Below are positions 1 through 64,000 of a DNA stretch of 64,000 nucleotides, piece after piece. Within the stretch, counting starts at the first letter, position 1; each line of letters begins with the position of its first letter. A model generated the notes under the pieces. That model did not search any database. It worked only from the letters and a program-made list of their open reading frames with translations, and was not told the DNA's origin. The DNA comes from Gemmatimonadota bacterium (GTDB lineage Bacteria; Gemmatimonadota; Gemmatimonadetes; Gemmatimonadales; GWC2-71-9), in NCBI GenBank assembly GCA_025358055.1, contig JANYKV010000095.1, positions 1 to 64,000 of the forward strand, written 5' to 3'. The position numbers and the translations under genes were made by a program.

Positions 1-560
1 GATGGGGCGCTTTGTTGGTGCGCCTCCACCATCCATAACCACTTGTCAGTGCCGCGCGAAATCTCGGTGAGGATATCCGCGGTATCGGCATCGTTCAACT
101 CATTCGCTTCCTCGATTCCCACCCGTACGGTTCTCCCGAACTGGCCTAGGACGTCGGACAGGGCGGCGACATGCTCTTCCCCGGAGCCGAGAGTCAAGGG
201 GAAGTCCAGTAGCGTGGTGCGTTGCGCGACGATGCGAGCCGTTCCCTCCGCGATCCCGCCTAGCTGCACTATCCGCTCGGCCAGCAGGTCGGCATAGGCT
301 TCGACGTCGGTGTTGACGGCGTCGAAGAGCTGATGGAGCGCGATGAAGTTGGACCCCTTGACGTTCCAGTGGGCCTGCTTGCACTGCGTCTTCAAGTCGA
401 TGCAATCAGCCAGCCGCTGATTCAAGAGGTCCGCGATCTCTCGCCGGGTGGCTTCGGGCAGATCGTTCTTGGTGGGATAGAGGCGATCCGCCGTCGGACG
501 AACCCGCTCGCGCGAGTCAGGCGCCCGGTGTTGGGGGGCGCGGTTTGTCTGCTTGGCCAT
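1..560 (-). CDS. dps: Dps-family ferritin-like DNA protection protein, 3' end cut by window edge
   Basis: Reading leftward from ATG at 560, 186 codons are open to the edge without a stop, so the C-terminus lies just outside. The protein carries the Dps signatures QAHWNVKG, FIALHQLFD and YADLLAERIVQLGG. The ferroxidase ligands known in the family (two His, then D, D and E) are all present in HWN, LHQLFD and ADLLAE. Dps forms a hollow dodecamer that oxidises ferrous iron with peroxide and shields DNA in starvation. AAGGA five bases before 560 decides this start over an in-frame ATG at 575. It is transcribed alone, with about 280 bp of non-coding DNA upstream. Family assignment is firm; only the exact end is unknown. 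Confidence 0.93.
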   Translation of the reverse strand, partial: MAKQTNRAPQHRAPDSRERVRPTADRLYPTKNDLPEATRREIADLLNQRLADCIDLKTQCKQAHWNVKGSNFIALHQLFDAVNTDVEAYADLLAERIVQLGGIAEGTARIVAQRTTLLDFPLTLGSGEEHVAALSDVLGQFGRTVRVGIEEANELNDADTADILTEISRGTDKWLWMVEAHQQSAP

Positions 561-583
561 GAAATCCTTCGCCATAGAATGAT

Positions 584-600
584 TCGGAGCAACGCTCCGA
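584..600 (-). promoter_or_regulatory. Hairpin in the dps leader
   Basis: TCGGAGC and GCTCCGA form a perfect 7-bp inverted repeat around a 3-base loop, 24-40 bases upstream of the dps ATG. It could be an mRNA leader hairpin or an operator half. Function is inferred from position only. Confidence 0.35.
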
Positions 601-721
601 TTGAAAAGCTAGCCTTGAAAGCTGCGGTGGCAATGCTCGTGCGGCAGCGGACTTTTTCCCACAATTGAAATCCGGGAGGCTGAAACGCGCTAACGTCGAG
701 CCTTGCGGCAATTGGCGCCGC

Positions 722-742
722 ATTGCATAATCTAGATGCAAT
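722..742. promoter_or_regulatory. ATTGCAT-N7-ATGCAAT inverted repeat, possible operator
   Basis: A 7-7-7 inverted repeat lies in the otherwise non-coding stretch between dps and the DUF190 gene, about 160 bp upstream of dps. It is AT-rich in a GC-rich setting, as regulator sites often are. No regulator can be named; a Fur/PerR-type protein is only a guess from the link to dps. The rest of 601-839 shows no gene. Confidence 0.3.
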
Positions 743-839
743 ACTCCATGCGCGTTTTGTCGCGAAATCGAGGGCGCGAACAATCTGACTCGCCCCGATT
801 AATTGTGTCCATACAGTTAGTTCGGTAGTGCTCCGTCAT

Positions 840-1184
840 TCAGGTTTCGGGGCGATAGACGATAACGTTCACCTTTTCGAGAGTGATGAGGCCTCCACCG
901 ATCATCGTGTCGAGCTCCGGCAAGATGGCATCGATATTTTCAGTGGTCTCCACGCATTCGATCACGATGGGCAAGTCGAGCGAGAGCCGAAGCACCTTGT
1001 CGGTGTGAAGTCGGGCCGTGGCGCCAAACCCGGTGATGCCACGAAATACCGTAGCGCCGGCATAGTGCCGTTCCCGAATCAGCTCGACGATGGCCTCATA
1101 CAGTGGGCGACCACGGTGCTTGTCGCGCTCGCCTATGTGGATCCTCATCAACACGCGTTCGCCGCGCAATCCATGTGTTTCCAT
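840..1184 (-). CDS. DUF190 family (PII-like) protein
   Basis: This 114-residue protein begins METHGLRGERVLMRIHIGERD and contains YEAIVELIRERHYAGATVFRGITGFG, split here as the RERHYAGATVFRGITGFG core typical of DUF190. DUF190 proteins adopt a PII-like ferredoxin fold and are very often encoded next to fluoride channels; their biochemical role is not settled. The start at 1184 is supported by GAAAGGAG eight bases upstream; a longer reading back to 1235 lacks such a site and would run into the crcB end. It is the last gene of the leftward PAP2-PAP2-crcB-DUF190 operon. Confidence 0.85.
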   Translation of the reverse strand: METHGLRGERVLMRIHIGERDKHRGRPLYEAIVELIRERHYAGATVFRGITGFGATARLHTDKVLRLSLDLPIVIECVETTENIDAILPELDTMIGGGLITLEKVNVIVYRPET

Positions 1185-1215
1185 CGCTAGGGCTCCTTTC
1201 GCGTGGTCGGTCCGC

Positions 1216-1581
1216 TCACCGGCGCGCCAACGCAAATCCGAGGAACATCCCCGTGACCGCCAAGACCACGCTGGTGCTCACATACAGGGTGGCCCGCAGC
1301 CAGTCGCCATCTTCCAGTAGCTTGGCGGTTTCGTAACTGAAGGTGGAGAACGTGGTGTAGCCTCCGCACAAACCGATGGCCAAAAACGCGCGCGCCTCCG
1401 GCGTGACTGCCGGCGTCTGCAGGGCATATCGCATGATGACGCCGAGGAGCATTGAGCCGGTGACATTGATGACTAGGGTTCCGAGGGGAAACGAAGAGCC
1501 GGACCAGCGCTGAATGACGTCGCCTAGCAGAAACCGTGCGACGCCGCCGACGGCGCTGCCGAGAGCAACCCACCAGATCAT
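1216..1581 (-). CDS. crcB: Fluoride-specific ion channel CrcB/FluC
   Basis: A 121-residue, four-helix membrane protein with the conserved GTLVINVTGS and CGGYTTFSTFSYE motifs of Fluc channels, which export fluoride as dual-topology dimers in the inner membrane. The ATG at 1581 follows AGGAG by nine bases, so the 95-residue upstream extension in this frame is not used. It starts 11 bases after the PAP2 stop and is followed 31 bases later by DUF190, the usual partner. No fluoride riboswitch was recognisable upstream of the operon. Length matches the family. Confidence 0.93.
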   Translation of the reverse strand: MIWWVALGSAVGGVARFLLGDVIQRWSGSSFPLGTLVINVTGSMLLGVIMRYALQTPAVTPEARAFLAIGLCGGYTTFSTFSYETAKLLEDGDWLRATLYVSTSVVLAVTGMFLGFALARR

Positions 1582-1592
1582 CGCACCGACTC

Positions 1593-2246
1593 CTAGACCA
1601 GAGTTTTCGCCTGCTGCATCTGACGTTCGCGGTACCACAGGCAGAGAGTCGCCCAGCCGGTTCCGCCGAAGAGACCTGCGATGACATCGGTAGGGAAATG
1701 GACACCAAGATAGACTCGGGAAACAGCGATCGAGGTCACCAGCAGCACAGCCGCCCCGATCAGGGCAATCCGAAGGGGAGCCGAATGGCCGCGACTGAGG
1801 AGCAGGGCCGCGAAACCGAACACGAGGACGGCGAGCATCGCATGCCCCGATGGAAACGAGTACCAACCGCCGGCGTCGAGTTTAGGAATCACGTCCGGGC
1901 GAGCCCTTCGAAAGGAGAGTTTGAGCAGGGTCTGGAAGGCCCAACCGCTGAGGCTGGCTCCGACATAGAAGAGTGAAGAAGATCTTCCCGTCTTCCACCA
2001 GAGGATCCCGCCGAAGAGCAAGGCGATGGGGATGGCGATCTCGCCGGCTCCGATTTGGCTAGCGCGCAACATCCAGGGAGTAAGCAATCCTGTTCGATGT
2101 CTTTCGGCGAACACGAGTAGCGTGGTGTCGACGCCGTCCGTGAGGTGGGTGACCACACCGACTCCGATCACCGCGAAAGCCAAGAACGAAAGCAACGTCA
2201 CCCACCGCGCGCTGGTTCCTGGCCGCACTGGCTGGTCCGTGGGCAT
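1593..2246 (-). CDS. PAP2-superfamily membrane phosphatase
   Basis: 217 residues with about five to six hydrophobic helices and the three PAP2 acid phosphatase motifs: KLSFRRARPD (KX6RP), FPSGHAML (PSGH) and SRVYLGVHFPTDV (SRX5HX3D). Such enzymes dephosphorylate lipid phosphates, undecaprenyl pyrophosphate or phosphatidylglycerophosphate on the outer face of the inner membrane; the substrate cannot be told from sequence. Its ATG overlaps the stop of the upstream PAP2 gene (TGATG), implying translational coupling. Linkage to crcB is notable because fluoride inhibits phosphoryl-transfer enzymes, but a functional link is inference. Confidence 0.88.
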   Translation of the reverse strand: MPTDQPVRPGTSARWVTLLSFLAFAVIGVGVVTHLTDGVDTTLLVFAERHRTGLLTPWMLRASQIGAGEIAIPIALLFGGILWWKTGRSSSLFYVGASLSGWAFQTLLKLSFRRARPDVIPKLDAGGWYSFPSGHAMLAVLVFGFAALLLSRGHSAPLRIALIGAAVLLVTSIAVSRVYLGVHFPTDVIAGLFGGTGWATLCLWYRERQMQQAKTLV

Positions 2247-3010
2247 CAGAAGGAAATCGACAAACCGAAAGCGTAAGGACTGGCGACAACCGATGTATGG
2301 CTCCCTCGGCTGCCCTGGCGTCGTTCAACCCACCGGCTGGCGATGTGCCCGATTGCGGCGCCGAGGATGGCATCGGAAATCCAGTGCTTGTCGTCATTGA
2401 TGCGGGCGAATGGAGTGAGGCATGCAGCCCCATAGAGCAAAAGGTCACTCCACAGTTTGTCCCCGGTTTCCGCGGCGAGAGTAGAGGCCACACTAAAGGC
2501 GACCGTCGAATGACCTGATGGGAACGAGACGTTTCCCGAGAATGGGCGGAACCTGCCGGGGTCAGCTCCGTCATCGGGTCGAGTACGCCCGGTCACCAGC
2601 TTGAGGGTTTGGGTAGCGCCGCCTGCGATTGCCATGGATTCGAGTGTGTGCCAGGCCGCGGTAGACCAGGCCGGCTTGTGCGCCAGCCGGCCGATCAACC
2701 ACAACGCCCCGATCGGAGGGCCCACATACAGCGGATTCCCAAAGGCATTTCCGAAATCGACGATGGCACCCGAGGCTCGGTGGCTCTGCACATGTTCGCG
2801 CAACGGCCGGTCGATGGCAAAGGCACCTACCATAATCAGACCCAATCCCAGTGCTTCGGTCGTCGAAACCAAGGGGCGATGTTGGGAAGTTGAATCCACG
2901 CGCGAAGTCGGAGATTGTGCTATAAGTCCGGAGTCCAGCGAGAGAGCGCCGAGAAGGCTCAGTGCGATCGAGCGCATGTATCGAGGTCGGACCACAGTCC
3001 CGCCTTTCAT
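2246..3010 (-). CDS. Secreted PAP2-superfamily phosphatase
   Basis: About 250 residues with an N-terminal signal peptide (MRSIALSLLGALSLDSG then LIAQ) and PAP2 motifs KLVTGRTRP, FPSGHS and ARINDDKHWISD. It has fewer membrane segments than its downstream neighbour and a long soluble C-terminus, so it likely acts in the periplasm or at the outer face of the membrane. The start is uncertain: ATG 3010, GTG 2995 (AAAGG seven bases upstream) and ATG 2977 are all in frame and only the last two place the signal peptide near the N-terminus. It is first in the operon, and a direct repeat at 3044-3061 sits just upstream. Confidence 0.85.
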   Translation of the reverse strand: MKGGTVVRPRYMRSIALSLLGALSLDSGLIAQSPTSRVDSTSQHRPLVSTTEALGLGLIMVGAFAIDRPLREHVQSHRASGAIVDFGNAFGNPLYVGPPIGALWLIGRLAHKPAWSTAAWHTLESMAIAGGATQTLKLVTGRTRPDDGADPGRFRPFSGNVSFPSGHSTVAFSVASTLAAETGDKLWSDLLLYGAACLTPFARINDDKHWISDAILGAAIGHIASRWVERRQGSRGSHTSVVASPYAFGLSISF

Positions 3011-3043
3011 TATGGAGGAATATTACGGGACCACGGCTCCCCT

Positions 3044-3061
3044 GTCATCTTGGCGTCATCT
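3044..3061. promoter_or_regulatory. GTCATCT-N4-GTCATCT direct repeat, candidate OmpR-type regulator site
   Basis: Two identical heptamers start 11 bp apart, the helical spacing at which OmpR/PhoB-family dimers bind tandem half-sites. The repeat lies between the leftward PAP2 operon and the rightward PepSY relic/two-component genes, so it could serve either side. Binding by the regulator at 3390 is inference. Confidence 0.4.
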
Positions 3062-3128
3062 CTCCGGCCTAGAGTTCAAGAGTAGAAAACCGACGGATGG
3101 CGCCCTGTGTTCTTTGGGAGCGTGTCTC

Positions 3129-3380
3129 ATGCGGGTAAGTTTTCGGTTCTCGGTCCTGGTACCTTGCTGTTGCCGGGGCTGGTTGCGCCGGCCCAACGAC
3201 AAGCTGCCCACCGCAAGATGAACACAGCCCAAGGCGGTGGCCCGGAAGCGTGGAATTAAAGAGGTGAACGTCGATGCGAAGACAAAAATGGTCCTCGAAG
3301 TTGAGCACCGGGATGCCGCTTCTGGGGCTAGGGACAAGGCCGCGGACTCAACCAAGGCATCCGGCAAGCAGCCTTCCTAA
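3129..3380 (+). pseudogene. Decayed PepSY-domain secreted protein
   Basis: GGGAG precedes ATG 3129, which opens a signal-peptide-like MRVSFRFSVLV; the continuation LLLPGLVAPAQRQAAHRK is in another frame. A third frame, open from 3237 to TAA 3378-3380, reads KEVNVDAKTKMVLEVEHRD, which matches the end of a PepSY domain (VDA-T-G-K-V-L). The central part of the domain is missing. This looks like an old gene broken by at least two frameshifts and an internal deletion. PepSY proteins commonly precede OmpR-type two-component genes, which is the context here. Confidence 0.6.
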
Positions 3381-3389
3381 TCCTAGACA

Positions 3390-4079
3390 ATGCGAATTCT
3401 GGTCGTAGAGGATGAGCCCGAGGTGGCCGGTCTTTTGGTGCGGGCACTTCGGGAGGCGGCCTGGGCACCGGACGTCGTTTCCACGGGCGCCAAAGCGCTC
3501 GAGGAGCTGGCGGTGCATCCCTATGATCTTGTCGTGCTGGATGTCGGGCTCCCCGACATAGATGGATTCCAGGTTTGCCGAGAATTTCGCCGGCGTGGTG
3601 GGCGCACCCCGATCCTGCTGCTGACGGCGCGAAACGGACTCGAAGATCGGGTGACCGGACTCGATGCCGGAGCTGACGACTACCTTCCGAAACCGTTCGC
3701 GGTTGAGGAACTCATGGCGCGGCTTCGTGCCATCGCCCGACGGCCGTCCTCCGTCCTCGATGTGCGGCTCACTTTCGCGGATCTTACCATCGACACTGCG
3801 GCGCGCCAGGCGCATCGTGCCGGCCGGCCGATCCGGCTCACGGCCCGCGAATATGGGCTGCTGGAATACCTGCTGCGGAATCCGCGCCGGGTGTTGACGC
3901 GGGAAAACATTCTGGATCATGTGTGGGATGATAATTTCAACCCCATCGGCAATGTGGTGGACGTCCTTGTGGGACGGGTCCGTCGCAAAATCGATCGGGA
4001 GGGCTTGGTGCCGCTGATTCACACGATGCGGGGCATGGGATACGCGCTCACCGATCGAGTGGCGAGTCATGGCGATTAG
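3390..4079 (+). CDS. OmpR/PhoB-family response regulator
   Basis: 229 residues: receiver domain (about 1-115) with acidic pair in VVEDEPE, phospho-acceptor Asp in LVVLDVGLPD and Lys in YLPKPF, then a winged-helix DNA-binding domain (about 130-222) ending RRKIDREG-IHTMRGMGYAL. It overlaps the histidine kinase gene by 11 bases, so the two are translated together. The kinase and regulator precede an RND efflux operon, which they probably control. The upstream SD is weak. Confidence 0.93.
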   Translation: MRILVVEDEPEVAGLLVRALREAAWAPDVVSTGAKALEELAVHPYDLVVLDVGLPDIDGFQVCREFRRRGGRTPILLLTARNGLEDRVTGLDAGADDYLPKPFAVEELMARLRAIARRPSSVLDVRLTFADLTIDTAARQAHRAGRPIRLTAREYGLLEYLLRNPRRVLTRENILDHVWDDNFNPIGNVVDVLVGRVRRKIDREGLVPLIHTMRGMGYALTDRVASHGD

Positions 4080-5472
4080 CCGCCTTCGATTGCGCATCAC
4101 GTTGTGGTTTGCCCTCGCGTTCGTCGTCGGCGTGCTAGCACTCGAACTGGTCGCATACGGCGTGGTGCGACATCAAGCGGACACCCGCCTTACGCAACGG
4201 CTCGAGACCGAAGCCCGGGGGCTCCTCACGGCGGTGCACCGAGAGCTAGCCGACTCCGGTCGGGGGAACCTCATCAAAGCGGTCAAGGAAGCGTTGGCTG
4301 AGTGGCCGGGTGACGAGGTGGCCCTGGCGGTCTTCGGCCCGAATCAGCGGCGGCTCGGCGAGCTCGGGCCCGAGGCGATTCTCCGCGTCATGCCCCAAGG
4401 ACCGGACGTGACCAGCTCCTCGGTGCTGCAAGGATCCGATTCGAGCACCCGATTCCACTTCTACGGCGTGCGCGATTCCGCACTGCCTGCGCTCGTGGTC
4501 GTTGCCGGAGCCTCCACCGCGGCCCTTCGCGCCGAGGGCGACCGGTTCGCTTCGTGGCTCGAGGTCACCGGGCCTCTGGCGATCCTGCTCGCGGTTGTAG
4601 GTGGCTATATCCTCTCGCGCCAAGCGCTCGCGCCTATGGGCGCGCTAAGCGACGCCGTCAGCACCATCCGGCCCGAAGATCTGGAGCGGCGCTTGCCGGT
4701 CCACTCGCCGCCGGATGAGTTGGACTACTTGGCCGGGCAGTTCAATTCCTTGATGGAACGGGTGCGCCGAGGTCAGCTCCAAAACCGGCAGTTTCTCTCC
4801 GCGGCCGCGCACCAATTGCGGACGCCGCTGACGGTGATCGTGGGAGAAAGCGGTCTCCGCCTCGATCGACCTCGATCGGAGGAGGAGCAGTTGGCGTCCT
4901 TACGCCGGATTCAGGTAGCCGCCCACCAGATGGTGCGCCGGGTTGATGAGTTGCTGTTGCTGGCCCGGGCCGAGGCGGGGGAGGCGATCGAGGTCGCGCG
5001 ACCCGTGGACTTGGATGAGGTCGCGTTCGAAGCGGTGGATCTGATGCGAGGTAGAGCTCACGCTCTCGGGCGCAGTCTCGAACTTGGAGAGTTTCAACCG
5101 GTCACCATCCGCGGGAACGGAGACCTACTCCGGGAGGCGATTCTCGAAATCATCGAGAACGCGTTGCGGCACGGTAGGGGCCCCAGTCCGGTTCGCCTCG
5201 AAGTCCAAGCTGTCGGCGACCTCGGGGTCCTCGAGGTGACCAGCGGTGGACCCCCCTTCGCGGCAAAGCCGCTCGGCGAGGACGGCTGGTCGGATCAATC
5301 CTCCGGACTCGGGTTGCTGATCCTCCGCCGGATCGCCCAACTCCATCATGGCGAGCTCCGGATTCGCCGACGCGAAGATCTGAACTCGGTTGCCTTGCTG
5401 TTCCACAGGATGATCGCCGATGGGGCGCCTGCTGCGGATCGGCCGGAAGCCCTTTCGGAGCACGCGCGATGA
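4069..5472 (+). CDS. Membrane sensor histidine kinase
   Basis: 467 residues. A first transmembrane helix (about 8-31), a periplasmic sensor region of about 130 residues, a second helix (about 163-185), HAMP, a HisKA domain with phospho-acceptor His in AAAHQLRTPLT, and an HATPase domain with NALRHG (N box) and SSGLGLLILRRIA (G2 box). Partner of the regulator it overlaps. The sensor region has no recognisable motif, so the signal is unknown; the downstream pump suggests a toxic compound or envelope stress. A short 67-bp gap separates it from the TolC gene. Confidence 0.92.
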   Translation: MAISRLRLRITLWFALAFVVGVLALELVAYGVVRHQADTRLTQRLETEARGLLTAVHRELADSGRGNLIKAVKEALAEWPGDEVALAVFGPNQRRLGELGPEAILRVMPQGPDVTSSSVLQGSDSSTRFHFYGVRDSALPALVVVAGASTAALRAEGDRFASWLEVTGPLAILLAVVGGYILSRQALAPMGALSDAVSTIRPEDLERRLPVHSPPDELDYLAGQFNSLMERVRRGQLQNRQFLSAAAHQLRTPLTVIVGESGLRLDRPRSEEEQLASLRRIQVAAHQMVRRVDELLLLARAEAGEAIEVARPVDLDEVAFEAVDLMRGRAHALGRSLELGEFQPVTIRGNGDLLREAILEIIENALRHGRGPSPVRLEVQAVGDLGVLEVTSGGPPFAAKPLGEDGWSDQSSGLGLLILRRIAQLHHGELRIRRREDLNSVALLFHRMIADGAPAADRPEALSEHAR

Positions 5473-5539
5473 TCGCACGAGGCCCGACAGTATATTGCGC
5501 CGTCCCCCGTGAGGCCCGCGAACCCTGGAACCGTCTCGT

Positions 5540-6730
5540 ATGATCACTTTGTTCGTTCTGGCGGTACTCGGGCAAGGTCCGCCGCCGGATTCTCTGACGC
5601 TTGCTTCCGCGTTAGCGCATGCCTTTCGAGCGCGCGGCCAAGTGCGCGTGGCAGCAGCGAATGTGGCGGAAGCCCGAGCGGGGCACCGACTCGCTGGCGA
5701 GGTTCCCAACCCTTCGGTCGGCTTCAGCAAGTCGGGCGACGCACCACGGCAACATTTCACCTTCGATCAGTCTCTCTCATGGTTGATGACGCGCGGCGCT
5801 CTGCGGAGCGCTGCTTCGGCCACCATCGATCGAGCACTCCGCGACTCGGCCGTCACGGTCGCCACCGTCGCGCAAGAGGTCAGAATCGCATTCTATTCCG
5901 CGGTGGCGTCCGAAGAAGGGCTCCGATTGGTGCGGGAGCAGGTGGCGATTGCCGACTCTGTGAGTCACATCGCCCGGCGCCGCTATGATGCAGGCGACAT
6001 CTCGCTATTCGAGGTTGAACAAATCGGACAGGAGGCCCGACGCGCGCAGCAGCTCCTATCGGAGGCAGGCGAGCAGGCCCAAGTCGCCGCGTATCGTCTT
6101 GCCCGCGCCATCGGCTGGAGCGGCGTCTTGCGCGGGTCCTTGGTCGGGCGCCTCGACGATGAGGTCGACTCCGTGCCGGAACAGTGGCAGAGTGAGACGG
6201 CCGACGCACTGCCGCTGGTGGGAAGCGCCGTCGCCGATTCCGTCGCGGCCGCTCAGGAATTGCAATTCGCTCGGCGCGCCCGGATCCCGATCCCGAGTTT
6301 CGAAGCGGGGACGAACTGGGACGATCCGAGTGACCCCGGCCGCACGTTCTCGGTCATCGGCTTCACGATTCCGTTTCCGATCTGGCAACAAGGCGGTGGC
6401 AGTGTCGCAGAAGCTCGGGCGCGCGCGGAACGCGCCGCGGCCCTGGCGAGCGAGGTGCGCCTCGACGTAAGGCGTCAAGTCGCCGAGGCGGAAATTCGGC
6501 TGCTCGAGGCCCGACGCCGGGCTCGGTTCGCGCGAGACTCTCTGCTGCCGGGCGCTCGGCACCTCCGGGAACTCGCGGTGGAAGCCTATCGCGCGGGACA
6601 AACCGGCATCTTGCCCGTCCTCGATGCATTGCGGGGTGAGCGCGAGGTAGCCCTCGGGGCCCTTCAGGAGCTCGTGTCCTTTCAGTCAGCGGTGGCGACC
6701 TGGCGCGCACTCCTCGGGAGGGTTTCATGA
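5540..6730 (+). CDS. TolC-family outer membrane efflux protein
   Basis: 396 residues with a short N-terminal hydrophobic export segment and two long coiled-coil repeats rich in Ala, Arg and Glu, the outer membrane factor layout (LTLASALAHAF, EVPNPSVGFS, YRAGQTGILPVLDALR). It is the exit duct of a tripartite pump. Slightly short for the family (usually 420-480). No strong SD precedes ATG 5540. The stop overlaps the adaptor gene start by four bases (ATGA), showing an operon with the next two genes. Confidence 0.9.
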   Translation: MITLFVLAVLGQGPPPDSLTLASALAHAFRARGQVRVAAANVAEARAGHRLAGEVPNPSVGFSKSGDAPRQHFTFDQSLSWLMTRGALRSAASATIDRALRDSAVTVATVAQEVRIAFYSAVASEEGLRLVREQVAIADSVSHIARRRYDAGDISLFEVEQIGQEARRAQQLLSEAGEQAQVAAYRLARAIGWSGVLRGSLVGRLDDEVDSVPEQWQSETADALPLVGSAVADSVAAAQELQFARRARIPIPSFEAGTNWDDPSDPGRTFSVIGFTIPFPIWQQGGGSVAEARARAERAAALASEVRLDVRRQVAEAEIRLLEARRRARFARDSLLPGARHLRELAVEAYRAGQTGILPVLDALRGEREVALGALQELVSFQSAVATWRALLGRVS

Positions 6731-7785
6731 AGACTCGATTGCGCTGGACCGCGCTCGTGGTCCTCCTCGTCCTGTCCTGCAAATCGGGAGGTCAGGATGA
6801 AGGCGAGGATGCGACCGTCGCCCCGCGAGTTCCGGTTGGATTCGCCATGGTCGCCGAGGACACAATCACGGATCAGCTGCAAGTCGTCGGCCGGTTGGTG
6901 CCGATCCCCGGTGGGTCGGCACTCTTGAGCACACCTGCGGCCGGGATTGTGAAAGCCGTGCATGTCCAGGTTGGTGCTTCGGTCATGCCAGGCCAGTTGC
7001 TCGTCGAACTCGACGTGCCGGAGCTGGCCGCGACTGCTCGGCAACTCACGAGCGCGGCCGAGGTCGCCGAGCGCGACGCGAAGCGGCAACAGGATCTGCT
7101 GGCGCAGGGGATCACCTCCCGGCGCGAAGCCGATGAAAAAGCTGCGGGAGCCACCAGCGCCCGCTCCGCCGCGGACGCCGCGGTAAAGCTGTTGGCGCGC
7201 GCCGAAGTGCGGAGCCCGCTCCGGGGTGGCGTGCAACGCGTGATCGCTCGCGCGGGCGAGCGAGTGGACGCTGGGGCCCCGCTGGTCGAGGTGATCGATG
7301 GGCGGACCCTCGATCTCGTCGCGGCGGTGCCGGGTGCTGATTTGGGCCGTCTAAAAAGAGAACAATCCGCGGTGGTCCGCGATGAGACCGCTGGGGCATC
7401 GCTTACGGGTCACGTCGTCGCGATCGCGCCCGGGGTCGACTCCATCACGAATGCGGGTCAGGTGGTCATCCGAGTGCCCAATTCCGAGGGGCGCATGCAT
7501 GCGGGCGGCGGAGCCACGGCAATCCTCCGGATCGGGCAACGGAGCCACGCCCTTCTAGTGCCCGACTCCGCGATTGTGGTGGTCGGCGACTCACTCGCAG
7601 TCTTCGTCATCGGCGTCGACTCCGTTGCCCACGCCCGTACAGTGTCGGTCGGGGTTCGCCACGGCGGACGATCCGAAGTGCACGGGTCGCTCAAACCGGG
7701 TGACCGAGTCGTCACGACCGGGGCCTATGGACTCACCGACGGAATGCGCGTCGTGCCGACCAACTCGGACCAACCCAAAGAATGA
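6727..7785 (+). CDS. RND efflux periplasmic adaptor lipoprotein (HlyD/MFP family)
   Basis: 352 residues with a lipoprotein signal (VVLLVLSC, Cys about residue 18), a barrel-sandwich hybrid domain (AAGIVKAVHVQVGASV and RSPLRGGVQRV), a short alpha-hairpin and a C-terminal membrane-proximal domain ending GAYGLTDGMRVV. It bridges the TolC duct and the inner-membrane pump. Both ends overlap neighbouring genes by four bases. The alpha-hairpin is short, as in adaptors where the TolC partner reaches deep into the periplasm. Confidence 0.9.
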   Translation: MKTRLRWTALVVLLVLSCKSGGQDEGEDATVAPRVPVGFAMVAEDTITDQLQVVGRLVPIPGGSALLSTPAAGIVKAVHVQVGASVMPGQLLVELDVPELAATARQLTSAAEVAERDAKRQQDLLAQGITSRREADEKAAGATSARSAADAAVKLLARAEVRSPLRGGVQRVIARAGERVDAGAPLVEVIDGRTLDLVAAVPGADLGRLKREQSAVVRDETAGASLTGHVVAIAPGVDSITNAGQVVIRVPNSEGRMHAGGGATAILRIGQRSHALLVPDSAIVVVGDSLAVFVIGVDSVAHARTVSVGVRHGGRSEVHGSLKPGDRVVTTGAYGLTDGMRVVPTNSDQPKE

Positions 7786-10700
7786 GTCTCACCAGACTGG
7801 TTCAGCGGCACCGCGCTTCGATCTATCTCGGGATGGCCCTGCTCGCGGCGGCGGGTCTTTTGGCGATGTTCAGCTTGCCTGCGGGCGCCTACCCTGAGGC
7901 GGTCTTCCCTCGGATTGTGGTGCTGGCCCGCACTGGGCAGTTCGAGCCGCGCGACATGGTCGTGGCTGTTACCCGTCCATTGGAAGAGGCCATTAGCGGC
8001 GTCATCGATCTCCGCCGAATTCGAAGTCGCTCGGTTCGGGGCCAGTCCGAAATCAGTCTGGATTTTCGGCCCGGAGCGGACATGCAGTTTGCCCTTCAGC
8101 AAGTGCAAGGGCGCGTCTCCTCCATTCAATCCTCGCTGCCCGCTGGAGTTGAACTCGAAGTCGAGCGACTGACTCCCTCCGTATTCCCGATGATGCAGTA
8201 TGAACTCACCGGGGGCGATCCCGCTCTGCTTCGCGATCTGGCCCAGTACAACATTCGGCCGCGCCTCGCCCGGTTGCCCGACGTTGGTCTCGTGGAGGTA
8301 CAAGGCGGACTGGTTCGTGAGGTTGCCGTCATTCTCGATCCCGCCCGACTCGTGGTGAACCATATCGGCGTGCATGACGTCGCGTCCGCCATTCTCGGCG
8401 CGAATGTGTTGACCGCGGCCGGCCGGGTCGACCGCGAATACCGACAATACAGCATCATGGTGTCGGGCCTCGCGGCGGGACCGGCGGACGTCGGCCAGAT
8501 CGTGGTACGGCGCGTGGGTGATCGCGCCGTACGGGTGGCGGACCTCGGCACGGTCCAGTACGGCGCGGAGGATCTGTTCCAGATTGCCCGGGGTAACGGC
8601 CAACCCGCGGCACTGATCAACGTCTCCCGGCAGCCCGCTGGGAACACGCTGCGAGTCGAGGATGCGGTCGAAGAGGGCGTACGGCTGATTCGGCCGTCAC
8701 TGCCGAAGGGGGTGAAGCTCGAGCTGGTGTACAACCAAGGGGCCCTGGTCCGTGCCTCGGTCGGGAGCGTCCGGGACGCGATGCTGGTCGGAGGTGCCTT
8801 GGCCATGATCGTGTTGATTCTGTTTCTGGGCCGACTCGACCTGGCGCTCATCGCGGGGCTTTCGATTCCCTTGACGCTCATAGGCACCTTTGCCGGACTT
8901 CAACTGTTTGGCGACTCGATCAACCTCATGTCGCTCGGAGGCCTAGCGGTGGCCATCGGGTTGGTCATTGACGATGCCGTGGTCGTGGTCGAGAACATCG
9001 AGCGCAACTGGGCGCGAAATCCCGGGAAGCGCCTCCTGGACATCATTCGGATCGGCACCGACGAAATCTTCGGTCCGGTGGCCGGCTCAACGCTGACTAC
9101 AGTGGTCGTGTTCACTCCACTCGGGCTGCTCGAGGGAGTGGTCGGGCAGTTCTTTCGATCCTTCTCTCTCGCCGTGGCGCTGGCGGTGCTCCTCTCGCTC
9201 GTCGTCGCCATGACGATCATTCCGCTGCTCACAGGAGATTGGTTGTCTCGCGGCTATTCCGATCTGGCGCCAGCCCGTCGTCGGGGACTCTCGCTCTCAG
9301 CGGTTGAGGCGTTCCATGGACGAGTGCTCCTCAGGTTGCTCCACCGGCCCCTGTGGTCTTTGCTGATCGTTGCCGGGATGGTGCTCGGCCTTTTCGGGTT
9401 GAGCCGGACCATTGGCACCGGCTTCCTCCCCGAAATGGACGAGGGCGGATTCATCCTGGACTACTGGTCTCCGATCGGAAGCTCGTTGGCGGAAACCGAC
9501 CAGCTCGTCCACCGGATTGAGTCGATTTTGACCGCGGATCCGGCCATCAACGCGTTTACTCGGCGGACTGGAAGCGAGCTGGGATTTTTCGCCACGGCGC
9601 CCCACCGTGGCGACATGACGGTGCAACTCAAGCTCCGCTCGGTTCGGCAGGCGTCCGTCTATGAGGTGATCAACCGCGTTCGCACGCACATCCAGAGAGA
9701 AGTGCCGTCGGTGCGCGTGGAGTTCGTTCAGATTCTCCAGGATTTGATCGGAGATCTTTCCGGGACGCCGAATCCCGTGGAAATCAAGCTCTTTCATCCG
9801 GATCTTCGGACGTCGGAGCGGGCCTCCCGCGCGGTCGGGAATGCCTTGGATTCGATCCCGGGTTTGGTGGATCTGTTCAACGGGGTTCAGGGGGACATTC
9901 CGGAAATTCGAGTGGACTTGGATCCGGTGCGTTTGGCTCGGTTGGGTCTGTCGGTGAACGATGCTTCGGAGCAGGCTCGCGACGCGCTTTTTGGCGCGCC
10001 GGCCGGGTCGGTCCGCGAACCCGATCGACTGATCGGGATCCGGGCGCGGCTACCCGACAGTGTGCGACGGGATCCCCGGGCTGTCTCACGGCTGCCAATC
10101 GTGACGCCCAGCGGATGGGCGACACTCGGGGCGCTGGGGCGCGTGCACGACACGTCGGATGCGGCGGAGCTCACCCGTGAGAATCTCAGGCCCTATGTGA
10201 TGGTGACGGGTGGCATCGATCCGAGCAAGTCCAATCTGGGTGCCGTGATGCGTGAAGTGCGGCGGCGATCGGTCAAGGTGCCGCTGCCGCCCGGGGTCTT
10301 GCTCGAATACGGAGGGCAGGATGCCAACCAGCGCGCTTCGTTCCGGCAATTGTTTTTCGTGTTCGGCTTGGGCACTGGGGCGGTCCTGCTTGTGATGGTC
10401 GGGCAATTTGGGAGTGTGCGTGGACCGCTCACTATTTTGATTGCCGCGCCGTTGGGTCTCACCGGTGCGCTGATCGCGCTGATGCTCACGCGAGTGCCCT
10501 TCAATGTCTCCAGCTTCATGGGACTCATTCTCCTGGTCGGCCTAATCGTAAAGAACGGCATTCTTCTCTTCGATGCCGCGCTTCATGCCCGGGCGTCAGG
10601 ACTGGACGAGCGGAACTCCCTGCTATTGGCGGGCCAGCTTCGCCTGCGTCCGATTTTGATGACCACGCTCTGTACCCTCGCGGGCCTCCTTCCCCTGGCC

Positions 10701-10856
10701 TTTGGTTGGGGGACGGGTGCCGAGCTCCAGCGACCCTTGGCCATCGCCGTGCTCGGTGGGCTCTCGCTCTCAACTCTCGTGACATTGCTGCTGCTGCCGG
10801 TGGGACTCGAGGCGGTCGGCGCAGTAAAAATCCCTCGAACGGAGCCACTCCCGTGA
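7782..10856 (+). CDS. RND-family efflux transporter permease
   Basis: 1024 residues with the twelve-helix, two-large-loop RND layout: TM1 near residues 13-33, loop of about 300 residues, TM2-6, second loop, TM8-12 near the end. TM4 carries the proton-relay Asp pair in GLVIDDAVVVVEN, which is the pattern of multidrug (HAE-type) pumps rather than of CusA/CzcA metal pumps. It uses the proton gradient to expel periplasmic substrates through the adaptor and TolC encoded before it. Substrate is unknown. Its stop overlaps the DUF421 start (GTGA). Confidence 0.93.
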   Translation: MSLTRLVQRHRASIYLGMALLAAAGLLAMFSLPAGAYPEAVFPRIVVLARTGQFEPRDMVVAVTRPLEEAISGVIDLRRIRSRSVRGQSEISLDFRPGADMQFALQQVQGRVSSIQSSLPAGVELEVERLTPSVFPMMQYELTGGDPALLRDLAQYNIRPRLARLPDVGLVEVQGGLVREVAVILDPARLVVNHIGVHDVASAILGANVLTAAGRVDREYRQYSIMVSGLAAGPADVGQIVVRRVGDRAVRVADLGTVQYGAEDLFQIARGNGQPAALINVSRQPAGNTLRVEDAVEEGVRLIRPSLPKGVKLELVYNQGALVRASVGSVRDAMLVGGALAMIVLILFLGRLDLALIAGLSIPLTLIGTFAGLQLFGDSINLMSLGGLAVAIGLVIDDAVVVVENIERNWARNPGKRLLDIIRIGTDEIFGPVAGSTLTTVVVFTPLGLLEGVVGQFFRSFSLAVALAVLLSLVVAMTIIPLLTGDWLSRGYSDLAPARRRGLSLSAVEAFHGRVLLRLLHRPLWSLLIVAGMVLGLFGLSRTIGTGFLPEMDEGGFILDYWSPIGSSLAETDQLVHRIESILTADPAINAFTRRTGSELGFFATAPHRGDMTVQLKLRSVRQASVYEVINRVRTHIQREVPSVRVEFVQILQDLIGDLSGTPNPVEIKLFHPDLRTSERASRAVGNALDSIPGLVDLFNGVQGDIPEIRVDLDPVRLARLGLSVNDASEQARDALFGAPAGSVREPDRLIGIRARLPDSVRRDPRAVSRLPIVTPSGWATLGALGRVHDTSDAAELTRENLRPYVMVTGGIDPSKSNLGAVMREVRRRSVKVPLPPGVLLEYGGQDANQRASFRQLFFVFGLGTGAVLLVMVGQFGSVRGPLTILIAAPLGLTGALIALMLTRVPFNVSSFMGLILLVGLIVKNGILLFDAALHARASGLDERNSLLLAGQLRLRPILMTTLCTLAGLLPLAFGWGTGAELQRPLAIAVLGGLSLSTLVTLLLLPVGLEAVGAVKIPRTEPLP

Positions 10857-11452
10857 GCGCGAACTTTTGGAATGACATGATCATGCCTGGGGTACCCTGG
10901 ATCGAGAAAATCGTCCGACCCATCATCGTGTATGCGTTCCTCGTCGCAGCCATTCGGCTCACGAGCAAGCGACTCCTGGCCCAGTTCACAACCTTCGATC
11001 TGGTCGTGTTGCTCATCCTCTCGAACACGGTACAGAACGCCATCATCGGCAACGACAATTCGCTATTGGGCGGCATTGTGGCCGCGGTGACGCTGCTGGT
11101 GCTGAACGCGGTCGTGGTTCGCCTCGTCTATGAACACAAGCCGCTCGAGGAAGTATTGGAAGGGTGCGAGGAGCCTTTAGTGGAAGCGGGCCAGATTCAG
11201 GTGAAGGAGTTGAAGGCCAATCGGATTACTGAGCAAGAATTGCAATCGGCGGTCCAGAAACAAGGGTTCCGTTCCCTCACCGAAGTGGAGAGCGTGCATC
11301 TCCTGCCGGGAGGCCAACTGACGGTCCAGCCGCGGAGCCCTTCACGACTCGAGGGATACCACCAAGAAACGCTCGTAGCGATTCAACAACTTCGGCAGGA
11401 ACTCCAAGAACTACGCGGGCTCGTGGAACGACAGGAACCGCGTCGCAATTGA
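10853..11452 (+). CDS. DUF421 (YetF-like) membrane protein
   Basis: GTG 10853 overlaps the pump stop (GTGA) and gives 199 residues. The N-terminal half holds about three transmembrane helices (IVRPIIVYAFLVAAIRLTSK, VVLLILSNTVQNAIIGND, VTLLVLNAVVVRLVY). The cytosolic half carries the DUF421 beta domain (EPLVEAGQIQVKELKANRIT, GFRSLTEVESVHLLPGG), and a short coiled coil follows. YetF-type proteins are poorly characterised. An upstream in-frame start would lie inside the pump gene and is rejected. Its attachment to an RND operon is unusual and may simply reflect co-expression. Confidence 0.88.
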   Translation: MSANFWNDMIMPGVPWIEKIVRPIIVYAFLVAAIRLTSKRLLAQFTTFDLVVLLILSNTVQNAIIGNDNSLLGGIVAAVTLLVLNAVVVRLVYEHKPLEEVLEGCEEPLVEAGQIQVKELKANRITEQELQSAVQKQGFRSLTEVESVHLLPGGQLTVQPRSPSRLEGYHQETLVAIQQLRQELQELRGLVERQEPRRN

Positions 11453-11463
11453 CCAAGCACCAC

Positions 11464-11490
11464 GGCCGGCTCGACACCATCGAGCCGGCC
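11464..11490. terminator. Bidirectional hairpin between convergent genes
   Basis: GGCCGGCTCGA and TCGAGCCGGCC form a perfect 11-bp stem with a CACCA loop, in the 62-bp gap between the DUF421 stop and the cold shock gene stop. No U-tract follows on either strand, so it is a terminator by position and stability only. Confidence 0.6.
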
Positions 11491-11514
11491 GGGGCTGAAC
11501 GATGATACGGTGGC

Positions 11515-11727
11515 TTAGCTGCCGACCTTCACGACGTTCTCCGCAGCTGGGCCCTTGGCCCCCTGCACGATATCGAACTCGACTTTTTCGCCCTCCGCGA
11601 GCGACTTGAAGCCCTGGCCCGATATGGCAGAATGATGCACGAAGCAATCCTTCTGGCCGCCATCGGGAGTGATGAACCCAAAGCCCTTCGCATCGTTGAA
11701 CCATTTCACCGTGCCGGTGGTACGCAT
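11515..11727 (-). CDS. Cold shock protein (CspA family)
   Basis: 70 residues beginning [19 protein letters not shown] with RNP1 (KGFGFI) and RNP2-like (DCFVHHSAI) motifs of the single cold-shock domain, an OB-fold that binds single-stranded RNA and DNA. AGGAGA lies seven bases before ATG 11727, so a 17-residue longer reading is not used. It is monocistronic, facing the DUF421 gene. Long 5' leaders are common in this family and about 310 non-coding bases lie upstream. Confidence 0.95.
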
Positions 11728-12039
11728 TGCACTTCTCCTGGGTGTGTGTAATCGGAGTTCCGGGCCTGCCGTACGCACCGACTACGTGTTCACGCGGTTG
11801 CCGGACAACAAAAGAGGGCCTGCGAAACGCCAGCCCCTTGAATCATCCTGGAACTTGTCCCCGCCTCTTGCGGGCAATCGCGACGCATACGGTAATACTT
11901 TCACTATCAAAAGGCAATACTCTTTCCCCGCCTCTCCGGCCAAGGGTTTGCGACGCCGCGGACTTGCTCTTTCACCGCCCCGGATCAACCCTTCCGGGCG
12001 ATCGGATCTTGTTGAAATGCTAAGGAAGGGAAGTGCCTG
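11728..12039. other. Divergent intergenic region between csp and the creatininase-family gene
   Basis: No credible coding sequence on either strand. It should contain the csp promoter and leader (leftward) and the promoter of the gene at 12040 (rightward). A relatively AT-rich patch near 11890-11925 is the likeliest place for the csp promoter, but no convincing -35/-10 pair can be named. Confidence 0.4.
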
Positions 12040-12804
12040 ATGACGGGACGGCCCTATGTCCTCGCCGAAACGACGTGGAAAACCGTGGCCAGGACAGAAT
12101 ACCAGGTGGCGGTTCTGCCCTGGGGCGCCACCGAGGCTCACAACTATCATCTGCCCTATGCGACGGACACCATGCAGTGCGACTATCTCGCTGCGGGAGC
12201 CGCGGCGTTTGCGTGGAGTGCTGGCGTTCGTGTCATCGTTCTCCCCACCGTTCCGTTCGGAGTCAATACGACTCAGCTCGATATTCCGCTTTGTCTGAAC
12301 ATGAACCCGAGCACCCAAGCGGCCCTCCTCGCGGACCTGGTCGGCTCCCTCGAAGGGCAAGGCATTCTGAAGCTCGTGCTGTTCAACGGCCACGGAGGCA
12401 ACGATTTTCGGCAGATGATTCGCGAACTCCAGCCGAAGACGCGGGTGTTCCTTTGTGCGGTGAACTGGTACCAGGCGGTGGATGCTGAACCCTACTTTGA
12501 CGAACCTGGAGATCATGCCGGGGAACTCGAGACCAGTGTGATGCTGCGGATCGCCCCGGAACTGGTGTTGCCTTTGTCGGAAGCCGGAGACGGGCACGCC
12601 AAGAAGCCAATACTGCCGGCCTTCCGTCACGGGTGGGCCTGGGCTCCGCGTCGCTGGACGCAGGTGACTCGCGATACTGGGGTCGGCGATCCGAAAAATG
12701 CCTCGATGAAAAAAGGCAAACGCTTTGCGGACGCCGTAATAAAAGCGATCGGCCAATTCCTCGTGGACTTTGCCTCGGCGGATACTCATCATCTCTACGA
12801 GTAG
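12040..12804 (+). CDS. Creatininase-family amidohydrolase
   Basis: 254 residues with the creatininase fold signatures: VLPWGATEAHNYHLPYATD (metal-binding Glu, His and Asp), LFNGHGGN and DHAGELETSVML (second metal-site His and Glu). Family members are Zn/Mn enzymes that open cyclic amides or remove formyl groups, for example creatininase or the MftE peptidase. The substrate here is unknown; no mycofactocin genes are nearby. AAGGAAGGGAAG upstream supports ATG 12040. It appears to stand alone. Confidence 0.88.
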   Translation: MTGRPYVLAETTWKTVARTEYQVAVLPWGATEAHNYHLPYATDTMQCDYLAAGAAAFAWSAGVRVIVLPTVPFGVNTTQLDIPLCLNMNPSTQAALLADLVGSLEGQGILKLVLFNGHGGNDFRQMIRELQPKTRVFLCAVNWYQAVDAEPYFDEPGDHAGELETSVMLRIAPELVLPLSEAGDGHAKKPILPAFRHGWAWAPRRWTQVTRDTGVGDPKNASMKKGKRFADAVIKAIGQFLVDFASADTHHLYE

Positions 12805-12888
12805 AGCTTCGAGTCTGATTCGCGCGCCGTCGGATGGAATGGTGCCGCAATCCTGTACCTCTCGAGAAGAAGGCCCGAGGACTCCGGA

Positions 12889-13653
12889 ATGCACACCGAC
12901 TGCGGCCTAAAATGTCTACGGTTCATCCTTGTCGGTCTCACCATCACGGGGGCCGGAGGTTCACTGCACGGGCAGGCGAGGACCCTCGCTCCTCGAGTCG
13001 TGGTGCTCAATCTCTATTTTGCGGCTCCCGGTAATCGCCCGCAGGTCCTCGCGCTCCGGCATCGAGCCTCGCAAGCTCGGCGCACCTTGGGTTTGCCCGA
13101 GGGGCGGATATTGGTTCGGACTAGTGACGATTCGACCCTCCCAGACGTCATATGGGAAGGCGAGTTTCCCAATGAGGCGGCCCATGAGCAGGATATGGCC
13201 ATTCGGGGAGCCAGTCCCGCCTTCGAAGCCATACGAGACACCATGCAGTCGTTGATCGGCCGGTTCGAAAGGCTGCTGTTTACGATCGAGGATGCTCCCT
13301 TTCTCTCCGGCGGCCATGCCTCAGATGACCTGGTCGTCGTGCAGAACTGGTACTTTGCCAAGCCAGGGCTGCAATCAGAGGTTTTGGCCCAACGGCTTCA
13401 CGCTAGCCGGGTCCGCGAGGATCTCGGAGTACCGCGCGGAAGGGTGTTGCACCGACTGACGAGAGGTCAGGATTTGCCCGAGGTCATCTGGGAGGCGGAG
13501 TACGCGAACCTCGAGGCTCGGCAACGGGAAGCCGACTGGGTTGGAGAAACGGCCCAGTTCAAGGTCGTCATGGAACGGATGGGGACGCTCCTCCGGCTCT
13601 TTGTTCGTGGAACGTGGCAGGTCGACCCGACTCCGTCCAGTCAGCGGCAGTGA
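12889..13653 (+). CDS. Secreted protein of two tandem ferredoxin-like (ABM/NIPSNAP-type) repeats
   Basis: 254 residues: a signal peptide (LKCLRFILVGLTITGAGG), then two homologous domains of about 95 residues. The repeats align as VVVLNLYFAAPGN / VVVQNWYFAKPGL, RTLGLPEGRIL / EDLGVPRGRVL, and LPDVIWEGEF / LPEVIWEAEY, showing an internal duplication. The pattern (strand, helix, two strands, helix) resembles dimeric alpha-beta barrel domains, which work as pairs; here the pair is fused. No catalytic motif is visible and no function can be assigned. GAGGACTCCGGA precedes the ATG. Confidence 0.75.
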   Translation: MHTDCGLKCLRFILVGLTITGAGGSLHGQARTLAPRVVVLNLYFAAPGNRPQVLALRHRASQARRTLGLPEGRILVRTSDDSTLPDVIWEGEFPNEAAHEQDMAIRGASPAFEAIRDTMQSLIGRFERLLFTIEDAPFLSGGHASDDLVVVQNWYFAKPGLQSEVLAQRLHASRVREDLGVPRGRVLHRLTRGQDLPEVIWEAEYANLEARQREADWVGETAQFKVVMERMGTLLRLFVRGTWQVDPTPSSQRQ

Positions 13654-13671
13654 TGTGACCGAACGCACAGA

Positions 13672-14823
13672 GTGTCCCAACCCAGCCGCCTAGGTTACCG
13701 TATGCTCCGGACTCGTCGTGCACAGCGCCTGCTTTTTTTCGCAGCCGTGGTATCCGCCTGCCGATCCAACGGCGACGGCGACCCGACCGGTCCTGACCTG
13801 AATCGTCAGAGCTGCCTTGATTCGCTCTCCGTGAAATCAAACGCGGACTCGATCCTACTCGGAGATACGGGGCAGATGATCGTGACGACCGCGCGTCCCT
13901 GTGGATCCCGAGCTTCCTACGAATGGGAGACCAGCGACAGTACCCGGGCTAGTGTTTCACCCCAAGGCGCGCTCTCGACGAAGAACCCGGGGCCCGTGCG
14001 CATTTTCGTTCGAATGAAGGTCGGTAACCGGATGGCCTCGGCGAGCACAGCCATCCGGATCACTCCTCCTGTTGAGCTCCGCGCGATTCCTTCGCGTTCG
14101 ATGCTGCTTCGGGGGGAACCAGATACGATTTGGATCGTTTTGAAGAACCGGGGGCGCACGGCGTTCACACTTCACGCGCAGAATGGTTGCGGGCTCTACC
14201 CCGTGATTCTCAATTCAGACCACGCCGTGGTGTATCCGGCGTTGGAGAATTGGCAATGCGCCTCCGGCCCGACGACGATCCAGCTCGACCCGGGACAGTC
14301 GTATACGCGGGTGGCGGTGTGGACCGGTCGTGCGGAGGACCTGCCCGACACGACGGGGAACTCGTGGCCGCCGGGAAGCTATTTCACCGCCGCGCTACTC
14401 CGCACGGATGAGGTCTGGGCCTCATCGACACCGGTCGGTCTGCAGCTCCTCGGACTTCCGGGAGATCCCGGCGTCGATCTGCCCGCGCTTTGCGCAGCGC
14501 CCGCGGAGATTCTGGGCGGGTACGATCCCCATGCGCCGGGCTATGTCGTACAGTTGGAGGACAGCGCCAACGCCGGGCTGGAAGCCAAACGCCTCTCCGC
14601 ACGGTACAGATTCCGAGTCACGGGAATTTGGAGTGACACCTTCAAGGGTTTTGCCGCACCGTTCGGGGCCGCCGTGGCCGCGCAGATTCAGTGTGAAGCC
14701 TCCGTTCGACGCCTCACCCACGATCGCAGAGTGCGCATTCAACGCTCGCCGAGTTATCGCGAGGCGAGGGTTCCGCTCTCCGACGAGAGGAGCGGTCGCG
14801 GCATTCGGTCCGGCGACTTCTAA
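13672..14823 (+). CDS. Lipoprotein with Ig-like, BsuPI-like and inhibitor-I9-like domains
   Basis: 383 residues from GTG 13672; ATG 13702 is equally possible and puts the lipobox VSAC at about residue 20. Three domains can be seen. The first is a Big2-like Ig domain (about 45-125: YEWETSDSTRASVSPQGALST). The second is a beta-sandwich like the BsuPI proteinase inhibitor (about 135-255: VLKNRGRTAFTLHAQNGCG, TIQLDPGQSYT, WPPGSYFTAALL). The third is like the subtilisin propeptide/inhibitor I9 (about 285-350: PGYVVQLEDSANAG, ARYRFRVTGIWSDTFKGFAA). Both later folds are known from protease inhibitors, and no protease domain follows. A periplasmic or surface protease inhibitor is an inference. Domain calls are from pattern, moderately sure. 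Confidence 0.65.
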   Translation: MSQPSRLGYRMLRTRRAQRLLFFAAVVSACRSNGDGDPTGPDLNRQSCLDSLSVKSNADSILLGDTGQMIVTTARPCGSRASYEWETSDSTRASVSPQGALSTKNPGPVRIFVRMKVGNRMASASTAIRITPPVELRAIPSRSMLLRGEPDTIWIVLKNRGRTAFTLHAQNGCGLYPVILNSDHAVVYPALENWQCASGPTTIQLDPGQSYTRVAVWTGRAEDLPDTTGNSWPPGSYFTAALLRTDEVWASSTPVGLQLLGLPGDPGVDLPALCAAPAEILGGYDPHAPGYVVQLEDSANAGLEAKRLSARYRFRVTGIWSDTFKGFAAPFGAAVAAQIQCEASVRRLTHDRRVRIQRSPSYREARVPLSDERSGRGIRSGDF

Positions 14824-14913
14824 AGTATGGGTCCCTAGACGACCGATCCGCCACGCCGTACCTTCACGGGTTCGCTCCTCCTCTTCTTTCTCAACAACCT
14901 CGGCGAGCCTGGC

Positions 14914-16824
14914 ATGATTTCTCCTCGCATTCTGTGGCCCATCCTTCTCGGGCTTCCCCTGCTATCGTGTGGGCAGTCGGGCGACAGTTCCGGCGGGACA
15001 ACTGTCGCCATTTATGACAACTCGTTTAACCCAACCGTCATACGGATTCCAGTGGGAACCCGTCTCAGCTGGGTCAACACCGGGCGGGTGACCCACACGG
15101 CAATTGCGTTGGATAGTTCGTGGGCGGCAACGGTCGGGAAGAGCACCATTAGCATGAACCACGATGACATCGCGGAGTACCGGTTCGACAAGCCCGGGAT
15201 CTATCGTTACTACTGCCACCTCCATGGGACGAAAGATGGCAAGGGAATGGCGGGGGTCGTGGTTGTGGGAGACGTGCCCTATCAGCCCGAAGGATCCAAA
15301 GGCGCCCTCAAGGTCGTCGCAGTGCCTTCCGGCACGACTCGGCACGTTCCCAAAGATTATCCCACGATTCAGGCTGCCGTTGACGCCGCAGATCCGGGCG
15401 ATCTCGTTTTGGTGGAGAAAGGCGTCTACAAAGAAGAAGTCAAAGTGACCACCCCCTCCCTGGTCATTCGTGGGGTCGACCGGAACGAGACGATCATCGA
15501 TGGCGAGTTCGTGCGAGGAAACGGGATCATGGTCCTCGCGGATGCCGTCGCGGTTGAGAACATGACGGCTCGGAACAGTCTGCTGAACGGGTTCTTCTGG
15601 ACCGGGGTGACCGGGTTTCGCGCTTCCTTCCTCACCGCCTACAACAACGGCGATTACGGGATTTATGCGTTCGGCGCCACCGACGGCATTTTTGAAAACT
15701 CTTACGCGTCGGGCTCTCCGGACTCGGGCTTCTATGTGGGGCAATGCTATCCCTGCAATGCAGTGATTCGGAACGTCATCGCGGAAAACAATGGCTTGGG
15801 GTTTTCCGGCACGAATGCCGGCGGCAATTTCTACGTTGTCAGCTCCATTTGGCGGAACAACCGCGCCGGCATTGTTCCCAGCTCACTCGATATCGAGTTG
15901 GATCCGCCGCAGCACGACGCGGTGTTCGCGGCCAATTTGGTGATGAACAACAACAATCGTAAGGCGCCGTCCATCACGATCGCCGCGCCGGCATACGGGA
16001 ATGGCATCCTGAACGGTGGAGGCGTCGGTGACACGTTCGAGCGGAACGTGGTCATCAATCATCCCGCGTTTGGTATCATGATGTCGAGCATCGTGGACAA
16101 GCATTACTATGCCGCAAAAAACAACATCGTGCGCAACAACCAAGTTTACGGTTCTGGCGTCGCGGATTTGGGTGTGGGGGGTCCGGGAAGCAGTGGCAAT
16201 GTGTTCACTGACAACAGCTACACCACGGCCGCGCCCGCTGGTGTGACGATCTTCAACGGGCCCGGTGGACTACGGCTTCCCCTCGGCTTGAATCCGTTGC
16301 CGTACGTGAAGTTCATTCTCGACGCACTTGCCAGTGCCGGCGCCACCTATCCCGACTTTCGGAAACAGCCCGCGCCACCCAGCCAAACCTCCATGCCGGA
16401 GGCGTTGACCGCTCCGGTGCGCCCGGCCTTCAAAGTATTCGAGAATCTTCACTTCGACCTTGCCAAGGCCGATCTGCCGCCCGGGGCGGCGGCGGAAATT
16501 GAACGAGCAAAGTCCGGGGGTGCTCAGGGGAGCGACGTTGAGGTGAGTGGCCTTTCCCGACTTGCGAATCGCTGGGGCTTATACGTGCTCTTCCTTTGCG
16601 GGGTGCTGTGGATCGTCCTTGCGCTGCGCGATTTGATCCGCCGGTCGGATATGGGGATGGGAGGCAAAGTGGTTTGGGGCGCGGCCGTCCTTGCGGTTCC
16701 GTATCTTGGGGCCACGGCGTACCACGTGGCCTCTCGCCCGGCGCTTTCTCGCTCCTTTCGGATGGTCGTGATTTTGGGTGGATTTCTGGTTTGCCTTGCC
16801 ACGGTCTGGTTCGGGACGCATTGA
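14914..16824 (+). CDS. Cupredoxin-NosD-type beta-helix lipoprotein with C-terminal membrane domain
   Basis: 636 residues. Lipobox LLSC puts the acylated Cys at about 19. A plastocyanin-like domain (about 29-118) keeps the type 1 copper ligands: His in VTHTA, then Cys, His and Met in YYCHLHGTKDGKGM. A parallel beta-helix (about 140-440) follows, starting DYPTIQAAVDAADPGDLVLV, with many Asn turns as in NosD/pectate-lyase-like carbohydrate-binding repeats. The end holds three hydrophobic helices (from about 553; VLFLCGVLWIVLALRDLI) resembling the PLDc_N segment. The fusion suggests a membrane-anchored copper protein at the periplasmic face. It is followed 13 bases later by a multicopper oxidase, a likely electron partner. 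Confidence 0.82.
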   Translation: MISPRILWPILLGLPLLSCGQSGDSSGGTTVAIYDNSFNPTVIRIPVGTRLSWVNTGRVTHTAIALDSSWAATVGKSTISMNHDDIAEYRFDKPGIYRYYCHLHGTKDGKGMAGVVVVGDVPYQPEGSKGALKVVAVPSGTTRHVPKDYPTIQAAVDAADPGDLVLVEKGVYKEEVKVTTPSLVIRGVDRNETIIDGEFVRGNGIMVLADAVAVENMTARNSLLNGFFWTGVTGFRASFLTAYNNGDYGIYAFGATDGIFENSYASGSPDSGFYVGQCYPCNAVIRNVIAENNGLGFSGTNAGGNFYVVSSIWRNNRAGIVPSSLDIELDPPQHDAVFAANLVMNNNNRKAPSITIAAPAYGNGILNGGGVGDTFERNVVINHPAFGIMMSSIVDKHYYAAKNNIVRNNQVYGSGVADLGVGGPGSSGNVFTDNSYTTAAPAGVTIFNGPGGLRLPLGLNPLPYVKFILDALASAGATYPDFRKQPAPPSQTSMPEALTAPVRPAFKVFENLHFDLAKADLPPGAAAEIERAKSGGAQGSDVEVSGLSRLANRWGLYVLFLCGVLWIVLALRDLIRRSDMGMGGKVVWGAAVLAVPYLGATAYHVASRPALSRSFRMVVILGGFLVCLATVWFGTH

Positions 16825-16837
16825 CCGCGGGTCCTAA

Positions 16838-17860
16838 ATGACGCTCGATCGCCGAGATTGGTTGCGCCTGACGGCCGTCGGTGCCGGCGGCGCACTCGCC
16901 GGCTGGTTCGCCGCTCGACGACCCCCCAATACGCCAGTGAGCGCGCCCGGCTACGGCCCCGCCGGGCTCATGCCGGTCCGCTCCGGAGGAGGGAGCGCGA
17001 ATGCACATATCATGGGTCCGTACGGACTTGGTGTCGAACCACCAGCCAACCTCGGACCCAACGCCCTCGATGCGGCACTTCATCCCCCGCCGTTCGAGCC
17101 CGGAAGACCGCGACTTCGAAACCTCGACTTGTGGGCGTCGGAACAACCGATTGCGCTCACGAAGGAAGTGACCTTTCAGGCCTGGACATACAATGGCACC
17201 GTGCCGGGCCCGATCATTCGAGCAACCGAAGGCGATGAACTCCGGATCCATTTCCGGAACCTCGGCTCCCGTCCGCACAATCTCCATTTTCACGGATCGC
17301 ACGATCCGGCGCCCGACGGCTGGCAACCCGTGCCCGCGGGCGGGGAAGCCACGTATCCTATCAGCACGGAGTCGTTCGGCCTATATCCCTATCATTGTCA
17401 CACGCCGCCCGCGAACGAACACATTTCAAGGGGGCTCTACGGCGCCATGATCATCGATCCAGCCAAGGGCAGGCCACCGGCCCGAGAGGTTGTTCTGGTG
17501 CTCTGCGGTTTCGATCTGGATGGTGATGGCAAGAGCGAGGTCTACGGGTGGAATGGCGTCGGCGGATTTTTCGACCGCTATCCGATCAAGGTTCCGGTCG
17601 GCGACCTGGTCCGAGTCTACCTGGTCAATATGGCATGGGGTGACCCGATGGCGTCATTTCATCTTCACGCCCACACGTTCGACGTCTTTCGCTCCGGGAC
17701 GACGCTTACTCCACAAGAGCGCACCGACGTAGTGACGCTCGCCCCGACCGAGCGCGCGATCCTCGAGTTTCGTCTACCGACGCGAGGCCGATACATGTTT
17801 CATCCGCACCAAACTCACATGGCGGAACGGGGTGCGATGGGGTGGTTCGCCGCCGTTTGA
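16838..17860 (+). CDS. Two-domain multicopper oxidase, Tat-exported
   Basis: 340 residues beginning with a twin-arginine-like signal (DRRDWLRLTAVGAGGALAG). Copper motifs are complete: HNLHFHG, YPYHCHT, FHLHAHTFD and a C-terminal HPHQTHMAERGAMGWF, giving type 1, 2 and 3 ligands. The size fits two-domain small laccases or copper nitrite reductase-like oxidases that act as trimers. Substrate could be metal ions, phenols or nitrogen species; nothing in the neighbourhood decides. It lies 13 bases after the cupredoxin lipoprotein and ends 2 bases before the convergent amidohydrolase. Confidence 0.88.
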   Translation: MTLDRRDWLRLTAVGAGGALAGWFAARRPPNTPVSAPGYGPAGLMPVRSGGGSANAHIMGPYGLGVEPPANLGPNALDAALHPPPFEPGRPRLRNLDLWASEQPIALTKEVTFQAWTYNGTVPGPIIRATEGDELRIHFRNLGSRPHNLHFHGSHDPAPDGWQPVPAGGEATYPISTESFGLYPYHCHTPPANEHISRGLYGAMIIDPAKGRPPAREVVLVLCGFDLDGDGKSEVYGWNGVGGFFDRYPIKVPVGDLVRVYLVNMAWGDPMASFHLHAHTFDVFRSGTTLTPQERTDVVTLAPTERAILEFRLPTRGRYMFHPHQTHMAERGAMGWFAAV

Positions 17861-17862
17861 GG

Positions 17863-19299
17863 CTATCGCAACCCCACCAAGCCCCTGACCGAGGCGAACA
17901 GCTTCGCCGAGTCATACCCGACGCCATCTCGGAACACCAAAACGACGTTGCGGATGTCGCTGGGGTGCAGGGCGAGATCGCCCTTGAGCACGACCAGATC
18001 GGCGAGCTTGCCCGCGGTAACCGATCCGGTGCGATCGGCGATGCCCAACACGCGGGCTCCGTTCAAGGTCATGATCTGTACGGCCTCGGGCACCGTGAAT
18101 CCCGCTTCGACCAGGAGTTCGAGATTGCGCTGATCTCCGATTCCCGCCGGCGCGCTCCAAGCTGGGTCGACTCCGGCCGCGAGTACCCCGCCGGCCTTGA
18201 CGAACTCGCGTTCGAATTCCATCGCCTTTTTGTATACCGCGGGCAAGGTGGACCCGCTCGCCGATGCTGCGACCTGGGCTCGGCGAACCTCTTCTTCCGC
18301 CCGGGCATCCGCCGATAGCACGTCCCACACGCGCGGATCGGGTGCCGGCCGCCCTGGAATGGCGCATTCATAAACCGCCAGCGTCGACGTCATTGCCACC
18401 CCACGATTCACCATGGTCGAGATGGTGGCGCGAACTCGCGGATCGTTCACGAGGTCGAGACCCACGAGGGACTCGCGGTAAGTCCTTGGACAAAGATCCG
18501 GCTTCTTGTCGGGATCGAATTCGGAATCGTTGATGAGCCCGTGCTCGACCGCGTCGAAACCCAACTCGGCCGCCTCCTTGAAGCCCAACGAGCAAATGTG
18601 GCCGGTCACTTTGAGGCCGCGCTTGTGTGCCTCGGTGACGATTGCGGACGCGGTTTCACGGGTGAGCTGGGTATATACCTTGAGCCAAGTGGCACCCTCC
18701 TCCGCCCAATAGTCCACGACTCGCTTGGCTTGCTCCGCGCTGGTGAGTGGGTGCATTCCCAACAAGTCGATCCGCACGTCCGGCCCGGGGCTGATCAAAT
18801 ACGGGCCTGTCACGAACATGCGCGGCCCGGGAATGCTCCCCCGCTCGATGCCGGCTTTCAGGTTGAGCTCTGCGTAGGGTGAGGTGCTGCCGGTCGTCCG
18901 GATCGTGGTGACGCCGGCGCCGAGGTACAGCCGAGGCGCGGTGTAGTTGGACTGGGCGGCCCGGGGTGCGTTGGTGTAATAGAAGGTGTGGTTGTGGAGG
19001 CCGATCAGGCCCGGGATCACGGTATGACCCTCGAGATCCAGCGCCTTCGCACCCGCCGGGATGGTCGCACGGTTGGCGTCACCAAGCCAGACGATCTTGC
19101 CGTGATCGAGAATGACGGTCTGGTCGGTTCGGACGGCTCCGCCCGTGCCATCGATCAGCCGGACATGAGTCAGCGCGACGATGGGGGCGTCGACGGCGAC
19201 ATACTGCCGCGCCTCGGCGGCCAATGAAGCAACTTCCTGTGCCCAACAGGGGGAGGTGCCGGCCCAAATGAGGCCCGTGGTGACGAGGAGAGAGCGCAT
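17863..19299 (-). CDS. Secreted metal-dependent amidohydrolase
   Basis: 478 residues with a signal peptide cleaved near SPCWAQ. Amidohydrolase-superfamily metal ligands are visible: HxH in GLIGLHNHTF, the likely carboxylated Lys in ATWLKVYTQ, His in KVTGHIC and AVEHGL, and Asp in AAGVDPAW. Close relatives include prolidase-like and imidazolonepropionase-like enzymes, so an amide or dipeptide substrate in the periplasm is likely. The last Asp lies in GVDP instead of the usual GTDS. A GGATGCTCC stretch before the ATG may be its SD. It may be transcribed separately from the operon upstream. Confidence 0.87.
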   Translation of the reverse strand: MRSLLVTTGLIWAGTSPCWAQEVASLAAEARQYVAVDAPIVALTHVRLIDGTGGAVRTDQTVILDHGKIVWLGDANRATIPAGAKALDLEGHTVIPGLIGLHNHTFYYTNAPRAAQSNYTAPRLYLGAGVTTIRTTGSTSPYAELNLKAGIERGSIPGPRMFVTGPYLISPGPDVRIDLLGMHPLTSAEQAKRVVDYWAEEGATWLKVYTQLTRETASAIVTEAHKRGLKVTGHICSLGFKEAAELGFDAVEHGLINDSEFDPDKKPDLCPRTYRESLVGLDLVNDPRVRATISTMVNRGVAMTSTLAVYECAIPGRPAPDPRVWDVLSADARAEEEVRRAQVAASASGSTLPAVYKKAMEFEREFVKAGGVLAAGVDPAWSAPAGIGDQRNLELLVEAGFTVPEAVQIMTLNGARVLGIADRTGSVTAGKLADLVVLKGDLALHPSDIRNVVLVFRDGVGYDSAKLFASVRGLVGLR

Positions 19300-19402
19300 T
19301 CGGGATGCTCCTTACAAGAAAGCCGCACCCGCGATCTTGCGCGTCGGCCCGGGTTCGCGCAAGCGGTCCATCCCTTTGGGCGTAGGGGGCACTCAGGGTT
19401 CG

Positions 19403-20191
19403 CTACTTGCGAATCCCCACTTCGGCTGATTGACCATACCGGTTTGCGGCGTTGATGAATTCACGGAACAGATGTCGAGTATGCGGGTCGGTCATTTCAA
19501 ATACCTCAGGATGCCACTGCACCCCGATCATGAAGTGGTCGTCGCTACCGGCTTCGAGTGCCTCGACGAGCCCGTCGGGTGCAACGGCCGAGGCGAAGAG
19601 GCCGGAGCCCAATTGCTTCACGCCCTGGTGGTGCATGCTATTGACCATGAGGTGCCGGAGCTCGAATGCGTGTTCCAATCGTGAACCTGGTTGGAGCACA
19701 ATGTCGTGGGCGAAATGATCGCGTTCGTAACCGGCGGTCGGGAAATAGTCGTGCTTGATCGCGCCGGGGAATTGTGCGGCCACATCTTGGTACAGCGTGC
19801 CTCCCTGGGCCACGTTGATGACTTGAAGGCCACGACACAGCCCGAACACGGGTTTCTTGTCTTCGACGGCCCAGCGGGCAAGCTGGAGCTCCACTCGATC
19901 GCGGGCCGGGTCGATTCGACCGAGGAGGGGATGGGGTTTTTCTCCGTAGGTCTCCGGATCCATGTCGACACCGCCGGCGAGCAAAATGCCGTCGAGGCGG
20001 TCGTAGATCTCGCGCAACGTATCCGGGTCGTCGTCGAGCAACGGAATCATCCAGGGAATCGCCCCGACGACCGTCGTGGCGAGGTAGTACCGCTGGTTCA
20101 TCACCCACGACTGAGGCAGGCCCTGAGGCACACCGTCGATGGCATGCAGCGTTTGGGTGGGAATTCCAATGACCGGACGACGTGAATACAT
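19403..20191 (-). CDS. Peptidase C26 / class I glutamine amidotransferase-like hydrolase (PuuD-like)
   Basis: 262 residues from ATG 20191, chosen because AGGAGA lies eight bases upstream; an 18-residue longer reading has no such site. The class I glutamine amidotransferase triad is visible: nucleophile Cys in VFGLCRGLQVINVAQGG and His/Glu in GVQWHPE. C26 enzymes such as PuuD hydrolyse gamma-glutamyl amide bonds. It is the last gene of the two-ligase operon, so it may trim a gamma-glutamyl group from the pathway product or intermediate, which is inference. Export signals are absent, so it is cytosolic. Confidence 0.9.
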   Translation of the reverse strand: MYSRRPVIGIPTQTLHAIDGVPQGLPQSWVMNQRYYLATTVVGAIPWMIPLLDDDPDTLREIYDRLDGILLAGGVDMDPETYGEKPHPLLGRIDPARDRVELQLARWAVEDKKPVFGLCRGLQVINVAQGGTLYQDVAAQFPGAIKHDYFPTAGYERDHFAHDIVLQPGSRLEHAFELRHLMVNSMHHQGVKQLGSGLFASAVAPDGLVEALEAGSDDHFMIGVQWHPEVFEMTDPHTRHLFREFINAANRYGQSAEVGIRK

Positions 20192-20193
20192 CG

Positions 20194-20352
20194 TTAGTTC
20201 TCCTGTCCGAGCCGACCCGAACGAACCCCAACCTCTTGGAGCCACGGCACTTCATGATAATCCCGGCAGATCACTCCCGGAACATAGGCTGCACGTTTGG
20301 GGCCAACGCCAGTGGGTGGCAAATGGTTCCGAGCTGCTAGCGGAAAGGTCAC
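20194..20352 (-). CDS. Small ORF of 52 codons between ATP-grasp and C26 genes
   Basis: GTG 20352 overlaps the stop of the ATP-grasp gene as GTGA and has GGAG about six bases upstream. The frame ends with TAA two bases before the next ATG, and the next gene's AGGAG lies inside its last codons. It therefore fills the only gap in the operon exactly. The product (MTFPLAARNHLPPTG at the start, a single Cys29, Tyr23/32, Trp37, ending GRLGQEN) matches nothing I recognise and has no signal peptide. Against it: only about half its third codon positions are G/C, below its neighbours. It could be a precursor or accessory peptide, or just a leader. Confidence 0.42.
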   Translation of the reverse strand: MTFPLAARNHLPPTGVGPKRAAYVPGVICRDYHEVPWLQEVGVRSGRLGQEN

Positions 20353-21743
20353 CGCGGCTCCACGACGAAGGTCGGCACGGTGGACCCGCCCCCGGCGGTC
20401 ACATTGACTAAGGTGGCGGTCGACACGCGAGTGAGGCAACCGTCGACATGAGTGCCCCCGAATACGAACGGAGCGGTGTCCACGATCCGGTCGGCGAAAT
20501 GGAGCTGTCCGTCGGCGAAACTGGGATACGTCTCTCGCGGGAGACCAATTCGCTCCTGCGCGATGAACGGGACGGTCAGTGCGGCCTGGACCGAACGCGA
20601 CCAGACGTCCTCCGTCACCTCCCAGCCGAGGACGATTCCCGCCCCGCCGTAGTCATCGTTGGGCTTGAGCACCATCCGTTCGCGATTGGCATGAAGGAAC
20701 GGGACCAGATCCACTCGGTCTCTTCGATGTTCGGTCCAGCGTTCTTCCACCACCCGGGTCCAGGGAACATGGGCGTCGATCACCGCGAGTTCATCGCGCC
20801 CAAAGAGGCTCCGATTTCGCTCATCGCTCAGGACTGCGAGGCTCGCTTTCTTGTGGAGGACCTTGCAAGCGAATGGGTTCACCATGCAAACCGCGCCATC
20901 CCGTACGGCGCGGACGATCGGGTGGTCTAGGCCGCCCCGCTCCAAAAGTTCGTTGATCAAGATTCGCTTGTAGATGAGGTGGATCTGGCGGCCGCCGCCA
21001 AACAGGGCTCCTCGAGCGTACTCGACTTCGCGTACGTCGGCAATGACGCACGGGACGCCCATCGATTCGAAGTATTGCTGATAGAGGATGAATTCGCTGT
21101 AGGTAGGGACCTCTTTCCAATCCAATATGCCGATGGTAGGTGTTTCGCGGCGCCCGAGCCAGAGATGGTACGCCCGGAGCAATGCATGAAGTACGTTGTG
21201 GCGGGTGGGAAGCGGGCGGACGTCATACCGAGTCAGGAAGTCTTGCATTCCGGGCAGGGCCAGAAAGAGTTCCTGGAGGACGTCGCCGTACGCCGCACCC
21301 GCCGGAGTTTCCGCGTTGTACTCCGTGAAGCGGAGGGACCCATCTCCGGCATCGAAGAATGCGTCCAGGCGAGAAACCGGACTGGGCGTCATCGGCCGTG
21401 GTTCCGGCCGGCCCGCCTCGGCCCGCGTCACCAGGCCGGCGCTCAATAACTGCTCCTCCGTTTCGGTGAGCCGAAATTGGCGGAGGAGCCCGCGGTCCCG
21501 GAGCGCCGCGCTCTGCGCTCTATTGAAGGCCTTGAGCAGGGGCGCGATTCGTGATTTGAGCAGTTCGTACTGCGCCACCGTCAAGAATCGAGGCCGAAGC
21601 ACCGTACACAGCGGACGGTCACCAAAGAAGAGCCCGCGGCGGTCGAGTTGTGCCGTGAGCCACGTAGAGGACTCCTCCGCTCGTTCGGTGGTGAGCGACT
21701 GGTCATACGTGTCGATGGCGCGAGTCAGCGCAGTGTCGGTCAT
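20349..21743 (-). CDS. Circularly permuted ATP-grasp ligase
   Basis: 464 residues related to the circularly permuted ATP-grasp families (glutathionylspermidine-synthetase-like and COG2308-type). Useful landmarks are RFTEYNAETPAGAAYGD (about 140-157), the nucleotide-binding stretch VLKPNDDYGGAGIVLG (about 355-370) and the end CLTRVSTATLVNVTAGGG. Such enzymes form amide bonds through acyl-phosphate intermediates using ATP and Mg. It lies 7 bases after the other ATP-grasp gene. The substrate cannot be told. There is no alpha-E or transglutaminase partner as in COG2308 operons, so this is a different context. Confidence 0.82.
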   Translation of the reverse strand: MTDTALTRAIDTYDQSLTTERAEESSTWLTAQLDRRGLFFGDRPLCTVLRPRFLTVAQYELLKSRIAPLLKAFNRAQSAALRDRGLLRQFRLTETEEQLLSAGLVTRAEAGRPEPRPMTPSPVSRLDAFFDAGDGSLRFTEYNAETPAGAAYGDVLQELFLALPGMQDFLTRYDVRPLPTRHNVLHALLRAYHLWLGRRETPTIGILDWKEVPTYSEFILYQQYFESMGVPCVIADVREVEYARGALFGGGRQIHLIYKRILINELLERGGLDHPIVRAVRDGAVCMVNPFACKVLHKKASLAVLSDERNRSLFGRDELAVIDAHVPWTRVVEERWTEHRRDRVDLVPFLHANRERMVLKPNDDYGGAGIVLGWEVTEDVWSRSVQAALTVPFIAQERIGLPRETYPSFADGQLHFADRIVDTAPFVFGGTHVDGCLTRVSTATLVNVTAGGGSTVPTFVVEPR

Positions 21744-21750
21744 GCGCGGG

Positions 21751-22710
21751 TCACGAGGGGACGCGGGGAGCCACAGTGCGGCCCTTCAAGAACAGTTGCC
21801 AACCGGGTTTGTTCACCGGCGTCGGATGCTTCGCCATCTTGATCGCCATGTCGGCCATTGCCTTCACGACCCACTCGAAATGGACCGGAGTGAGGCTGTA
21901 GATGTCCATGTCCGGCGCGGGGTTCATGAAGTCGATGGCATATGGGATGCCGTCGCGAACCGCCCATTCGATGGAATTCATATCGTATCCCAAGGCCCGA
22001 ACCAAGGTCAACGAATCGGCCACCACCCGATCATGCAGAACCGGCGGCAGGAAATCGAGTTCGGGATGGTATTTCCGCGCCTTCGGGTCGTACTTGATGG
22101 GCCGAATCACGTCCTGGCCGAGACAGATACAGCGGATAAACTCATCCCACTTGATAAACTCTTGCACGATCATGGTGAGAAGCCCAGAATGATCGTAGTG
22201 ATGCAAAAGCTCCTCCTTTGTTTGGCACACATACACTTCCTTCCACCCACCCCCGTGCGCGTCCTTGAGAATGCAGGGGAGTCCGATGTATTCGACCACC
22301 CCGTCCCAATCGAGCGGAAACGCCAAGTTGCGTAGGCTTTCGGAATGCACGATTCCGGGCACGTACTCTTTGTTGGGAAGAACGATTGTTCTTGGGCTCG
22401 CCAGCCCAAGCGCCGTCGCGAGAGTCGCGCCGAAGAACTTGTCGTCCGACGACCACATGAACGGATTGTTGACGACCGTCACACCCTGCAGTGCGGCGTG
22501 CTTCAAATAGGTCCGGTAGAACGGCACCTCATGCGAGATACGGTCGATGATGACCGCGTATCGTGAGGCGTCATCCATTCGGGGCGCACCGAGGGTCACG
22601 AGCTCGGCCACGACACCCTCGTTTCGCTTGTTCACCGCCTCAATGAACGCCGGAGGAAACGACCACTCCCTTCCAACGATGAGCCCAATCCGCTTCGGTT
22701 CCAGCGCCAT
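21751..22710 (-). CDS. RimK-like ATP-grasp ligase
   Basis: 319 residues with the ordinary ATP-grasp order. A pre-ATP domain starts RIGLIVGREWSFPPAF. Then come the Lys of the glycine-rich loop region in PCILKDAHGGGWKEVYV, an acidic metal site in SIEWAVRDGIPYAIDFMNPAPD and a short C-terminal tail. RimK/DdlB relatives ligate amino acids or small acids to an amine. The metal-binding Glu/Asn pair appears as D-MNP in FMNPAPD. It is the third gene of the operon and lies 41 bases after esterase B. With the permuted ligase it suggests two successive amide-forming steps. Confidence 0.82.
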   Translation of the reverse strand: MALEPKRIGLIVGREWSFPPAFIEAVNKRNEGVVAELVTLGAPRMDDASRYAVIIDRISHEVPFYRTYLKHAALQGVTVVNNPFMWSSDDKFFGATLATALGLASPRTIVLPNKEYVPGIVHSESLRNLAFPLDWDGVVEYIGLPCILKDAHGGGWKEVYVCQTKEELLHHYDHSGLLTMIVQEFIKWDEFIRCICLGQDVIRPIKYDPKARKYHPELDFLPPVLHDRVVADSLTLVRALGYDMNSIEWAVRDGIPYAIDFMNPAPDMDIYSLTPVHFEWVVKAMADMAIKMAKHPTPVNKPGWQLFLKGRTVAPRVPS

Positions 22711-22751
22711 GCGTTGCTCCTTGTTTGGCAGTTACCTTCCCGCCTTCCCGC

Positions 22752-23471
22752 CTAGTCATGTCCTCCGATATACATCCGGATCATGCGTTCCCAATACGGC
22801 CAATCATGCGACCACCCGTCCCACACGCGAAAGGCGTTGCCGATTCCCCGGTCCCATAGAATCGTGGAGAATTCTCGATTGTTCGCGTATGAGGCGTCTT
22901 CGCGCCCGGTGACGAGAATGATGTCCTGTCGGCGAAATGCCGCAAGCCGAGCCGGGTCCCCTTCGTGTCGCATAAAGTCAAAGGGATTGCAGGCGTAGAC
23001 ATTGTCATCCGAATACCCACCGGTAAATCGTTTAATGTCGTACAGGCCGCTCATGCCGATGATACGGTGAACCCGTTCCGGATGTCTGAGGCCGAAGCAG
23101 GCGGCGTGATAGGCGCCGAAACTCGCGCCTACCGTGATGACGAACGGATTCGGATTCTTCGCTTGGCTCCACGGTAGGACCTCATCGTGGAGATACCGGT
23201 CATACTCGAGGTGCCGCCAGGCCATCGCGCCGGGATGTAACTCCTTCGCGTACCAACTTTCGCTGTGGACCTGATCGACACAGAACATCTGAATCCAGCC
23301 CCGATCGAGGTGCTCTCGCAGCACCTCGTGCATGTGGCGGTCGGCCCATTCCCGGTGGGTTCCCATGGTTGTAGGGAACACGAGGACCCGGGCCCCCGCG
23401 TGGCCAAACACGGTGACGTCCATTGGCCGGTTAAGGGCAGGGCTGTACCACTGATGATGCTCGTAGTTCAC
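22752..23471 (-). CDS. Alpha/beta-hydrolase esterase (COG4947-like), esterase B
   Basis: 239 residues from GTG 23471, which overlaps the upstream esterase stop (GTGA); the longer in-frame reading to 23732 runs antiparallel logic through esterase A and is rejected. It begins VNYEHHQWYSPALNRPMDV and holds a serine nucleophile in TVGASFGAYHAACFG and a likely catalytic His in WSHDWPYWERM. The fold resembles esterase D/antigen 85-type proteins. No signal peptide, so cytosolic. Together with esterase A it may release or transfer an acyl or ester-bound intermediate, which is inference. Confidence 0.83.
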   Translation of the reverse strand: MNYEHHQWYSPALNRPMDVTVFGHAGARVLVFPTTMGTHREWADRHMHEVLREHLDRGWIQMFCVDQVHSESWYAKELHPGAMAWRHLEYDRYLHDEVLPWSQAKNPNPFVITVGASFGAYHAACFGLRHPERVHRIIGMSGLYDIKRFTGGYSDDNVYACNPFDFMRHEGDPARLAAFRRQDIILVTGREDASYANNREFSTILWDRGIGNAFRVWDGWSHDWPYWERMIRMYIGGHD

Positions 23472-24280
23472 GAAGTTTCTCGCCGTCGGAGCAGGAATGG
23501 GAGCGCCGAGGCGAATCGGCGGCCCCAAGCGGATTCGTGATGGTCCGCCCCTTCCTCTTCCTCGTAGGACAAGTTCTCCCCCTCGCGATAGCCCTTGTCG
23601 AGGAGTAGGTCGCGCAGCCGGCGAACATCCGCCACCGCGTCGGCACCTTCCTCCGATCCGACGTCGACGTGGATGACACCGCTCTTTTCGCGCCCACCGA
23701 GCCACTCGAAGACGGCCCCGTCCCCAAACCAAAGCGCCGGACTGATCACCGCCGCGGCCCCAAACAGGGCCGGATGCCGAAAGAGGGCATACAGACTGAG
23801 GAGTCCCCCGAGTGACGACCCACCAATTCCGGTGTGATCCCGATCCGGCATGGTGCGAAAGTCCCGGTCAATCCGGGGCTTGATCGTGTCCGTAATGAAA
23901 GCGAGATAGCGGTCGCCGCCGCCGCCGCCGTGGATCATATCGCGAAACGGGCTGTACTCATAGCGCCGTGCGCGTCCCATGTTGGGGATTCCCACCACGA
24001 TCGCCTCGTGGCCGCGGCGGGCCACATTGGACAATGTCTCCCCCAGCTCCCAATGCGCGACGTAACTCGTCGCGGGGTCGAATAGGTTCTGGCCATCTTG
24101 CATGTACAACACGGGATACGAGCGATCGGACGAGCCGTAACTGGGTGGAAGCGCCACGAGAACATCTCGCCGGTTCTGGAGTTGCGGGCTCCAGAACCGC
24201 CGAAGGACCTTGAACTCCGGAACGTCCCCGGGCAGTGGCTCGACCCGGAGCGGGTAGTGCTCCCAGGTTGCCTTCAGCAT
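23468..24280 (-). CDS. Alpha/beta-hydrolase esterase (Fes/IroE-like), esterase A
   Basis: 270 residues with DVLVALPPSYG and PVLYMQDGQNLFD near the start, nucleophile Ser in GIGGSSLGGLLSLYA and catalytic His in GADHHESAWGRR. It belongs to the putative esterase family that includes enterochelin esterases. A Gly5 run (about residues 128-132) is encoded by GCC repeats. It opens the leftward operon and is divergent from the EAL gene across 124 bp that hold two hairpins. No signal peptide is seen, which argues for an intracellular substrate. Confidence 0.85.
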   Translation of the reverse strand: MLKATWEHYPLRVEPLPGDVPEFKVLRRFWSPQLQNRRDVLVALPPSYGSSDRSYPVLYMQDGQNLFDPATSYVAHWELGETLSNVARRGHEAIVVGIPNMGRARRYEYSPFRDMIHGGGGGDRYLAFITDTIKPRIDRDFRTMPDRDHTGIGGSSLGGLLSLYALFRHPALFGAAAVISPALWFGDGAVFEWLGGREKSGVIHVDVGSEEGADAVADVRRLRDLLLDKGYREGENLSYEEEEGADHHESAWGRRFASALPFLLRRRETS

Positions 24281-24315
24281 GTCGCTCGAATGGCCAGTCC
24301 CTCCTCAAGTTCTCG

Positions 24316-24366
24316 CCCTGGGGGCCGATACTGCCCCAGGGGGGTTCCCTGGGCGGAACCAGGGAA
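24316..24366. promoter_or_regulatory. Two adjacent hairpins in the divergent esterase/EAL intergenic region
   Basis: CCCTGGGG (24316-24323) pairs with CCCCAGGG (24334-24341), loop 10. TTCCCTGG (24345-24352) pairs with CCAGGGAA (24359-24366), loop 6. Both stems are perfect 8-mers, three bases apart, ending 38 bases before the EAL GTG. They could be leader hairpins or operators. No U-tract follows, so a simple terminator is unlikely. Confidence 0.45.
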
Positions 24367-24404
24367 AAGCTATCTCAAGACCGCGTGGCAGAGAAGGAGC
24401 GCGT

Positions 24405-25235
24405 GTGGACGATCGGGTGAAGGGGTCCCAGGTGTTTGAGGGCGCCGTTCGCAGGGCGCTCCGGGAAGATCGTTTCCAGGTGCACGCCCAACGAATCGTG
24501 CGGCTTCAGCAGCGCCCAGGGACCACGACGCCGGATTGTTTCGAACTGTTGGTTCGTCTCGATGACTCCGTCAACGGGGCCCTCCTTCCGGAGGACTTTT
24601 TCGCGATCGCGGAGCGCCGGAGCCTACTCCCTCGAATCGACGAATGGGTGCTTGGTGCGGCCCTGGCATGGCTGGCGGCGCGCCAGGAGGCTGAGCCCAA
24701 CCAGCCGCTTCCGCTCCTATTCGTCAATTTGAGCGTTCAGACCCTGCGCAGCGACCGGGCGTACAACGTGATTGCGAATCGGCTCCGTCATTCTCCCATT
24801 CCGCCGGACGCCCTCGTGTTCGAGCTGTCCGAGCCGATGATTCAGTCCCATACGAACCGCGTGTCCGAGTTCATGGACCTTCTGCGCATGCTGGGCGGGC
24901 GCTTCTGCTTGGAACATCTGGGTCGCGGGTTCACCTCGTTCGACCTGCTCAAGCAGCTTCCATTCGACTACGTGAAACTCGACCGGTCACTCACGAGTGC
25001 GCTGCTCACTGATCCGGTGGACGGGGCCATCGCAGCCGGGATCACCCGAGTAGCGCACGTGCTCGGGGCCGAGGTCATCGCGCAAGGAGTGAGCGATGCG
25101 GAGATTCTGCCATCGCTCGCGGCCCTGGGTGTCGACCTGGTTCAGGGGTTCGCGATCGATCCCCCCGGCCCACTCGCCGATCTGTTGTCGGTTCGCAGCA
25201 ATGCCGACGCCATGGCGTCTCGCTCGACGTCCTGA
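24405..25235 (+). CDS. Degenerate EAL-domain protein
   Basis: 276 residues from GTG 24405, with AAGGAG close upstream. The EAL fold is clear (ELLVRLDD, FVNLSVQTL, FELSEPM, LPFDYVKLDRS, VQGFAI), but the catalytic DDFG motif reads EHLGRG and the AEGVE motif reads AQGVSD. Two metal-binding Asp and a Glu are therefore lost, so c-di-GMP hydrolysis is unlikely. It has no GGDEF, PAS or membrane segment. It may be a c-di-GMP receptor or a protein-protein adaptor. Divergent from the ligase operon. Confidence 0.85.
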   Translation: MDDRVKGSQVFEGAVRRALREDRFQVHAQRIVRLQQRPGTTTPDCFELLVRLDDSVNGALLPEDFFAIAERRSLLPRIDEWVLGAALAWLAARQEAEPNQPLPLLFVNLSVQTLRSDRAYNVIANRLRHSPIPPDALVFELSEPMIQSHTNRVSEFMDLLRMLGGRFCLEHLGRGFTSFDLLKQLPFDYVKLDRSLTSALLTDPVDGAIAAGITRVAHVLGAEVIAQGVSDAEILPSLAALGVDLVQGFAIDPPGPLADLLSVRSNADAMASRSTS

Positions 25236-25295
25236 CCCGTTTATCTTCTCAAGGTCAGTTCCACACGTCATCCACGCCTCATATCGGGGGTCGCG

Positions 25296-25976
25296 ATGTT
25301 TTTTCGTCGCCAGCTTGATGTCTTTCGGCTCGGGCTATTGTTTTCCGTGCTCCCGTCGTTGCTGGCTGCGCAGGCGCGTCGGCCCCAGCCGGCGAGCTCG
25401 GGCGGCGGCGGCCTGAGTTTCGCGCCGTACCTTGGAATTAACTATCCGACTCAAGATTTGTTCCGGCTGACCAGCGGAGAGATCAAGAAGATAAAACTGG
25501 GGTTAGTCGTTGGCGGCCGTGTCGGCATCTGGTTCAGCAGCCGCATCGGGATCGAAACGGACGTCGGATACTCGCCCGCGAGCGTGGAAATCGACTCGAC
25601 TGGTGCGAACCTCAATCAAGACGTCACTATCATCACCGGTAGCGCGAAACTGACCGTTTGGCTCTTGCCCAGGGACGGCGTAGTTTCGTTTGCGCTGAGC
25701 GGTGGAGTCGGGGCTGTCCGCCACGATATCAAGGCCAGCACCGTCAACACACCCGGGGGCGTAGTGACAACGCCCGAAATCAAGGGCACCAACGTGGGTG
25801 GGGTGGCGGGGGCCACCATCGGCTTTCGGCTTGGGCGCGTGGTTGCGTTGACGCTCTCGGCGGAGGACTACCTCTACAATGCCAGCTTCGATGCGAGCAA
25901 CGTCGAGACGGGCTCGCGCCGGCAACATGACATTCGTGCCTCCCTCGGCGTCCATTTGCCGTTCCTCGGATTCTGA
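25296..25976 (+). CDS. Outer membrane beta-barrel protein
   Basis: 226 residues with a signal peptide (LGLLFSVLPSLLAAQA) and alternating strands, for example LSFAPYLGINYPTQD, GRVGIWFSSRIGIETDVGYS and ALSGGVGAVRHDI, ending RASLGVHLPFLGF. The terminal aromatic residue is typical of BamA-inserted barrels. The size suits an eight-strand OmpA/OmpW-like barrel. No specific family could be named. A strong hairpin follows at 26020-26043, so it is probably the last gene of its transcript. Confidence 0.8.
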   Translation: MFFRRQLDVFRLGLLFSVLPSLLAAQARRPQPASSGGGGLSFAPYLGINYPTQDLFRLTSGEIKKIKLGLVVGGRVGIWFSSRIGIETDVGYSPASVEIDSTGANLNQDVTIITGSAKLTVWLLPRDGVVSFALSGGVGAVRHDIKASTVNTPGGVVTTPEIKGTNVGGVAGATIGFRLGRVVALTLSAEDYLYNASFDASNVETGSRRQHDIRASLGVHLPFLGF

Positions 25977-26019
25977 AGAGTCTCCTTCCGAGAACCACGT
26001 TTCCAGGAAACGCTGGTGC

Positions 26020-26043
26020 CCGCCCGAGTTCACGCTCGGGCGG
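26020..26043 (+). terminator. Hairpin terminator after the beta-barrel gene
   Basis: CCGCCCGAG and CTCGGGCGG make a 9-bp stem with a TTCACG loop, 44 bases after the stop, followed only by a short TTT. A second small palindrome, CGTTTCC-A-GGAAACG, precedes it at 25998-26012. Confidence 0.55.
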
Positions 26044-26084
26044 CCGCGTTTCTGAGATTATGACTCAATTAGGCTACGGAGGGG

Positions 26085-26225
26085 TCAAAGATCGAACTGC
26101 CTCAGATGGTGATCCAGATACTTCCACGCCAGTCGCCCCCAGCCTTGGTAGGTGAGCCGTTCAAAGAACGGACGCACAGCCTCCGATTTCGGGGGCGGTC
26201 GGTACCTTGCCGGTAGGGAAGGGGC
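26085..26225 (-). pseudogene. C-terminal relic of a DinB/DUF1569-like protein
   Basis: The minus strand is open from 26225 to a TGA at 26085-26087. It reads RPFFERLTYQGWGRLAWK followed by YLDHHLRQFDL, a pattern like the end of DUF1569/DinB-type proteins (HPFFG-L...HLDHHLRQFG). No start codon with an SD is found and the upstream frame is closed. Upstream bases in another frame read FPTGKVPTAPEI, suggesting a frameshifted continuation. The remaining stretch 26226-26324 shows nothing. Confidence 0.45.
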
Positions 26226-26324
26226 TCAAGGTATACTCCCGTCCGAAACGCCGGAAGGGATCAACCATCCAAGTTGGAAGGCGTGCCGCCGATTCGCCGT
26301 TTGCCCGCTGCATCCGCTCAGGCG

Positions 26325-27584
26325 TCAGGCAAGCTCCATCTTCAGCGCAGTCACAAGCGCGTCGACATCCTGCTCCGTGTTAAACAGGTGGGTCGAGATT
26401 CGATTTCCGTTCAGCCAGTTGGACGGGACGACTTTCACCACGACATTGTGCTTGTCGAACAGCTGCCGATAGAACTCCCCGCTGTCGATGCCATCAGGGA
26501 GCACGTAGGTCAGGAGGGGAGAGGCGAGCGGACCCGGGGCCGCGCTCACCACACGCAGCTTTGGTACACTATGGAGCGCGGCGAAGAGACGATTTCGCAA
26601 CGCGAGGTTGTGGGCCTCGACGTGGGCGATGCCGACGCCTAAGAGGTAGTCGATGGCCGCCCCCAGTCCAAGCACGCTAGGAATGCTGCAGACCCCCGAC
26701 GAATTGGAGTAGGCTGCACGCCCGCCCTCGAGCGCAATGGGATCGATGGTCTTTCCCAGCTCCTTGCTCAGGTACAGAAACCCCGTTCCCTTCGGCGCGA
26801 GGAGCCACTTGTGGCCGCTGGTGGCATACGCGTGGCACCCGAGCGCCTTCACGTCGACGGCGATGCCACCGACGGCTTGGGCGCCGTCCACCACGGCGAT
26901 GCATCCGCGCGATCGCGCCAGAGCCGACAACTCCGCCACGGGCATACGCAATCCGGTCGAACTAAGTAGGTGGGAGAAGGAGAGTAGGCGCGTGCGCGGC
27001 GTGATGCGCTCCGCGAACCGGCCGACGATGGCCTGGGCGTCGTTCTCACCCGGCCGGATGGCTACGACATCCAACGCCACGCCGTTGCGGCGGGCGATGT
27101 AATCCCAACAGACGCGTCCACCCGGGTGCTCTTGGTCGGTGGTAAGCACCCGGTCGCCGGCGTTGAACGTGAGGCCTTGCGCCACCCAGTTCATCCCTTC
27201 GGTCGTGCAGTTGGTGAGCACGAGTTCTTCGGTCTGGCAACCGACGAACGCCGCCGCCTGCGCACGCACGTCGTCCATCGCGCGCTCGTGTTTCCCATAT
27301 CCGTACGAGACCGGGTTGAGCTCGAGTTCCTTCCACGCGGCGATGGTCCGCTCCATCACCGGGCGCGGCGTCGGGCCGAGGGACCCGGTCTGCAAGTAGA
27401 CGAGCCCGGGAGAGAAGGAGAAATCGTCGGGGGCCGCGGCCAGCCCTCGCGGCACCAGCGAGCTGCCTGCACCTGTCGAGAGGTCGTTGCTCGTCGCCCA
27501 CGCGCGATGCGGCACGAGGCCGGCGGCAGAGAGCGCGCCTAGGGAGGAGAGGAAGTCCCGGCGGGTATGAGGGACGTCAGTCAT
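26325..27584 (-). CDS. Class V aminotransferase-fold PLP enzyme, Tat-exported
   Basis: 419 residues beginning HTRRDFLSSLGALSAAG, a twin-arginine signal, so the enzyme is probably folded with PLP and exported. The class V fold is clear: NCTTEGMNWVAQG, SFSHLLSSTGLRMP, VVDGAQAVGG, and the PLP-binding Lys in ATSGHKWLLAPKGTGFLY. Relatives include isopenicillin-N epimerase-like and cysteine desulfurase-like enzymes. The reaction is unknown. Its ATG overlaps the stop of the DinB gene (ATGA), indicating coupling. Confidence 0.87.
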   Translation of the reverse strand: MTDVPHTRRDFLSSLGALSAAGLVPHRAWATSNDLSTGAGSSLVPRGLAAAPDDFSFSPGLVYLQTGSLGPTPRPVMERTIAAWKELELNPVSYGYGKHERAMDDVRAQAAAFVGCQTEELVLTNCTTEGMNWVAQGLTFNAGDRVLTTDQEHPGGRVCWDYIARRNGVALDVVAIRPGENDAQAIVGRFAERITPRTRLLSFSHLLSSTGLRMPVAELSALARSRGCIAVVDGAQAVGGIAVDVKALGCHAYATSGHKWLLAPKGTGFLYLSKELGKTIDPIALEGGRAAYSNSSGVCSIPSVLGLGAAIDYLLGVGIAHVEAHNLALRNRLFAALHSVPKLRVVSAAPGPLASPLLTYVLPDGIDSGEFYRQLFDKHNVVVKVVPSNWLNGNRISTHLFNTEQDVDALVTALKMELA

Positions 27585-28132
27585 CTCGCGTATGCTCCGC
27601 GTGGTGGATTGGTTTTCTCGAGGTGGCCGACATCTCCCGGCGTCTCCGCCAGTCGTTCAGTGGGCCAGTGGGTGCCGAGCACACACTCTTCAATCCGGTA
27701 CGCATGAAGCAAATCGTGCAGCGCGAGGTGCCGGCACATAAGGAAGGCCGAGTAGCGTGCGTGCGCCGTGTGGACTGCAGGGCGGGCCCAGTCGGCCGGT
27801 GTCAGTACATTGAGTCGCGCGACAAGACGACTCCGATCCTGCTCAAAGGTCTCGATCGCGTTAGTGAGTTCGATCTGGAGGAGGCGATCCGGGGCTTCGT
27901 CGGTGTCCGGTTCGTACGAAACGATGTGTGGGTTGGTCTCAGTGAGGATCCGTTCGAGCCGCTGGGCCCAAATCGGCTCCATGAGGCCGACGTGGGCGGC
28001 GTGTTCTTGGGCCGACCACCGGACGGGCGCGGGCCGCCGGCGCAGGTCCGAAGGTGGCACGGCATCGATGAGGGCCCGGATCACCGAGGGTCCGCGGTCG
28101 AGCTGGGCGATTACCTCGGCGGGCGTTTGCAC
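27581..28132 (-). CDS. DinB-family protein
   Basis: 183 residues with the four-helix DinB layout. Putative metal-binding His residues sit in WSAQEHAAHVGLMEP and in RHLALHDLLHAYRIE. DinB/YfiT proteins are usually metal-binding thiol-dependent transferases or hydrolases of unknown substrate. It lacks a signal peptide although its coupled partner is Tat-exported. A 15-bp imperfect palindrome (GGGACCT-C-AGGTCCC, 28231-28245) lies about 100 bases upstream. Confidence 0.85.
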   Translation of the reverse strand: MQTPAEVIAQLDRGPSVIRALIDAVPPSDLRRRPAPVRWSAQEHAAHVGLMEPIWAQRLERILTETNPHIVSYEPDTDEAPDRLLQIELTNAIETFEQDRSRLVARLNVLTPADWARPAVHTAHARYSAFLMCRHLALHDLLHAYRIEECVLGTHWPTERLAETPGDVGHLEKTNPPRGAYAR

Positions 28133-28267
28133 GTGTACTCAGTTGCCTTGCACCCGGCGAGGGTCTTGCTGAAACCTCGATTTCTTGGTTCCATCGGCTG
28201 AATGTAGCGCCAGGTATAGTACGCCAGCTAGGGACCTCAGGTCCCCTTCACCTCCTCCAGCCATCGC

Positions 28268-30652
28268 TCACTCGTACGCCAGCGCCTGGGCCGTGGTCAC
28301 CCGCGTCGCGCCCCACGCCGGCCACGCACAGGCCGCCACCGACACCACGACCACCACCGCCAGCCATACCAGCATCCCAGCCGCGTTGGGCATGAGGGCA
28401 ACTCGCCGGACCGGCATCATGATCCGTCCAAACGCGTTCCCGACCACCACGCTCATCGGAATCGAAAGTGGAATCGAAAGGGCCCAACTCGCGACGCTGA
28501 TTACCAAGCCCTCGATCTGAACCATCGTGACGATGTCGCGGTGTCGAGCGCCGATCGCGCGGAGCACACCGATCTCCCGAGTTCGCTCCAGCACCGACAA
28601 ACTCATCGTCGACGCGAGCCCGAGGCCACCGACGACGATCATCGCTTGCGACATAACCATTAGAAATCCCGCGACGAGCAGCAGATGATCCTCCAGGACC
28701 CGTCGACTCTCCACCATCAATTGACCGGAGGCCACATCGAAGCCGGCCTGGGGCAGGTCGCTTCGGAGTCGCCGGCTCAACACCGCTTGGGCGTCGGGAT
28801 CGCGGTTGGTCGCCGTCACGACGACCGTGCCAACCCGGGCGTCCCCGACCACGGCGCTTAACGCCGCGCGGTCCGCATACGCCGAGGCGGCGACGCCGGA
28901 TTCCACCATGCCGACTACGGTCCAGGTCGATGGTCGGCCGCCGATGATCAGCAGCACCGTACCGCCGACAGCAAGGCCCGGCTCATCATCCAGGAGCCGT
29001 CGACTCACCACTAGCGCGGTGGTGTCGCCGGCCCGAAGCCACCGACCGCTATCGACTGGATAGGCGACCATTCGCGATGCCGGAGGGAGCCCGATGACGG
29101 AAAAGGCACTGCCTAACACGCCGCCCGGCCGGCCCAGCGCCGCGCGGCGCGAGCTCCACCCCTCGACCCGGGCGACCCCGGGCACCGCGGACACCGCGGC
29201 CTCGAGGCTGTCGATGGGGACGGGGCGGGTAAGCAACACGGTAATATCAAACCGCATCAGCGCGCCGAAGGTGTAGGCGACCGAATTCCGGATCGACGTC
29301 CTAAGATTGAGCGCGCCGAGGTAGACCGCGCCGCCCATCGCGAGGGTGAGAACGGTCAACGCCATTCGTTCCCGCCGGCGGAACGCGTTCCGGAGCGACA
29401 GCAGAAGCGGCCGTGTGAGCCCGCCGACTCGGCCGAGCCATTCGTTTCCGCTGCTTCCGCCCTTGGCGTCGATCCCGAAATCGCGGAGCGCCGCGCTCAC
29501 CGGAATCCGGCATCCGCGAATCACCGGCGCAGACGCGGCTGCGACCGGTAAGAGCGCGCCTACGCCGATCTGCAGTACCACCGCCCACAGGGGAATGCTG
29601 AATCCGGATGTATCGAAGTTGAGGAGGCCCGCCGTGAACTCGGCGTACCACCGCCCGATCAACGCCGCCGCCGGTACCGCGATGATGCACGCCACCAACC
29701 CGAGGAATAGCGCGAGACCCAGGTACATCGCGGCGATCTGTCCGGCCTGGGCCCCGATCGCCTTCATCACACCGATCTCGCGCACCTGGCCAGTAAGCAT
29801 GGCGGAGATCAAGTTGATGACCAGGAATGCGCTGAGCAGGAGCGCGAGCACTCCCAACGCGCCCTGGGTGTAAAGGAGCGAGTTGATCTGTGCCGCGTGG
29901 ATGTGTCGTCCCGGCATCGGGACCTCCACCTCAGTCACTCGGCGCCCAGAGCGCTCGACCACGGCCTTGACCTCGTACGCCACTCGCCGAATCGCCTCCC
30001 GATCGAGCGCCCCGTCGCGAACTACGATTTGGAGCTGGTTGAACGAAGCGGGTTCTCCCAGCAGCGCCAAGGTCGTGGGGGTCGCGAAACCGTAGACGAC
30101 GTGTTCCATCCAGCCGGGCGCGAGCCCCGGATCGCGAGCGATGCCGGAGATTGGCAGTGTCTGCTCCGCGCTGTCTCCGATCCGAAAGGTGAGCGAGCCG
30201 CCGACCGCGGCGCCGGCATAGTCGACCGACGAACGCTCGATGATGACGGTACCGTCCTTGGGCGGCCACGCGCCAGCCTCCCTCTGCACCGTCCCGATTC
30301 GGATTGCGCCGAAGTCGCTCATGGTGAACAACAGCGCCGAGCGCCACGAACCGTCCACCAGGGCCGCCCCGATTACTGTACGTCGAGCCGCGACGTCCTT
30401 GATCGCAGGCAGGGCCCGCACCTGATCAATGAGATCCGCGTCGACCGATTCGGTACTGAGCGTGGCCGACGCTGGGTTGGTTGCCAAGTACCCCTCGCGA
30501 GTGACCCGCCTGAGCAGCGACCAGGTATTGAGCACTGCGCCCGCTCCGACAATCCCGACCGCGATGGCCAGCACCACGAGGGTCGTCCGCGCTTTGTGAT
30601 GCCAGACGTCGCGGAGCACCCTGCGGACTCGGAGGCTACGCATGCGCGCCAT
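28268..30652 (-). CDS. FtsX-family ABC transporter permease (MacB-like)
   Basis: About 794 residues. N-terminal helix (TTLVVLAIAVGIVGAGAVL), a periplasmic MacB-like core of about 200 residues, three helices with NLISAMLTGQVREIGVMKAI, then a second FtsX block ending with helices around LERTREIGVLRAIGARHRD. The duplicated layout matches permeases of lipoprotein/macrolide-type exporters with two FtsX domains in one chain. GGAGGA overlaps the end of the ATPase gene; starts at 30652 or 30643 are both possible and both overlap it. Confidence 0.9.
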   Translation of the reverse strand: MARMRSLRVRRVLRDVWHHKARTTLVVLAIAVGIVGAGAVLNTWSLLRRVTREGYLATNPASATLSTESVDADLIDQVRALPAIKDVAARRTVIGAALVDGSWRSALLFTMSDFGAIRIGTVQREAGAWPPKDGTVIIERSSVDYAGAAVGGSLTFRIGDSAEQTLPISGIARDPGLAPGWMEHVVYGFATPTTLALLGEPASFNQLQIVVRDGALDREAIRRVAYEVKAVVERSGRRVTEVEVPMPGRHIHAAQINSLLYTQGALGVLALLLSAFLVINLISAMLTGQVREIGVMKAIGAQAGQIAAMYLGLALFLGLVACIIAVPAAALIGRWYAEFTAGLLNFDTSGFSIPLWAVVLQIGVGALLPVAAASAPVIRGCRIPVSAALRDFGIDAKGGSSGNEWLGRVGGLTRPLLLSLRNAFRRRERMALTVLTLAMGGAVYLGALNLRTSIRNSVAYTFGALMRFDITVLLTRPVPIDSLEAAVSAVPGVARVEGWSSRRAALGRPGGVLGSAFSVIGLPPASRMVAYPVDSGRWLRAGDTTALVVSRRLLDDEPGLAVGGTVLLIIGGRPSTWTVVGMVESGVAASAYADRAALSAVVGDARVGTVVVTATNRDPDAQAVLSRRLRSDLPQAGFDVASGQLMVESRRVLEDHLLLVAGFLMVMSQAMIVVGGLGLASTMSLSVLERTREIGVLRAIGARHRDIVTMVQIEGLVISVASWALSIPLSIPMSVVVGNAFGRIMMPVRRVALMPNAAGMLVWLAVVVVVSVAACAWPAWGATRVTTAQALAYE

Positions 30653-31361
30653 CTTCCTCCGACACGATCTCACCGTCGGCAAGCGTGATCGTGCGCGACG
30701 CGAGGCGCCTCGCGCTCGGCTCGTGGGTGACCATCACCACGGTCTGCCCGTCGTGCGCCAGCTCCTGGAAGAGCTCGAGGATGGCATCGGATGTCCGGGA
30801 ATCGAGGTTCCCGGTGGGCTCGTCGGCGAGAAGAACCGCCGGCCCGTTTGCGAGTGCCCGCGCGATGGCCACCCGCTGCTGCTGCCCACCCGAGAGCTGG
30901 GGCGGAAACTTGTTCGCCTGATCCGCGACGCCGAGCCGCGTGAGGAGCTTGAGCGCGCGATCACGACGCTCCTTGACCGGCCAGGTTCTACAGAAGTCCA
31001 TCGGGAGCATCACGTTTTCGATCGACGTGAGGGTGGGCAACAGCTGGAAGAACTGAAACACGATCCCCACCGCCCTCCCCCGCCATGCGGACAACGCCCG
31101 CTCCGAGAGCGCGTGCACGGCCATGTCGCCGACAACGACCTCGCCGGTAGTGGGGCGGTCGATGCCGGAGAGGAGACCGAGCAGAGTGGACTTGCCGCTG
31201 CCGGATTGTCCCATCACGATCGCGAATTCGCCTCGGGTGATCTCGAAACTCACGTCGCGGAGGGCGGTGAAATCGCCGGCCGCGCCGGGGAAGGTTTTGG
31301 TGACATGCTTGAGAGCAATCAGCGGCGATTGGCGAGGGAACGCTGTGGGTGTCGTCGTCAT
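30636..31361 (-). CDS. ABC transporter ATP-binding protein (MacB/LolD-like)
   Basis: 241 residues with Walker A GQSGSGKST, signature LSGGQQQR, Walker B VLLADEPTGNLD and switch His in MVTHEPS. The DEPTGNLDS sequence and small size are typical of ATPases pairing with FtsX-type permeases. It overlaps the permease gene, so the pair forms a mechanotransmission-type transporter. The substrate is unknown; the absence of a TolC or adaptor gene nearby argues against a full MacAB pump. Confidence 0.93.
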   Translation of the reverse strand: MTTTPTAFPRQSPLIALKHVTKTFPGAAGDFTALRDVSFEITRGEFAIVMGQSGSGKSTLLGLLSGIDRPTTGEVVVGDMAVHALSERALSAWRGRAVGIVFQFFQLLPTLTSIENVMLPMDFCRTWPVKERRDRALKLLTRLGVADQANKFPPQLSGGQQQRVAIARALANGPAVLLADEPTGNLDSRTSDAILELFQELAHDGQTVVMVTHEPSARRLASRTITLADGEIVSEEDGAHA

Positions 31362-31580
31362 GGGCGAACGGTACCGTCGGTCGTCTCCCGGCCGCTACGC
31401 CTGCGCGACCCGTTGGGCCTGCCCGCTTCCCCGTCCGGCGAATCGCGATCGTTCGGCGCCGTTCGGCGGGGCCAACATCCCATTCAGCGATACCCCCATG
31501 GCCCTCCCTTTCGCGCCGAGCCATGATAGAGCGACCATGTCAGGATCGCCACGACCAGCACTCAGCTCCGCGAGGTTTCC

Positions 31581-32174
31581 ATGCTGTTCCGCCCGAGGTT
31601 GCTATTCATCGCGCTTTGCGGCGCCCCCGCCGCCGCCATCGCCCAACACGCGGGTGCCACGCCGGCGTCCCGAACTGTACCCCCTGAGGCGCAGCAATAC
31701 GCATTTCTAATCGGCCAATGGGATCTGTCGGTGAAGGTCCCGCCGGTCGGATTGGGTCAGCGGATTCATGGTGTTCCGAAGCTGGCGGGGACCTGGAAGG
31801 CGTGGCCCGCATTCGACGGCTTTGGAATCGAAGATGAGCTTCGAATCACAGACGTCGCCGGTAATCCGATCGGTCTTGGTACCACACTGCGAATTTACGA
31901 TCGCGCGATTCGTCAGTGGAGCCTTGCGACGCTCGACGTGTACACCGCGCGCCTCTCCACCTCCACGGCCGAGTGGAAGGATGGCATGATGAGCCAGAGC
32001 GCTCATGGAACCGATCGGGAAGGCAAGGCCTATGTGTCGCGCTCGCGATTCTACGACATCAAGCCCGGCGGCTTTCGCTTTCAGCAGGATCGTTCCTATG
32101 ATGACGGGAAGACCTGGACTGAGGGCACGCTAGCAATCGAGGCAAAGCGGGTCACGACTTCCGCACCGCGCTGA
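31581..32174 (+). CDS. Secreted DUF1579-like protein
   Basis: 197 residues with a signal peptide (LLFIALCGAPAAAIAQ). The mature part reads AFLIGQWDLSVKV, FGIEDELRITD, RIYDRAIRQWSLATLDV and FYDIKPGGFRFQQDRSYDDG, a lipocalin-like barrel pattern seen in DUF1579 proteins (LxGxW near the start). Family function is unknown; a small hydrophobic ligand is plausible. It precedes the LytS/LytTR pair in the same direction with a 50-bp gap and may be read together with them. Confidence 0.75.
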   Translation: MLFRPRLLFIALCGAPAAAIAQHAGATPASRTVPPEAQQYAFLIGQWDLSVKVPPVGLGQRIHGVPKLAGTWKAWPAFDGFGIEDELRITDVAGNPIGLGTTLRIYDRAIRQWSLATLDVYTARLSTSTAEWKDGMMSQSAHGTDREGKAYVSRSRFYDIKPGGFRFQQDRSYDDGKTWTEGTLAIEAKRVTTSAPR

Positions 32175-32224
32175 GCGCGGGAGAATCCCCTTGCCCTGAG
32201 CGGGGAAAGACGGCAACGTTCGCC

Positions 32225-33256
32225 ATGTCGCGTAAATGGGTGTGGTTGCAGCTCATCATCGGATGGCTGCCGGTGTGGGCGCTCTATACCCTGCTCGTTT
32301 CGCGGGCGAACCCCATCCACGGCGACACACCGTTCATCGGCGCGCTGCACAATGGCCTAGTCGCGGTCAGCATCGCGGCGGTCCTCGGCCTCCTCGTGCA
32401 GCGGTTGACCGATCGGATCCCCTGGCCCCACCCCTTCCGTCTCACCTTCGTGGTGGTACACCTTGGCGCGGCGGCCACGTATGCCCTCGTGTGGCTCGCT
32501 CTCAAGGGTGCAGTGGACCTTCTCGTCTACCCCGGCTCCATCGCCGTATTCCATTACCTCTTTCTGGCCAACTTCGTACTCGGCATCTGGCTGTACGTGA
32601 TGGTCGCGGGCGTCAGCTACGCTACCCGTGCGACCGAACGCGCCGCGCGGGCCGAAGCGAGCGCGGCGCGAGCGCAACTCTTGGCCTTGCGGTCCCAGCT
32701 CAATCCACACTTCCTATTCAACGCGCTTCATACCGTCGTCCAACTCATTCCCAAGGAGCCGCGGCGCGCGGGACAAGCGGCCGAGCAGATCGCCGGATTG
32801 CTCAGGACCACTCTGGAGGAGGACCGCGACCTCGTCTCCCTCACAGAGGAACGCGCGTTCGTCGAACGGTATCTCGACCTAGAGCGCCTCAGGTTCGGTG
32901 ATCGACTCCGAGTGCGCTTTGCGCTGGACGACGAGTCCGAGGCCGCACTAATGCCCTCGTTTGCGCTGCAGACCCTGGTGGAGAACGCGGTCCGCCACGG
33001 AGCGGCGCCCTGCGTGGAGCCCACCGACATTGTGATCGAGGGACACCGGGTCGGTGGGGATCTCCGCCTCACCGTGAGCGACTCCGGTGCGGGGGCGACT
33101 CCAGACGAGATGACCGGGAGCAACGGAACCGGCCTCGCGCGGCTCCGGGAGCGTCTGGCCGTTCTTTATGGAAGCGCTGCTCGGCTCGAACTCGCGAGCG
33201 GGCCGGCCGGATTCACCGCCTCGCTGGTGATTCCCCAAACCTCAGGTGCGCGGTGA
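32225..33256 (+). CDS. LytS/YehU-type sensor histidine kinase
   Basis: 343 residues. Four predicted helices in the first 150 residues, a short coiled coil (ATERAARAEASAARAQLLAL), then the His_kinase motif LRSQLNPHFLFNALHTV with the phospho-acceptor His, and an HATPase domain (LQTLVENAVRHGA, GTGLARLRERLAVLYG). No periplasmic sensor domain is present. It overlaps its response regulator by four bases (GTGA). Such pairs usually regulate only a few genes, often the adjacent ones. Confidence 0.92.
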   Translation: MSRKWVWLQLIIGWLPVWALYTLLVSRANPIHGDTPFIGALHNGLVAVSIAAVLGLLVQRLTDRIPWPHPFRLTFVVVHLGAAATYALVWLALKGAVDLLVYPGSIAVFHYLFLANFVLGIWLYVMVAGVSYATRATERAARAEASAARAQLLALRSQLNPHFLFNALHTVVQLIPKEPRRAGQAAEQIAGLLRTTLEEDRDLVSLTEERAFVERYLDLERLRFGDRLRVRFALDDESEAALMPSFALQTLVENAVRHGAAPCVEPTDIVIEGHRVGGDLRLTVSDSGAGATPDEMTGSNGTGLARLRERLAVLYGSAARLELASGPAGFTASLVIPQTSGAR

Positions 33257-33990
33257 GAGTGACGGTCCTCATCGCGGACGACGAGCCGGTCGCTCGCGCC
33301 GGCCTCCGCGACATGCTCGCCGATATCGAATGGGTGAAGTGTGTGGGAGAAGCGGCGAGTGGCCCGGCCGCGCTCACGGCCATCGAAACCCTCAAGCCGG
33401 AGCTGGTTCTCCTCGACATCCAGATGCCGGGGCTCTTGGGCACCGAGGTCGTCAAGCGGCTCACCCATCACCCTTTCGTCATCTTCACCACCGCGTTCGC
33501 CCACCACGCGGTGACTGCTTTCGAGCTCGGAGCCCTGGACTACCTCCTCAAGCCGTTCGGCCCTGAGCGTCTGGGCCATGCTCTGGAACGGGCGAAGGTG
33601 GCCCTCGGCGAACCGGCAGCGCTTCCGGCCATCGACCGGCTCCGCGAGGCGCTTGCGAAGGGACCGATGACTCGGCTGTTCGTACGTTCAGGCGGCGGGA
33701 TCATCCCGTTAGACGTGGCGAGCGTCTCCTGGTTCGAGGCGCGCGGCGACTACGTGGCGGCCCACGTTGGGGGCGTGCGGCGCCTATTGCACCTCTCCCT
33801 CAATCGCCTCGAGGAACGCCTCGACGCTAAACGCTTCCTTCGCATTCACCGCACCCACATCGTCAACCTGGACTGCGTCAAGGCGTTCCGGCCACAGGGG
33901 AAGGGTCGTCTTCTCGCCGAACTCTTGGATGGCACCACCCTTCCAGTGAGCCGGAACCGGTCGCAGGATCTTCGAACGTTGGGAACCTAG
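33253..33990 (+). CDS. LytTR-family response regulator
   Basis: 245 residues from GTG 33253. Receiver domain (about 1-120) with ADDEP, phospho-acceptor Asp in LVLLDIQMPG and Lys in YLLKPF. A LytTR DNA-binding domain (about 140-243) follows, with IPLDVASVSWFEARGDYVAA, FLRIHRTHIVNL and LPVSRNRSQDL. It is the partner of the kinase it overlaps. Confidence 0.93.
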   Translation: MRVTVLIADDEPVARAGLRDMLADIEWVKCVGEAASGPAALTAIETLKPELVLLDIQMPGLLGTEVVKRLTHHPFVIFTTAFAHHAVTAFELGALDYLLKPFGPERLGHALERAKVALGEPAALPAIDRLREALAKGPMTRLFVRSGGGIIPLDVASVSWFEARGDYVAAHVGGVRRLLHLSLNRLEERLDAKRFLRIHRTHIVNLDCVKAFRPQGKGRLLAELLDGTTLPVSRNRSQDLRTLGT

Positions 33991-34113
33991 GGGAGGCTAA
34001 AGGCGGACCATCGCGGGTCCGCGATCGGCGGACATAATGTCCCGCCGGGCAGACACTCAGCGTCGACTATGCCCCGAGTTGCGACCCGCCAAAGCCGCGC
34101 TATTGTTCACAGA

Positions 34114-35942
<1,829 letters not shown>

Positions 35943-35949
35943 GGGCCAT

Positions 35950-38673
35950 TCAGTGCCTCAGCGCCGAATCGGGGTTGACCGGTGCCGCCTGGTGGGTCAC
36001 GGCGCGGATCGCCGCACCCAAGCTCTCGACACTGAACGGTTTTTGCACGAATCCGGAAAAGGACCGCTCGCCGAGTTTGGTGACGGCAGCCTGCTCCGAG
36101 TATCCGCTCATCAGTAGAATCTCTATATCCGGCCGGATCTGTCGGAGCCGGGTGAAAGTCTCTTCGGTGCTCATCTCGGGCATGGTGAGGTCGAGCAAGA
36201 CCAGGCGAGCGGCATTGGCTTCTTCGGAGAACGCCCGAACGGCCTCGGCTCCGTTGGCGGCCAGAAGCACTCGGAAGCCCAAGCCGTCCAGAATCCTGAA
36301 CGCTACCATGCGAACCGCCTCATCGTCGTCGACCACGAGTACTAGGCCCTGGGGGTGGACGGCCGCGAGCGCCGAGGGGGCGGTCGGTCGGGTTTCGAGG
36401 TGGCCCGGCGCGACGGGGAGCAAGACGCGGAAGGTAGAGCCGCGCCCGACTTCGCTGGACACTCTGATCGCGCCATGATGTCCCCGAACGATTCCGAGGA
36501 CTGCGGCGAGTCCGAGGCCGCGGCCCATGAACTTCGTGGTGAAGAAGGGATCGAATATGCGTTGGAGCGTCTCGGCGCTCATTCCGCACCCGGTGTCGCT
36601 CACCTCCAGGTAGACATAGTCTCCTTCGGGAAGCTCAGGCGCGAGATGGGTACCTCGGAGGTACTCCAGACTGGCCCGCAATGCGCCGGTACGGATGGCG
36701 ATGATGCCTTGGGCGTCGCCGATCGCATCCGAAGCGTTCATCGCCAGATTCATCACGACTTGGCGAAGTTGGGTCGCATCCGCGATCACCGGGAGCGGGT
36801 CGCGCTGCAAATCGAATTTCAACTCGGCGTGCTGTGATGCGGACAGCTGCAAGAGCTGGGTGGTCTCCTGGACCATCCGGCTCACATCGATGTGTTCAAT
36901 CACGAAACGGCCCCGGCCCGCGTAGGCGAGCATCTGTCGGCAGAGGTCGGCCGCTCGATGCGCGGCCTCTTCGATGCGGGAGAGCGCTCCATGCGCTTCG
37001 GACCCGCGGGGGAGGTCCAATCGCGACAGCGAGGCATTCCCGAGAATACCCGTGAGCAGGTTGTTGAAATCGTGCGCGATACCGCCCGCGAGGATACCGA
37101 GCGACTCCAGCTTTTGGGTTTCCAAAAGACGGCGTTCGATCCGTTCCCGTTCGCGTTGCGTCTCGATGCGCTCGGTGACGTCTTGGAAGGTGCCGAGCCA
37201 ACGGGTCGACGTACCACCCTCCGTGATCAATTCGGCTTGCGCTTGGCCGAAACGTTCTTCGCCATCCACCGTTCGGAAACGAAATTCGAACAACGGACTC
37301 CGGGAGCCGGTCGTGGTTGCATGGGCCACGAACTCGTTGATAGGCGGGAGATCGTCGGGGTGAATGTGACTGCGTAGGAGCGGACCGGTGATGGGCCGGT
37401 CGGTGGGAAATCGGAACAACGCCTTCAACTCCTCAGAACATGTGACCTCGTCGGTTGCGCTGTTCCAGGTGAAATGCCCCAACCTCGCCATTTCGGACGC
37501 TTGTCGCAAAGTGCGCTCGCGCGCCACCAGTTCCTGCTCGGCGGACTTGAGCGCCGTCACGTCGACCGCGATGCCACAGAGGCCATAGGCATGGCCCAGC
37601 TCATCGCGGAGAGCGAACTTGGCGGAGAGGTAGGTGAGTGTTCGGCCTCCCGCGTCGAATCGAAGTTCCTCCAACGTCTCGGTCGACGATTGGAGGGTGT
37701 TCCGATCGCTCTCGTGGATCTCTTGGGCGAGAGGCATGGGGTACAGGTCGAGGACCGTCTTGCCCAATACCTCACGTTCGGGCCGGTTCATGAGCGCCAG
37801 GAAGCGGCGATTGACGAACTGGAATCGCCCCTGCTCGTTCTGCATCCATGCGATGGCCGGCGAATGCTCGAGCAGGGTTCGAAACCGGGCATCGCTTCGG
37901 ATCAGCGCGGTTTCGCTTTCGAGCAGGCGCGTGGCCATTTGATTGAAGGCCAACCCGACCCGCTGGAGCTCGTCCCCGTCAGCCGCAATTGTACTCCGGG
38001 CCCGGAGGTCGCCGTCTCCTAGGCGCTGGGCGGCTTCCGCGATTGTCCGCGCCGGCCGAATGACTGCGCGGAACATCACGAGGTACAGCACGATACCCAT
38101 CACCAGCGCCGCGGTGGAGGCAATCAGGAATCGTTGTTGCTGGGAAATTGCGTGCGCCCGGCTTGCCTCGCTGTAGTCCAATCGCCCATACAACACACCA
38201 GAGGCCACTCCGGGGCGGCCGCCGGGTGTCGCAATGGGTTCGAAGAAGTAAATCGCGTCCCCCAAGGGATCTTTCTCCGGGAGCACTCGGACGCCGGCCA
38301 GGATTTGCCTGATATGAGGGTCGGTCAGTTCGCGGGTGATGCTGCCGGGATTGGATTTCGCAATAACCACGCCCGTGCGATCGAGGACGGTCAGGTCCGA
38401 CAGGACCCCGTGCTCGAGCGCGATTGCCGAAACGAGACGTTGGGTTTCCGGGTTTGGGGGGAGCGGGTCCTTGGGCTCCAAACTCGCACCGATGGCGACT
38501 GAAAGGGTGGACGCCACGGTCCGCGCCTCTCGCTCCACTTGCTGACGAAGCAGTCGACTCGTGGTCCGAGAAACCACGAAGAAGATGACGCTCAGTCCGA
38601 TGAGCCACATCCCCAGTGCCACTGCGATCACTTTGAGTGATAAGGAGCGAGAGAGTCGGCGGAATGGGGACAT
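35950..38673 (-). CDS. Hybrid sensor histidine kinase with receiver domain
   Basis: 907 residues from ATG 38673; a longer frame into the sulfatase gene is rejected. Two helices (VIAVALGMWLIGLSVIFFVV and STAALVMGIVLYLVMFR) flank a periplasmic sensor of about 150 residues. HAMP, two PAS domains (FRTLLEHSPAIAWMQNEQG; EMARLGHFTWNSATDEVTCS), a HisKA with GGIAHDFNNLLTG and HATPase (NLAMNASDAIGD, VSDTGCGMS) follow, and last a receiver with Asp in LVLLDLTMPEM. No DNA-binding output is present, so it needs a partner. Start lies 11 bases after a sulfatase stop, with no clear SD, so it is in that operon. Confidence 0.9.
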   Translation of the reverse strand: MSPFRRLSRSLSLKVIAVALGMWLIGLSVIFFVVSRTTSRLLRQQVEREARTVASTLSVAIGASLEPKDPLPPNPETQRLVSAIALEHGVLSDLTVLDRTGVVIAKSNPGSITRELTDPHIRQILAGVRVLPEKDPLGDAIYFFEPIATPGGRPGVASGVLYGRLDYSEASRAHAISQQQRFLIASTAALVMGIVLYLVMFRAVIRPARTIAEAAQRLGDGDLRARSTIAADGDELQRVGLAFNQMATRLLESETALIRSDARFRTLLEHSPAIAWMQNEQGRFQFVNRRFLALMNRPEREVLGKTVLDLYPMPLAQEIHESDRNTLQSSTETLEELRFDAGGRTLTYLSAKFALRDELGHAYGLCGIAVDVTALKSAEQELVARERTLRQASEMARLGHFTWNSATDEVTCSEELKALFRFPTDRPITGPLLRSHIHPDDLPPINEFVAHATTTGSRSPLFEFRFRTVDGEERFGQAQAELITEGGTSTRWLGTFQDVTERIETQRERERIERRLLETQKLESLGILAGGIAHDFNNLLTGILGNASLSRLDLPRGSEAHGALSRIEEAAHRAADLCRQMLAYAGRGRFVIEHIDVSRMVQETTQLLQLSASQHAELKFDLQRDPLPVIADATQLRQVVMNLAMNASDAIGDAQGIIAIRTGALRASLEYLRGTHLAPELPEGDYVYLEVSDTGCGMSAETLQRIFDPFFTTKFMGRGLGLAAVLGIVRGHHGAIRVSSEVGRGSTFRVLLPVAPGHLETRPTAPSALAAVHPQGLVLVVDDDEAVRMVAFRILDGLGFRVLLAANGAEAVRAFSEEANAARLVLLDLTMPEMSTEETFTRLRQIRPDIEILLMSGYSEQAAVTKLGERSFSGFVQKPFSVESLGAAIRAVTHQAAPVNPDSALRH

Positions 38674-38684
38674 GAGGCTGGCGC

Positions 38685-40529
38685 TTATTTGTCCAGGTAG
38701 GCTTGAAAGGCGGATTGCTGCAGGCTCTTGCCGAGTCGCAGCTCGAGGGTGTCCGCTGTTCCGGTCTGGCTTACCACTTGGTTCCCGGCATTGTCGTAAA
38801 CGATACTGCCACGATCGCCGATGAATCCGAACCCGTCGTGGAACGTAAAGAAAGCGATGTGACTCGCGGGACGCCGAAACAGGTCCCGGCCCCAGGCATA
38901 TGCGACGTTGGAGATTCCAAGCTGACCCAGCAAGGTTGGAGGGAGGTCGGTTTGGCCTCCGATGTCGTGTACCACGGTGTCGCGCGGGATCAGAGCCCCT
39001 CCGAGCCAAAGCATCGGGATGCGGAAACGTTCGGCATCCGACGCCTGCTCCCCGGGATGGATGTCAGGCAAGCGGTGGCCGTGATCGGCCAGGATAACGA
39101 TCAGGGTGTTGTTCCACCACGGTGCTCTTCGGGCCTCCGCGAGAAAGGCACCGAGGCTCCGGTCGGTGTAGCGCATCGCGTTGAGAAATCGGGTTTGCTC
39201 ATTCTTGGCCGGGGGGCCTGGGTCCCCAGGAACCTCGAATGGTTCGTGACTGCTTAACGTGAGCACGACTTTGAACCACGGGAGCCGTTCGCGTGCCGCA
39301 TCGTCCAGAGCTCGTCGAAACACGACATGATCGTGGGCACCCCACTTGGAATTCCAATCCTCGCGGCGGAACTCCTGCTTGCCGACAAGAGGCGCAAAAC
39401 CACCGTTCACGAGGTAAGTGCCGAGGTTCGCGAATTCCAATTCACCGCCGTAGTAGAAGGCGGTGGCGTAGCCATGTCGGGCGAGATCACGACTCAGGAA
39501 AGGCAGTTGTTCCGTTTTCGAAGGAAACTCGGTGATGCTCCCACGCGGTTGCGCGGGAAACCCGCTGAGGATTGCCACCAAGCCCTTTTCCGTCCGATCC
39601 CCGCTGGCATAGAAATGGTCGAACAGCACTCCTTCGTGGATAGCGGATTCGAACGTGGGTGTAATCGCCGGCAGGCCGCCCTGGTTGGTCACGACCTTGG
39701 GGTTGAAGCTCTCCCAGATGATAAGGAAAATGTTTGGACGCTCCGATCGCAACAGACGCACGCGCTCACTTCCGCCGGCAAACACACGCCGAATCATTGG
39801 ACCGACCTGGTCACTCGGATAGGCGCGATAGGGGTTGGTTCGGGGTTGCGCCTGGCGATCGATCGAATTGAAGAAGTTCCAACCCACATTGAGGGCCGCC
39901 TGGTTCGCGAACCGGACCGTCGAAAAGTAGACGGTGCTTTGATTCAGGGGTATCTGCTGAACGCCGCCACGAATCGGTATGATGAGCAAGAGAGTGACGG
40001 CGAACGATCCGATGAAAGTTCCCGCGCCGTGCCCCGTCAGGCGTTCCATCGGCGTCAGTAGAAATCGTCGGGCGATGAGGAGGGAGCACGCCGTGAGGAC
40101 GGACAACAGCGTGAAGAGGAGGAGAAGGGGCGACGCGCCTGCGGAGGCCCACATCTCGCGCGGTGTCTGCATATAGACCAGGGGAGTGCTATCGAGGCGG
40201 ACACCCCACGCTCGGAAGGTTTCCAGATCGATGGTGACCAGCAGCAAGACGACCATGACTTCCACCGTGGTCACGACGGCAAGGAGGGTGCGAACCAGTC
40301 GCGGCTGTACGAAGGTGGACAATGCGATCAAGAGGCCAGGAACAACCGTGAGGTAGCTTGCCGAGGACAGATCCATCGGAAAGCCATGCCAGAATACCCC
40401 GGCGATGGTTCCCCAGGCCAACCGAGCGCTCTCCCGATACTGATAGCACAGGAAAACAGCTTTGGCCGCCAGGAAAAGGGCGAGCCAAAATCCGAGGTAT
40501 CGAAGGAGGAGGGAAAGCCGTTCCCGCAT
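38685..40529 (-). CDS. LTA synthase-like membrane sulfatase, paralogue 1
   Basis: 614 residues from ATG 40529, chosen by alignment to paralogue 2 (MRERLSLLLRYLGFW versus MRVRLATILRFLIFW). About five N-terminal helices, then an alkaline-phosphatase/sulfatase domain with metal-site Glu in IIWESFNPKVV, nucleophile Thr in SGDRTEKGL, and DHGHR. LtaS/MdoB relatives transfer phosphoglycerol or phosphoethanolamine to envelope glycans or lipids outside the inner membrane. A diderm host makes periplasmic glucan or LPS modification likelier than lipoteichoic acid. It lacks an SD; see the leader motif. Tandem with 40600-42447. Confidence 0.88.
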   Translation of the reverse strand: MRERLSLLLRYLGFWLALFLAAKAVFLCYQYRESARLAWGTIAGVFWHGFPMDLSSASYLTVVPGLLIALSTFVQPRLVRTLLAVVTTVEVMVVLLLVTIDLETFRAWGVRLDSTPLVYMQTPREMWASAGASPLLLLFTLLSVLTACSLLIARRFLLTPMERLTGHGAGTFIGSFAVTLLLIIPIRGGVQQIPLNQSTVYFSTVRFANQAALNVGWNFFNSIDRQAQPRTNPYRAYPSDQVGPMIRRVFAGGSERVRLLRSERPNIFLIIWESFNPKVVTNQGGLPAITPTFESAIHEGVLFDHFYASGDRTEKGLVAILSGFPAQPRGSITEFPSKTEQLPFLSRDLARHGYATAFYYGGELEFANLGTYLVNGGFAPLVGKQEFRREDWNSKWGAHDHVVFRRALDDAARERLPWFKVVLTLSSHEPFEVPGDPGPPAKNEQTRFLNAMRYTDRSLGAFLAEARRAPWWNNTLIVILADHGHRLPDIHPGEQASDAERFRIPMLWLGGALIPRDTVVHDIGGQTDLPPTLLGQLGISNVAYAWGRDLFRRPASHIAFFTFHDGFGFIGDRGSIVYDNAGNQVVSQTGTADTLELRLGKSLQQSAFQAYLDK

Positions 40530-40533
40530 AGGG

Positions 40534-40544
40534 TACAAACTAAC
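40534..40544 (-). promoter_or_regulatory. Conserved leader GTTAGTTTGTA before sulfatase 1
   Basis: GTTAGTTTGTA lies exactly four bases before ATG 40529, and an identical 11-mer sits four bases before ATG 42447 of the paralogue. No SD is present at either. TAGTTT fits a TAnnnT-type -10 box seven bases before ATG, as in leaderless transcripts. This interpretation is inference. Confidence 0.45.
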
Positions 40545-40599
40545 TCGGTCTGGCGGCCCATTGTGCGCCGCGCCGTTCGGCTGCGGATCTGGATGATGT

Positions 40600-42447
40600 T
40601 TATTGGTCCAAGAACGACTGAAACGCGGCCTGTTGGAGGCTCTTCCCCAGTCGGAGCTCGAGGGTGTCCGCGCGTCCGGTACGACTCACTAACTGGCCAC
40701 CAGCGTTATCGTAAACTACGCTGCCACGTTCGTCGATGAATCCGAACCCATCGTGGAACGTGAAGTAGGCCAGATGGGAACTCGGGTGCTTGAAAAGATC
40801 TCGTCCCCAGCGGTATCGATCGCTGGGAAGGCCGAGCTGCCCAAGCAACGTGGGAGCGACGTCGGTTTGCCCGCCCACGTCGTGCACGACCGAATCGCGT
40901 GGGATCAACGCGCCACCGAGCCACAACATAGGGATCCGGAATCGCTCGGCATCCCATGCGTGCTCCCCGGGATGAATGTCCGGGAGCCGGTGTCCATGAT
41001 CCGCGAGGATGATGAGAAGGGTGTTGTTCCACCACGAAGCTCGCCGAGCCTCGGCCAGGAATTCGCCGAGGCTTCGGTCGCTGTACCGCATGGCGTTGAG
41101 AAACAGCGTTTGCTCGTCGGTACCCTGGGGATCGCCGGGGGCAATGGGGGTGTCGAACGGTTCATGACTGCTCAAGGTGAGGACGACCTTAAACCACGGG
41201 ACACTGTCGCGGGCGGCGTCGTTCAATGCCCGTTGGAAGACGACGCGATCATGAGCGCCCCACTTCGAACTCCAATCCTTGCGATCGAAGTCGCGCTTCT
41301 CCACCAGGCGCTCGAACCTCCCGTTCAGGAGATAGGACCCTAAGTTCGCGAAGGCGAGCTCGCCCCCCTTGTAGAACGCCGAGTGGTACCCGACGCGGGC
41401 CAGGTCCTGGCTCAAGAATGGAAGCCGGCTCGACTGTGCCGGGAAGTCGGTGATGCGCCCGCGAGGTGGCGCAGGGTATCCACTCAGGACCGAAATGACC
41501 CCTTTCTCAGTCCGGTCACCACTGGAATAGAAGCGATCGAAGCGAATGCCTTCTCCCATGGCCGAATCGAGCGCCGGAGTGATCCCCGGAAGACCCCCTC
41601 CATGGGCCACGACCTTCGGGTTCAAGCTCTCCCAAATGATGATCAAGATGTTTGGCCGTTCGGTATGAAGGAGTCGGCTCCGCGGTCCACCTTGGGCAAA
41701 CAGGCTGTCGACCACGCGTCGAGCGAGCGAATCCGGGACCGCGTGGTAGGGATTCCGGTTCCGATACTGCCGGTGATTCACCGATGCGAAAAAGTTCCAG
41801 CCGGCATTGAGCGCCGCCTGGTTGGCGAACCGGTCTGAAGAGAAGTAGACCCGACTATGGTTCAGCGGGATCTGTTGGAAGCCGCCGCGAATCGGCACAA
41901 AAAGGAGGAGTGTCGCGAACAAGCATCCAAGGAACGCCCATCCACTGCAGGTGCGCCACCGATTCGTCGAGGGCACGAGGAAGCGCCCCGCGGCAAAGAA
42001 ACCACCGAGGGTGAATGCCGTCAGAAGAACGATCAGGAGGGTAAGCGGGGATGACCCGATGGCAACCCAGCTTTCTCTCGGCGTCTTCAAATAGTCGAGC
42101 GGGGTGCTATCGATACGCATTCCCCACGCCCGGTACACCTCCAAATCGGCGGTCGTCAGCAGGGTGACGAGGATGATTTCCGCCCCCGTGACTACGAGGA
42201 GGACGCGGCGCAGGGCGGGTCGGTCGACGAGCGCGGACAGGGCGATGACGAGCCCTGGAACTATGGTCAGATAGCTTGCGGATGAGAAATCCATCGGCAG
42301 TCCATGCCAAAAAATTCCCGCGATTGTTCCGGCGTCCAGACGCGAGGCAGGCTCGTGGTTATAGCAGAGGAAGAGGACCTTGGCCGCGACGAAGAGGCCG
42401 AGCCAAAAAATGAGGAATCGGAGGATCGTTGCGAGTCGAACACGCAT
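40600..42447 (-). CDS. LTA synthase-like membrane sulfatase, paralogue 2
   Basis: 615 residues, same layout as paralogue 1: five N-terminal helices and a sulfatase domain with IIWESLNPKVV, SGDRTEKGV (nucleophile Thr) and DHGHRLPDIHPG. Long blocks are identical between the two, such as WFKVVLTLSSHEPF and DTLELRLGKSLQQ, so the pair arose by tandem duplication and both keep all catalytic residues. The upstream gene of the pair; together with the kinase at 35950 it makes a three-gene leftward unit. Different acceptors or growth conditions for the two copies are possible but not shown. Confidence 0.88.
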   Translation of the reverse strand: MRVRLATILRFLIFWLGLFVAAKVLFLCYNHEPASRLDAGTIAGIFWHGLPMDFSSASYLTIVPGLVIALSALVDRPALRRVLLVVTGAEIILVTLLTTADLEVYRAWGMRIDSTPLDYLKTPRESWVAIGSSPLTLLIVLLTAFTLGGFFAAGRFLVPSTNRWRTCSGWAFLGCLFATLLLFVPIRGGFQQIPLNHSRVYFSSDRFANQAALNAGWNFFASVNHRQYRNRNPYHAVPDSLARRVVDSLFAQGGPRSRLLHTERPNILIIIWESLNPKVVAHGGGLPGITPALDSAMGEGIRFDRFYSSGDRTEKGVISVLSGYPAPPRGRITDFPAQSSRLPFLSQDLARVGYHSAFYKGGELAFANLGSYLLNGRFERLVEKRDFDRKDWSSKWGAHDRVVFQRALNDAARDSVPWFKVVLTLSSHEPFDTPIAPGDPQGTDEQTLFLNAMRYSDRSLGEFLAEARRASWWNNTLLIILADHGHRLPDIHPGEHAWDAERFRIPMLWLGGALIPRDSVVHDVGGQTDVAPTLLGQLGLPSDRYRWGRDLFKHPSSHLAYFTFHDGFGFIDERGSVVYDNAGGQLVSRTGRADTLELRLGKSLQQAAFQSFLDQ

Positions 42448-42451
42448 GGGC

Positions 42452-42462
42452 TACAAACTAAC
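42452..42462 (-). promoter_or_regulatory. Conserved leader GTTAGTTTGTA before sulfatase 2
   Basis: Same 11-mer at the same four-base distance from the start codon as in paralogue 1. Retention in both copies although surrounding intergenic bases differ argues for a function in transcription or translation initiation. Confidence 0.45.
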
Positions 42463-42528
42463 CCAGTTACGAAGCACGCGGAGCCCAGCCTGCTCTCGTC
42501 TTGACGAATAGTGGGCTCGGAGTGCTTA

Positions 42529-42550
42529 CTATAGGCCCATTCTATAGGCC
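42529..42550 (+). promoter_or_regulatory. CTATAGGCC direct repeats in the TauE promoter region
   Basis: Two CTATAGGCC copies (42529-42537 and 42542-42550) start 13 bp apart. TTGACG (42501-42506) and TACTAT (42527-42532) look like -35 and -10 elements with a long 20-bp spacer, and the first repeat overlaps the -10. A regulator site for the sulfur genes downstream is plausible; no regulator gene is in the window. Confidence 0.4.
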
Positions 42551-42595
42551 TCATCATCGGAGCCGAGCCGTGCTAGCCACCCGTGGGATCTCTCC

Positions 42596-43345
42596 ATGAC
42601 CATCCTCGGCTATGCCCTCGCTATTGTGATTGGGCTTTCCCTCGGCCTACTTGGTGGTGGCGGATCCATCCTCACCGTCCCGGTGCTGGTTTATGTCCTT
42701 CATTTTGGGATGAAGGAAGCCGTGCCGATGAGTCTTGTGGTGGTCGGACTCACCAGCCTCTTTGGCGCGGTGACTCACGCCCGTGAGGGAAACTTGAACT
42801 GGCGCGCTGCCCTGGCCTTTGGTCCACCGGCCATCGTGGGTGCTAGATTGGGGACTGATCTCGCGATGCGGGTCAGCGCGACCCTCCAGCTGACGGTTTT
42901 TGGAGTGGTCATGCTCGTCGCCGCCGGATCGATGTATTTCGGGCGGGGGCTCTGGTCGCGGCAGCCGAGTAAGCAACCCAATGTTCGAAGGCCCTACCCC
43001 TATATCATGGTATTCGGCGCGATAGTCGGAGCGTTGACCGGTCTGGTTGGAGTCGGCGGTGGTTTCATGTTCGTACCCGCTCTCGTACTGCTGGGCGGGT
43101 TGGAGATGAAAGAGGCGGTCGGAACCTCGCTTATTCTGATCGCGTTGACTTCCGCCACGGGTGTTGTGAGCTACGTTGGACGGATCCCGATGGAATGGCC
43201 GGCGATTGCCGCGTTCACCGCCCTGGCTTTCGTCGGCGCCGCAATCGGGGCGGCGTTGGTCAGCCACGTTTCGCAGTCCGCGCTCCGACGTGGTTTCGCC
43301 TTCTTTCTTCTCGTGATGGGAGTCTTGGTCCTTTTCCGCCGTTAA
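42596..43345 (+). CDS. TauE/SafE-family sulfite exporter-like permease
   Basis: 249 residues, about seven to eight helices, with an internal repeat: GLLGGGGSILTVPVLVYVL and GLVGVGGGFMFVPALVLLGG, the duplicated glycine-rich motif of the family, and twice KEAVPMS / KEAVGTS. These permeases export sulfite or related anions. It is 13 bases upstream of the MBL-rhodanese gene, the same pairing seen in persulfide/sulfite detoxification operons, so it likely removes sulfite made by the downstream enzyme. Confidence 0.9.
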   Translation: MTILGYALAIVIGLSLGLLGGGGSILTVPVLVYVLHFGMKEAVPMSLVVVGLTSLFGAVTHAREGNLNWRAALAFGPPAIVGARLGTDLAMRVSATLQLTVFGVVMLVAAGSMYFGRGLWSRQPSKQPNVRRPYPYIMVFGAIVGALTGLVGVGGGFMFVPALVLLGGLEMKEAVGTSLILIALTSATGVVSYVGRIPMEWPAIAAFTALAFVGAAIGAALVSHVSQSALRRGFAFFLLVMGVLVLFRR

Positions 43346-43358
43346 CGAGACGAACCTC

Positions 43359-44780
43359 ATGATCTTTAAACGCTTCTACGATGAACAACTCGCGCAGGCG
43401 AGTTACCTGATTGGATGCGCGGCGTCCGGTGGCAGTGTGGTGATTGACCCGAACCGAAATGTCGATCAATACATTGCCGCGGCGGAGTCGGAGGGCCTCA
43501 CGATCTCGGCGGTCACGGAAACCCACATCCACGCCGACTTTGTCTCGGGCGTTCGCGAGCTCTCCGCTCGGACCGGAGCCCGGATGTACCTCTCGGATGC
43601 CGGGCCCCCCGATTGGAAATATGGCTTCCGAACCGATCCCAACGTGCAGTTGCTCCACGACCGAGATGAATTCCCCATTGGAAACATCCGGCTCCGAGCC
43701 GTGCACACCCCAGGGCACACGCCCGAGCATTTGAGCTTTCTGGTCACGGACACCGCCGCGGCCAGTGTGCCCATGGGTGTCTGCACCGGGGACTTTGTCT
43801 TCGTGGGCGACGTCGGCCGGCCGGATCTCCTCGAGAAAGCCGCGCACGTCGCCGACGCCAGCGATGGGTCCGCCCGCGAACTTTGGCACAGTCTTCAAGC
43901 CTTCAAAGGCCAGGCCGACTTTCTGCAGATCTGGCCCGGACACGGTGCGGGATCGGCTTGCGGCAAGGGATTGAGCGCGGTGCCCCAATCTACGTTGGGA
44001 TATGAGCGGCGATTCAACTGGGCCTTCGGGGTGGAGAGTGAGGACGAGTTCGTGCGCCAAGTGCTGTCGGGCCAACCGGAGCCGCCGCGGTATTTCGGGA
44101 TCATGAAGCGGATCAATCGCGACGGACCCCGTCTCCTGGAAGCGACGCTATTACCGGAACGGATAGCTGAGAGCCAAGTCGCCGGCCTTCTCGCCTCCGG
44201 GGCAACCCTACTGGATCTGCGACCGGCGGCCGAGTTTGCCGGGGCCCACATTCCGGGAACGATCAACATCCCTCTCACCAAGAGTTTTACCACGTGGGCC
44301 GGATCGCTGGTGTCCTACGATGCCGATGTCTTCCTGCTGACGGGCACACTACCCTCGGAGTCCGTTGCGGCGGTCGTTCGCCAACTCGCCCTCATCGGCT
44401 TGGATCGAGTTCGAGGGTATGTCGGAGGCGGCGCACTGGAGCTCTGGGAAACAACCGGGCAAAGGCTTGGAACGGTCCCGCAGATCGGCGTGGAAGAGCT
44501 CAGCGCCGACCAAAGGGACCGCGTCGTCATCGATGTCCGCGGCGCCTCGGAATGGGAACTAGGTCATATGCCTGGAGCCTATCTCATCCCACTCGCGGAG
44601 CTGCCGGAACGAATCGCGGAAGTCCCAACTCAGAAGGACGTGGTCGTACATTGCCAAGGTGGCGGGCGGTCGTCGATTGCTGCGAGCATCTTGCTGGCGC
44701 ATGGCTACGATCGAGTCAGTAACCTTTCTGGGGGCTTTCAGGCTTGGGCCAGAGCGACCAAGCCGGTGTCCCGAGAATAA
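43359..44780 (+). CDS. MBL-fold persulfide dioxygenase-like / tandem rhodanese fusion
   Basis: 473 residues. An ETHE1-like metallo-beta-lactamase domain (about 1-250) has THIHADFVSG, HTPGHTPEHLSF, CTGDFVFVGDVGRPD and PGHGAGSACGK. In THIHADF the His expected after Asp is replaced by Phe, as in the ETHE1-like dioxygenase subset. Two rhodanese domains follow: the first (about 265-355) lacks a catalytic Cys (LLTGTLPS), the second (about 370-465) has it (HCQGGGRSSIA). It should oxidise persulfide or glutathione persulfide to sulfite. Together with TauE it forms a sulfur-detoxification unit. Confidence 0.9.
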   Translation: MIFKRFYDEQLAQASYLIGCAASGGSVVIDPNRNVDQYIAAAESEGLTISAVTETHIHADFVSGVRELSARTGARMYLSDAGPPDWKYGFRTDPNVQLLHDRDEFPIGNIRLRAVHTPGHTPEHLSFLVTDTAAASVPMGVCTGDFVFVGDVGRPDLLEKAAHVADASDGSARELWHSLQAFKGQADFLQIWPGHGAGSACGKGLSAVPQSTLGYERRFNWAFGVESEDEFVRQVLSGQPEPPRYFGIMKRINRDGPRLLEATLLPERIAESQVAGLLASGATLLDLRPAAEFAGAHIPGTINIPLTKSFTTWAGSLVSYDADVFLLTGTLPSESVAAVVRQLALIGLDRVRGYVGGGALELWETTGQRLGTVPQIGVEELSADQRDRVVIDVRGASEWELGHMPGAYLIPLAELPERIAEVPTQKDVVVHCQGGGRSSIAASILLAHGYDRVSNLSGGFQAWARATKPVSRE

Positions 44781-44897
44781 TGTCCAGGGTTCGGCTGTTC
44801 GATCTGCCATTTCGGCCCACGCGTCCTTGCTCAATGTCAAAATGACCCCAAACTGAGGGTTTCGATCGGCACGAGGCATGCCTTTCCTATGGTCGAA

Positions 44898-44933
44898 CGT
44901 TGAACGCTACGAATTCAACGCGTGCGATCGCAC
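44898..44933. promoter_or_regulatory. Two inverted repeats upstream of hsp20
   Basis: CGTTGAA-N9-TTCAACG (44898-44920) has the 9-base spacing of CIRCE elements but a different arm sequence. The perfect palindrome GTGCGATCGCAC (44922-44933) follows at once. They end 20 bases before the hsp20 ATG and could bind a heat-shock repressor or form a leader thermosensor. No gene is seen in 44781-44897. Confidence 0.45.
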
Positions 44934-44953
44934 ACCCAAAGGAGACATTGCCG

Positions 44954-45409
44954 ATGTTACTCACGACCCGTCGTTCTTACGTGCCAAGCCACCGCTTTTT
45001 CAAGCTGAATGGATTTGATCAGCTGTTCCATGATGTGGGAAGCGCGCTCGGGGTACCCGCCACCAGCGGAACCATCGTGACGAGTTGGCTCCCGACGGCG
45101 GACGTCCGGGAAGACAAGGACAGCATCCGGATTGCCCTCGATCTTCCTGGCGTCAATCCAAATGATGTGAAGATCGCTCTGGAAGACCGCACCCTCACCA
45201 TTCACGGCGAGAAGAAGCAGGCAGCTGAAGCCGAGGAGCGAGTACACCACTTTGAGCGCGTGTTCGGTCCGTTCACCAGGAAGTTCCTGCTGCCCAATTC
45301 TGTGAACACGGATCGAATCGAGGCCAAGATCGAGCACGGAGTACTCACGCTGACCGCTCCGAAGGCCGAGCAGACTCGGCCTCGAGAAATCGCGGTGAAA
45401 GTGGCCTGA
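44954..45409 (+). CDS. Hsp20/alpha-crystallin small heat shock protein
   Basis: 151 residues from ATG 44954, chosen because AAGGAG lies upstream at a workable distance. The alpha-crystallin domain (about 45-140) reads WLPTADVREDKDSIRIALDLP, split as in the family, GVNPNDVKIALEDRTLTIHG and a late LPNSVNTDRIEAKIEHGVLTL. It is an ATP-independent holdase that forms large oligomers and binds unfolding proteins. A terminator-like hairpin follows at 45429-45463. Two inverted repeats upstream may control it. Confidence 0.95.
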   Translation: MLLTTRRSYVPSHRFFKLNGFDQLFHDVGSALGVPATSGTIVTSWLPTADVREDKDSIRIALDLPGVNPNDVKIALEDRTLTIHGEKKQAAEAEERVHHFERVFGPFTRKFLLPNSVNTDRIEAKIEHGVLTLTAPKAEQTRPREIAVKVA

Positions 45410-45428
45410 GCCGGTGTAGGAGCTGTTC

Positions 45429-45463
45429 CACCGCCCCCAAGGACTGCTTCCGCGGGGGCGGTG
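45429..45463 (+). terminator. Hairpin terminator after hsp20
   Basis: CACCGCCCCC (45429-45438) pairs perfectly with GGGGGCGGTG (45454-45463), loop 15 bases, followed by the weakly T-rich CATTATTATCC. It separates hsp20 from the amidase gene. Confidence 0.6.
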
Positions 45464-45496
45464 CATTATTATCCGCCGATTCTCGCCGGAGCAATC

Positions 45497-46993
45497 ATGG
45501 CCCCATTCTCGGAGTACCATCGTTTTGACGCGCTCGACCTCGCGACGATGGTCCGCGAGGGAAGAGTCACTCCCGTTCAGCTGGTGGAGTCGGCCATCGA
45601 GCGCATCGAGCGGTTGAATCCGGCCATCAACGCCGTGGTTCAGCCCATGTACGAGCAGGCGTACGACTTGGCCCGATCGGAATTGCCACCGGGGCCGATG
45701 CGCGGTGTGCCGTTTCTCTTGAAAGACCTCGTCGCGACCTACGCTGGGGCCCCGTTCCGCTGTGGCAGTCGGTTTCTCAACGACTACGTCGCCGACCGCG
45801 ATTCAGAATTGGTGACCCGCTACAAAAAGGCCGGCCTCATCACTCTGGGCAAAACCAATACCCCGGAGTTTGGCCTGACGCCGTTTACGGAACCCAAGTT
45901 GTTCGGGCCCGTTCGAAATCCTTGGGACTCGACCCGGACGGCTGGAGGCTCAAGTGGCGGTTCGGCCGCGGCCGTGGCCGCGAGGATGGTGCCGTTGGCG
46001 GGTGGCGGAGACGGCGGCGGGTCGATTCGGATTCCGGCCTCGTGCTGCGGAGTGTTTGGTCTCAAGCCGACTCGGGGCCGGACCCCGACGGGACCGTTGT
46101 TTGGAGAGATGTGGGAGGGATGTGTTGTTGAGCACGTCCTGACGCGATCGGTACGAGACAGCGCGGCCCTCCTCGATGTGATCTCGGGGCCCGATGTCGG
46201 CGCACCATATTACCCACCTCCTCCCGACCGCCCCTTCCTCACGGAGGTCTCCGCGCCACCGGGTTCACTCCGCATCGCCTACACAGCCGAGCCTTTCCTG
46301 GGGCATGAGGTGCATCCGGATTGCGTCAACGCGCTGCATGACACGGTGGCTTTGCTCCGGGACCTCGGCCACACGGTGTCCGAAGCCAGCCCTTCGATCG
46401 ACGGCCCTGCCTTCGCCCGGTCGTTTCTCACCATGCTCTGCGGTGAGCTTTGGGCCGATCTCCGCGATGCCGAACGCGCGGTCGGCCGCAAGGCAACCAT
46501 GGCGGATTTCGAGCCCACGACCTGGGCCTTGGGCCTCATGGGAGAGGCATTGAGCGCAGGGGCCTTTGCCCAAGCGGTTCGATCTATGCAGCGCGCGGCG
46601 CGCGTCGTGGGCGGTTTGTTCGAGCTCTACGACATTCTGTTGACCCCGACGCTCGCTTCGCCTCCCGTGCTCACGGGGTCGCTTCAGCCGAAACCCAGCG
46701 ATCTCTTCGTTCTTGAACTCCTGGGTGGACTCCACGCCGCTTGGGCGTTGAAAGCCATGGGGGTCCTCGAGACCAGTGCAGCGACCGTATTCGATTTCGT
46801 TCCGTATACCGCCGTGTTCAACGTGACCGGCCAGCCGGCGATGTCCGTGCCCCTTTACCACAATCCCGCGGGGTTGCCGATTGGGATGCACTTCGTCGGA
46901 CGTTACGCCGACGAGGCGACCCTATTCCGTTTGGCGGGTCAGCTCGAATCTGCCCTGCCTTGGCGTGACCGGATGCCCGAGTTAGCTCAGTGA
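45497..46993 (+). CDS. Amidase signature family protein
   Basis: 498 residues from ATG 45497; GGAG lies six bases upstream, so the 12-residue longer reading is not used. The Ser-cisSer-Lys triad is visible: Lys in FLLKDLVA, the cis-Ser in [11 protein letters not shown] and nucleophile Ser in [11 protein letters not shown]. Family enzymes hydrolyse amides such as aryl amides, peptide amides or acylated amines. No GatB/GatA context is present, so it is not the tRNA amidotransferase subunit. Its stop overlaps the MBL gene start (GTGA), making a two-gene operon. No signal peptide. Confidence 0.9.
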
Positions 46994-47928
46994 CTACGGG
47001 GGAGAACAGGATTCACTACGCCGCACCCGATCTTCCCTTCATCGACATTAACTACCTGGGCCGGGCCGGCTATATCGGGATCCCGGTGTTCGATACGGGC
47101 GCCGGGTTTGCGATGGTGGATACCGGTCCGGCCATATCGCTCCCGGCGTTGCATGATGGCCTCGCTCACTTGGGTATTACATTGTCCGAGGTCTCGACGG
47201 TCCTCTTGACTCACATCCATCTCGATCATGCCGGTGCGGTCGGAACGCTCGCTCGCGAGAATCCCAAGCTTCGAGTTTTCGTGCACGAGCGGGGCGCGCC
47301 CCACTTGATCGACCCAACGAAACTATGGGAGAGTGCGACCCGGGTGTTTGGCGACAAGATGGCGAGCATCTGGGGTGAGTTCCTCTCGGTGCCAGCTGAA
47401 CGCATCACCGCGCTCAAGGGTGGGGAGACGATCGAGGTAGGACAGCGGCGCTTCCGGGTGGAATACACTCCGGGCCATGCTTCCCACCACGTGAGCTATT
47501 TCGATGAGCAGTCCGGCACGGCGTTCGTGGGAGATACAGCGGGATTGCTGTTGTTTGGGGGCCGGATGGCGCTCCCGGTTACGCCACCGCCCGACATCAA
47601 CGTCGAATCGTGGCTTCAAAGTCTCGACAAAATCCGATCGTGGGCACCCAAGCGGCTCTTCATGACCCATTTCGGCGTGCCGGACGACGCCACAAAGCAC
47701 ATGGAGGTGATGAGTGCGATGCTCCAGGATTGGTCGGAGCGCGTGCGAGCATCGCTCGACCGAAACGGCTCCGACGCGGAGCGCGCGGAACAGTTTGCCC
47801 TGAGTGTCGTCGATCAATTGGGCCATCCTCAGGGCGTGGACATGCAGGCGAATATCAATTTTGCCGGGCTCAAAGACGGCTGGTACGGCCTCGCGAGGTA
47901 TTGGCGAAAGAAAACCGGGAAGCGCTGA
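46990..47928 (+). CDS. Metallo-beta-lactamase-fold hydrolase
   Basis: 312 residues from GTG 46990, overlapping the amidase stop. The metal-binding motif THIHLDHAG, the His in YTPGHASHHVSYF, the Asp in AFVGDTAG and the late His in LFMTHFG are all present. The long C-terminal helical region (about 230-305) resembles SdsA/CapB-type and glyoxalase II-related members. Activity is hydrolytic, substrate unknown. Coupling to an amidase suggests a shared catabolic step. Confidence 0.87.
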   Translation: MTTGENRIHYAAPDLPFIDINYLGRAGYIGIPVFDTGAGFAMVDTGPAISLPALHDGLAHLGITLSEVSTVLLTHIHLDHAGAVGTLARENPKLRVFVHERGAPHLIDPTKLWESATRVFGDKMASIWGEFLSVPAERITALKGGETIEVGQRRFRVEYTPGHASHHVSYFDEQSGTAFVGDTAGLLLFGGRMALPVTPPPDINVESWLQSLDKIRSWAPKRLFMTHFGVPDDATKHMEVMSAMLQDWSERVRASLDRNGSDAERAEQFALSVVDQLGHPQGVDMQANINFAGLKDGWYGLARYWRKKTGKR

Positions 47929-48087
47929 TCCGCCTGGAGGCACCTGCCACGGGACCCGCGCTATCGCTGGGTAGGGGAGTAGCCGAGTCAGGGTTTAGGG
48001 GCTATATCAAACCAGAGTAGTCGGTTTGGTGAAGGGTCTTGCCAGGACGCTCCAGCCAATCACACTCGATTTGAGAGGGAGGAGACC

Positions 48088-48321
48088 ATGCGCCGAGTCA
48101 TTTTTCGCGGTGGGTTGTCGCTTGCGTTGCTTGCCGGAGGATTTGCGACTGGATACGCGGTGTCGCAACAAGTTCATCTGAAAGCGGCGCTAGAGGCGCT
48201 GACCAGCGCAGAGACCCACTTGAAGGCCCATAGTCCCGACAAGGGCGGGCACGCGGCAAAAGCTCTCGAGGCGGTCGGAACGGCCAAGAAGCACATCGAT
48301 GCGGCGATGGCTGAGAAATAG
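48088..48321 (+). CDS. Small exported helical protein
   Basis: 77 residues: a hydrophobic N-terminal segment (LSLALLAGGFATGYAV) followed by amphipathic helices with regularly spaced Ala, Lys and His (ALEALTSAETHLKAH; AVGTAKKHIDAAMAEK). GAGGGAGGAGACC gives a strong SD. It is not recognisable as a known family. The anchor plus short helical tail resembles small periplasmic helical proteins. An inverted repeat CAAACC-N9-GGTTTG at 48008-48028 lies about 60 bases upstream. Confidence 0.65.
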   Translation: MRRVIFRGGLSLALLAGGFATGYAVSQQVHLKAALEALTSAETHLKAHSPDKGGHAAKALEAVGTAKKHIDAAMAEK

Positions 48322-48347
48322 CCGTTCCGGGCGCCTCCGCCCCCGGC

Positions 48348-48875
48348 CTAGAAAGGCATGTCGTACGACGGGGGCGTCACTTTGTTCAAGCGCAGATAGG
48401 GGATGACCTGGCCCAGCGTCCAGGCGGAATGCTCGTTGCTGAGTTCGAGCCACCGCCAGGCCGGCTGGGCCGGTTGCTTAAAAATGGACATCTGCTTGGC
48501 CAGAGCCTGGTCGGACGCTCCCTTGATCGCGGCGATGACATAGTCATAGGTCGCGGCGGTAAAGTCGTGGAGCGCTTTCTTGTGGTGGAGGTACTTTGCG
48601 GTATCTCCAAGGACTGGAGCCTGCTTGGCACCTTTTAGGGTGAGTGCCGCCACTTCAATGTTCGAGCCGACGATGTGCTCGATTTGCTCGGCGAAATTGC
48701 GGACCCCAGGTGTGGGCCGGTACGTCAAAGCAGAGTCTGGCATTGCGTCTACGTACGCCAACACATTTTTTCGGCCCCGCTCCCAATCGGCAAGAATGAG
48801 GGCTTTCGGCGGGGACTGGCCCAAGGCGGGGAGAGGCAAGACAGTCAGGGCGAGGATCCACAGGTTTTTGCGCAT
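48348..48875 (-). CDS. Secreted DinB-family protein
   Basis: 175 residues from ATG 48875 with a signal peptide (LWILALTVLPLPALGQ). DinB four-helix pattern with likely metal-binding His in AEQIEHIVGSNIE and ELSNEHSAWTLGQVI. Unlike most DinB proteins it is exported, and it is divergent from the GMC oxidoreductase pair. Role unknown. Confidence 0.82.
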   Translation of the reverse strand: MRKNLWILALTVLPLPALGQSPPKALILADWERGRKNVLAYVDAMPDSALTYRPTPGVRNFAEQIEHIVGSNIEVAALTLKGAKQAPVLGDTAKYLHHKKALHDFTAATYDYVIAAIKGASDQALAKQMSIFKQPAQPAWRWLELSNEHSAWTLGQVIPYLRLNKVTPPSYDMPF

Positions 48876-48988
48876 GTCCAACTCCAAATCGAACGTCGGG
48901 TTGACTCCGGGAACGGAAGAAGTGCGACTGCTGAAGTTTGGCTTCGCCTTCCGCGGGAGGCAAGCCGCATCTCTCTGTTGGAGTGCCT

Positions 48989-49567
48989 ATGAGGAAAATG
49001 AGTCGCAAAACGTTCATTGGCTCGCTCGCCGCACTCGGGGGAGGGCCCGCCGATTTGCTTTTGGCCCGCCTCAACATTCCAGGGCGGCCCCTCGACCCAG
49101 CCTCCTTACGAGCCATCGGAAGGGTAGTACTCCCATCCGCTCTGGGGGCGCCCGGGGTAGATCGGGTGGTAGCGAGTTTCTTGATGTGGGTGCGTAACTA
49201 CCATACCGGCGCGGAGGTCTTACACGGGTATGGCACTGCGGAACTCACCTCAACCCCTGAGATGCCAGTCCGGCGGTGGGCCGGTCAGCTTCATGATTTA
49301 GACGAGGTGGCTCGGGCCACTCACGGAAAGCCCTTCACTCGGCTAACCGTCGAGGCGCGTGAAACACTGATTCGTAACGCGCTCAAGGACCAACGGGTTC
49401 AGGTCGTGACCGTGCCAGTCGAGGCCGAACACGTCATCGCGGCGCTGGTCAGCCACTTCGTCTCGAGTGCGGAAGCTCGGGACCTTTGCTATGGGGCGGT
49501 GATCGGTAAAGAGCGGTGTCGGCCGCTCGGCACCGGGCCGAACCGTCCGCCCCGGAGGACTAGCTGA
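48989..49567 (+). CDS. Gluconate 2-dehydrogenase subunit 3-like protein
   Basis: 192 residues from ATG 48989, with TTGGAG six bases upstream. The start MRKMSRKTFIGSLAALGG resembles a weak export signal; LRAIGRVVLPSALGAPGV matches the gluconate dehydrogenase small-subunit type. These subunits accompany an FAD/GMC catalytic subunit and are needed for its export or stability. Its stop overlaps the GMC start (TGATG). The usual cytochrome c third subunit is not found here. Confidence 0.7.
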   Translation: MRKMSRKTFIGSLAALGGGPADLLLARLNIPGRPLDPASLRAIGRVVLPSALGAPGVDRVVASFLMWVRNYHTGAEVLHGYGTAELTSTPEMPVRRWAGQLHDLDEVARATHGKPFTRLTVEARETLIRNALKDQRVQVVTVPVEAEHVIAALVSHFVSSAEARDLCYGAVIGKERCRPLGTGPNRPPRRTS

Positions 49568-51183
49568 TGACTCGGGTCGTGGAGGCGGACATCTGCATCA
49601 TCGGTTCCGGCATCAGTGCGGCGATGGTGGCTGAGCATGTGGCCGAGGATCGAGTGGCCCGCATTGTGGTAGTGGAAGCGGGCGGCGAAGTGCCGCCCCT
49701 CGCCGCGCGATATGCCTTGCGCCAGCGATTTCTCGACTACGGCGAAACCCCATGGCCGAAGGACCACATAGAGGAACTCACGGCGACGGGGCCGCTGCAA
49801 TCCCGCTCAATGTGCGTCGGAGGCTTGGCGATGCATTGGGGCGGTGTGACACCTCGGTTCAGTCCCGAGGATTTCCGCCTCCAGACGCTTTACGGGGTTC
49901 ATGCTGACTGGCCGATTGGCTACGACGATCTGGATCCATTCTACCAGGAGGCCGAGGTCCGTTTGGGTGTTGCCGGCGAGCAAGGGCCGCCCGAGCTGGA
50001 TCCGCGGGGCAAGCCCTTTCCGATGCCCGCGCTTCCGCTGACCTATAACCTGGCTTTGCTCAAGGACTGGGCGGCAAACGCCGGCATTCCGATGTGGAGT
50101 CAACCGTCGGCAAAAAACTCGATTCCCTACCACGGACGGGCGCAGTGCTGTCGGAACGATACTTGTTTTCCAATCTGCCCGGTCGGGGCGAAATACTCTC
50201 CGGACTTTACCTGGAACGCGCTTCGCAAATCGCGCCGGGTCGAGCTCGTCACTCGCACATTGGTGCGGCGCCTGATCCCGGCGGCTGGGTCGACGAGAAT
50301 TGAGCGCGCGGTCGGCATTTCATTGGACGATCGTGCGGTCCCGATCGAATTCCGCGCCAAGACTTTCGTCCTGGCCGGCGGTTACGTATGGAGCTCGTAC
50401 CTCCTCCTCCTTTCCCAAAGCTCACGATTTCCGAACGGCGTGGCTAACTCTTCCGGCCTGGTCGGCAAGTATCTCACAGGGCACCGCAACGTCCAGGCCT
50501 TTGTGAAGCTTCCGATGCAGCTGTATCCCGGGATCAACGAGCAGCACAGTTTGGTGACCAAGAAGTTCATGCGACCAGCCAAAGGTGACTTTTACCTTCG
50601 GCACGATCTTCGGATTTGGGAATCGACGGTCGGAGCCGAGCCCAGGCTGCGGGATGATTCAGGGGGGTTGTTACTCGGCGATGGGTTACTCACCGACTGG
50701 CAACGGCGTGCGGAACGAGGTACGGCGCGGGTACGGGCATATTATGACGTGCTTCCCGATCAAGAAAGCGCGGTCGCGCTCGACGCGTCGAAACGAACCC
50801 CGTGGGGTGATCCGCTCCCGAAGCTCACCTTCCGAGATAGTCCCGCCTCGATCGAGGCGCGAGGGCCGACGGAGGAGCGGATCAAATCACTGTTCGCCGA
50901 ATTGGCACGCGCGGGAAAGGGTGAAATACTCCGAACCATGGTCGACGCGTTTCAGGACCACCCGGCCGGGGGCTGTCGTATGGGCCACGATCCCACCACG
51001 AGTGTCACGGACGGCTACGGCCGCACTCATGATCATGAGAATCTCTTCGTGGTTGGTGCACCGACCTGCGTGAGTGGCAGCTGTGCGAATGCCACGCTCA
51101 CGTTCTCCGCTCTTTCCCTCCGATCCGCCGCAATGATCGCGGAGGCTTTCCCGCACCGGACTCGTCCACCAAGGAACACCTGA
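49567..51183 (+). CDS. GMC-family FAD oxidoreductase
   Basis: 538 residues. FAD-binding GSGISAAMVAEH near the start, VGGLAMHWGGVTPRF, the cysteine cluster CCRNDTCFPICPVGAKY, VLAGGYVWSS, the catalytic His region HPAGGCRMG, and a C-terminal VSGSCANATLTFSAL. This matches gluconate/sorbitol-type sugar alcohol dehydrogenases. It probably oxidises a sugar or polyol in the periplasm with the small subunit encoded before it. Its missing cytochrome partner may be encoded elsewhere. Start overlaps the small subunit stop. Confidence 0.9.
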   Translation: MTRVVEADICIIGSGISAAMVAEHVAEDRVARIVVVEAGGEVPPLAARYALRQRFLDYGETPWPKDHIEELTATGPLQSRSMCVGGLAMHWGGVTPRFSPEDFRLQTLYGVHADWPIGYDDLDPFYQEAEVRLGVAGEQGPPELDPRGKPFPMPALPLTYNLALLKDWAANAGIPMWSQPSAKNSIPYHGRAQCCRNDTCFPICPVGAKYSPDFTWNALRKSRRVELVTRTLVRRLIPAAGSTRIERAVGISLDDRAVPIEFRAKTFVLAGGYVWSSYLLLLSQSSRFPNGVANSSGLVGKYLTGHRNVQAFVKLPMQLYPGINEQHSLVTKKFMRPAKGDFYLRHDLRIWESTVGAEPRLRDDSGGLLLGDGLLTDWQRRAERGTARVRAYYDVLPDQESAVALDASKRTPWGDPLPKLTFRDSPASIEARGPTEERIKSLFAELARAGKGEILRTMVDAFQDHPAGGCRMGHDPTTSVTDGYGRTHDHENLFVVGAPTCVSGSCANATLTFSALSLRSAAMIAEAFPHRTRPPRNT

Positions 51184-51185
51184 TC

Positions 51186-52400
51186 ATGCGACCATACCAC
51201 GTTCTGGCGCTCGCTGTACTCCTCCCCATTTCCCTGAGTGCCCAACAACAGATCCGGATTCGTGCCGGTCGGCTCGTGGATGGACGGGGTGGAGTGGCTG
51301 AACAACAGCTGATCACGGTTAGGGGAAGTAAGATCGTCACCGTGGCGAAAGCGGGAGCGGGTACTGCGCCGGTGCAGTACGACCTCTCGCGTTACACGGT
51401 GCTGCCGGGGCTGATTGATGTTCATGCGCACGTGATTTGGTATCTCAACAGCAAAGATCGGCTCCACACCGCTGAGGATGGCGACTCGCCTGCTACCGCG
51501 AGTCTTTCCGGCGCCACGATGGCCTACCACACTCTCATGGCTGGGTTCACGACGATTCAAAGCATCGGATCTCCGGAGGATCACGACCTTCGTGACGCGA
51601 TCGCCCAGGGGCTGCCCGGGCCGCGAATGCTCACGTCGTTGGAGGCGATCACGGACGCGAGCAAATCGCCCGAGGAGTTGCGCGGCATGGTCCGCCTCAG
51701 GAAACAGCAGGGTGCGGACCTCATCAAGGTGTTTGCGTCGAAGAGCATTCGCGATGGTGGCGCTCAGACAATGTCGGACGCGCAGCTCGAGGCCATCTGT
51801 ACCGAGGCCAAAACCCTCGGCCTCCGCACGGTGGTTCATGCGCACAGCGCCGAGAGCATGCAGGCGACGGCAAAGGCCGGTTGCACCCAAATCGAGCACG
51901 GTGTCTTCGCGAATGCGGAGACTCTCGCCTTGGTGGCCGCTCGAGGCACTTGGTTCGACCCTCAATGCGGGCTCGTGTTTCACAACTACCTGGACAATCG
52001 CCGGAAGTTCGAAGGGATCGGCAACTACAACGCCGCGGGGTTTGCGGCGATGGAGCGAGCGATTCCCTTGGCTGTTGGGGTGGTCAAGCAAGCGCTCGCC
52101 ACTCCGGGCCTCAAGCTCGCGTACGGCACCGATGCCGTCGCGGGGGCGCACGGCCAAAACGCGGAGGATCTGGTGTGCCGGGTGAAGGAAGCGGGTCAGA
52201 AACCCATGGATGCGTTAGTCAGCGCGACCTCGATGAACGCCAAATCCATGGGATTGGACGGGCAATTGGGGAGTATCGCGGCCGGGTTGGAAGCAGACAT
52301 CATCGCTGTTGACGGCAATCCCCTTACGGACATCACCGCGTTGCGTCGGGTGGTGTTTGTGATGAAAGGCGGCAAGGTCTATAAGAACGTCCGAGAGTGA
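51186..52400 (+). CDS. Secreted prolidase-like amidohydrolase
   Basis: 404 residues with a signal peptide (VLALAVLLPISLSAQQQ). Full amidohydrolase metal set: HAH in GLIDVHAHVIWY, Lys in GADLIKVFASKS, His in VVHAHSAES and QIEHGVF, Asp in AYGTDAVAG. Close in pattern to periplasmic Xaa-Pro/Xaa-Arg dipeptidases. It starts 2 bases after the GMC stop, so it is likely transcribed with it, although a metabolic tie is not obvious. Confidence 0.9.
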   Translation: MRPYHVLALAVLLPISLSAQQQIRIRAGRLVDGRGGVAEQQLITVRGSKIVTVAKAGAGTAPVQYDLSRYTVLPGLIDVHAHVIWYLNSKDRLHTAEDGDSPATASLSGATMAYHTLMAGFTTIQSIGSPEDHDLRDAIAQGLPGPRMLTSLEAITDASKSPEELRGMVRLRKQQGADLIKVFASKSIRDGGAQTMSDAQLEAICTEAKTLGLRTVVHAHSAESMQATAKAGCTQIEHGVFANAETLALVAARGTWFDPQCGLVFHNYLDNRRKFEGIGNYNAAGFAAMERAIPLAVGVVKQALATPGLKLAYGTDAVAGAHGQNAEDLVCRVKEAGQKPMDALVSATSMNAKSMGLDGQLGSIAAGLEADIIAVDGNPLTDITALRRVVFVMKGGKVYKNVRE

Positions 52401-52427
52401 GGGAAGGAAAAAGGGAAAGGATAAGGA

Positions 52428-52844
52428 ATGACCGTTCGACAGAAGGACATTGTCCTCCGTGCGATCGAGCAGATCGCTGCGATGCTTCGAGCCGTTGTCC
52501 TCGGTGAACGCCCCGCGGCCGCTGACACGCTCCGGCACGAGATCGAGGAAGCGACCTCCGCACTCCTCGGGCCGATGGAACCGTTCGCTCGAAGCCTCGA
52601 TGCCGAAAGCGCCGCCAATCTGCTCCACGACCCGGAGCGCATTTTCGCGTATGCCCAGTTGCTGGCACTCGAAGCCGCGTTGGAAGACTCGAGCGGCGAT
52701 GTATCTCAGGCGGAGTTGTTTCGGTCACGGGCGATGGGGCTGGCCCGCGCGGCCGAAGCCCGGGTGTCGTCGCCGCGGCCCGAATGGTCGGCTTGGCTAA
52801 AGGACTGGAGCGAGGGAGAGGGAGGGGGAGGGGGAGGGGGCTAG
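52428..52844 (+). CDS. DUF6483-like helical protein with Gly-rich tail
   Basis: 138 residues. The start MTVRQKDIVLRAIEQIAAML resembles DUF6483 proteins and the rest is alpha-helical with Ala- and Glu-rich heptads. A G-rich hexanucleotide tract encodes the end, EGEGGGGGGG. AAGGATAAGGA precedes the ATG. It is 27 bases after the amidohydrolase stop. Function is unknown; family call is moderate. Confidence 0.6.
   Translation: MTVRQKDIVLRAIEQIAAMLRAVVLGERPAAADTLRHEIEEATSALLGPMEPFARSLDAESAANLLHDPERIFAYAQLLALEAALEDSSGDVSQAELFRSRAMGLARAAEARVSSPRPEWSAWLKDWSEGEGGGGGGG
52814..52840. repeat. GGGGGA-type tandem repeat at the gene end
   Basis: Five runs of three to five G separated by single A or AGA, with a GGGGGA unit about three times, encode the C-terminal Gly run of the gene at 52428. 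Six-base units keep the frame, while single-G slippage would alter the last residues. The tract could form a G-quadruplex. Confidence 0.7.
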
Positions 52845-53041
52845 CGGACCGTTGTCGACAAATCGCTAGGCAGGTTACGCAATTCGGTGGCCCTACCGGC
52901 GTTTCTTGGGTTACCAGTGGCTCGCAACCGAAGGCGACCTTGTTTTTAAGGGGGGGCCCCCGTTCGCGGTCCCGCAATATCGAACGCCGCCCTCTAGTCG
53001 CTCGACGGCCATGGCAGAGCCTTCCCCGGTGCCAATCAAAC

Positions 53042-54628
53042 CTAGGGCACCTCTCTCCGAATGACGCGACCTGCAAGCACCCCAGTCTGACGCCCGTGGT
53101 CAATGACGATTTCCCCATTGAGGACCACGTAGCTCACGCCGTTCGCCAGCCGGTCCGGGGCGATGTAGGTGGCCCGATCACGGTAGGTTGCGGTATCGAT
53201 CACCACCACGTCGGCGAAAGCTCCCGCGCGTAACACACCCCGATCGTGAATGTGGAACGCCTCCGCCGTTTTTCGGCTGCTGGATTCCACGAACTGGGCC
53301 AGGCTCATCAACCCTTTCTCTTGAACAAACTCCCGAAACTTTCGCGGGAAGGTGCCGAACTTGCGGGGATGGCCGTCCGATCCATCCGATCCGGTGGATA
53401 CGAAGTCCTGAACCATGAACCGTTCGAGGTCGGACTCGTTCATATTGAACGAGGCGACTCCCACGTCGCCGTGAATGATGACTCCAATTGCCGCGTCGGT
53501 CGGCGAGATCCGTCGCGTTGCCGCTACCTGCGCCAACGTCTTGGTTCGGAGCCTAGTGTCCTGAGTTCCGGTGAACAGCAACGATTCTGCGCCCCCTCGT
53601 CGCCGGAGGTTCTCAGTCATCTCTTTCACCAAACGGGGATGGGTTGCGGGATTGTGGAGCCGGGCCACTAACGAGTCTCTGCCCCCGACCTCGGCCCAGC
53701 GCGGAAGCAGCGCGGCGCCCAGGCTCGTGCCCGAGGCGAGGTAGGGGTACTGGTCCGCCGAGACGACCACTCCCTCTCGTTGCGCCTGACGGACAAGCGC
53801 GATCACGCTATCACTTTGTCCCCACACATCCGCTCCAAGAGCCTTGATATGCGAAATGTGGACGGGGATCTTTGCCTCGCGCCCAATTCTGAGGGCCTCG
53901 GCAACTGCGGCAAGCAATCCGATGGTGTACGAACTCTCATCGCGGATATGCGAGTCGTATATGCCGCCATAACCAGAGGCAACCTGGGCCAGGACGATCA
54001 CCTCGTCGGTGGCCGCGTAGCTCCCGGGGGCGTAATAGAGCCCGCTGGAGAGGCCAAGAGCTCCTCCGCGCATCGCACTGTCGACCAACGATCGCATCCG
54101 GGCCAATTGCGCCAGGTCCGGCGCGGCTTCCGACATGCCCAGCACCGTGCCCCGAACGGTGCCATGACCAACCAGGAGCGCCGCATTGGTGCCGATTCCG
54201 GTGTGCTCCCACTTCGCCAATCGCTCGGCGACATTGATGGGTCCGCCCCCATCGTTCCCCGTGACGACAGTGGTGACACCTTGGGCCAAATAGTTCAGAT
54301 TCTTGCGCCGGACAGGGTCCGTGAGATCCGCCTCCGTGTGCGTGTGGGGGTCGATGAATCCGGGCGACACGATCAGGCCGCGGGCATCGATTGTTCGGCG
54401 GGCGGAAGGACGATCGGTGCCTGCCGGGGCCGCAATCCAGAGAATGCGATCGTCCCGGATCGCCACGTCCGCGATTCGGGGGCGTGCCCCGGTGCCGTCA
54501 ACGATCGTTCCGCCGTAAATGAGGATACTGACCGAATCCGGGACCACGACCCGCGAGGATCGACCGGCTGACGCCCCGCCTAACCCGCTTGCGACGAGCG
54601 CCATTACCAGCAGCGGGCCATGCCTCAT
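53042..54628 (-). CDS. N-acyl-D-amino-acid deacylase-like amidohydrolase
   Basis: 528 residues with an N-terminal signal segment (LLVMALVASGLGGASAG). D-aminoacylase landmarks: GFIDPHTHTEADL, His residues in YDSHIRDESS and VHISHIKALG, and Asp in STGSDGSDGHPR. Such zinc enzymes remove the acyl group from N-acyl-D-amino acids, often from peptidoglycan- or antibiotic-derived substrates. Its ATG overlaps the nadC stop (ATGA), an odd partnership. It is followed by about 200 non-coding bases. Confidence 0.88.
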   Translation of the reverse strand: MRHGPLLVMALVASGLGGASAGRSSRVVVPDSVSILIYGGTIVDGTGARPRIADVAIRDDRILWIAAPAGTDRPSARRTIDARGLIVSPGFIDPHTHTEADLTDPVRRKNLNYLAQGVTTVVTGNDGGGPINVAERLAKWEHTGIGTNAALLVGHGTVRGTVLGMSEAAPDLAQLARMRSLVDSAMRGGALGLSSGLYYAPGSYAATDEVIVLAQVASGYGGIYDSHIRDESSYTIGLLAAVAEALRIGREAKIPVHISHIKALGADVWGQSDSVIALVRQAQREGVVVSADQYPYLASGTSLGAALLPRWAEVGGRDSLVARLHNPATHPRLVKEMTENLRRRGGAESLLFTGTQDTRLRTKTLAQVAATRRISPTDAAIGVIIHGDVGVASFNMNESDLERFMVQDFVSTGSDGSDGHPRKFGTFPRKFREFVQEKGLMSLAQFVESSSRKTAEAFHIHDRGVLRAGAFADVVVIDTATYRDRATYIAPDRLANGVSYVVLNGEIVIDHGRQTGVLAGRVIRREVP

Positions 54629-55476
54629 GGGGTCGGCTCAAACAGGCGAAGACTCAGGTCCAACGCACGGACCGAGTGGGTGAGGGCTCCGACCGAAATG
54701 AAGTCGACGCCGGTCGCCGCCACAGACGCCACCGTTTCGAGTGTCACGTTGCCCGACGCTTCGAGAGGTACTCTTCCGGCCGCTTGGGTCACTGCCTGCC
54801 CCAACGTCGCAAGCGACATATTGTCGAGGAGAATCTGGTCGACGTTGAGTTGGAGGGTCTCCTCGAGTTCCGCGAGCGTCTTCACCTCCACTTCGATCTT
54901 TCGCTTGCGAAGGTCACCCGCGCGGACCCGCCGCACCGCTTCGCTGATTCCGCCGGCCGCACTGATGTGGTTGTTCTTGATCAGCACCATGTCGAACAGG
55001 CCAATCCGGTGGTTATGTCCGCCGCCAAGCCGGACCGCCCACTTGTCCAGAACGCGGAGTCCGGGAGCCGTCTTCCGCGTATCGAGAATAGTGGCTCGGG
55101 TTCCTTTGACGGCTTCCACGAATTGCCGGGTCAGGGTGGCGATTCCCGACATCCTCTGCAGAAAGTTCAAGGCGGTGCGCTCTCCCATCAGCAACGCTCG
55201 ACCCGGACCGTGCACGGTGGCGATCGTGTCGCCAGGTTCGACGCGGCTCCCATCTTCGGCCAATTCAACCAACCGGGTGGTGGGGTCGAGCATGGTCCAC
55301 ACCCCGCGGGCCACCTCGATCCCCGCAATGACCCCGGCTTGCTTGGCAATCAGTCGGCCGCTCTGTTGCGTCTCGGCCGGAACGGTCAGCAGAGTCGTGA
55401 CGTCTCCGTCGCCGACATCTTCGGCGAGCGCGGCACGAACAATCGGGTCGATGGTTTCGTGGGACGGGTGTGTCAT
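54625..55476 (-). CDS. nadC: Nicotinate-nucleotide pyrophosphorylase (carboxylating)
   Basis: 283 residues carrying the full NadC signature: ALNFLQRMSGIATLTRQFV, DTRKTAPGLRVLDKWAVR, GGGHNHRIGLFDMVLIKNNH, EVEVKTLAELEETL, LLDNMS and SGNVTLETV. It joins quinolinate with PRPP to give nicotinate mononucleotide in de novo NAD synthesis. Length is normal. nadA and nadB are not in the window. Translation is coupled to the downstream D-aminoacylase gene. Confidence 0.97.
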   Translation of the reverse strand: MTHPSHETIDPIVRAALAEDVGDGDVTTLLTVPAETQQSGRLIAKQAGVIAGIEVARGVWTMLDPTTRLVELAEDGSRVEPGDTIATVHGPGRALLMGERTALNFLQRMSGIATLTRQFVEAVKGTRATILDTRKTAPGLRVLDKWAVRLGGGHNHRIGLFDMVLIKNNHISAAGGISEAVRRVRAGDLRKRKIEVEVKTLAELEETLQLNVDQILLDNMSLATLGQAVTQAAGRVPLEASGNVTLETVASVAATGVDFISVGALTHSVRALDLSLRLFEPTP

Positions 55477-55554
55477 GAGGCCGAGTAAGGGATAGCTGAA
55501 TTCTACCGTGCGCGGGGACGATGTGGCAACCGACCTCGATTATGTTTGGCTCCC

Positions 55555-56514
55555 ATGGCCGAATTGATCGATATCGCCGCCGCCGAACACCGGATCCGAT
55601 CCCATGTCCGCGAAACTCCGCTGGAGCACTCGGCCGGTTTGAGTGCGCTCACCGGCGCCGAGGTATACCTCAAGCTCGAGCATACCCAGCACACCGGTTC
55701 CTTCAAGGTTCGGGGCGCGTTGAATCGGATTTTGGCGCTCGACCGAGAGGAACGTCAGCGGGGCGTGGTGACGGCGTCCAGTGGGAATCACGGCAAGGCG
55801 GTGGCATGGAGCGCGAAACGCCTTGGCATCCGCGCCCGAGTCTTCTTGAGCACCACGGTGCCAGCGGCGAAGATGGCTGCGGTTCGGGCCCTCGGTGCGG
55901 AGGTCGTTCCGATCGAGCGTGATAATCTCGAGGTGGAAATCGCCGCGCGTGCGGAAGCGGAGCGCTCCGGGGAGACCTATGTCTCGCCGTACAACGATCC
56001 ACTGGTCGTCGCCGGCCAAGGCACGTTGGGCGCGGAATTGGGCCGGCAGTTGGAGCGGATCGACTCGGTTTTCATTGCGGTTGGCGGCGGGGGGCTCGTT
56101 TCGGGCGTTGGCCTAGCCCTCGAGGAGGCTCAGCCTTCCGCGTCGATCGTGGGATGTTGGGCGAAGAACTCGCAGGTACTCTACCAGTGCCTTAAAGCCG
56201 GCCGAATCATTGAGTATCCGGAGGAGCCCACGCTGTCGGATTCGACGGCGGGCGGAATCGAGCCGGGGAGCGTGACGTTTCCGCTGGCGCAGCGGGTGAT
56301 CGACGACATGCTACTCCTGTCTGAGGCGGAGATCCGGGCAGGCTTTCACGCGCTCCTCCACCAAGAGCACTGGATTGTCGATGGTGCCGCCTCGATGACG
56401 GTAGCGGGCCTGTTGCAGGCGCGAGCTCAGTATCAGGGCAAACGGGTTGTCCTCGTTCTGTGCAGCCGGAACGTCGACGACCAGCGGCTCACTTCGCTTC
56501 TCGCGGAAACCTAG
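55555..56514 (+). CDS. Serine/threonine dehydratase-type PLP enzyme
   Basis: 319 residues from ATG 55555; a TTG three codons earlier is possible. The type II PLP fold is clear: Lys in HTGSFKVRGA, SSGNHGKAVA, and the phosphate-binding VGGGGLVSGVG. No ACT regulatory domain follows, so it is the catabolic/short type (threonine or serine dehydratase, or serine racemase-like). It is divergent from nadC. Its end overlaps the convergent DUF559 gene by 26 bases. Confidence 0.9.
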   Translation: MAELIDIAAAEHRIRSHVRETPLEHSAGLSALTGAEVYLKLEHTQHTGSFKVRGALNRILALDREERQRGVVTASSGNHGKAVAWSAKRLGIRARVFLSTTVPAAKMAAVRALGAEVVPIERDNLEVEIAARAEAERSGETYVSPYNDPLVVAGQGTLGAELGRQLERIDSVFIAVGGGGLVSGVGLALEEAQPSASIVGCWAKNSQVLYQCLKAGRIIEYPEEPTLSDSTAGGIEPGSVTFPLAQRVIDDMLLLSEAEIRAGFHALLHQEHWIVDGAASMTVAGLLQARAQYQGKRVVLVLCSRNVDDQRLTSLLAET

Positions 56515-56893
56515 ACTCCAAGCGGGCTCCCATGGGCCAACAGCGCAGCCGGATCCGATCGAGCACCCCGCCGATATCGTTAAGAACCTCCGTCCGTTTA
56601 ATCCGGACTACCCGAAACCCTCGTCGCCAAAGCACGAGGTCGCGCGCCACCGCATAGGCCGAACGGCTGTCCGCGGGTGCGTCGTCTACTTCGACGATGA
56701 GCGAGGCGGCGGGGCAGTAGATCTCGATGGGAAATCCGAGGATGACCACGTGGCGCTGGAAGTGGTGACCCGAGAGCCGGCTCCCGTCCAACCTGCTCCA
56801 AAGGAGGTCCACCGCGTCACCGTGCCGAGAATCCTTGCGCTGAGTTTTCGAATGTGGGATCGGTGAGATTGAGAACTGTTGACGCGTGGCCAT
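56489..56893 (-). CDS. DUF559 (Vsr-like) endonuclease-fold protein
   Basis: 134 residues from ATG 56893; GGGAAGACCC may serve as SD, and an upstream in-frame reading to 57310 through the acyltransferase gene is rejected. Core GFPIEIYCPAASLIVEVDD and YAVARDLVLWRRGFRVVRI match DUF559, a family of predicted PD-(D/E)XK nuclease fold similar to Vsr. No methylase gene accompanies it. It overlaps the convergent PLP enzyme gene by 26 bases. Biochemical role is not established. Confidence 0.8.
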   Translation of the reverse strand: MATRQQFSISPIPHSKTQRKDSRHGDAVDLLWSRLDGSRLSGHHFQRHVVILGFPIEIYCPAASLIVEVDDAPADSRSAYAVARDLVLWRRGFRVVRIKRTEVLNDIGGVLDRIRLRCWPMGARLESRFPREAK

Positions 56894-56997
56894 GGGTCTT
56901 CCCGGTGCGTGACGTAGGGAAGATGGGGCGGCCTCCGGGAAGGGGCTAACCACTTTCGCACTGGGTGCCGCCAAACGAACGCCGCGCCGGCGCAGCT

Positions 56998-57585
56998 CTA
57001 TTCGTTCTTTCTCGGGAAGGCCGCGTAGAAATTCTTCATTTCCGCCACTTCCTTTTCCATGTCGCCGGTTACCCAGATGGTGGGACCAAAACCAACGGTC
57101 TTCTTCGCGTAGTTGAGGAATCCGAGAGTGACCGGGATCTTTCCACCGTCCGCGATACGGTAAAACCCGGTTTTCCACTGCGTCACCCTTTTCCGGGTGC
57201 CTTCTGGGGTGATGGCCAATACGAATTCCTTGCGATTGGCGAATTCCATCACCGTTTGATCCACGACCCCATGCGGTGCACTGCGATCGATGGACACACC
57301 GCCCAGCCACCGCATGAAGGCGCCAAGCGGCCGCGCAAACAGCTCACTCTTGCCGAGCCAGTGGGCTTCCAAGCGGTACTTGAACACCAGTGCCATCCCC
57401 AGAACGAAATCCCAATTGGAGCTATGGGGTGCCACAAGAATGATCATCTTGGGACTGTCAGGCAGCTCCCCGACAGCCCGCCAGCCCGCCAAAGAAAGGA
57501 TGGTTCGTCCAATCCATTCTGTAACCGCGTTTCCCCGGCGCGGGACGGCGGGTGGCACGACGAGATCGCCGGTGGGCTCACGCAT
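56998..57585 (-). CDS. 1-acyl-glycerol-3-phosphate acyltransferase-like protein
   Basis: 195 residues with the acyltransferase motifs VAPHSSNWDFVLG (HX4D, catalytic His-Asp) and PEGTRKRVTQWKTG (glycerophosphate-binding). PlsC-type enzymes acylate lysophosphatidate in the inner membrane. Shorter than typical PlsC (about 240) and with only one weak hydrophobic segment, so it could be a variant acting on another acceptor. Divergent from the S9 peptidase. Confidence 0.87.
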   Translation of the reverse strand: MREPTGDLVVPPAVPRRGNAVTEWIGRTILSLAGWRAVGELPDSPKMIILVAPHSSNWDFVLGMALVFKYRLEAHWLGKSELFARPLGAFMRWLGGVSIDRSAPHGVVDQTVMEFANRKEFVLAITPEGTRKRVTQWKTGFYRIADGGKIPVTLGFLNYAKKTVGFGPTIWVTGDMEKEVAEMKNFYAAFPRKNE

Positions 57586-57644
57586 ATCATGGTCCTTCGT
57601 GTCCCAGGTGGGTCGCGCACCGTTCTTATCCCGTGCAGGACGGC

Positions 57645-57673
57645 TTACCCTTCGCCCCCCTCAACAATACAAT
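57645..57673 (+). promoter_or_regulatory. Candidate promoter for the S9 peptidase
   Basis: TTACCC (57645-57650) and TACAAT (57668-57673) are 17 bp apart and end 17 bases before ATG 57691. The -10 is good, the -35 weak. No SD precedes the gene. Confidence 0.35.
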
Positions 57674-57690
57674 TAGTCCTCAACATCACA

Positions 57691-59979
57691 ATGGAGCCCA
57701 AAGTGCGCCGCTGGTTTCCCTTCGTCGCCTCCCGCCTGGTTTCCCTCGGGATGATCGTCGCGGTGTCCGCCGCGGCAGCCGCGACTCTGCTGCCCGTTCC
57801 GACCTCGGCCCAAGCCCCGTCCAAACGACCCATGACGTTTCTAGATGCTCTCCAATTGCGGACTGCAAGTTTGCCGACGCTTTCGCCCGACCTCAAGTGG
57901 GCGCTCTACTCGATCTCCAGCCTGGACTGGAAAGAGGGCAAGCGTCACACCGACCTGTGGGTCACGCCGATCGATCAAGGGGCTACGTCGGCGCGTCAGT
58001 TGACGTTTACCCGGGACAAGAATGAGCACGGCGCTCGTTGGGCTCCCGACGGCCGGTTTTTCCTCTTTCTCTCGGATCGTGATGCACCGGCAACGACCGT
58101 GGGTCAGGAACAGCTGTATCTGATGCGTCCGGACGGCGGCGAGGCCCGGCGTCTGACCGACGCCAAAGACGGTGTCGGCAACTTCGATCTCAGTCGAGAT
58201 GGAAAGTGGCTGGTGTATGCGGCGGGGAAGGCGGACGATCGCCAGCTTTGGGCGCTACGCCTCGCGGGCATCGATACGGCCCAGGCCGCGCAACTCACGA
58301 AGCACGCGTCGCCCATCGATACATGGCAATTTTCCTGGGACGGCAGCAGGATCTACTTCCTGGCCGCAGACAGCCTGGATAAGGACGACAAGACCCGCGT
58401 GGAAAAGAAGTTCGATGCTCGCCTGCGCAACGAGGTCAAGTCCCCCGTTCATCTGTGGGCCCTCGATATCGCCCAGAAGCGGGAGAGTCGATTGACACGC
58501 GACCCCGCTTATTCGGTGAGCGACGTCACCTTCTCACGCGATGGGAAGTGGCTTGGCTTTCGAGGCACACCCAACGACCGGTACCTGCGGACGGTCACGG
58601 AGACCACGATTTATGGAGATCTCTACTTACTCGAGACTTCCTCCGGAAAAATCGAGCGACTGACCAACAACACCGAGATCGCGGAAAGCGAGCTGTCGTT
58701 TTCGCCGGACGGCGTCCAAATCGCCTTTTCGGCTTCGGATGACTTCGCCTATTTTCGTAACACCCGCGTGTACCTGCGGCCGGTTTCCGAGCCCACCACT
58801 GCGTGGCGCAAACTCGGCACGTCGTTTGATGGAGACGTGTCGGTCGAATGGTGGTCGGATGACGGGAAGACGATTTACTTCAACGAGGGCATCAAGGCGA
58901 CCGAGCAGGTGCTCGCACTCAACGTGCTGGACGGGAGCGTTCGCCAGCTCACCACCACGCAGGCATCGACGTTCGCCAGCAGAACTCCGGACCGGCCGGA
59001 GATCTTCGTCCTGTACTCGGACCCTGTGACGCCCACGGACTACTACTTGATCGGAGGGTCGGGACAGCTCTCGGATCGAAGTCAGTGGAAACGGCTCACT
59101 CGCGCCAATCCGCTGGCCGATGATTTCCTCATCGGTGCCTCTGAGGAGGTGAGCTGGAAATCGGCGGACGGCAAGATGGTGGGTGGTATTCTCCTCAAGC
59201 CCGTGGGATACCAGCCCGGGCGACGATATCCGCTAATCGTCCAGATCCACGGTGGGCCGGCTGGGGCGGATCGGCTGTCCTACAACGAAGGATACGAATC
59301 CCAAGTTTATGCCGGTGAATCATACGTGGTGTTGATGCCGAATTACCGCGGCTCGAGCAACTACGGCGAGCGACATCGCTCCGAGATCGCAGGGAACTAC
59401 TTCCAACGCGGCTATGAAGACATCATGACCGGCGTGGATTGGCTTATCGCACAAGGTCTGGTTCACCCCGACAGTCTTGGCGTCATGGGGTGGAGCGCCG
59501 GCGGCCACTGGTCCAACTGGATCCTGACCCATACCACCCGATTCAAAGCCATTTCGTCGGGGGCCGGAACGATGAATTGGATTTCAATGTATGCCCAGAG
59601 CGACATTCAGCGAAATCGTCAATTCTACTTGGGCGGCAAGTTGCCCTATGACGACTTCGAGGCCTATTGGAAGGTCTCTCCGCTCAAATACATCAAGAAC
59701 GCGCGGACCCCCACGCTCATACACGTCGTGGATGGCGACCCACGAGTGCCTCGTCCGCAGAGCGAGGAACTTCACATGGCGCTCAAGAAACTTGGCGTGC
59801 CCACGGAGTTCTTCGTGTATCCGGGCACGACCCACGGAATTCCCGATCCTCGCAACCGGCTGCTGAAGGCCGTCGCGGAGTTTCGGTGGTTTGAAAAATG
59901 GATTCGGGGGAAACCCGGTTGGTTCCATTGGAGAGAGCTGCTGAAGACGCTGGACGACACCGAAGAAAAGAAGAATTGA
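57691..59979 (+). CDS. Prolyl oligopeptidase family (S9) serine peptidase
   Basis: 762 residues from ATG 57691; the longer frame reading back to 56965 crosses the acyltransferase gene and is rejected. Signal peptide (MIVAVSAAAAATLLPVPTSAQA), a beta-propeller of WD/PD40-like repeats (about 50-480: ARWAPDGRFFLFLSDRD, DLSRDGKWLVYAAG), then an alpha/beta-hydrolase with Ser in MGWSAGGHWSNW, Asp in VVDGDPRVP and His in THGIPD. It should cleave short peptides in the periplasm. Confidence 0.93.
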   Translation: MEPKVRRWFPFVASRLVSLGMIVAVSAAAAATLLPVPTSAQAPSKRPMTFLDALQLRTASLPTLSPDLKWALYSISSLDWKEGKRHTDLWVTPIDQGATSARQLTFTRDKNEHGARWAPDGRFFLFLSDRDAPATTVGQEQLYLMRPDGGEARRLTDAKDGVGNFDLSRDGKWLVYAAGKADDRQLWALRLAGIDTAQAAQLTKHASPIDTWQFSWDGSRIYFLAADSLDKDDKTRVEKKFDARLRNEVKSPVHLWALDIAQKRESRLTRDPAYSVSDVTFSRDGKWLGFRGTPNDRYLRTVTETTIYGDLYLLETSSGKIERLTNNTEIAESELSFSPDGVQIAFSASDDFAYFRNTRVYLRPVSEPTTAWRKLGTSFDGDVSVEWWSDDGKTIYFNEGIKATEQVLALNVLDGSVRQLTTTQASTFASRTPDRPEIFVLYSDPVTPTDYYLIGGSGQLSDRSQWKRLTRANPLADDFLIGASEEVSWKSADGKMVGGILLKPVGYQPGRRYPLIVQIHGGPAGADRLSYNEGYESQVYAGESYVVLMPNYRGSSNYGERHRSEIAGNYFQRGYEDIMTGVDWLIAQGLVHPDSLGVMGWSAGGHWSNWILTHTTRFKAISSGAGTMNWISMYAQSDIQRNRQFYLGGKLPYDDFEAYWKVSPLKYIKNARTPTLIHVVDGDPRVPRPQSEELHMALKKLGVPTEFFVYPGTTHGIPDPRNRLLKAVAEFRWFEKWIRGKPGWFHWRELLKTLDDTEEKKN

Positions 59980-60038
59980 AACCAGTTATTTTGGGCATCT
60001 GAGCCGTTGGGCCGGCCTCCCCTGTCTTTGGAGTTCCT

Positions 60039-61772
60039 GTGCAAAAACGCCACATATTGGCCAGAGTCACTGTGGTCACCTTGGTTCGATCCGTGACTCA
60101 ACTTTGCGGTGTCCTCGCTCTGTGGCCATTGGCCATTCAGGGACAAACGGTCACCGCCGACCTCATCTTCCGAAACGGTACGGTGTACACCGCGGATGAC
60201 AATCATCCACGCGCACAGGGGATAGCCGTTAAAGCGGGTCGGATCGTGTACGTCGGCTCCAATGATGGATTGAAGTCATACACCGGGGCCGCGACCCGAA
60301 CCATCGATCTGAAGGGCGCCACCGTCCTGCCTGGCCTCACCGATGCTCACTACCATCTGGCCGGCGTTGGCGAACGGGAAATGACCCTCAATCTCGAGGG
60401 TACGACCAGTCTCGCCGATTTCCTTGCCAAGGTCAAAGCGCGCGTCGCCACGGCGGAGCGCGGTACTTGGGTTGTTGGAACGGGCTGGATCGAGACGTTT
60501 TGGAAACCGCAAGCGTTTCCGACCCTAGGGGATCTCGATGCCATCGCCCCATCGAATCCCGTCTTCCTGGTCCGCGCCGACGGGCATGCGGCGGCCGTTA
60601 ACAGCGCTGCGCTTCGGATCGGCGGGGTTGACGCGAAAACACCGAACCCTTTTGGCGGGGAAATATCGAAAGACCCGAAGACCGGTCAGCTCACCGGCAT
60701 GTTGCTCGATGGCGCCATCGGTCTGGTGGCCGGAAAAATCCCCCCCCGCACTCCGGAGCAAGCAGCTCAGGCGGTAGTCCTCGGAGTGCAGCGCAGCCTC
60801 GGGCTCGGCTGGACCGAGATTCAAGACGCGGGCGGGTCATACCAGGAAGTGGAACTCTTTCGACGCCTATACCGCGAAGGCAAGATCAAACTTCGGATCT
60901 ACAAGGCGATGCATGGGCCGGGGCCTGACGCGGATCGGCTGATTCGTGAAGGCGCGCACGCTCCAGAGTTCGACGAGCGCTTTACCCTCCGCACGATCAA
61001 GGTGGTGCTCGATGGCGCGCTCGGTAGCCGTGGCGCGGCCTTGCTCGCCCCCTACTCCGATGCTCCGAATACCTCCGGCTTCTTCACGGCCAAGGAGGCC
61101 GAGCTCAGGCCGATGCTCCAACGGGCGTTGGGCGCCGGCATTCAGGTGGAGACCCATGCGATTGGTGACCGGGCGAACCGAACGATTCTCGATCTCTACG
61201 AAGAGGCGTTCAAAGCCGTTGCGGCTTCCGAACGCAAAGTGGCGGAGCCGCGGTGGCGAGTGGAACATGCTCAAATCGTCAACCCGGCGGACATTCCCCG
61301 CTTTGCATCATTGCACGTGATTCCGTCGATGCAGGCCTCCCACGCGATCGGCGATTTGTATTTTGCTCCCAAACGCCTGGGTCAGGAACGGTTGAAAGGC
61401 GCCTACGCCTGGCAGAGTTTCCTGAAGCTCGGGCTACCCGTCGCGGGTGGGTCGGACGCCCCGGTAGAACGGGGAGAGCCCATGATCGAGTTCTATGCCG
61501 CGGTCACTCGGAAGGACCTCAAGGGAAATTCCGGCGAGGGGTGGCACCCGGAGGAGCGGGTGACGAGAGCCCAGGCCCTCAAGATGCTAACGCTGTGGCC
61601 GGCCTACGCCGCTTTCGAGGAAGGACGCCGGGGCTCCATTCAGACTGGGAAGCTTGCGGATCTCACCGTACTCTCGGCGGACGTCATGGTGATTCCGGAC
61701 CTCGACATTCTCAAAACGCGCTGTCTCATGACGGTGGTGGGTGGTGAAATTGTGTATCAGGCGGCGCCGTGA
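60039..61772 (+). CDS. YtcJ-like amidohydrolase
   Basis: 577 residues from GTG 60039, with TTTGGAG upstream. N-terminal export segment (VTQLCGVLALWPLAIQG). The amidohydrolase-3 pattern is complete: GLTDAHYHLAG, HAIGDRANRTI and GGSDAPVERGEPM. Substrates of this subfamily are largely unknown. It overlaps the LpqC-like gene by four bases (GTGA) and lies 60 bases after the S9 peptidase, so these three form a likely secreted hydrolase unit. Confidence 0.9.
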   Translation: MQKRHILARVTVVTLVRSVTQLCGVLALWPLAIQGQTVTADLIFRNGTVYTADDNHPRAQGIAVKAGRIVYVGSNDGLKSYTGAATRTIDLKGATVLPGLTDAHYHLAGVGEREMTLNLEGTTSLADFLAKVKARVATAERGTWVVGTGWIETFWKPQAFPTLGDLDAIAPSNPVFLVRADGHAAAVNSAALRIGGVDAKTPNPFGGEISKDPKTGQLTGMLLDGAIGLVAGKIPPRTPEQAAQAVVLGVQRSLGLGWTEIQDAGGSYQEVELFRRLYREGKIKLRIYKAMHGPGPDADRLIREGAHAPEFDERFTLRTIKVVLDGALGSRGAALLAPYSDAPNTSGFFTAKEAELRPMLQRALGAGIQVETHAIGDRANRTILDLYEEAFKAVAASERKVAEPRWRVEHAQIVNPADIPRFASLHVIPSMQASHAIGDLYFAPKRLGQERLKGAYAWQSFLKLGLPVAGGSDAPVERGEPMIEFYAAVTRKDLKGNSGEGWHPEERVTRAQALKMLTLWPAYAAFEEGRRGSIQTGKLADLTVLSADVMVIPDLDILKTRCLMTVVGGEIVYQAAP

Positions 61773-62686
61773 TTCGTCGTGCTCTGTTTTTTGTTGCCGT
61801 TTGCTCCTCACCTCTCCTCGCGCAGGAAGACCGCCGAGAGAGTGTCGAGATCACCGCCACGCTCAGCCGCAGCTTTTTGATTCACCTCCCGAAAGGGTTT
61901 GGCCAGGGCAACAATCTCGCGTTGGTCCTTGGGATTCATGGCGACGGATTGAATGCCGCCGGGTTTGCGAAGCAGACTGGATTCAGTGCGCTGGCCGATA
62001 AGGCCGGCTTCATCGTGGCGTACCCCGAAGCGCTCAAAGGCCTGTGGGACGACCATCGCTCAACCGTGCCGGGGCCGCGGGGCATCAGCCCGGATGTGAA
62101 ATTCATCACCACACTGATTGATTCGCTGCTGAGACGCTACCCGATCGATCAGGGCCGGGTCTATGTGGCCGGCATTGGGAATGGTGGCGTATTCGCCCAA
62201 CGCCTGGCGTGCGAAGCCGCGGCACGCATCGTTGCCTTCGCGTCGATAGCCGGGAGCATGCCGAAGGATTTGTATCCGCACTGCCGGCCCAACGCACTCG
62301 TGTCGGCGCTCGTCATTCACGGCACCGACGACCCCGTGGTGCCTTTTCAGGGTGGCGATATTCTGAAGCCAGATCTCATGGGAGGGCCGCGTCGCGTGAT
62401 CCCCGCGATCCGGACCGCCACGTATTGGGCGGACCAGGATCGATGCCTCGCCGGCCCCAAGAGCGTGGTGCCGAACACCAACAGGCTCGTCACTATGATC
62501 CGCTACGCGAAATGCGATCAGCACACCGAGGTGGTGTTTTACTCGGTGAGCGGCGGCGGACACACATGGCCTGGCGGGGCCGAGGTACTACCGCGATCGG
62601 TGGTCGGTGAGGTACGCAAAGAGTTCAACGCGACTCAGGCCATCTGGGACTTCTTCAGTCGACACTCGCGATTCTTCCCGCAGTAG
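61769..62686 (+). CDS. LpqC/PHB depolymerase-like protein lacking the nucleophile serine
   Basis: 305 residues from GTG 61769 with a signal peptide (RALFFVAVCSSPLLAQ). The alpha/beta-hydrolase fold follows PHB depolymerase/feruloyl esterase relatives: HGTDDPVVPFQGG (Asp) and GGGHTWPGG (His) are intact. The nucleophile elbow that should read G-x-S-N-G-G reads AGIGNGGVFAQRLACE, with GGG-type Gly codon in place of Ser. It is therefore probably a pseudoenzyme or a binding protein. The change is a clean codon, not a frameshift. Confidence 0.85.
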   Translation: MIRRALFFVAVCSSPLLAQEDRRESVEITATLSRSFLIHLPKGFGQGNNLALVLGIHGDGLNAAGFAKQTGFSALADKAGFIVAYPEALKGLWDDHRSTVPGPRGISPDVKFITTLIDSLLRRYPIDQGRVYVAGIGNGGVFAQRLACEAAARIVAFASIAGSMPKDLYPHCRPNALVSALVIHGTDDPVVPFQGGDILKPDLMGGPRRVIPAIRTATYWADQDRCLAGPKSVVPNTNRLVTMIRYAKCDQHTEVVFYSVSGGGHTWPGGAEVLPRSVVGEVRKEFNATQAIWDFFSRHSRFFPQ

Positions 62687-62699
62687 AAAGAACCACCGG

Positions 62700-63818
62700 C
62701 TACACTTTGAGGAATGTTCCATTGCGAAAGAGGTACCGCAGGACGAGCCATTCGATGATCAACGCACCGCTCGCAACCACCACCACCCGCGCATCGGGAA
62801 CCAGGTGGGCCAGGCCGCCGAAGAAGAATTGGCTGATCCGCTCAAACGGCACGAACTGCTTCATCAGGTAGATCGTGATGGGATTCACGCCGATGATCAC
62901 GAACGGGAACGCCCATCGCTTCCACCCCGCGACGTCTATGGCATAATAGAACGCCGCCAAGAGCAGCAGGCTCCACCCTCCCGCCACCATGACATACGAG
63001 CTAGTCCACAAATTCTTGATGACCGGAAAGACCCCCCACCAGAGATAACCCACAATCAGGCATCCCAAGGCCCCTCCGAGCAGCCCCAGGCAAATGGTGC
63101 CCCGAGCCCGGCCCGAGCGGAGCCAATGGCCCGTTAGAACGCCCAAGAGCGCGGTGCCGATAGCGGGGATGGTGGAAAGAATGCCTTCATTGTCGCCGTT
63201 CGGGTAACAGCAGAATGTCCCCGGGATCAGGAGCCGATCCAGGTATCCGCCAAGATTCCCCTGCATCGAATAGTCACCCGCGGCAAACCCGGGCGCGGCG
63301 ATGAATCGGAGAATGGCCCAATACCCCAACAGCAGCGTCGCACAGAGGATGGCCTGGCCTCGCGGGCGGAGATGGATGACGGCGAGTGCCGCGAAGAAAT
63401 AGCAAATGCCGATGCGTTGCAGGACCCCCGGCCAGCGAAAGTGCGGGATGTCGAACTGCAGAATGCCCCAATAGAACCACCCGAGAAGGATGAGCAGCGC
63501 CGCACGTCGGAACACTTTCCAATGCGCCGCCTTCCGGTCCGCGGCGTCAGCACTGTACTTCGTCAATGAGAAGGGAAGCACGACGCCGACGATAAACAGG
63601 AACAGCGGAAAGATGAGATCGTAAAACCGAAACCCTTCCCATGCCACATGCTCCATCTGGGTCTCGAGCAACGGAATATGAAGCCATTTCCCAAGCGCCT
63701 GGAACAGGGCGTCGCCTCCGATAATCCAGAACATGTCGAAGCCGCGGAGCGCATCGATGGACGTCAGGCGATCATCACCAAGCGCGGATCGAGGACTGGC
63801 GGTTCGTGGTGTAGTCAT
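62700..63818 (-). CDS. DUF5009 / HGSNAT-like membrane acyltransferase
   Basis: 372 residues with about ten helices. It begins with LTSIDALRGFDMFWIIGGDAL, the SxDxxRG motif of heparan-alpha-glucosaminide N-acetyltransferase-like proteins, and has FYDLIFPLFLFIVGVVLPFS, RIGICYFFAALAVIHL and VNPITIYLMKQF. These move acetyl groups across the membrane onto sugars. Exact acceptor is unknown. It converges on the LpqC-like gene. Confidence 0.85.
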   Translation of the reverse strand: MTTPRTASPRSALGDDRLTSIDALRGFDMFWIIGGDALFQALGKWLHIPLLETQMEHVAWEGFRFYDLIFPLFLFIVGVVLPFSLTKYSADAADRKAAHWKVFRRAALLILLGWFYWGILQFDIPHFRWPGVLQRIGICYFFAALAVIHLRPRGQAILCATLLLGYWAILRFIAAPGFAAGDYSMQGNLGGYLDRLLIPGTFCCYPNGDNEGILSTIPAIGTALLGVLTGHWLRSGRARGTICLGLLGGALGCLIVGYLWWGVFPVIKNLWTSSYVMVAGGWSLLLLAAFYYAIDVAGWKRWAFPFVIIGVNPITIYLMKQFVPFERISQFFFGGLAHLVPDARVVVVASGALIIEWLVLRYLFRNGTFLKV

Positions 63819-64000
63819 GTGGTGACGGTTCCCAGGTCGATAGGTAAGAACGGGCCCGGCACCAGAGTGTACCGCGCGGGGGAGAATCTGACTAGTAGCG
63901 TTCCGACCTGTCGTGCCTAGGCGAAGACAGATGCGTTGAACGAAGCCAAGACACTGGAATGTGGTGGGACAAGTTGGAACGCAGATGGGTGGGGCCGGTC
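63819..64000. other. Non-coding right end of the window
   Basis: No coding sequence, RNA gene or clear terminator was found. It should hold the promoter of the DUF5009 gene, but no convincing -35/-10 pair was seen. Confidence 0.4.

Follow-up and report, generated by a model that had tools for sequence, protein, structure and literature searches.

The five genes at 19403-24280 of the window, the whole 64,000-nucleotide stretch of Gemmatimonadota DNA that was analysed, are perhaps best understood as a reduced member of a peptide-ligase pathway found in several phyla. On this tentative reading, the pathway would make a short peptide or amide of the gamma-glutamyl type by a soluble cascade with turnover enzymes of its own, and its core would comprise a RimK-like ligase, a circularly permuted ATP-grasp ligase of the glutathione-synthetase fold, a YbdK/GCS2 ligase and a COG4947 esterase. 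Relatives use three ligases, one of which has apparently been lost from the window genome. All five ORFs of the locus are intact and uninterrupted, and all are on the minus strand:

23468..24280, minus strand: Fes/IroE-like serine esterase (P0005; PF00756)
22752..23471, minus strand: COG4947-like alpha/beta-hydrolase esterase (P0004; GTG start; PF00756)
21751..22710, minus strand: RimK-like ATP-grasp ligase (P0003; NCBIfam rimK_fam and AF2 fold)
20349..21743, minus strand: circularly permuted ATP-grasp ligase (P0002; PF14403)
20192..20348, minus strand: gap of 157 bp where most relatives in the phylum have YbdK/GCS2
19403..20191, minus strand: C26 gamma-glutamyl hydrolase-like amidase (P0001; PF07722)

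The original prediction had named five leftward genes of these families, and the ORFs and their Pfam and NCBIfam matches agree with it. It had also called the genes tightly packed, which is true of four and not of the fifth: the start of the COG4947-like gene overlaps the stop of the Fes-like gene by 4 bp (GTGA; the mechanical ORF call is longer), 41 bp lie between the COG4947-like and RimK-like genes and 7 bp between the latter and the permuted ATP-grasp gene, whereas C26 is set apart by the 157-bp gap. The C26 gene starts at an ATG with GGAG upstream, and a longer version starting from the GTG at 20245 is unlikely. An amidohydrolase gene (17863-19299) follows 103 bp downstream on the same strand. 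No terminator was found inside the gene set, promoter signals were no better than in shuffles, and a search for an RNA element gave no Rfam match. A RiPP reading was rejected, the packed genes leaving no space for a precursor ORF and none being conserved alongside. Judged by their pN/pS against relatives (0.18-0.50), the window genes are under purifying selection. The gene set is not a product of chance, since its order is conserved in other genera and phyla at ~50-80% protein identity, pN/pS is low and the catalytic residues are conserved.

Far from being scattered, homologues of these genes keep the same neighbourhood in Gemmatimonadota, Chloroflexota and Planctomycetota, as expected of the single conserved unit that had been proposed. 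Across 61 related genomes, the RimK-like and permuted ATP-grasp genes co-occur and are adjacent, and the only genome with a RimK-like gene and no permuted ATP-grasp is one (G008) where the gene is cut by a contig end. At least 542 relatives of the RimK-like protein emerged when one genome per species was scanned; the best 80 of these belong mainly to the same three phyla, with a few from MAGs labelled Acidobacteria, Rubrobacter and others, although MAG labels can err. Neighbours were counted over 91 unique loci, taking as denominator the loci with room to see the gene in question. Downstream of the RimK-like gene come the permuted ATP-grasp (70 of 73 loci) and GCS2 (45 of 63); COG4947 lies upstream in 66 of 82, C26 is close by in 33 of 50 and a Fes gene is near in 29 of 67. 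The Fes-like esterase and C26 are common accessories rather than core members, and their absence from many loci counts against our preferred reading. Pairwise divergences of the cluster families are correlated (r 0.33-0.69), which co-inheritance predicts, as does shared species history.

The cluster is patchy, with RimK-positive genomes making up 76 of 298 Gemmatimonadota and 37 of 151 Chloroflexota, and its composition varies. The window has the adjacent RimK-like and permuted ATP-grasp genes together with COG4947 (20349-23471). In deeper Chloroflexota clades, the RimK-like, permuted ATP-grasp and GCS2 genes are still adjacent in varying order (L146, L149-L151, L154, L155), and in some clades of that phylum COG4947, RimK-like, permuted ATP-grasp and GCS2 genes form a tight block without C26. 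Several Gemmatimonadota carry an extra ATP-grasp pair of the L-amino-acid-ligase (LAL)/biotin-carboxylase type adjoining Fes (L100 3304-5794; also L028, L031, L048, L066, L090, L105, L108, L110 and L116), bringing the number of amide ligases per cluster to as many as five. The description of the locus as a two-ligase system thus needs qualification: both ligases are present, but the conserved core of the relatives has a third, YbdK/GCS2, and in view of the wider sets of the relatives (GCS2, the LAL-type pair) the window has a pared-down form of that three-ligase core.

In most Gemmatimonadota, a GCS2 protein of ~370 residues is encoded between the permuted ATP-grasp and C26 genes or just past C26; it matches PF04107 at 1.9e-55, and its closest solved structure is YbdK (1r8g, 1.9e-52). 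GCS2 is found in 73 of 76 RimK-positive vs 52 of 222 RimK-negative Gemmatimonadota (Fisher p ~3e-31, kinship ignored), and in each of the 16 genomes reached from loci outside that phylum, whether within the locus or at another site. For example, one genome (G130, with a locus of the L113 type) has a GCS2-C26 pair ~20 kb from the cluster. Only three RimK-positive Gemmatimonadota are without it: the window genome, G233, whose contig stops inside C26 (L138), and G186, which has a divergent variant of the locus (L139). GCS2 is absent from the window locus, and tblastn matches to a GCS2 remnant in the 157-bp gap were at chance level only. A search of the window and its own assembly, a single MAG-like one that is 93% complete and the sole member of its genus, also found no GCS2, so that the genome falls outside the three-ligase type defined by GCS2/YbdK in locus or genome. 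Given that completeness and the lack of a congener, the absence of GCS2 from the genome as a whole is likely rather than certain. As to an alternative gamma-glutamyl ligase, the same assembly has no GshA family protein (PF04262), and a search with the LAL-type pair gave weak generic ATP-grasp matches only. Where GCS2 is off-cluster or in cluster-free genomes, it adjoins an M17 leucyl aminopeptidase gene (PepA; L119, L120, L121, L127, L129, L130, L132, L133, L135, L141) and sometimes a monomeric isocitrate dehydrogenase gene. Two points about GCS2 weigh against our preferred reading: the YbdK-type enzyme has other roles too, being encoded next to PepA where the other ligases are missing, and the window ligases stay constrained in its absence, so that the first intermediate may not be its product.

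The permuted ATP-grasp protein matches PF14403 (CP_ATPgrasp_2) only marginally, at 5e-8 and 32.7 bits against a curated cut-off of 32, and a Chloroflexota orthologue falls below that cut-off at 27.9 bits; the window protein has no other Pfam match. Residues R125, E141, N143, K360 and R439 are conserved, and the putative ATP/Mg ligands E141, N143, K299, K360, N362, G366 and G367 are conserved in 83 sequences, as would be expected of an active version of the family. Its AF2 model (pLDDT 93.6) is most similar in Foldseek to human and plant glutathione synthetase (6.9e-19; TM ~0.69 for the AF2 model) and homoglutathione synthetase (5e-18), followed by 3n6x, E. coli YjfC/YgiC, GspS (~2e-13), trypanothione synthetase and Cp1B (9cjn). 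Profile matches were to 3n6x (8e-11) and to YgiC/YjfC (6e-4 to 8e-4). The protein does not belong by sequence to the eukaryotic-type glutathione synthetase family, with which it shares 13-16% identity in structural alignment. YgiC and YjfC are peptide-spermidine ligases, Cp1B is a pseudodipeptide ligase and homoglutathione synthetase also has a related fold (PMC12568646). This likeness holds at the level of enzyme class: the model supports the joining of a carboxylate to an amine, for which a gamma-glutamyl peptide or a peptide-amine would be a natural guess, and the fold is no proof of a gamma-glutamyl substrate because permuted ATP-grasps generally resemble eukaryotic glutathione synthetase.

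The RimK-like protein has no Pfam match. It matches NCBIfam rimK_fam at 2.6e-10, under the cut-off, and scores 40.1 bits against the 143.4 needed for the RimK family alpha-L-glutamate ligases (TIGR00768), though its fold is similar; the closest folds to its AF2 model (pLDDT 89.7) are a Ddl-like ligase, RimK and ArgX/LysX, and K149, E184, E248, D260 and N263 are conserved. C26 matches PF07722 (Peptidase_C26) at 2.2e-62 and has the Cys-His-Glu triad of the family (C118, H226, E228 in P0001 numbering, which leaves out the start Met). Its closest solved structure is Lin1909 (3fij, 2.8e-44), followed by SpuA and PuuD, and it scores 117.5 bits against the 266 of the PuuD equivalog (NF008471). PuuD and SpuA cleave gamma-glutamyl amides. 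Both esterases match PF00756, the Fes-like one at E=1.3e-31 and the COG4947-like one at E=2.1e-7. The former is closest among solved structures to IroE-like 3gff (E=1.6e-13), with fungal siderophore esterases also near, and has the nucleophile S156 (GSSLG) and H247, its catalytic residues being conserved in 38 relatives. The latter has the nucleophile S120 (GASFG) and H225, likewise conserved in relatives and numbered from P0004, which begins 3 residues upstream of the GTG start.

Ligases and hydrolases together fit a pathway that assembles and trims an amide or peptide, as had been suggested. In the relatives, GCS2 would convert an amino acid to its gamma-glutamyl (or similar) amide, which the RimK-like enzyme would extend or cap with an amino acid; the permuted ATP-grasp enzyme, in the manner of glutathione, homoglutathione and peptide-spermidine synthetases, would attach the terminal amino acid or amine. 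C26 might cut the gamma-glutamyl bond in turnover, while the two serine esterases might cleave an ester or thioester form. With GCS2 gone from the window, the remaining ligases would either depend on an outside source for their gamma-glutamyl or other carboxylate substrate or build a shorter product. It is a rather doubtful step further to propose that the cluster makes an undescribed and widely shared class of gamma-glutamyl tripeptides or peptide-amides, which would act alongside bacillithiol in roughly one in four Gemmatimonadota and Chloroflexota, and that the window lineage makes a GCS2-independent variant.

Several known systems resemble this one in part. As in glutathione biosynthesis, the relatives pair a GCS2-family ligase with a permuted ATP-grasp of the glutathione-synthetase fold and add a gamma-glutamyl hydrolase; unlike it, the cluster has an extra RimK-like ligase and two esterases, the identity to glutathione synthetases is low, the host has a bacillithiol gene and the window is without GCS2. 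GspS, YgiC/YjfC and 3n6x provide the nearest solved sequence profiles, a permuted ATP-grasp joins a peptide carboxylate to an amine in these systems, and C26 homologues work in polyamine breakdown; here, in contrast, the permuted ATP-grasp has no amidase domain and sits in another operon. Iyer et al. reportedly predicted, in 2009, peptide systems in which a permuted ATP-grasp and an alpha-E domain are found with other amidoligases and hydrolases, including an NTN hydrolase. The cluster shares such a combination of permuted ATP-grasp, amidoligases and hydrolases, but the Pfam matches of its conserved genes include no alpha-E domain or NTN hydrolase, and COG4947, C26 and Fes take their place. 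In the E-64 and dapdiamide pathways, stand-alone ATP-grasp ligases also act in series, and Cp1B is one of the closest structural matches to the permuted ATP-grasp; the present cluster differs in having no ANL-type amide synthetase or oxygenase and in being far more conserved. We found no description of the neighbourhood, including COG4947 with ATP-grasp, in open-access papers, and the 2009 amidoligase survey by Iyer et al. may contain it.

The foremost alternative, which we consider unlikely, is a secondary metabolite, such as an NRPS-independent pseudopeptide or siderophore-like chelator, that the ligases build, the Fes/IroE-type esterases hydrolyse (either for release or as self-protection) and C26 deprotects. 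It would account for the patchy distribution and for the likeness of the Fes-like protein to IroE and fungal siderophore esterases, and stand-alone ATP-grasp enzymes do make E-64 and dapdiamides (PMC12568646). However, the neighbourhood has no conserved transporter, regulator or tailoring enzyme, the Fes-like gene is absent in more than half of the loci, and the ligases are unusually conserved across phyla (61-81% identity for RimK-like, 64-82% for GCS2).

Post-translational tagging, in which the RimK-like enzyme would add a peptide or amino-acid tail to a protein and C26 would take it off, is a distinctly poorer prospect. RimK adds glutamates to ribosomal protein S6, and the RimK-like protein has a RimK-type fold; but there is no conserved gene for a small acceptor protein or precursor beside the core, and three separate ligases with two esterases suit a small molecule better.

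The cluster could also make a glutathione-like primary low-molecular-weight thiol in bacteria without glutathione, an idea in keeping with the combination of GCS2, a glutathione-synthetase-fold ligase and a gamma-glutamyl hydrolase, with the superfamily that the esterases share with S-formylglutathione hydrolase, and with the M17 aminopeptidase adjoining GCS2 encoded in trans. We regard it as very improbable. The window has no gamma-glutamyl ligase, and the bacillithiol gene bshC, rather than being absent, is found in 286 of 298 Gemmatimonadota; the window genome (4.2e-68) and almost every RimK-positive one are among them, so there is no thiol gap for a replacement to fill. Bacillithiol in Gemmatimonadetes has also been predicted elsewhere (PMC6282198).

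That the window pathway is decaying and no longer functional would fit the loss of GCS2 without a remnant. There is little likelihood of it, however, as none of the five genes still present is disrupted, their catalytic residues are conserved and their pN/pS is low. Least probable of all is that the cluster is an accessory of alpha-glucan (glycogen) metabolism, whose product or esterases would have a modified glucan, or the regulator of that glucan, as their target. In its favour, 13 of 94 loci have GlgA, GH57 or DUF3536 genes no more than ~10 kb away, to the left or right and on either strand, and in two Chloroflexota the gene for a DUF3417 glycogen phosphorylase is immediately preceded by a RimK-like paralogue (L152 3980-7217, L153 7098-10500). 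Yet most loci, and the window too, have no such genes, and the glucan-linked loci are not independent because they come mostly from one phylum.

Returning to the multi-phylum peptide-ligase pathway, its core ligases, at ~60-80% identity between phyla, are conserved at a level usual for central-metabolism enzymes, and no Pfam family covers the RimK-like member. Two non-MAG carriers (Roseisolibacter sp. H3M3-2, L110; Gemmata sp. IIL30, L086), together with the natural contrast between three-ligase and two-ligase versions, open both the product and the part played by the missing ligase to direct testing.

A number of other features were seen at individual loci. A class IV aminotransferase gene lies between COG4947 and the RimK-like gene in one Chloroflexota locus (L151 6466-7317), and could supply an unusual or D-amino acid. 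The divergent variant mentioned above (L139 3588-8935) encodes a LAL-type ATP-grasp, a 308-aa protein without a Pfam match, a 415-aa RimK-like protein and COG4947, and its esterase has an enterochelin-esterase N-terminal domain. Seven loci (L024, L027, L097, L099, L106, L112, L114) share two to three conserved genes upstream of the RimK-like gene, encoding proteins of 313, 112 and 108 aa, the first two without a Pfam match; the gene order in this group is RimK, permuted ATP-grasp, C26, GCS2. LAL-type ATP-grasp pairs often adjoin GH57/DUF3536/GlgA genes. In the window itself, an EAL-domain-like protein (by eye) is encoded on the plus strand at 24279-25235, divergently from the Fes gene, the two start regions being close or overlapping. 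Several amidohydrolase-like proteins and an S9-type peptidase were also recognized by eye (17863-19299, 53042-54547, 57871-59979, 60129-61772), and their presence in one 64-kb window suggests a peptide- and amide-scavenging lifestyle.
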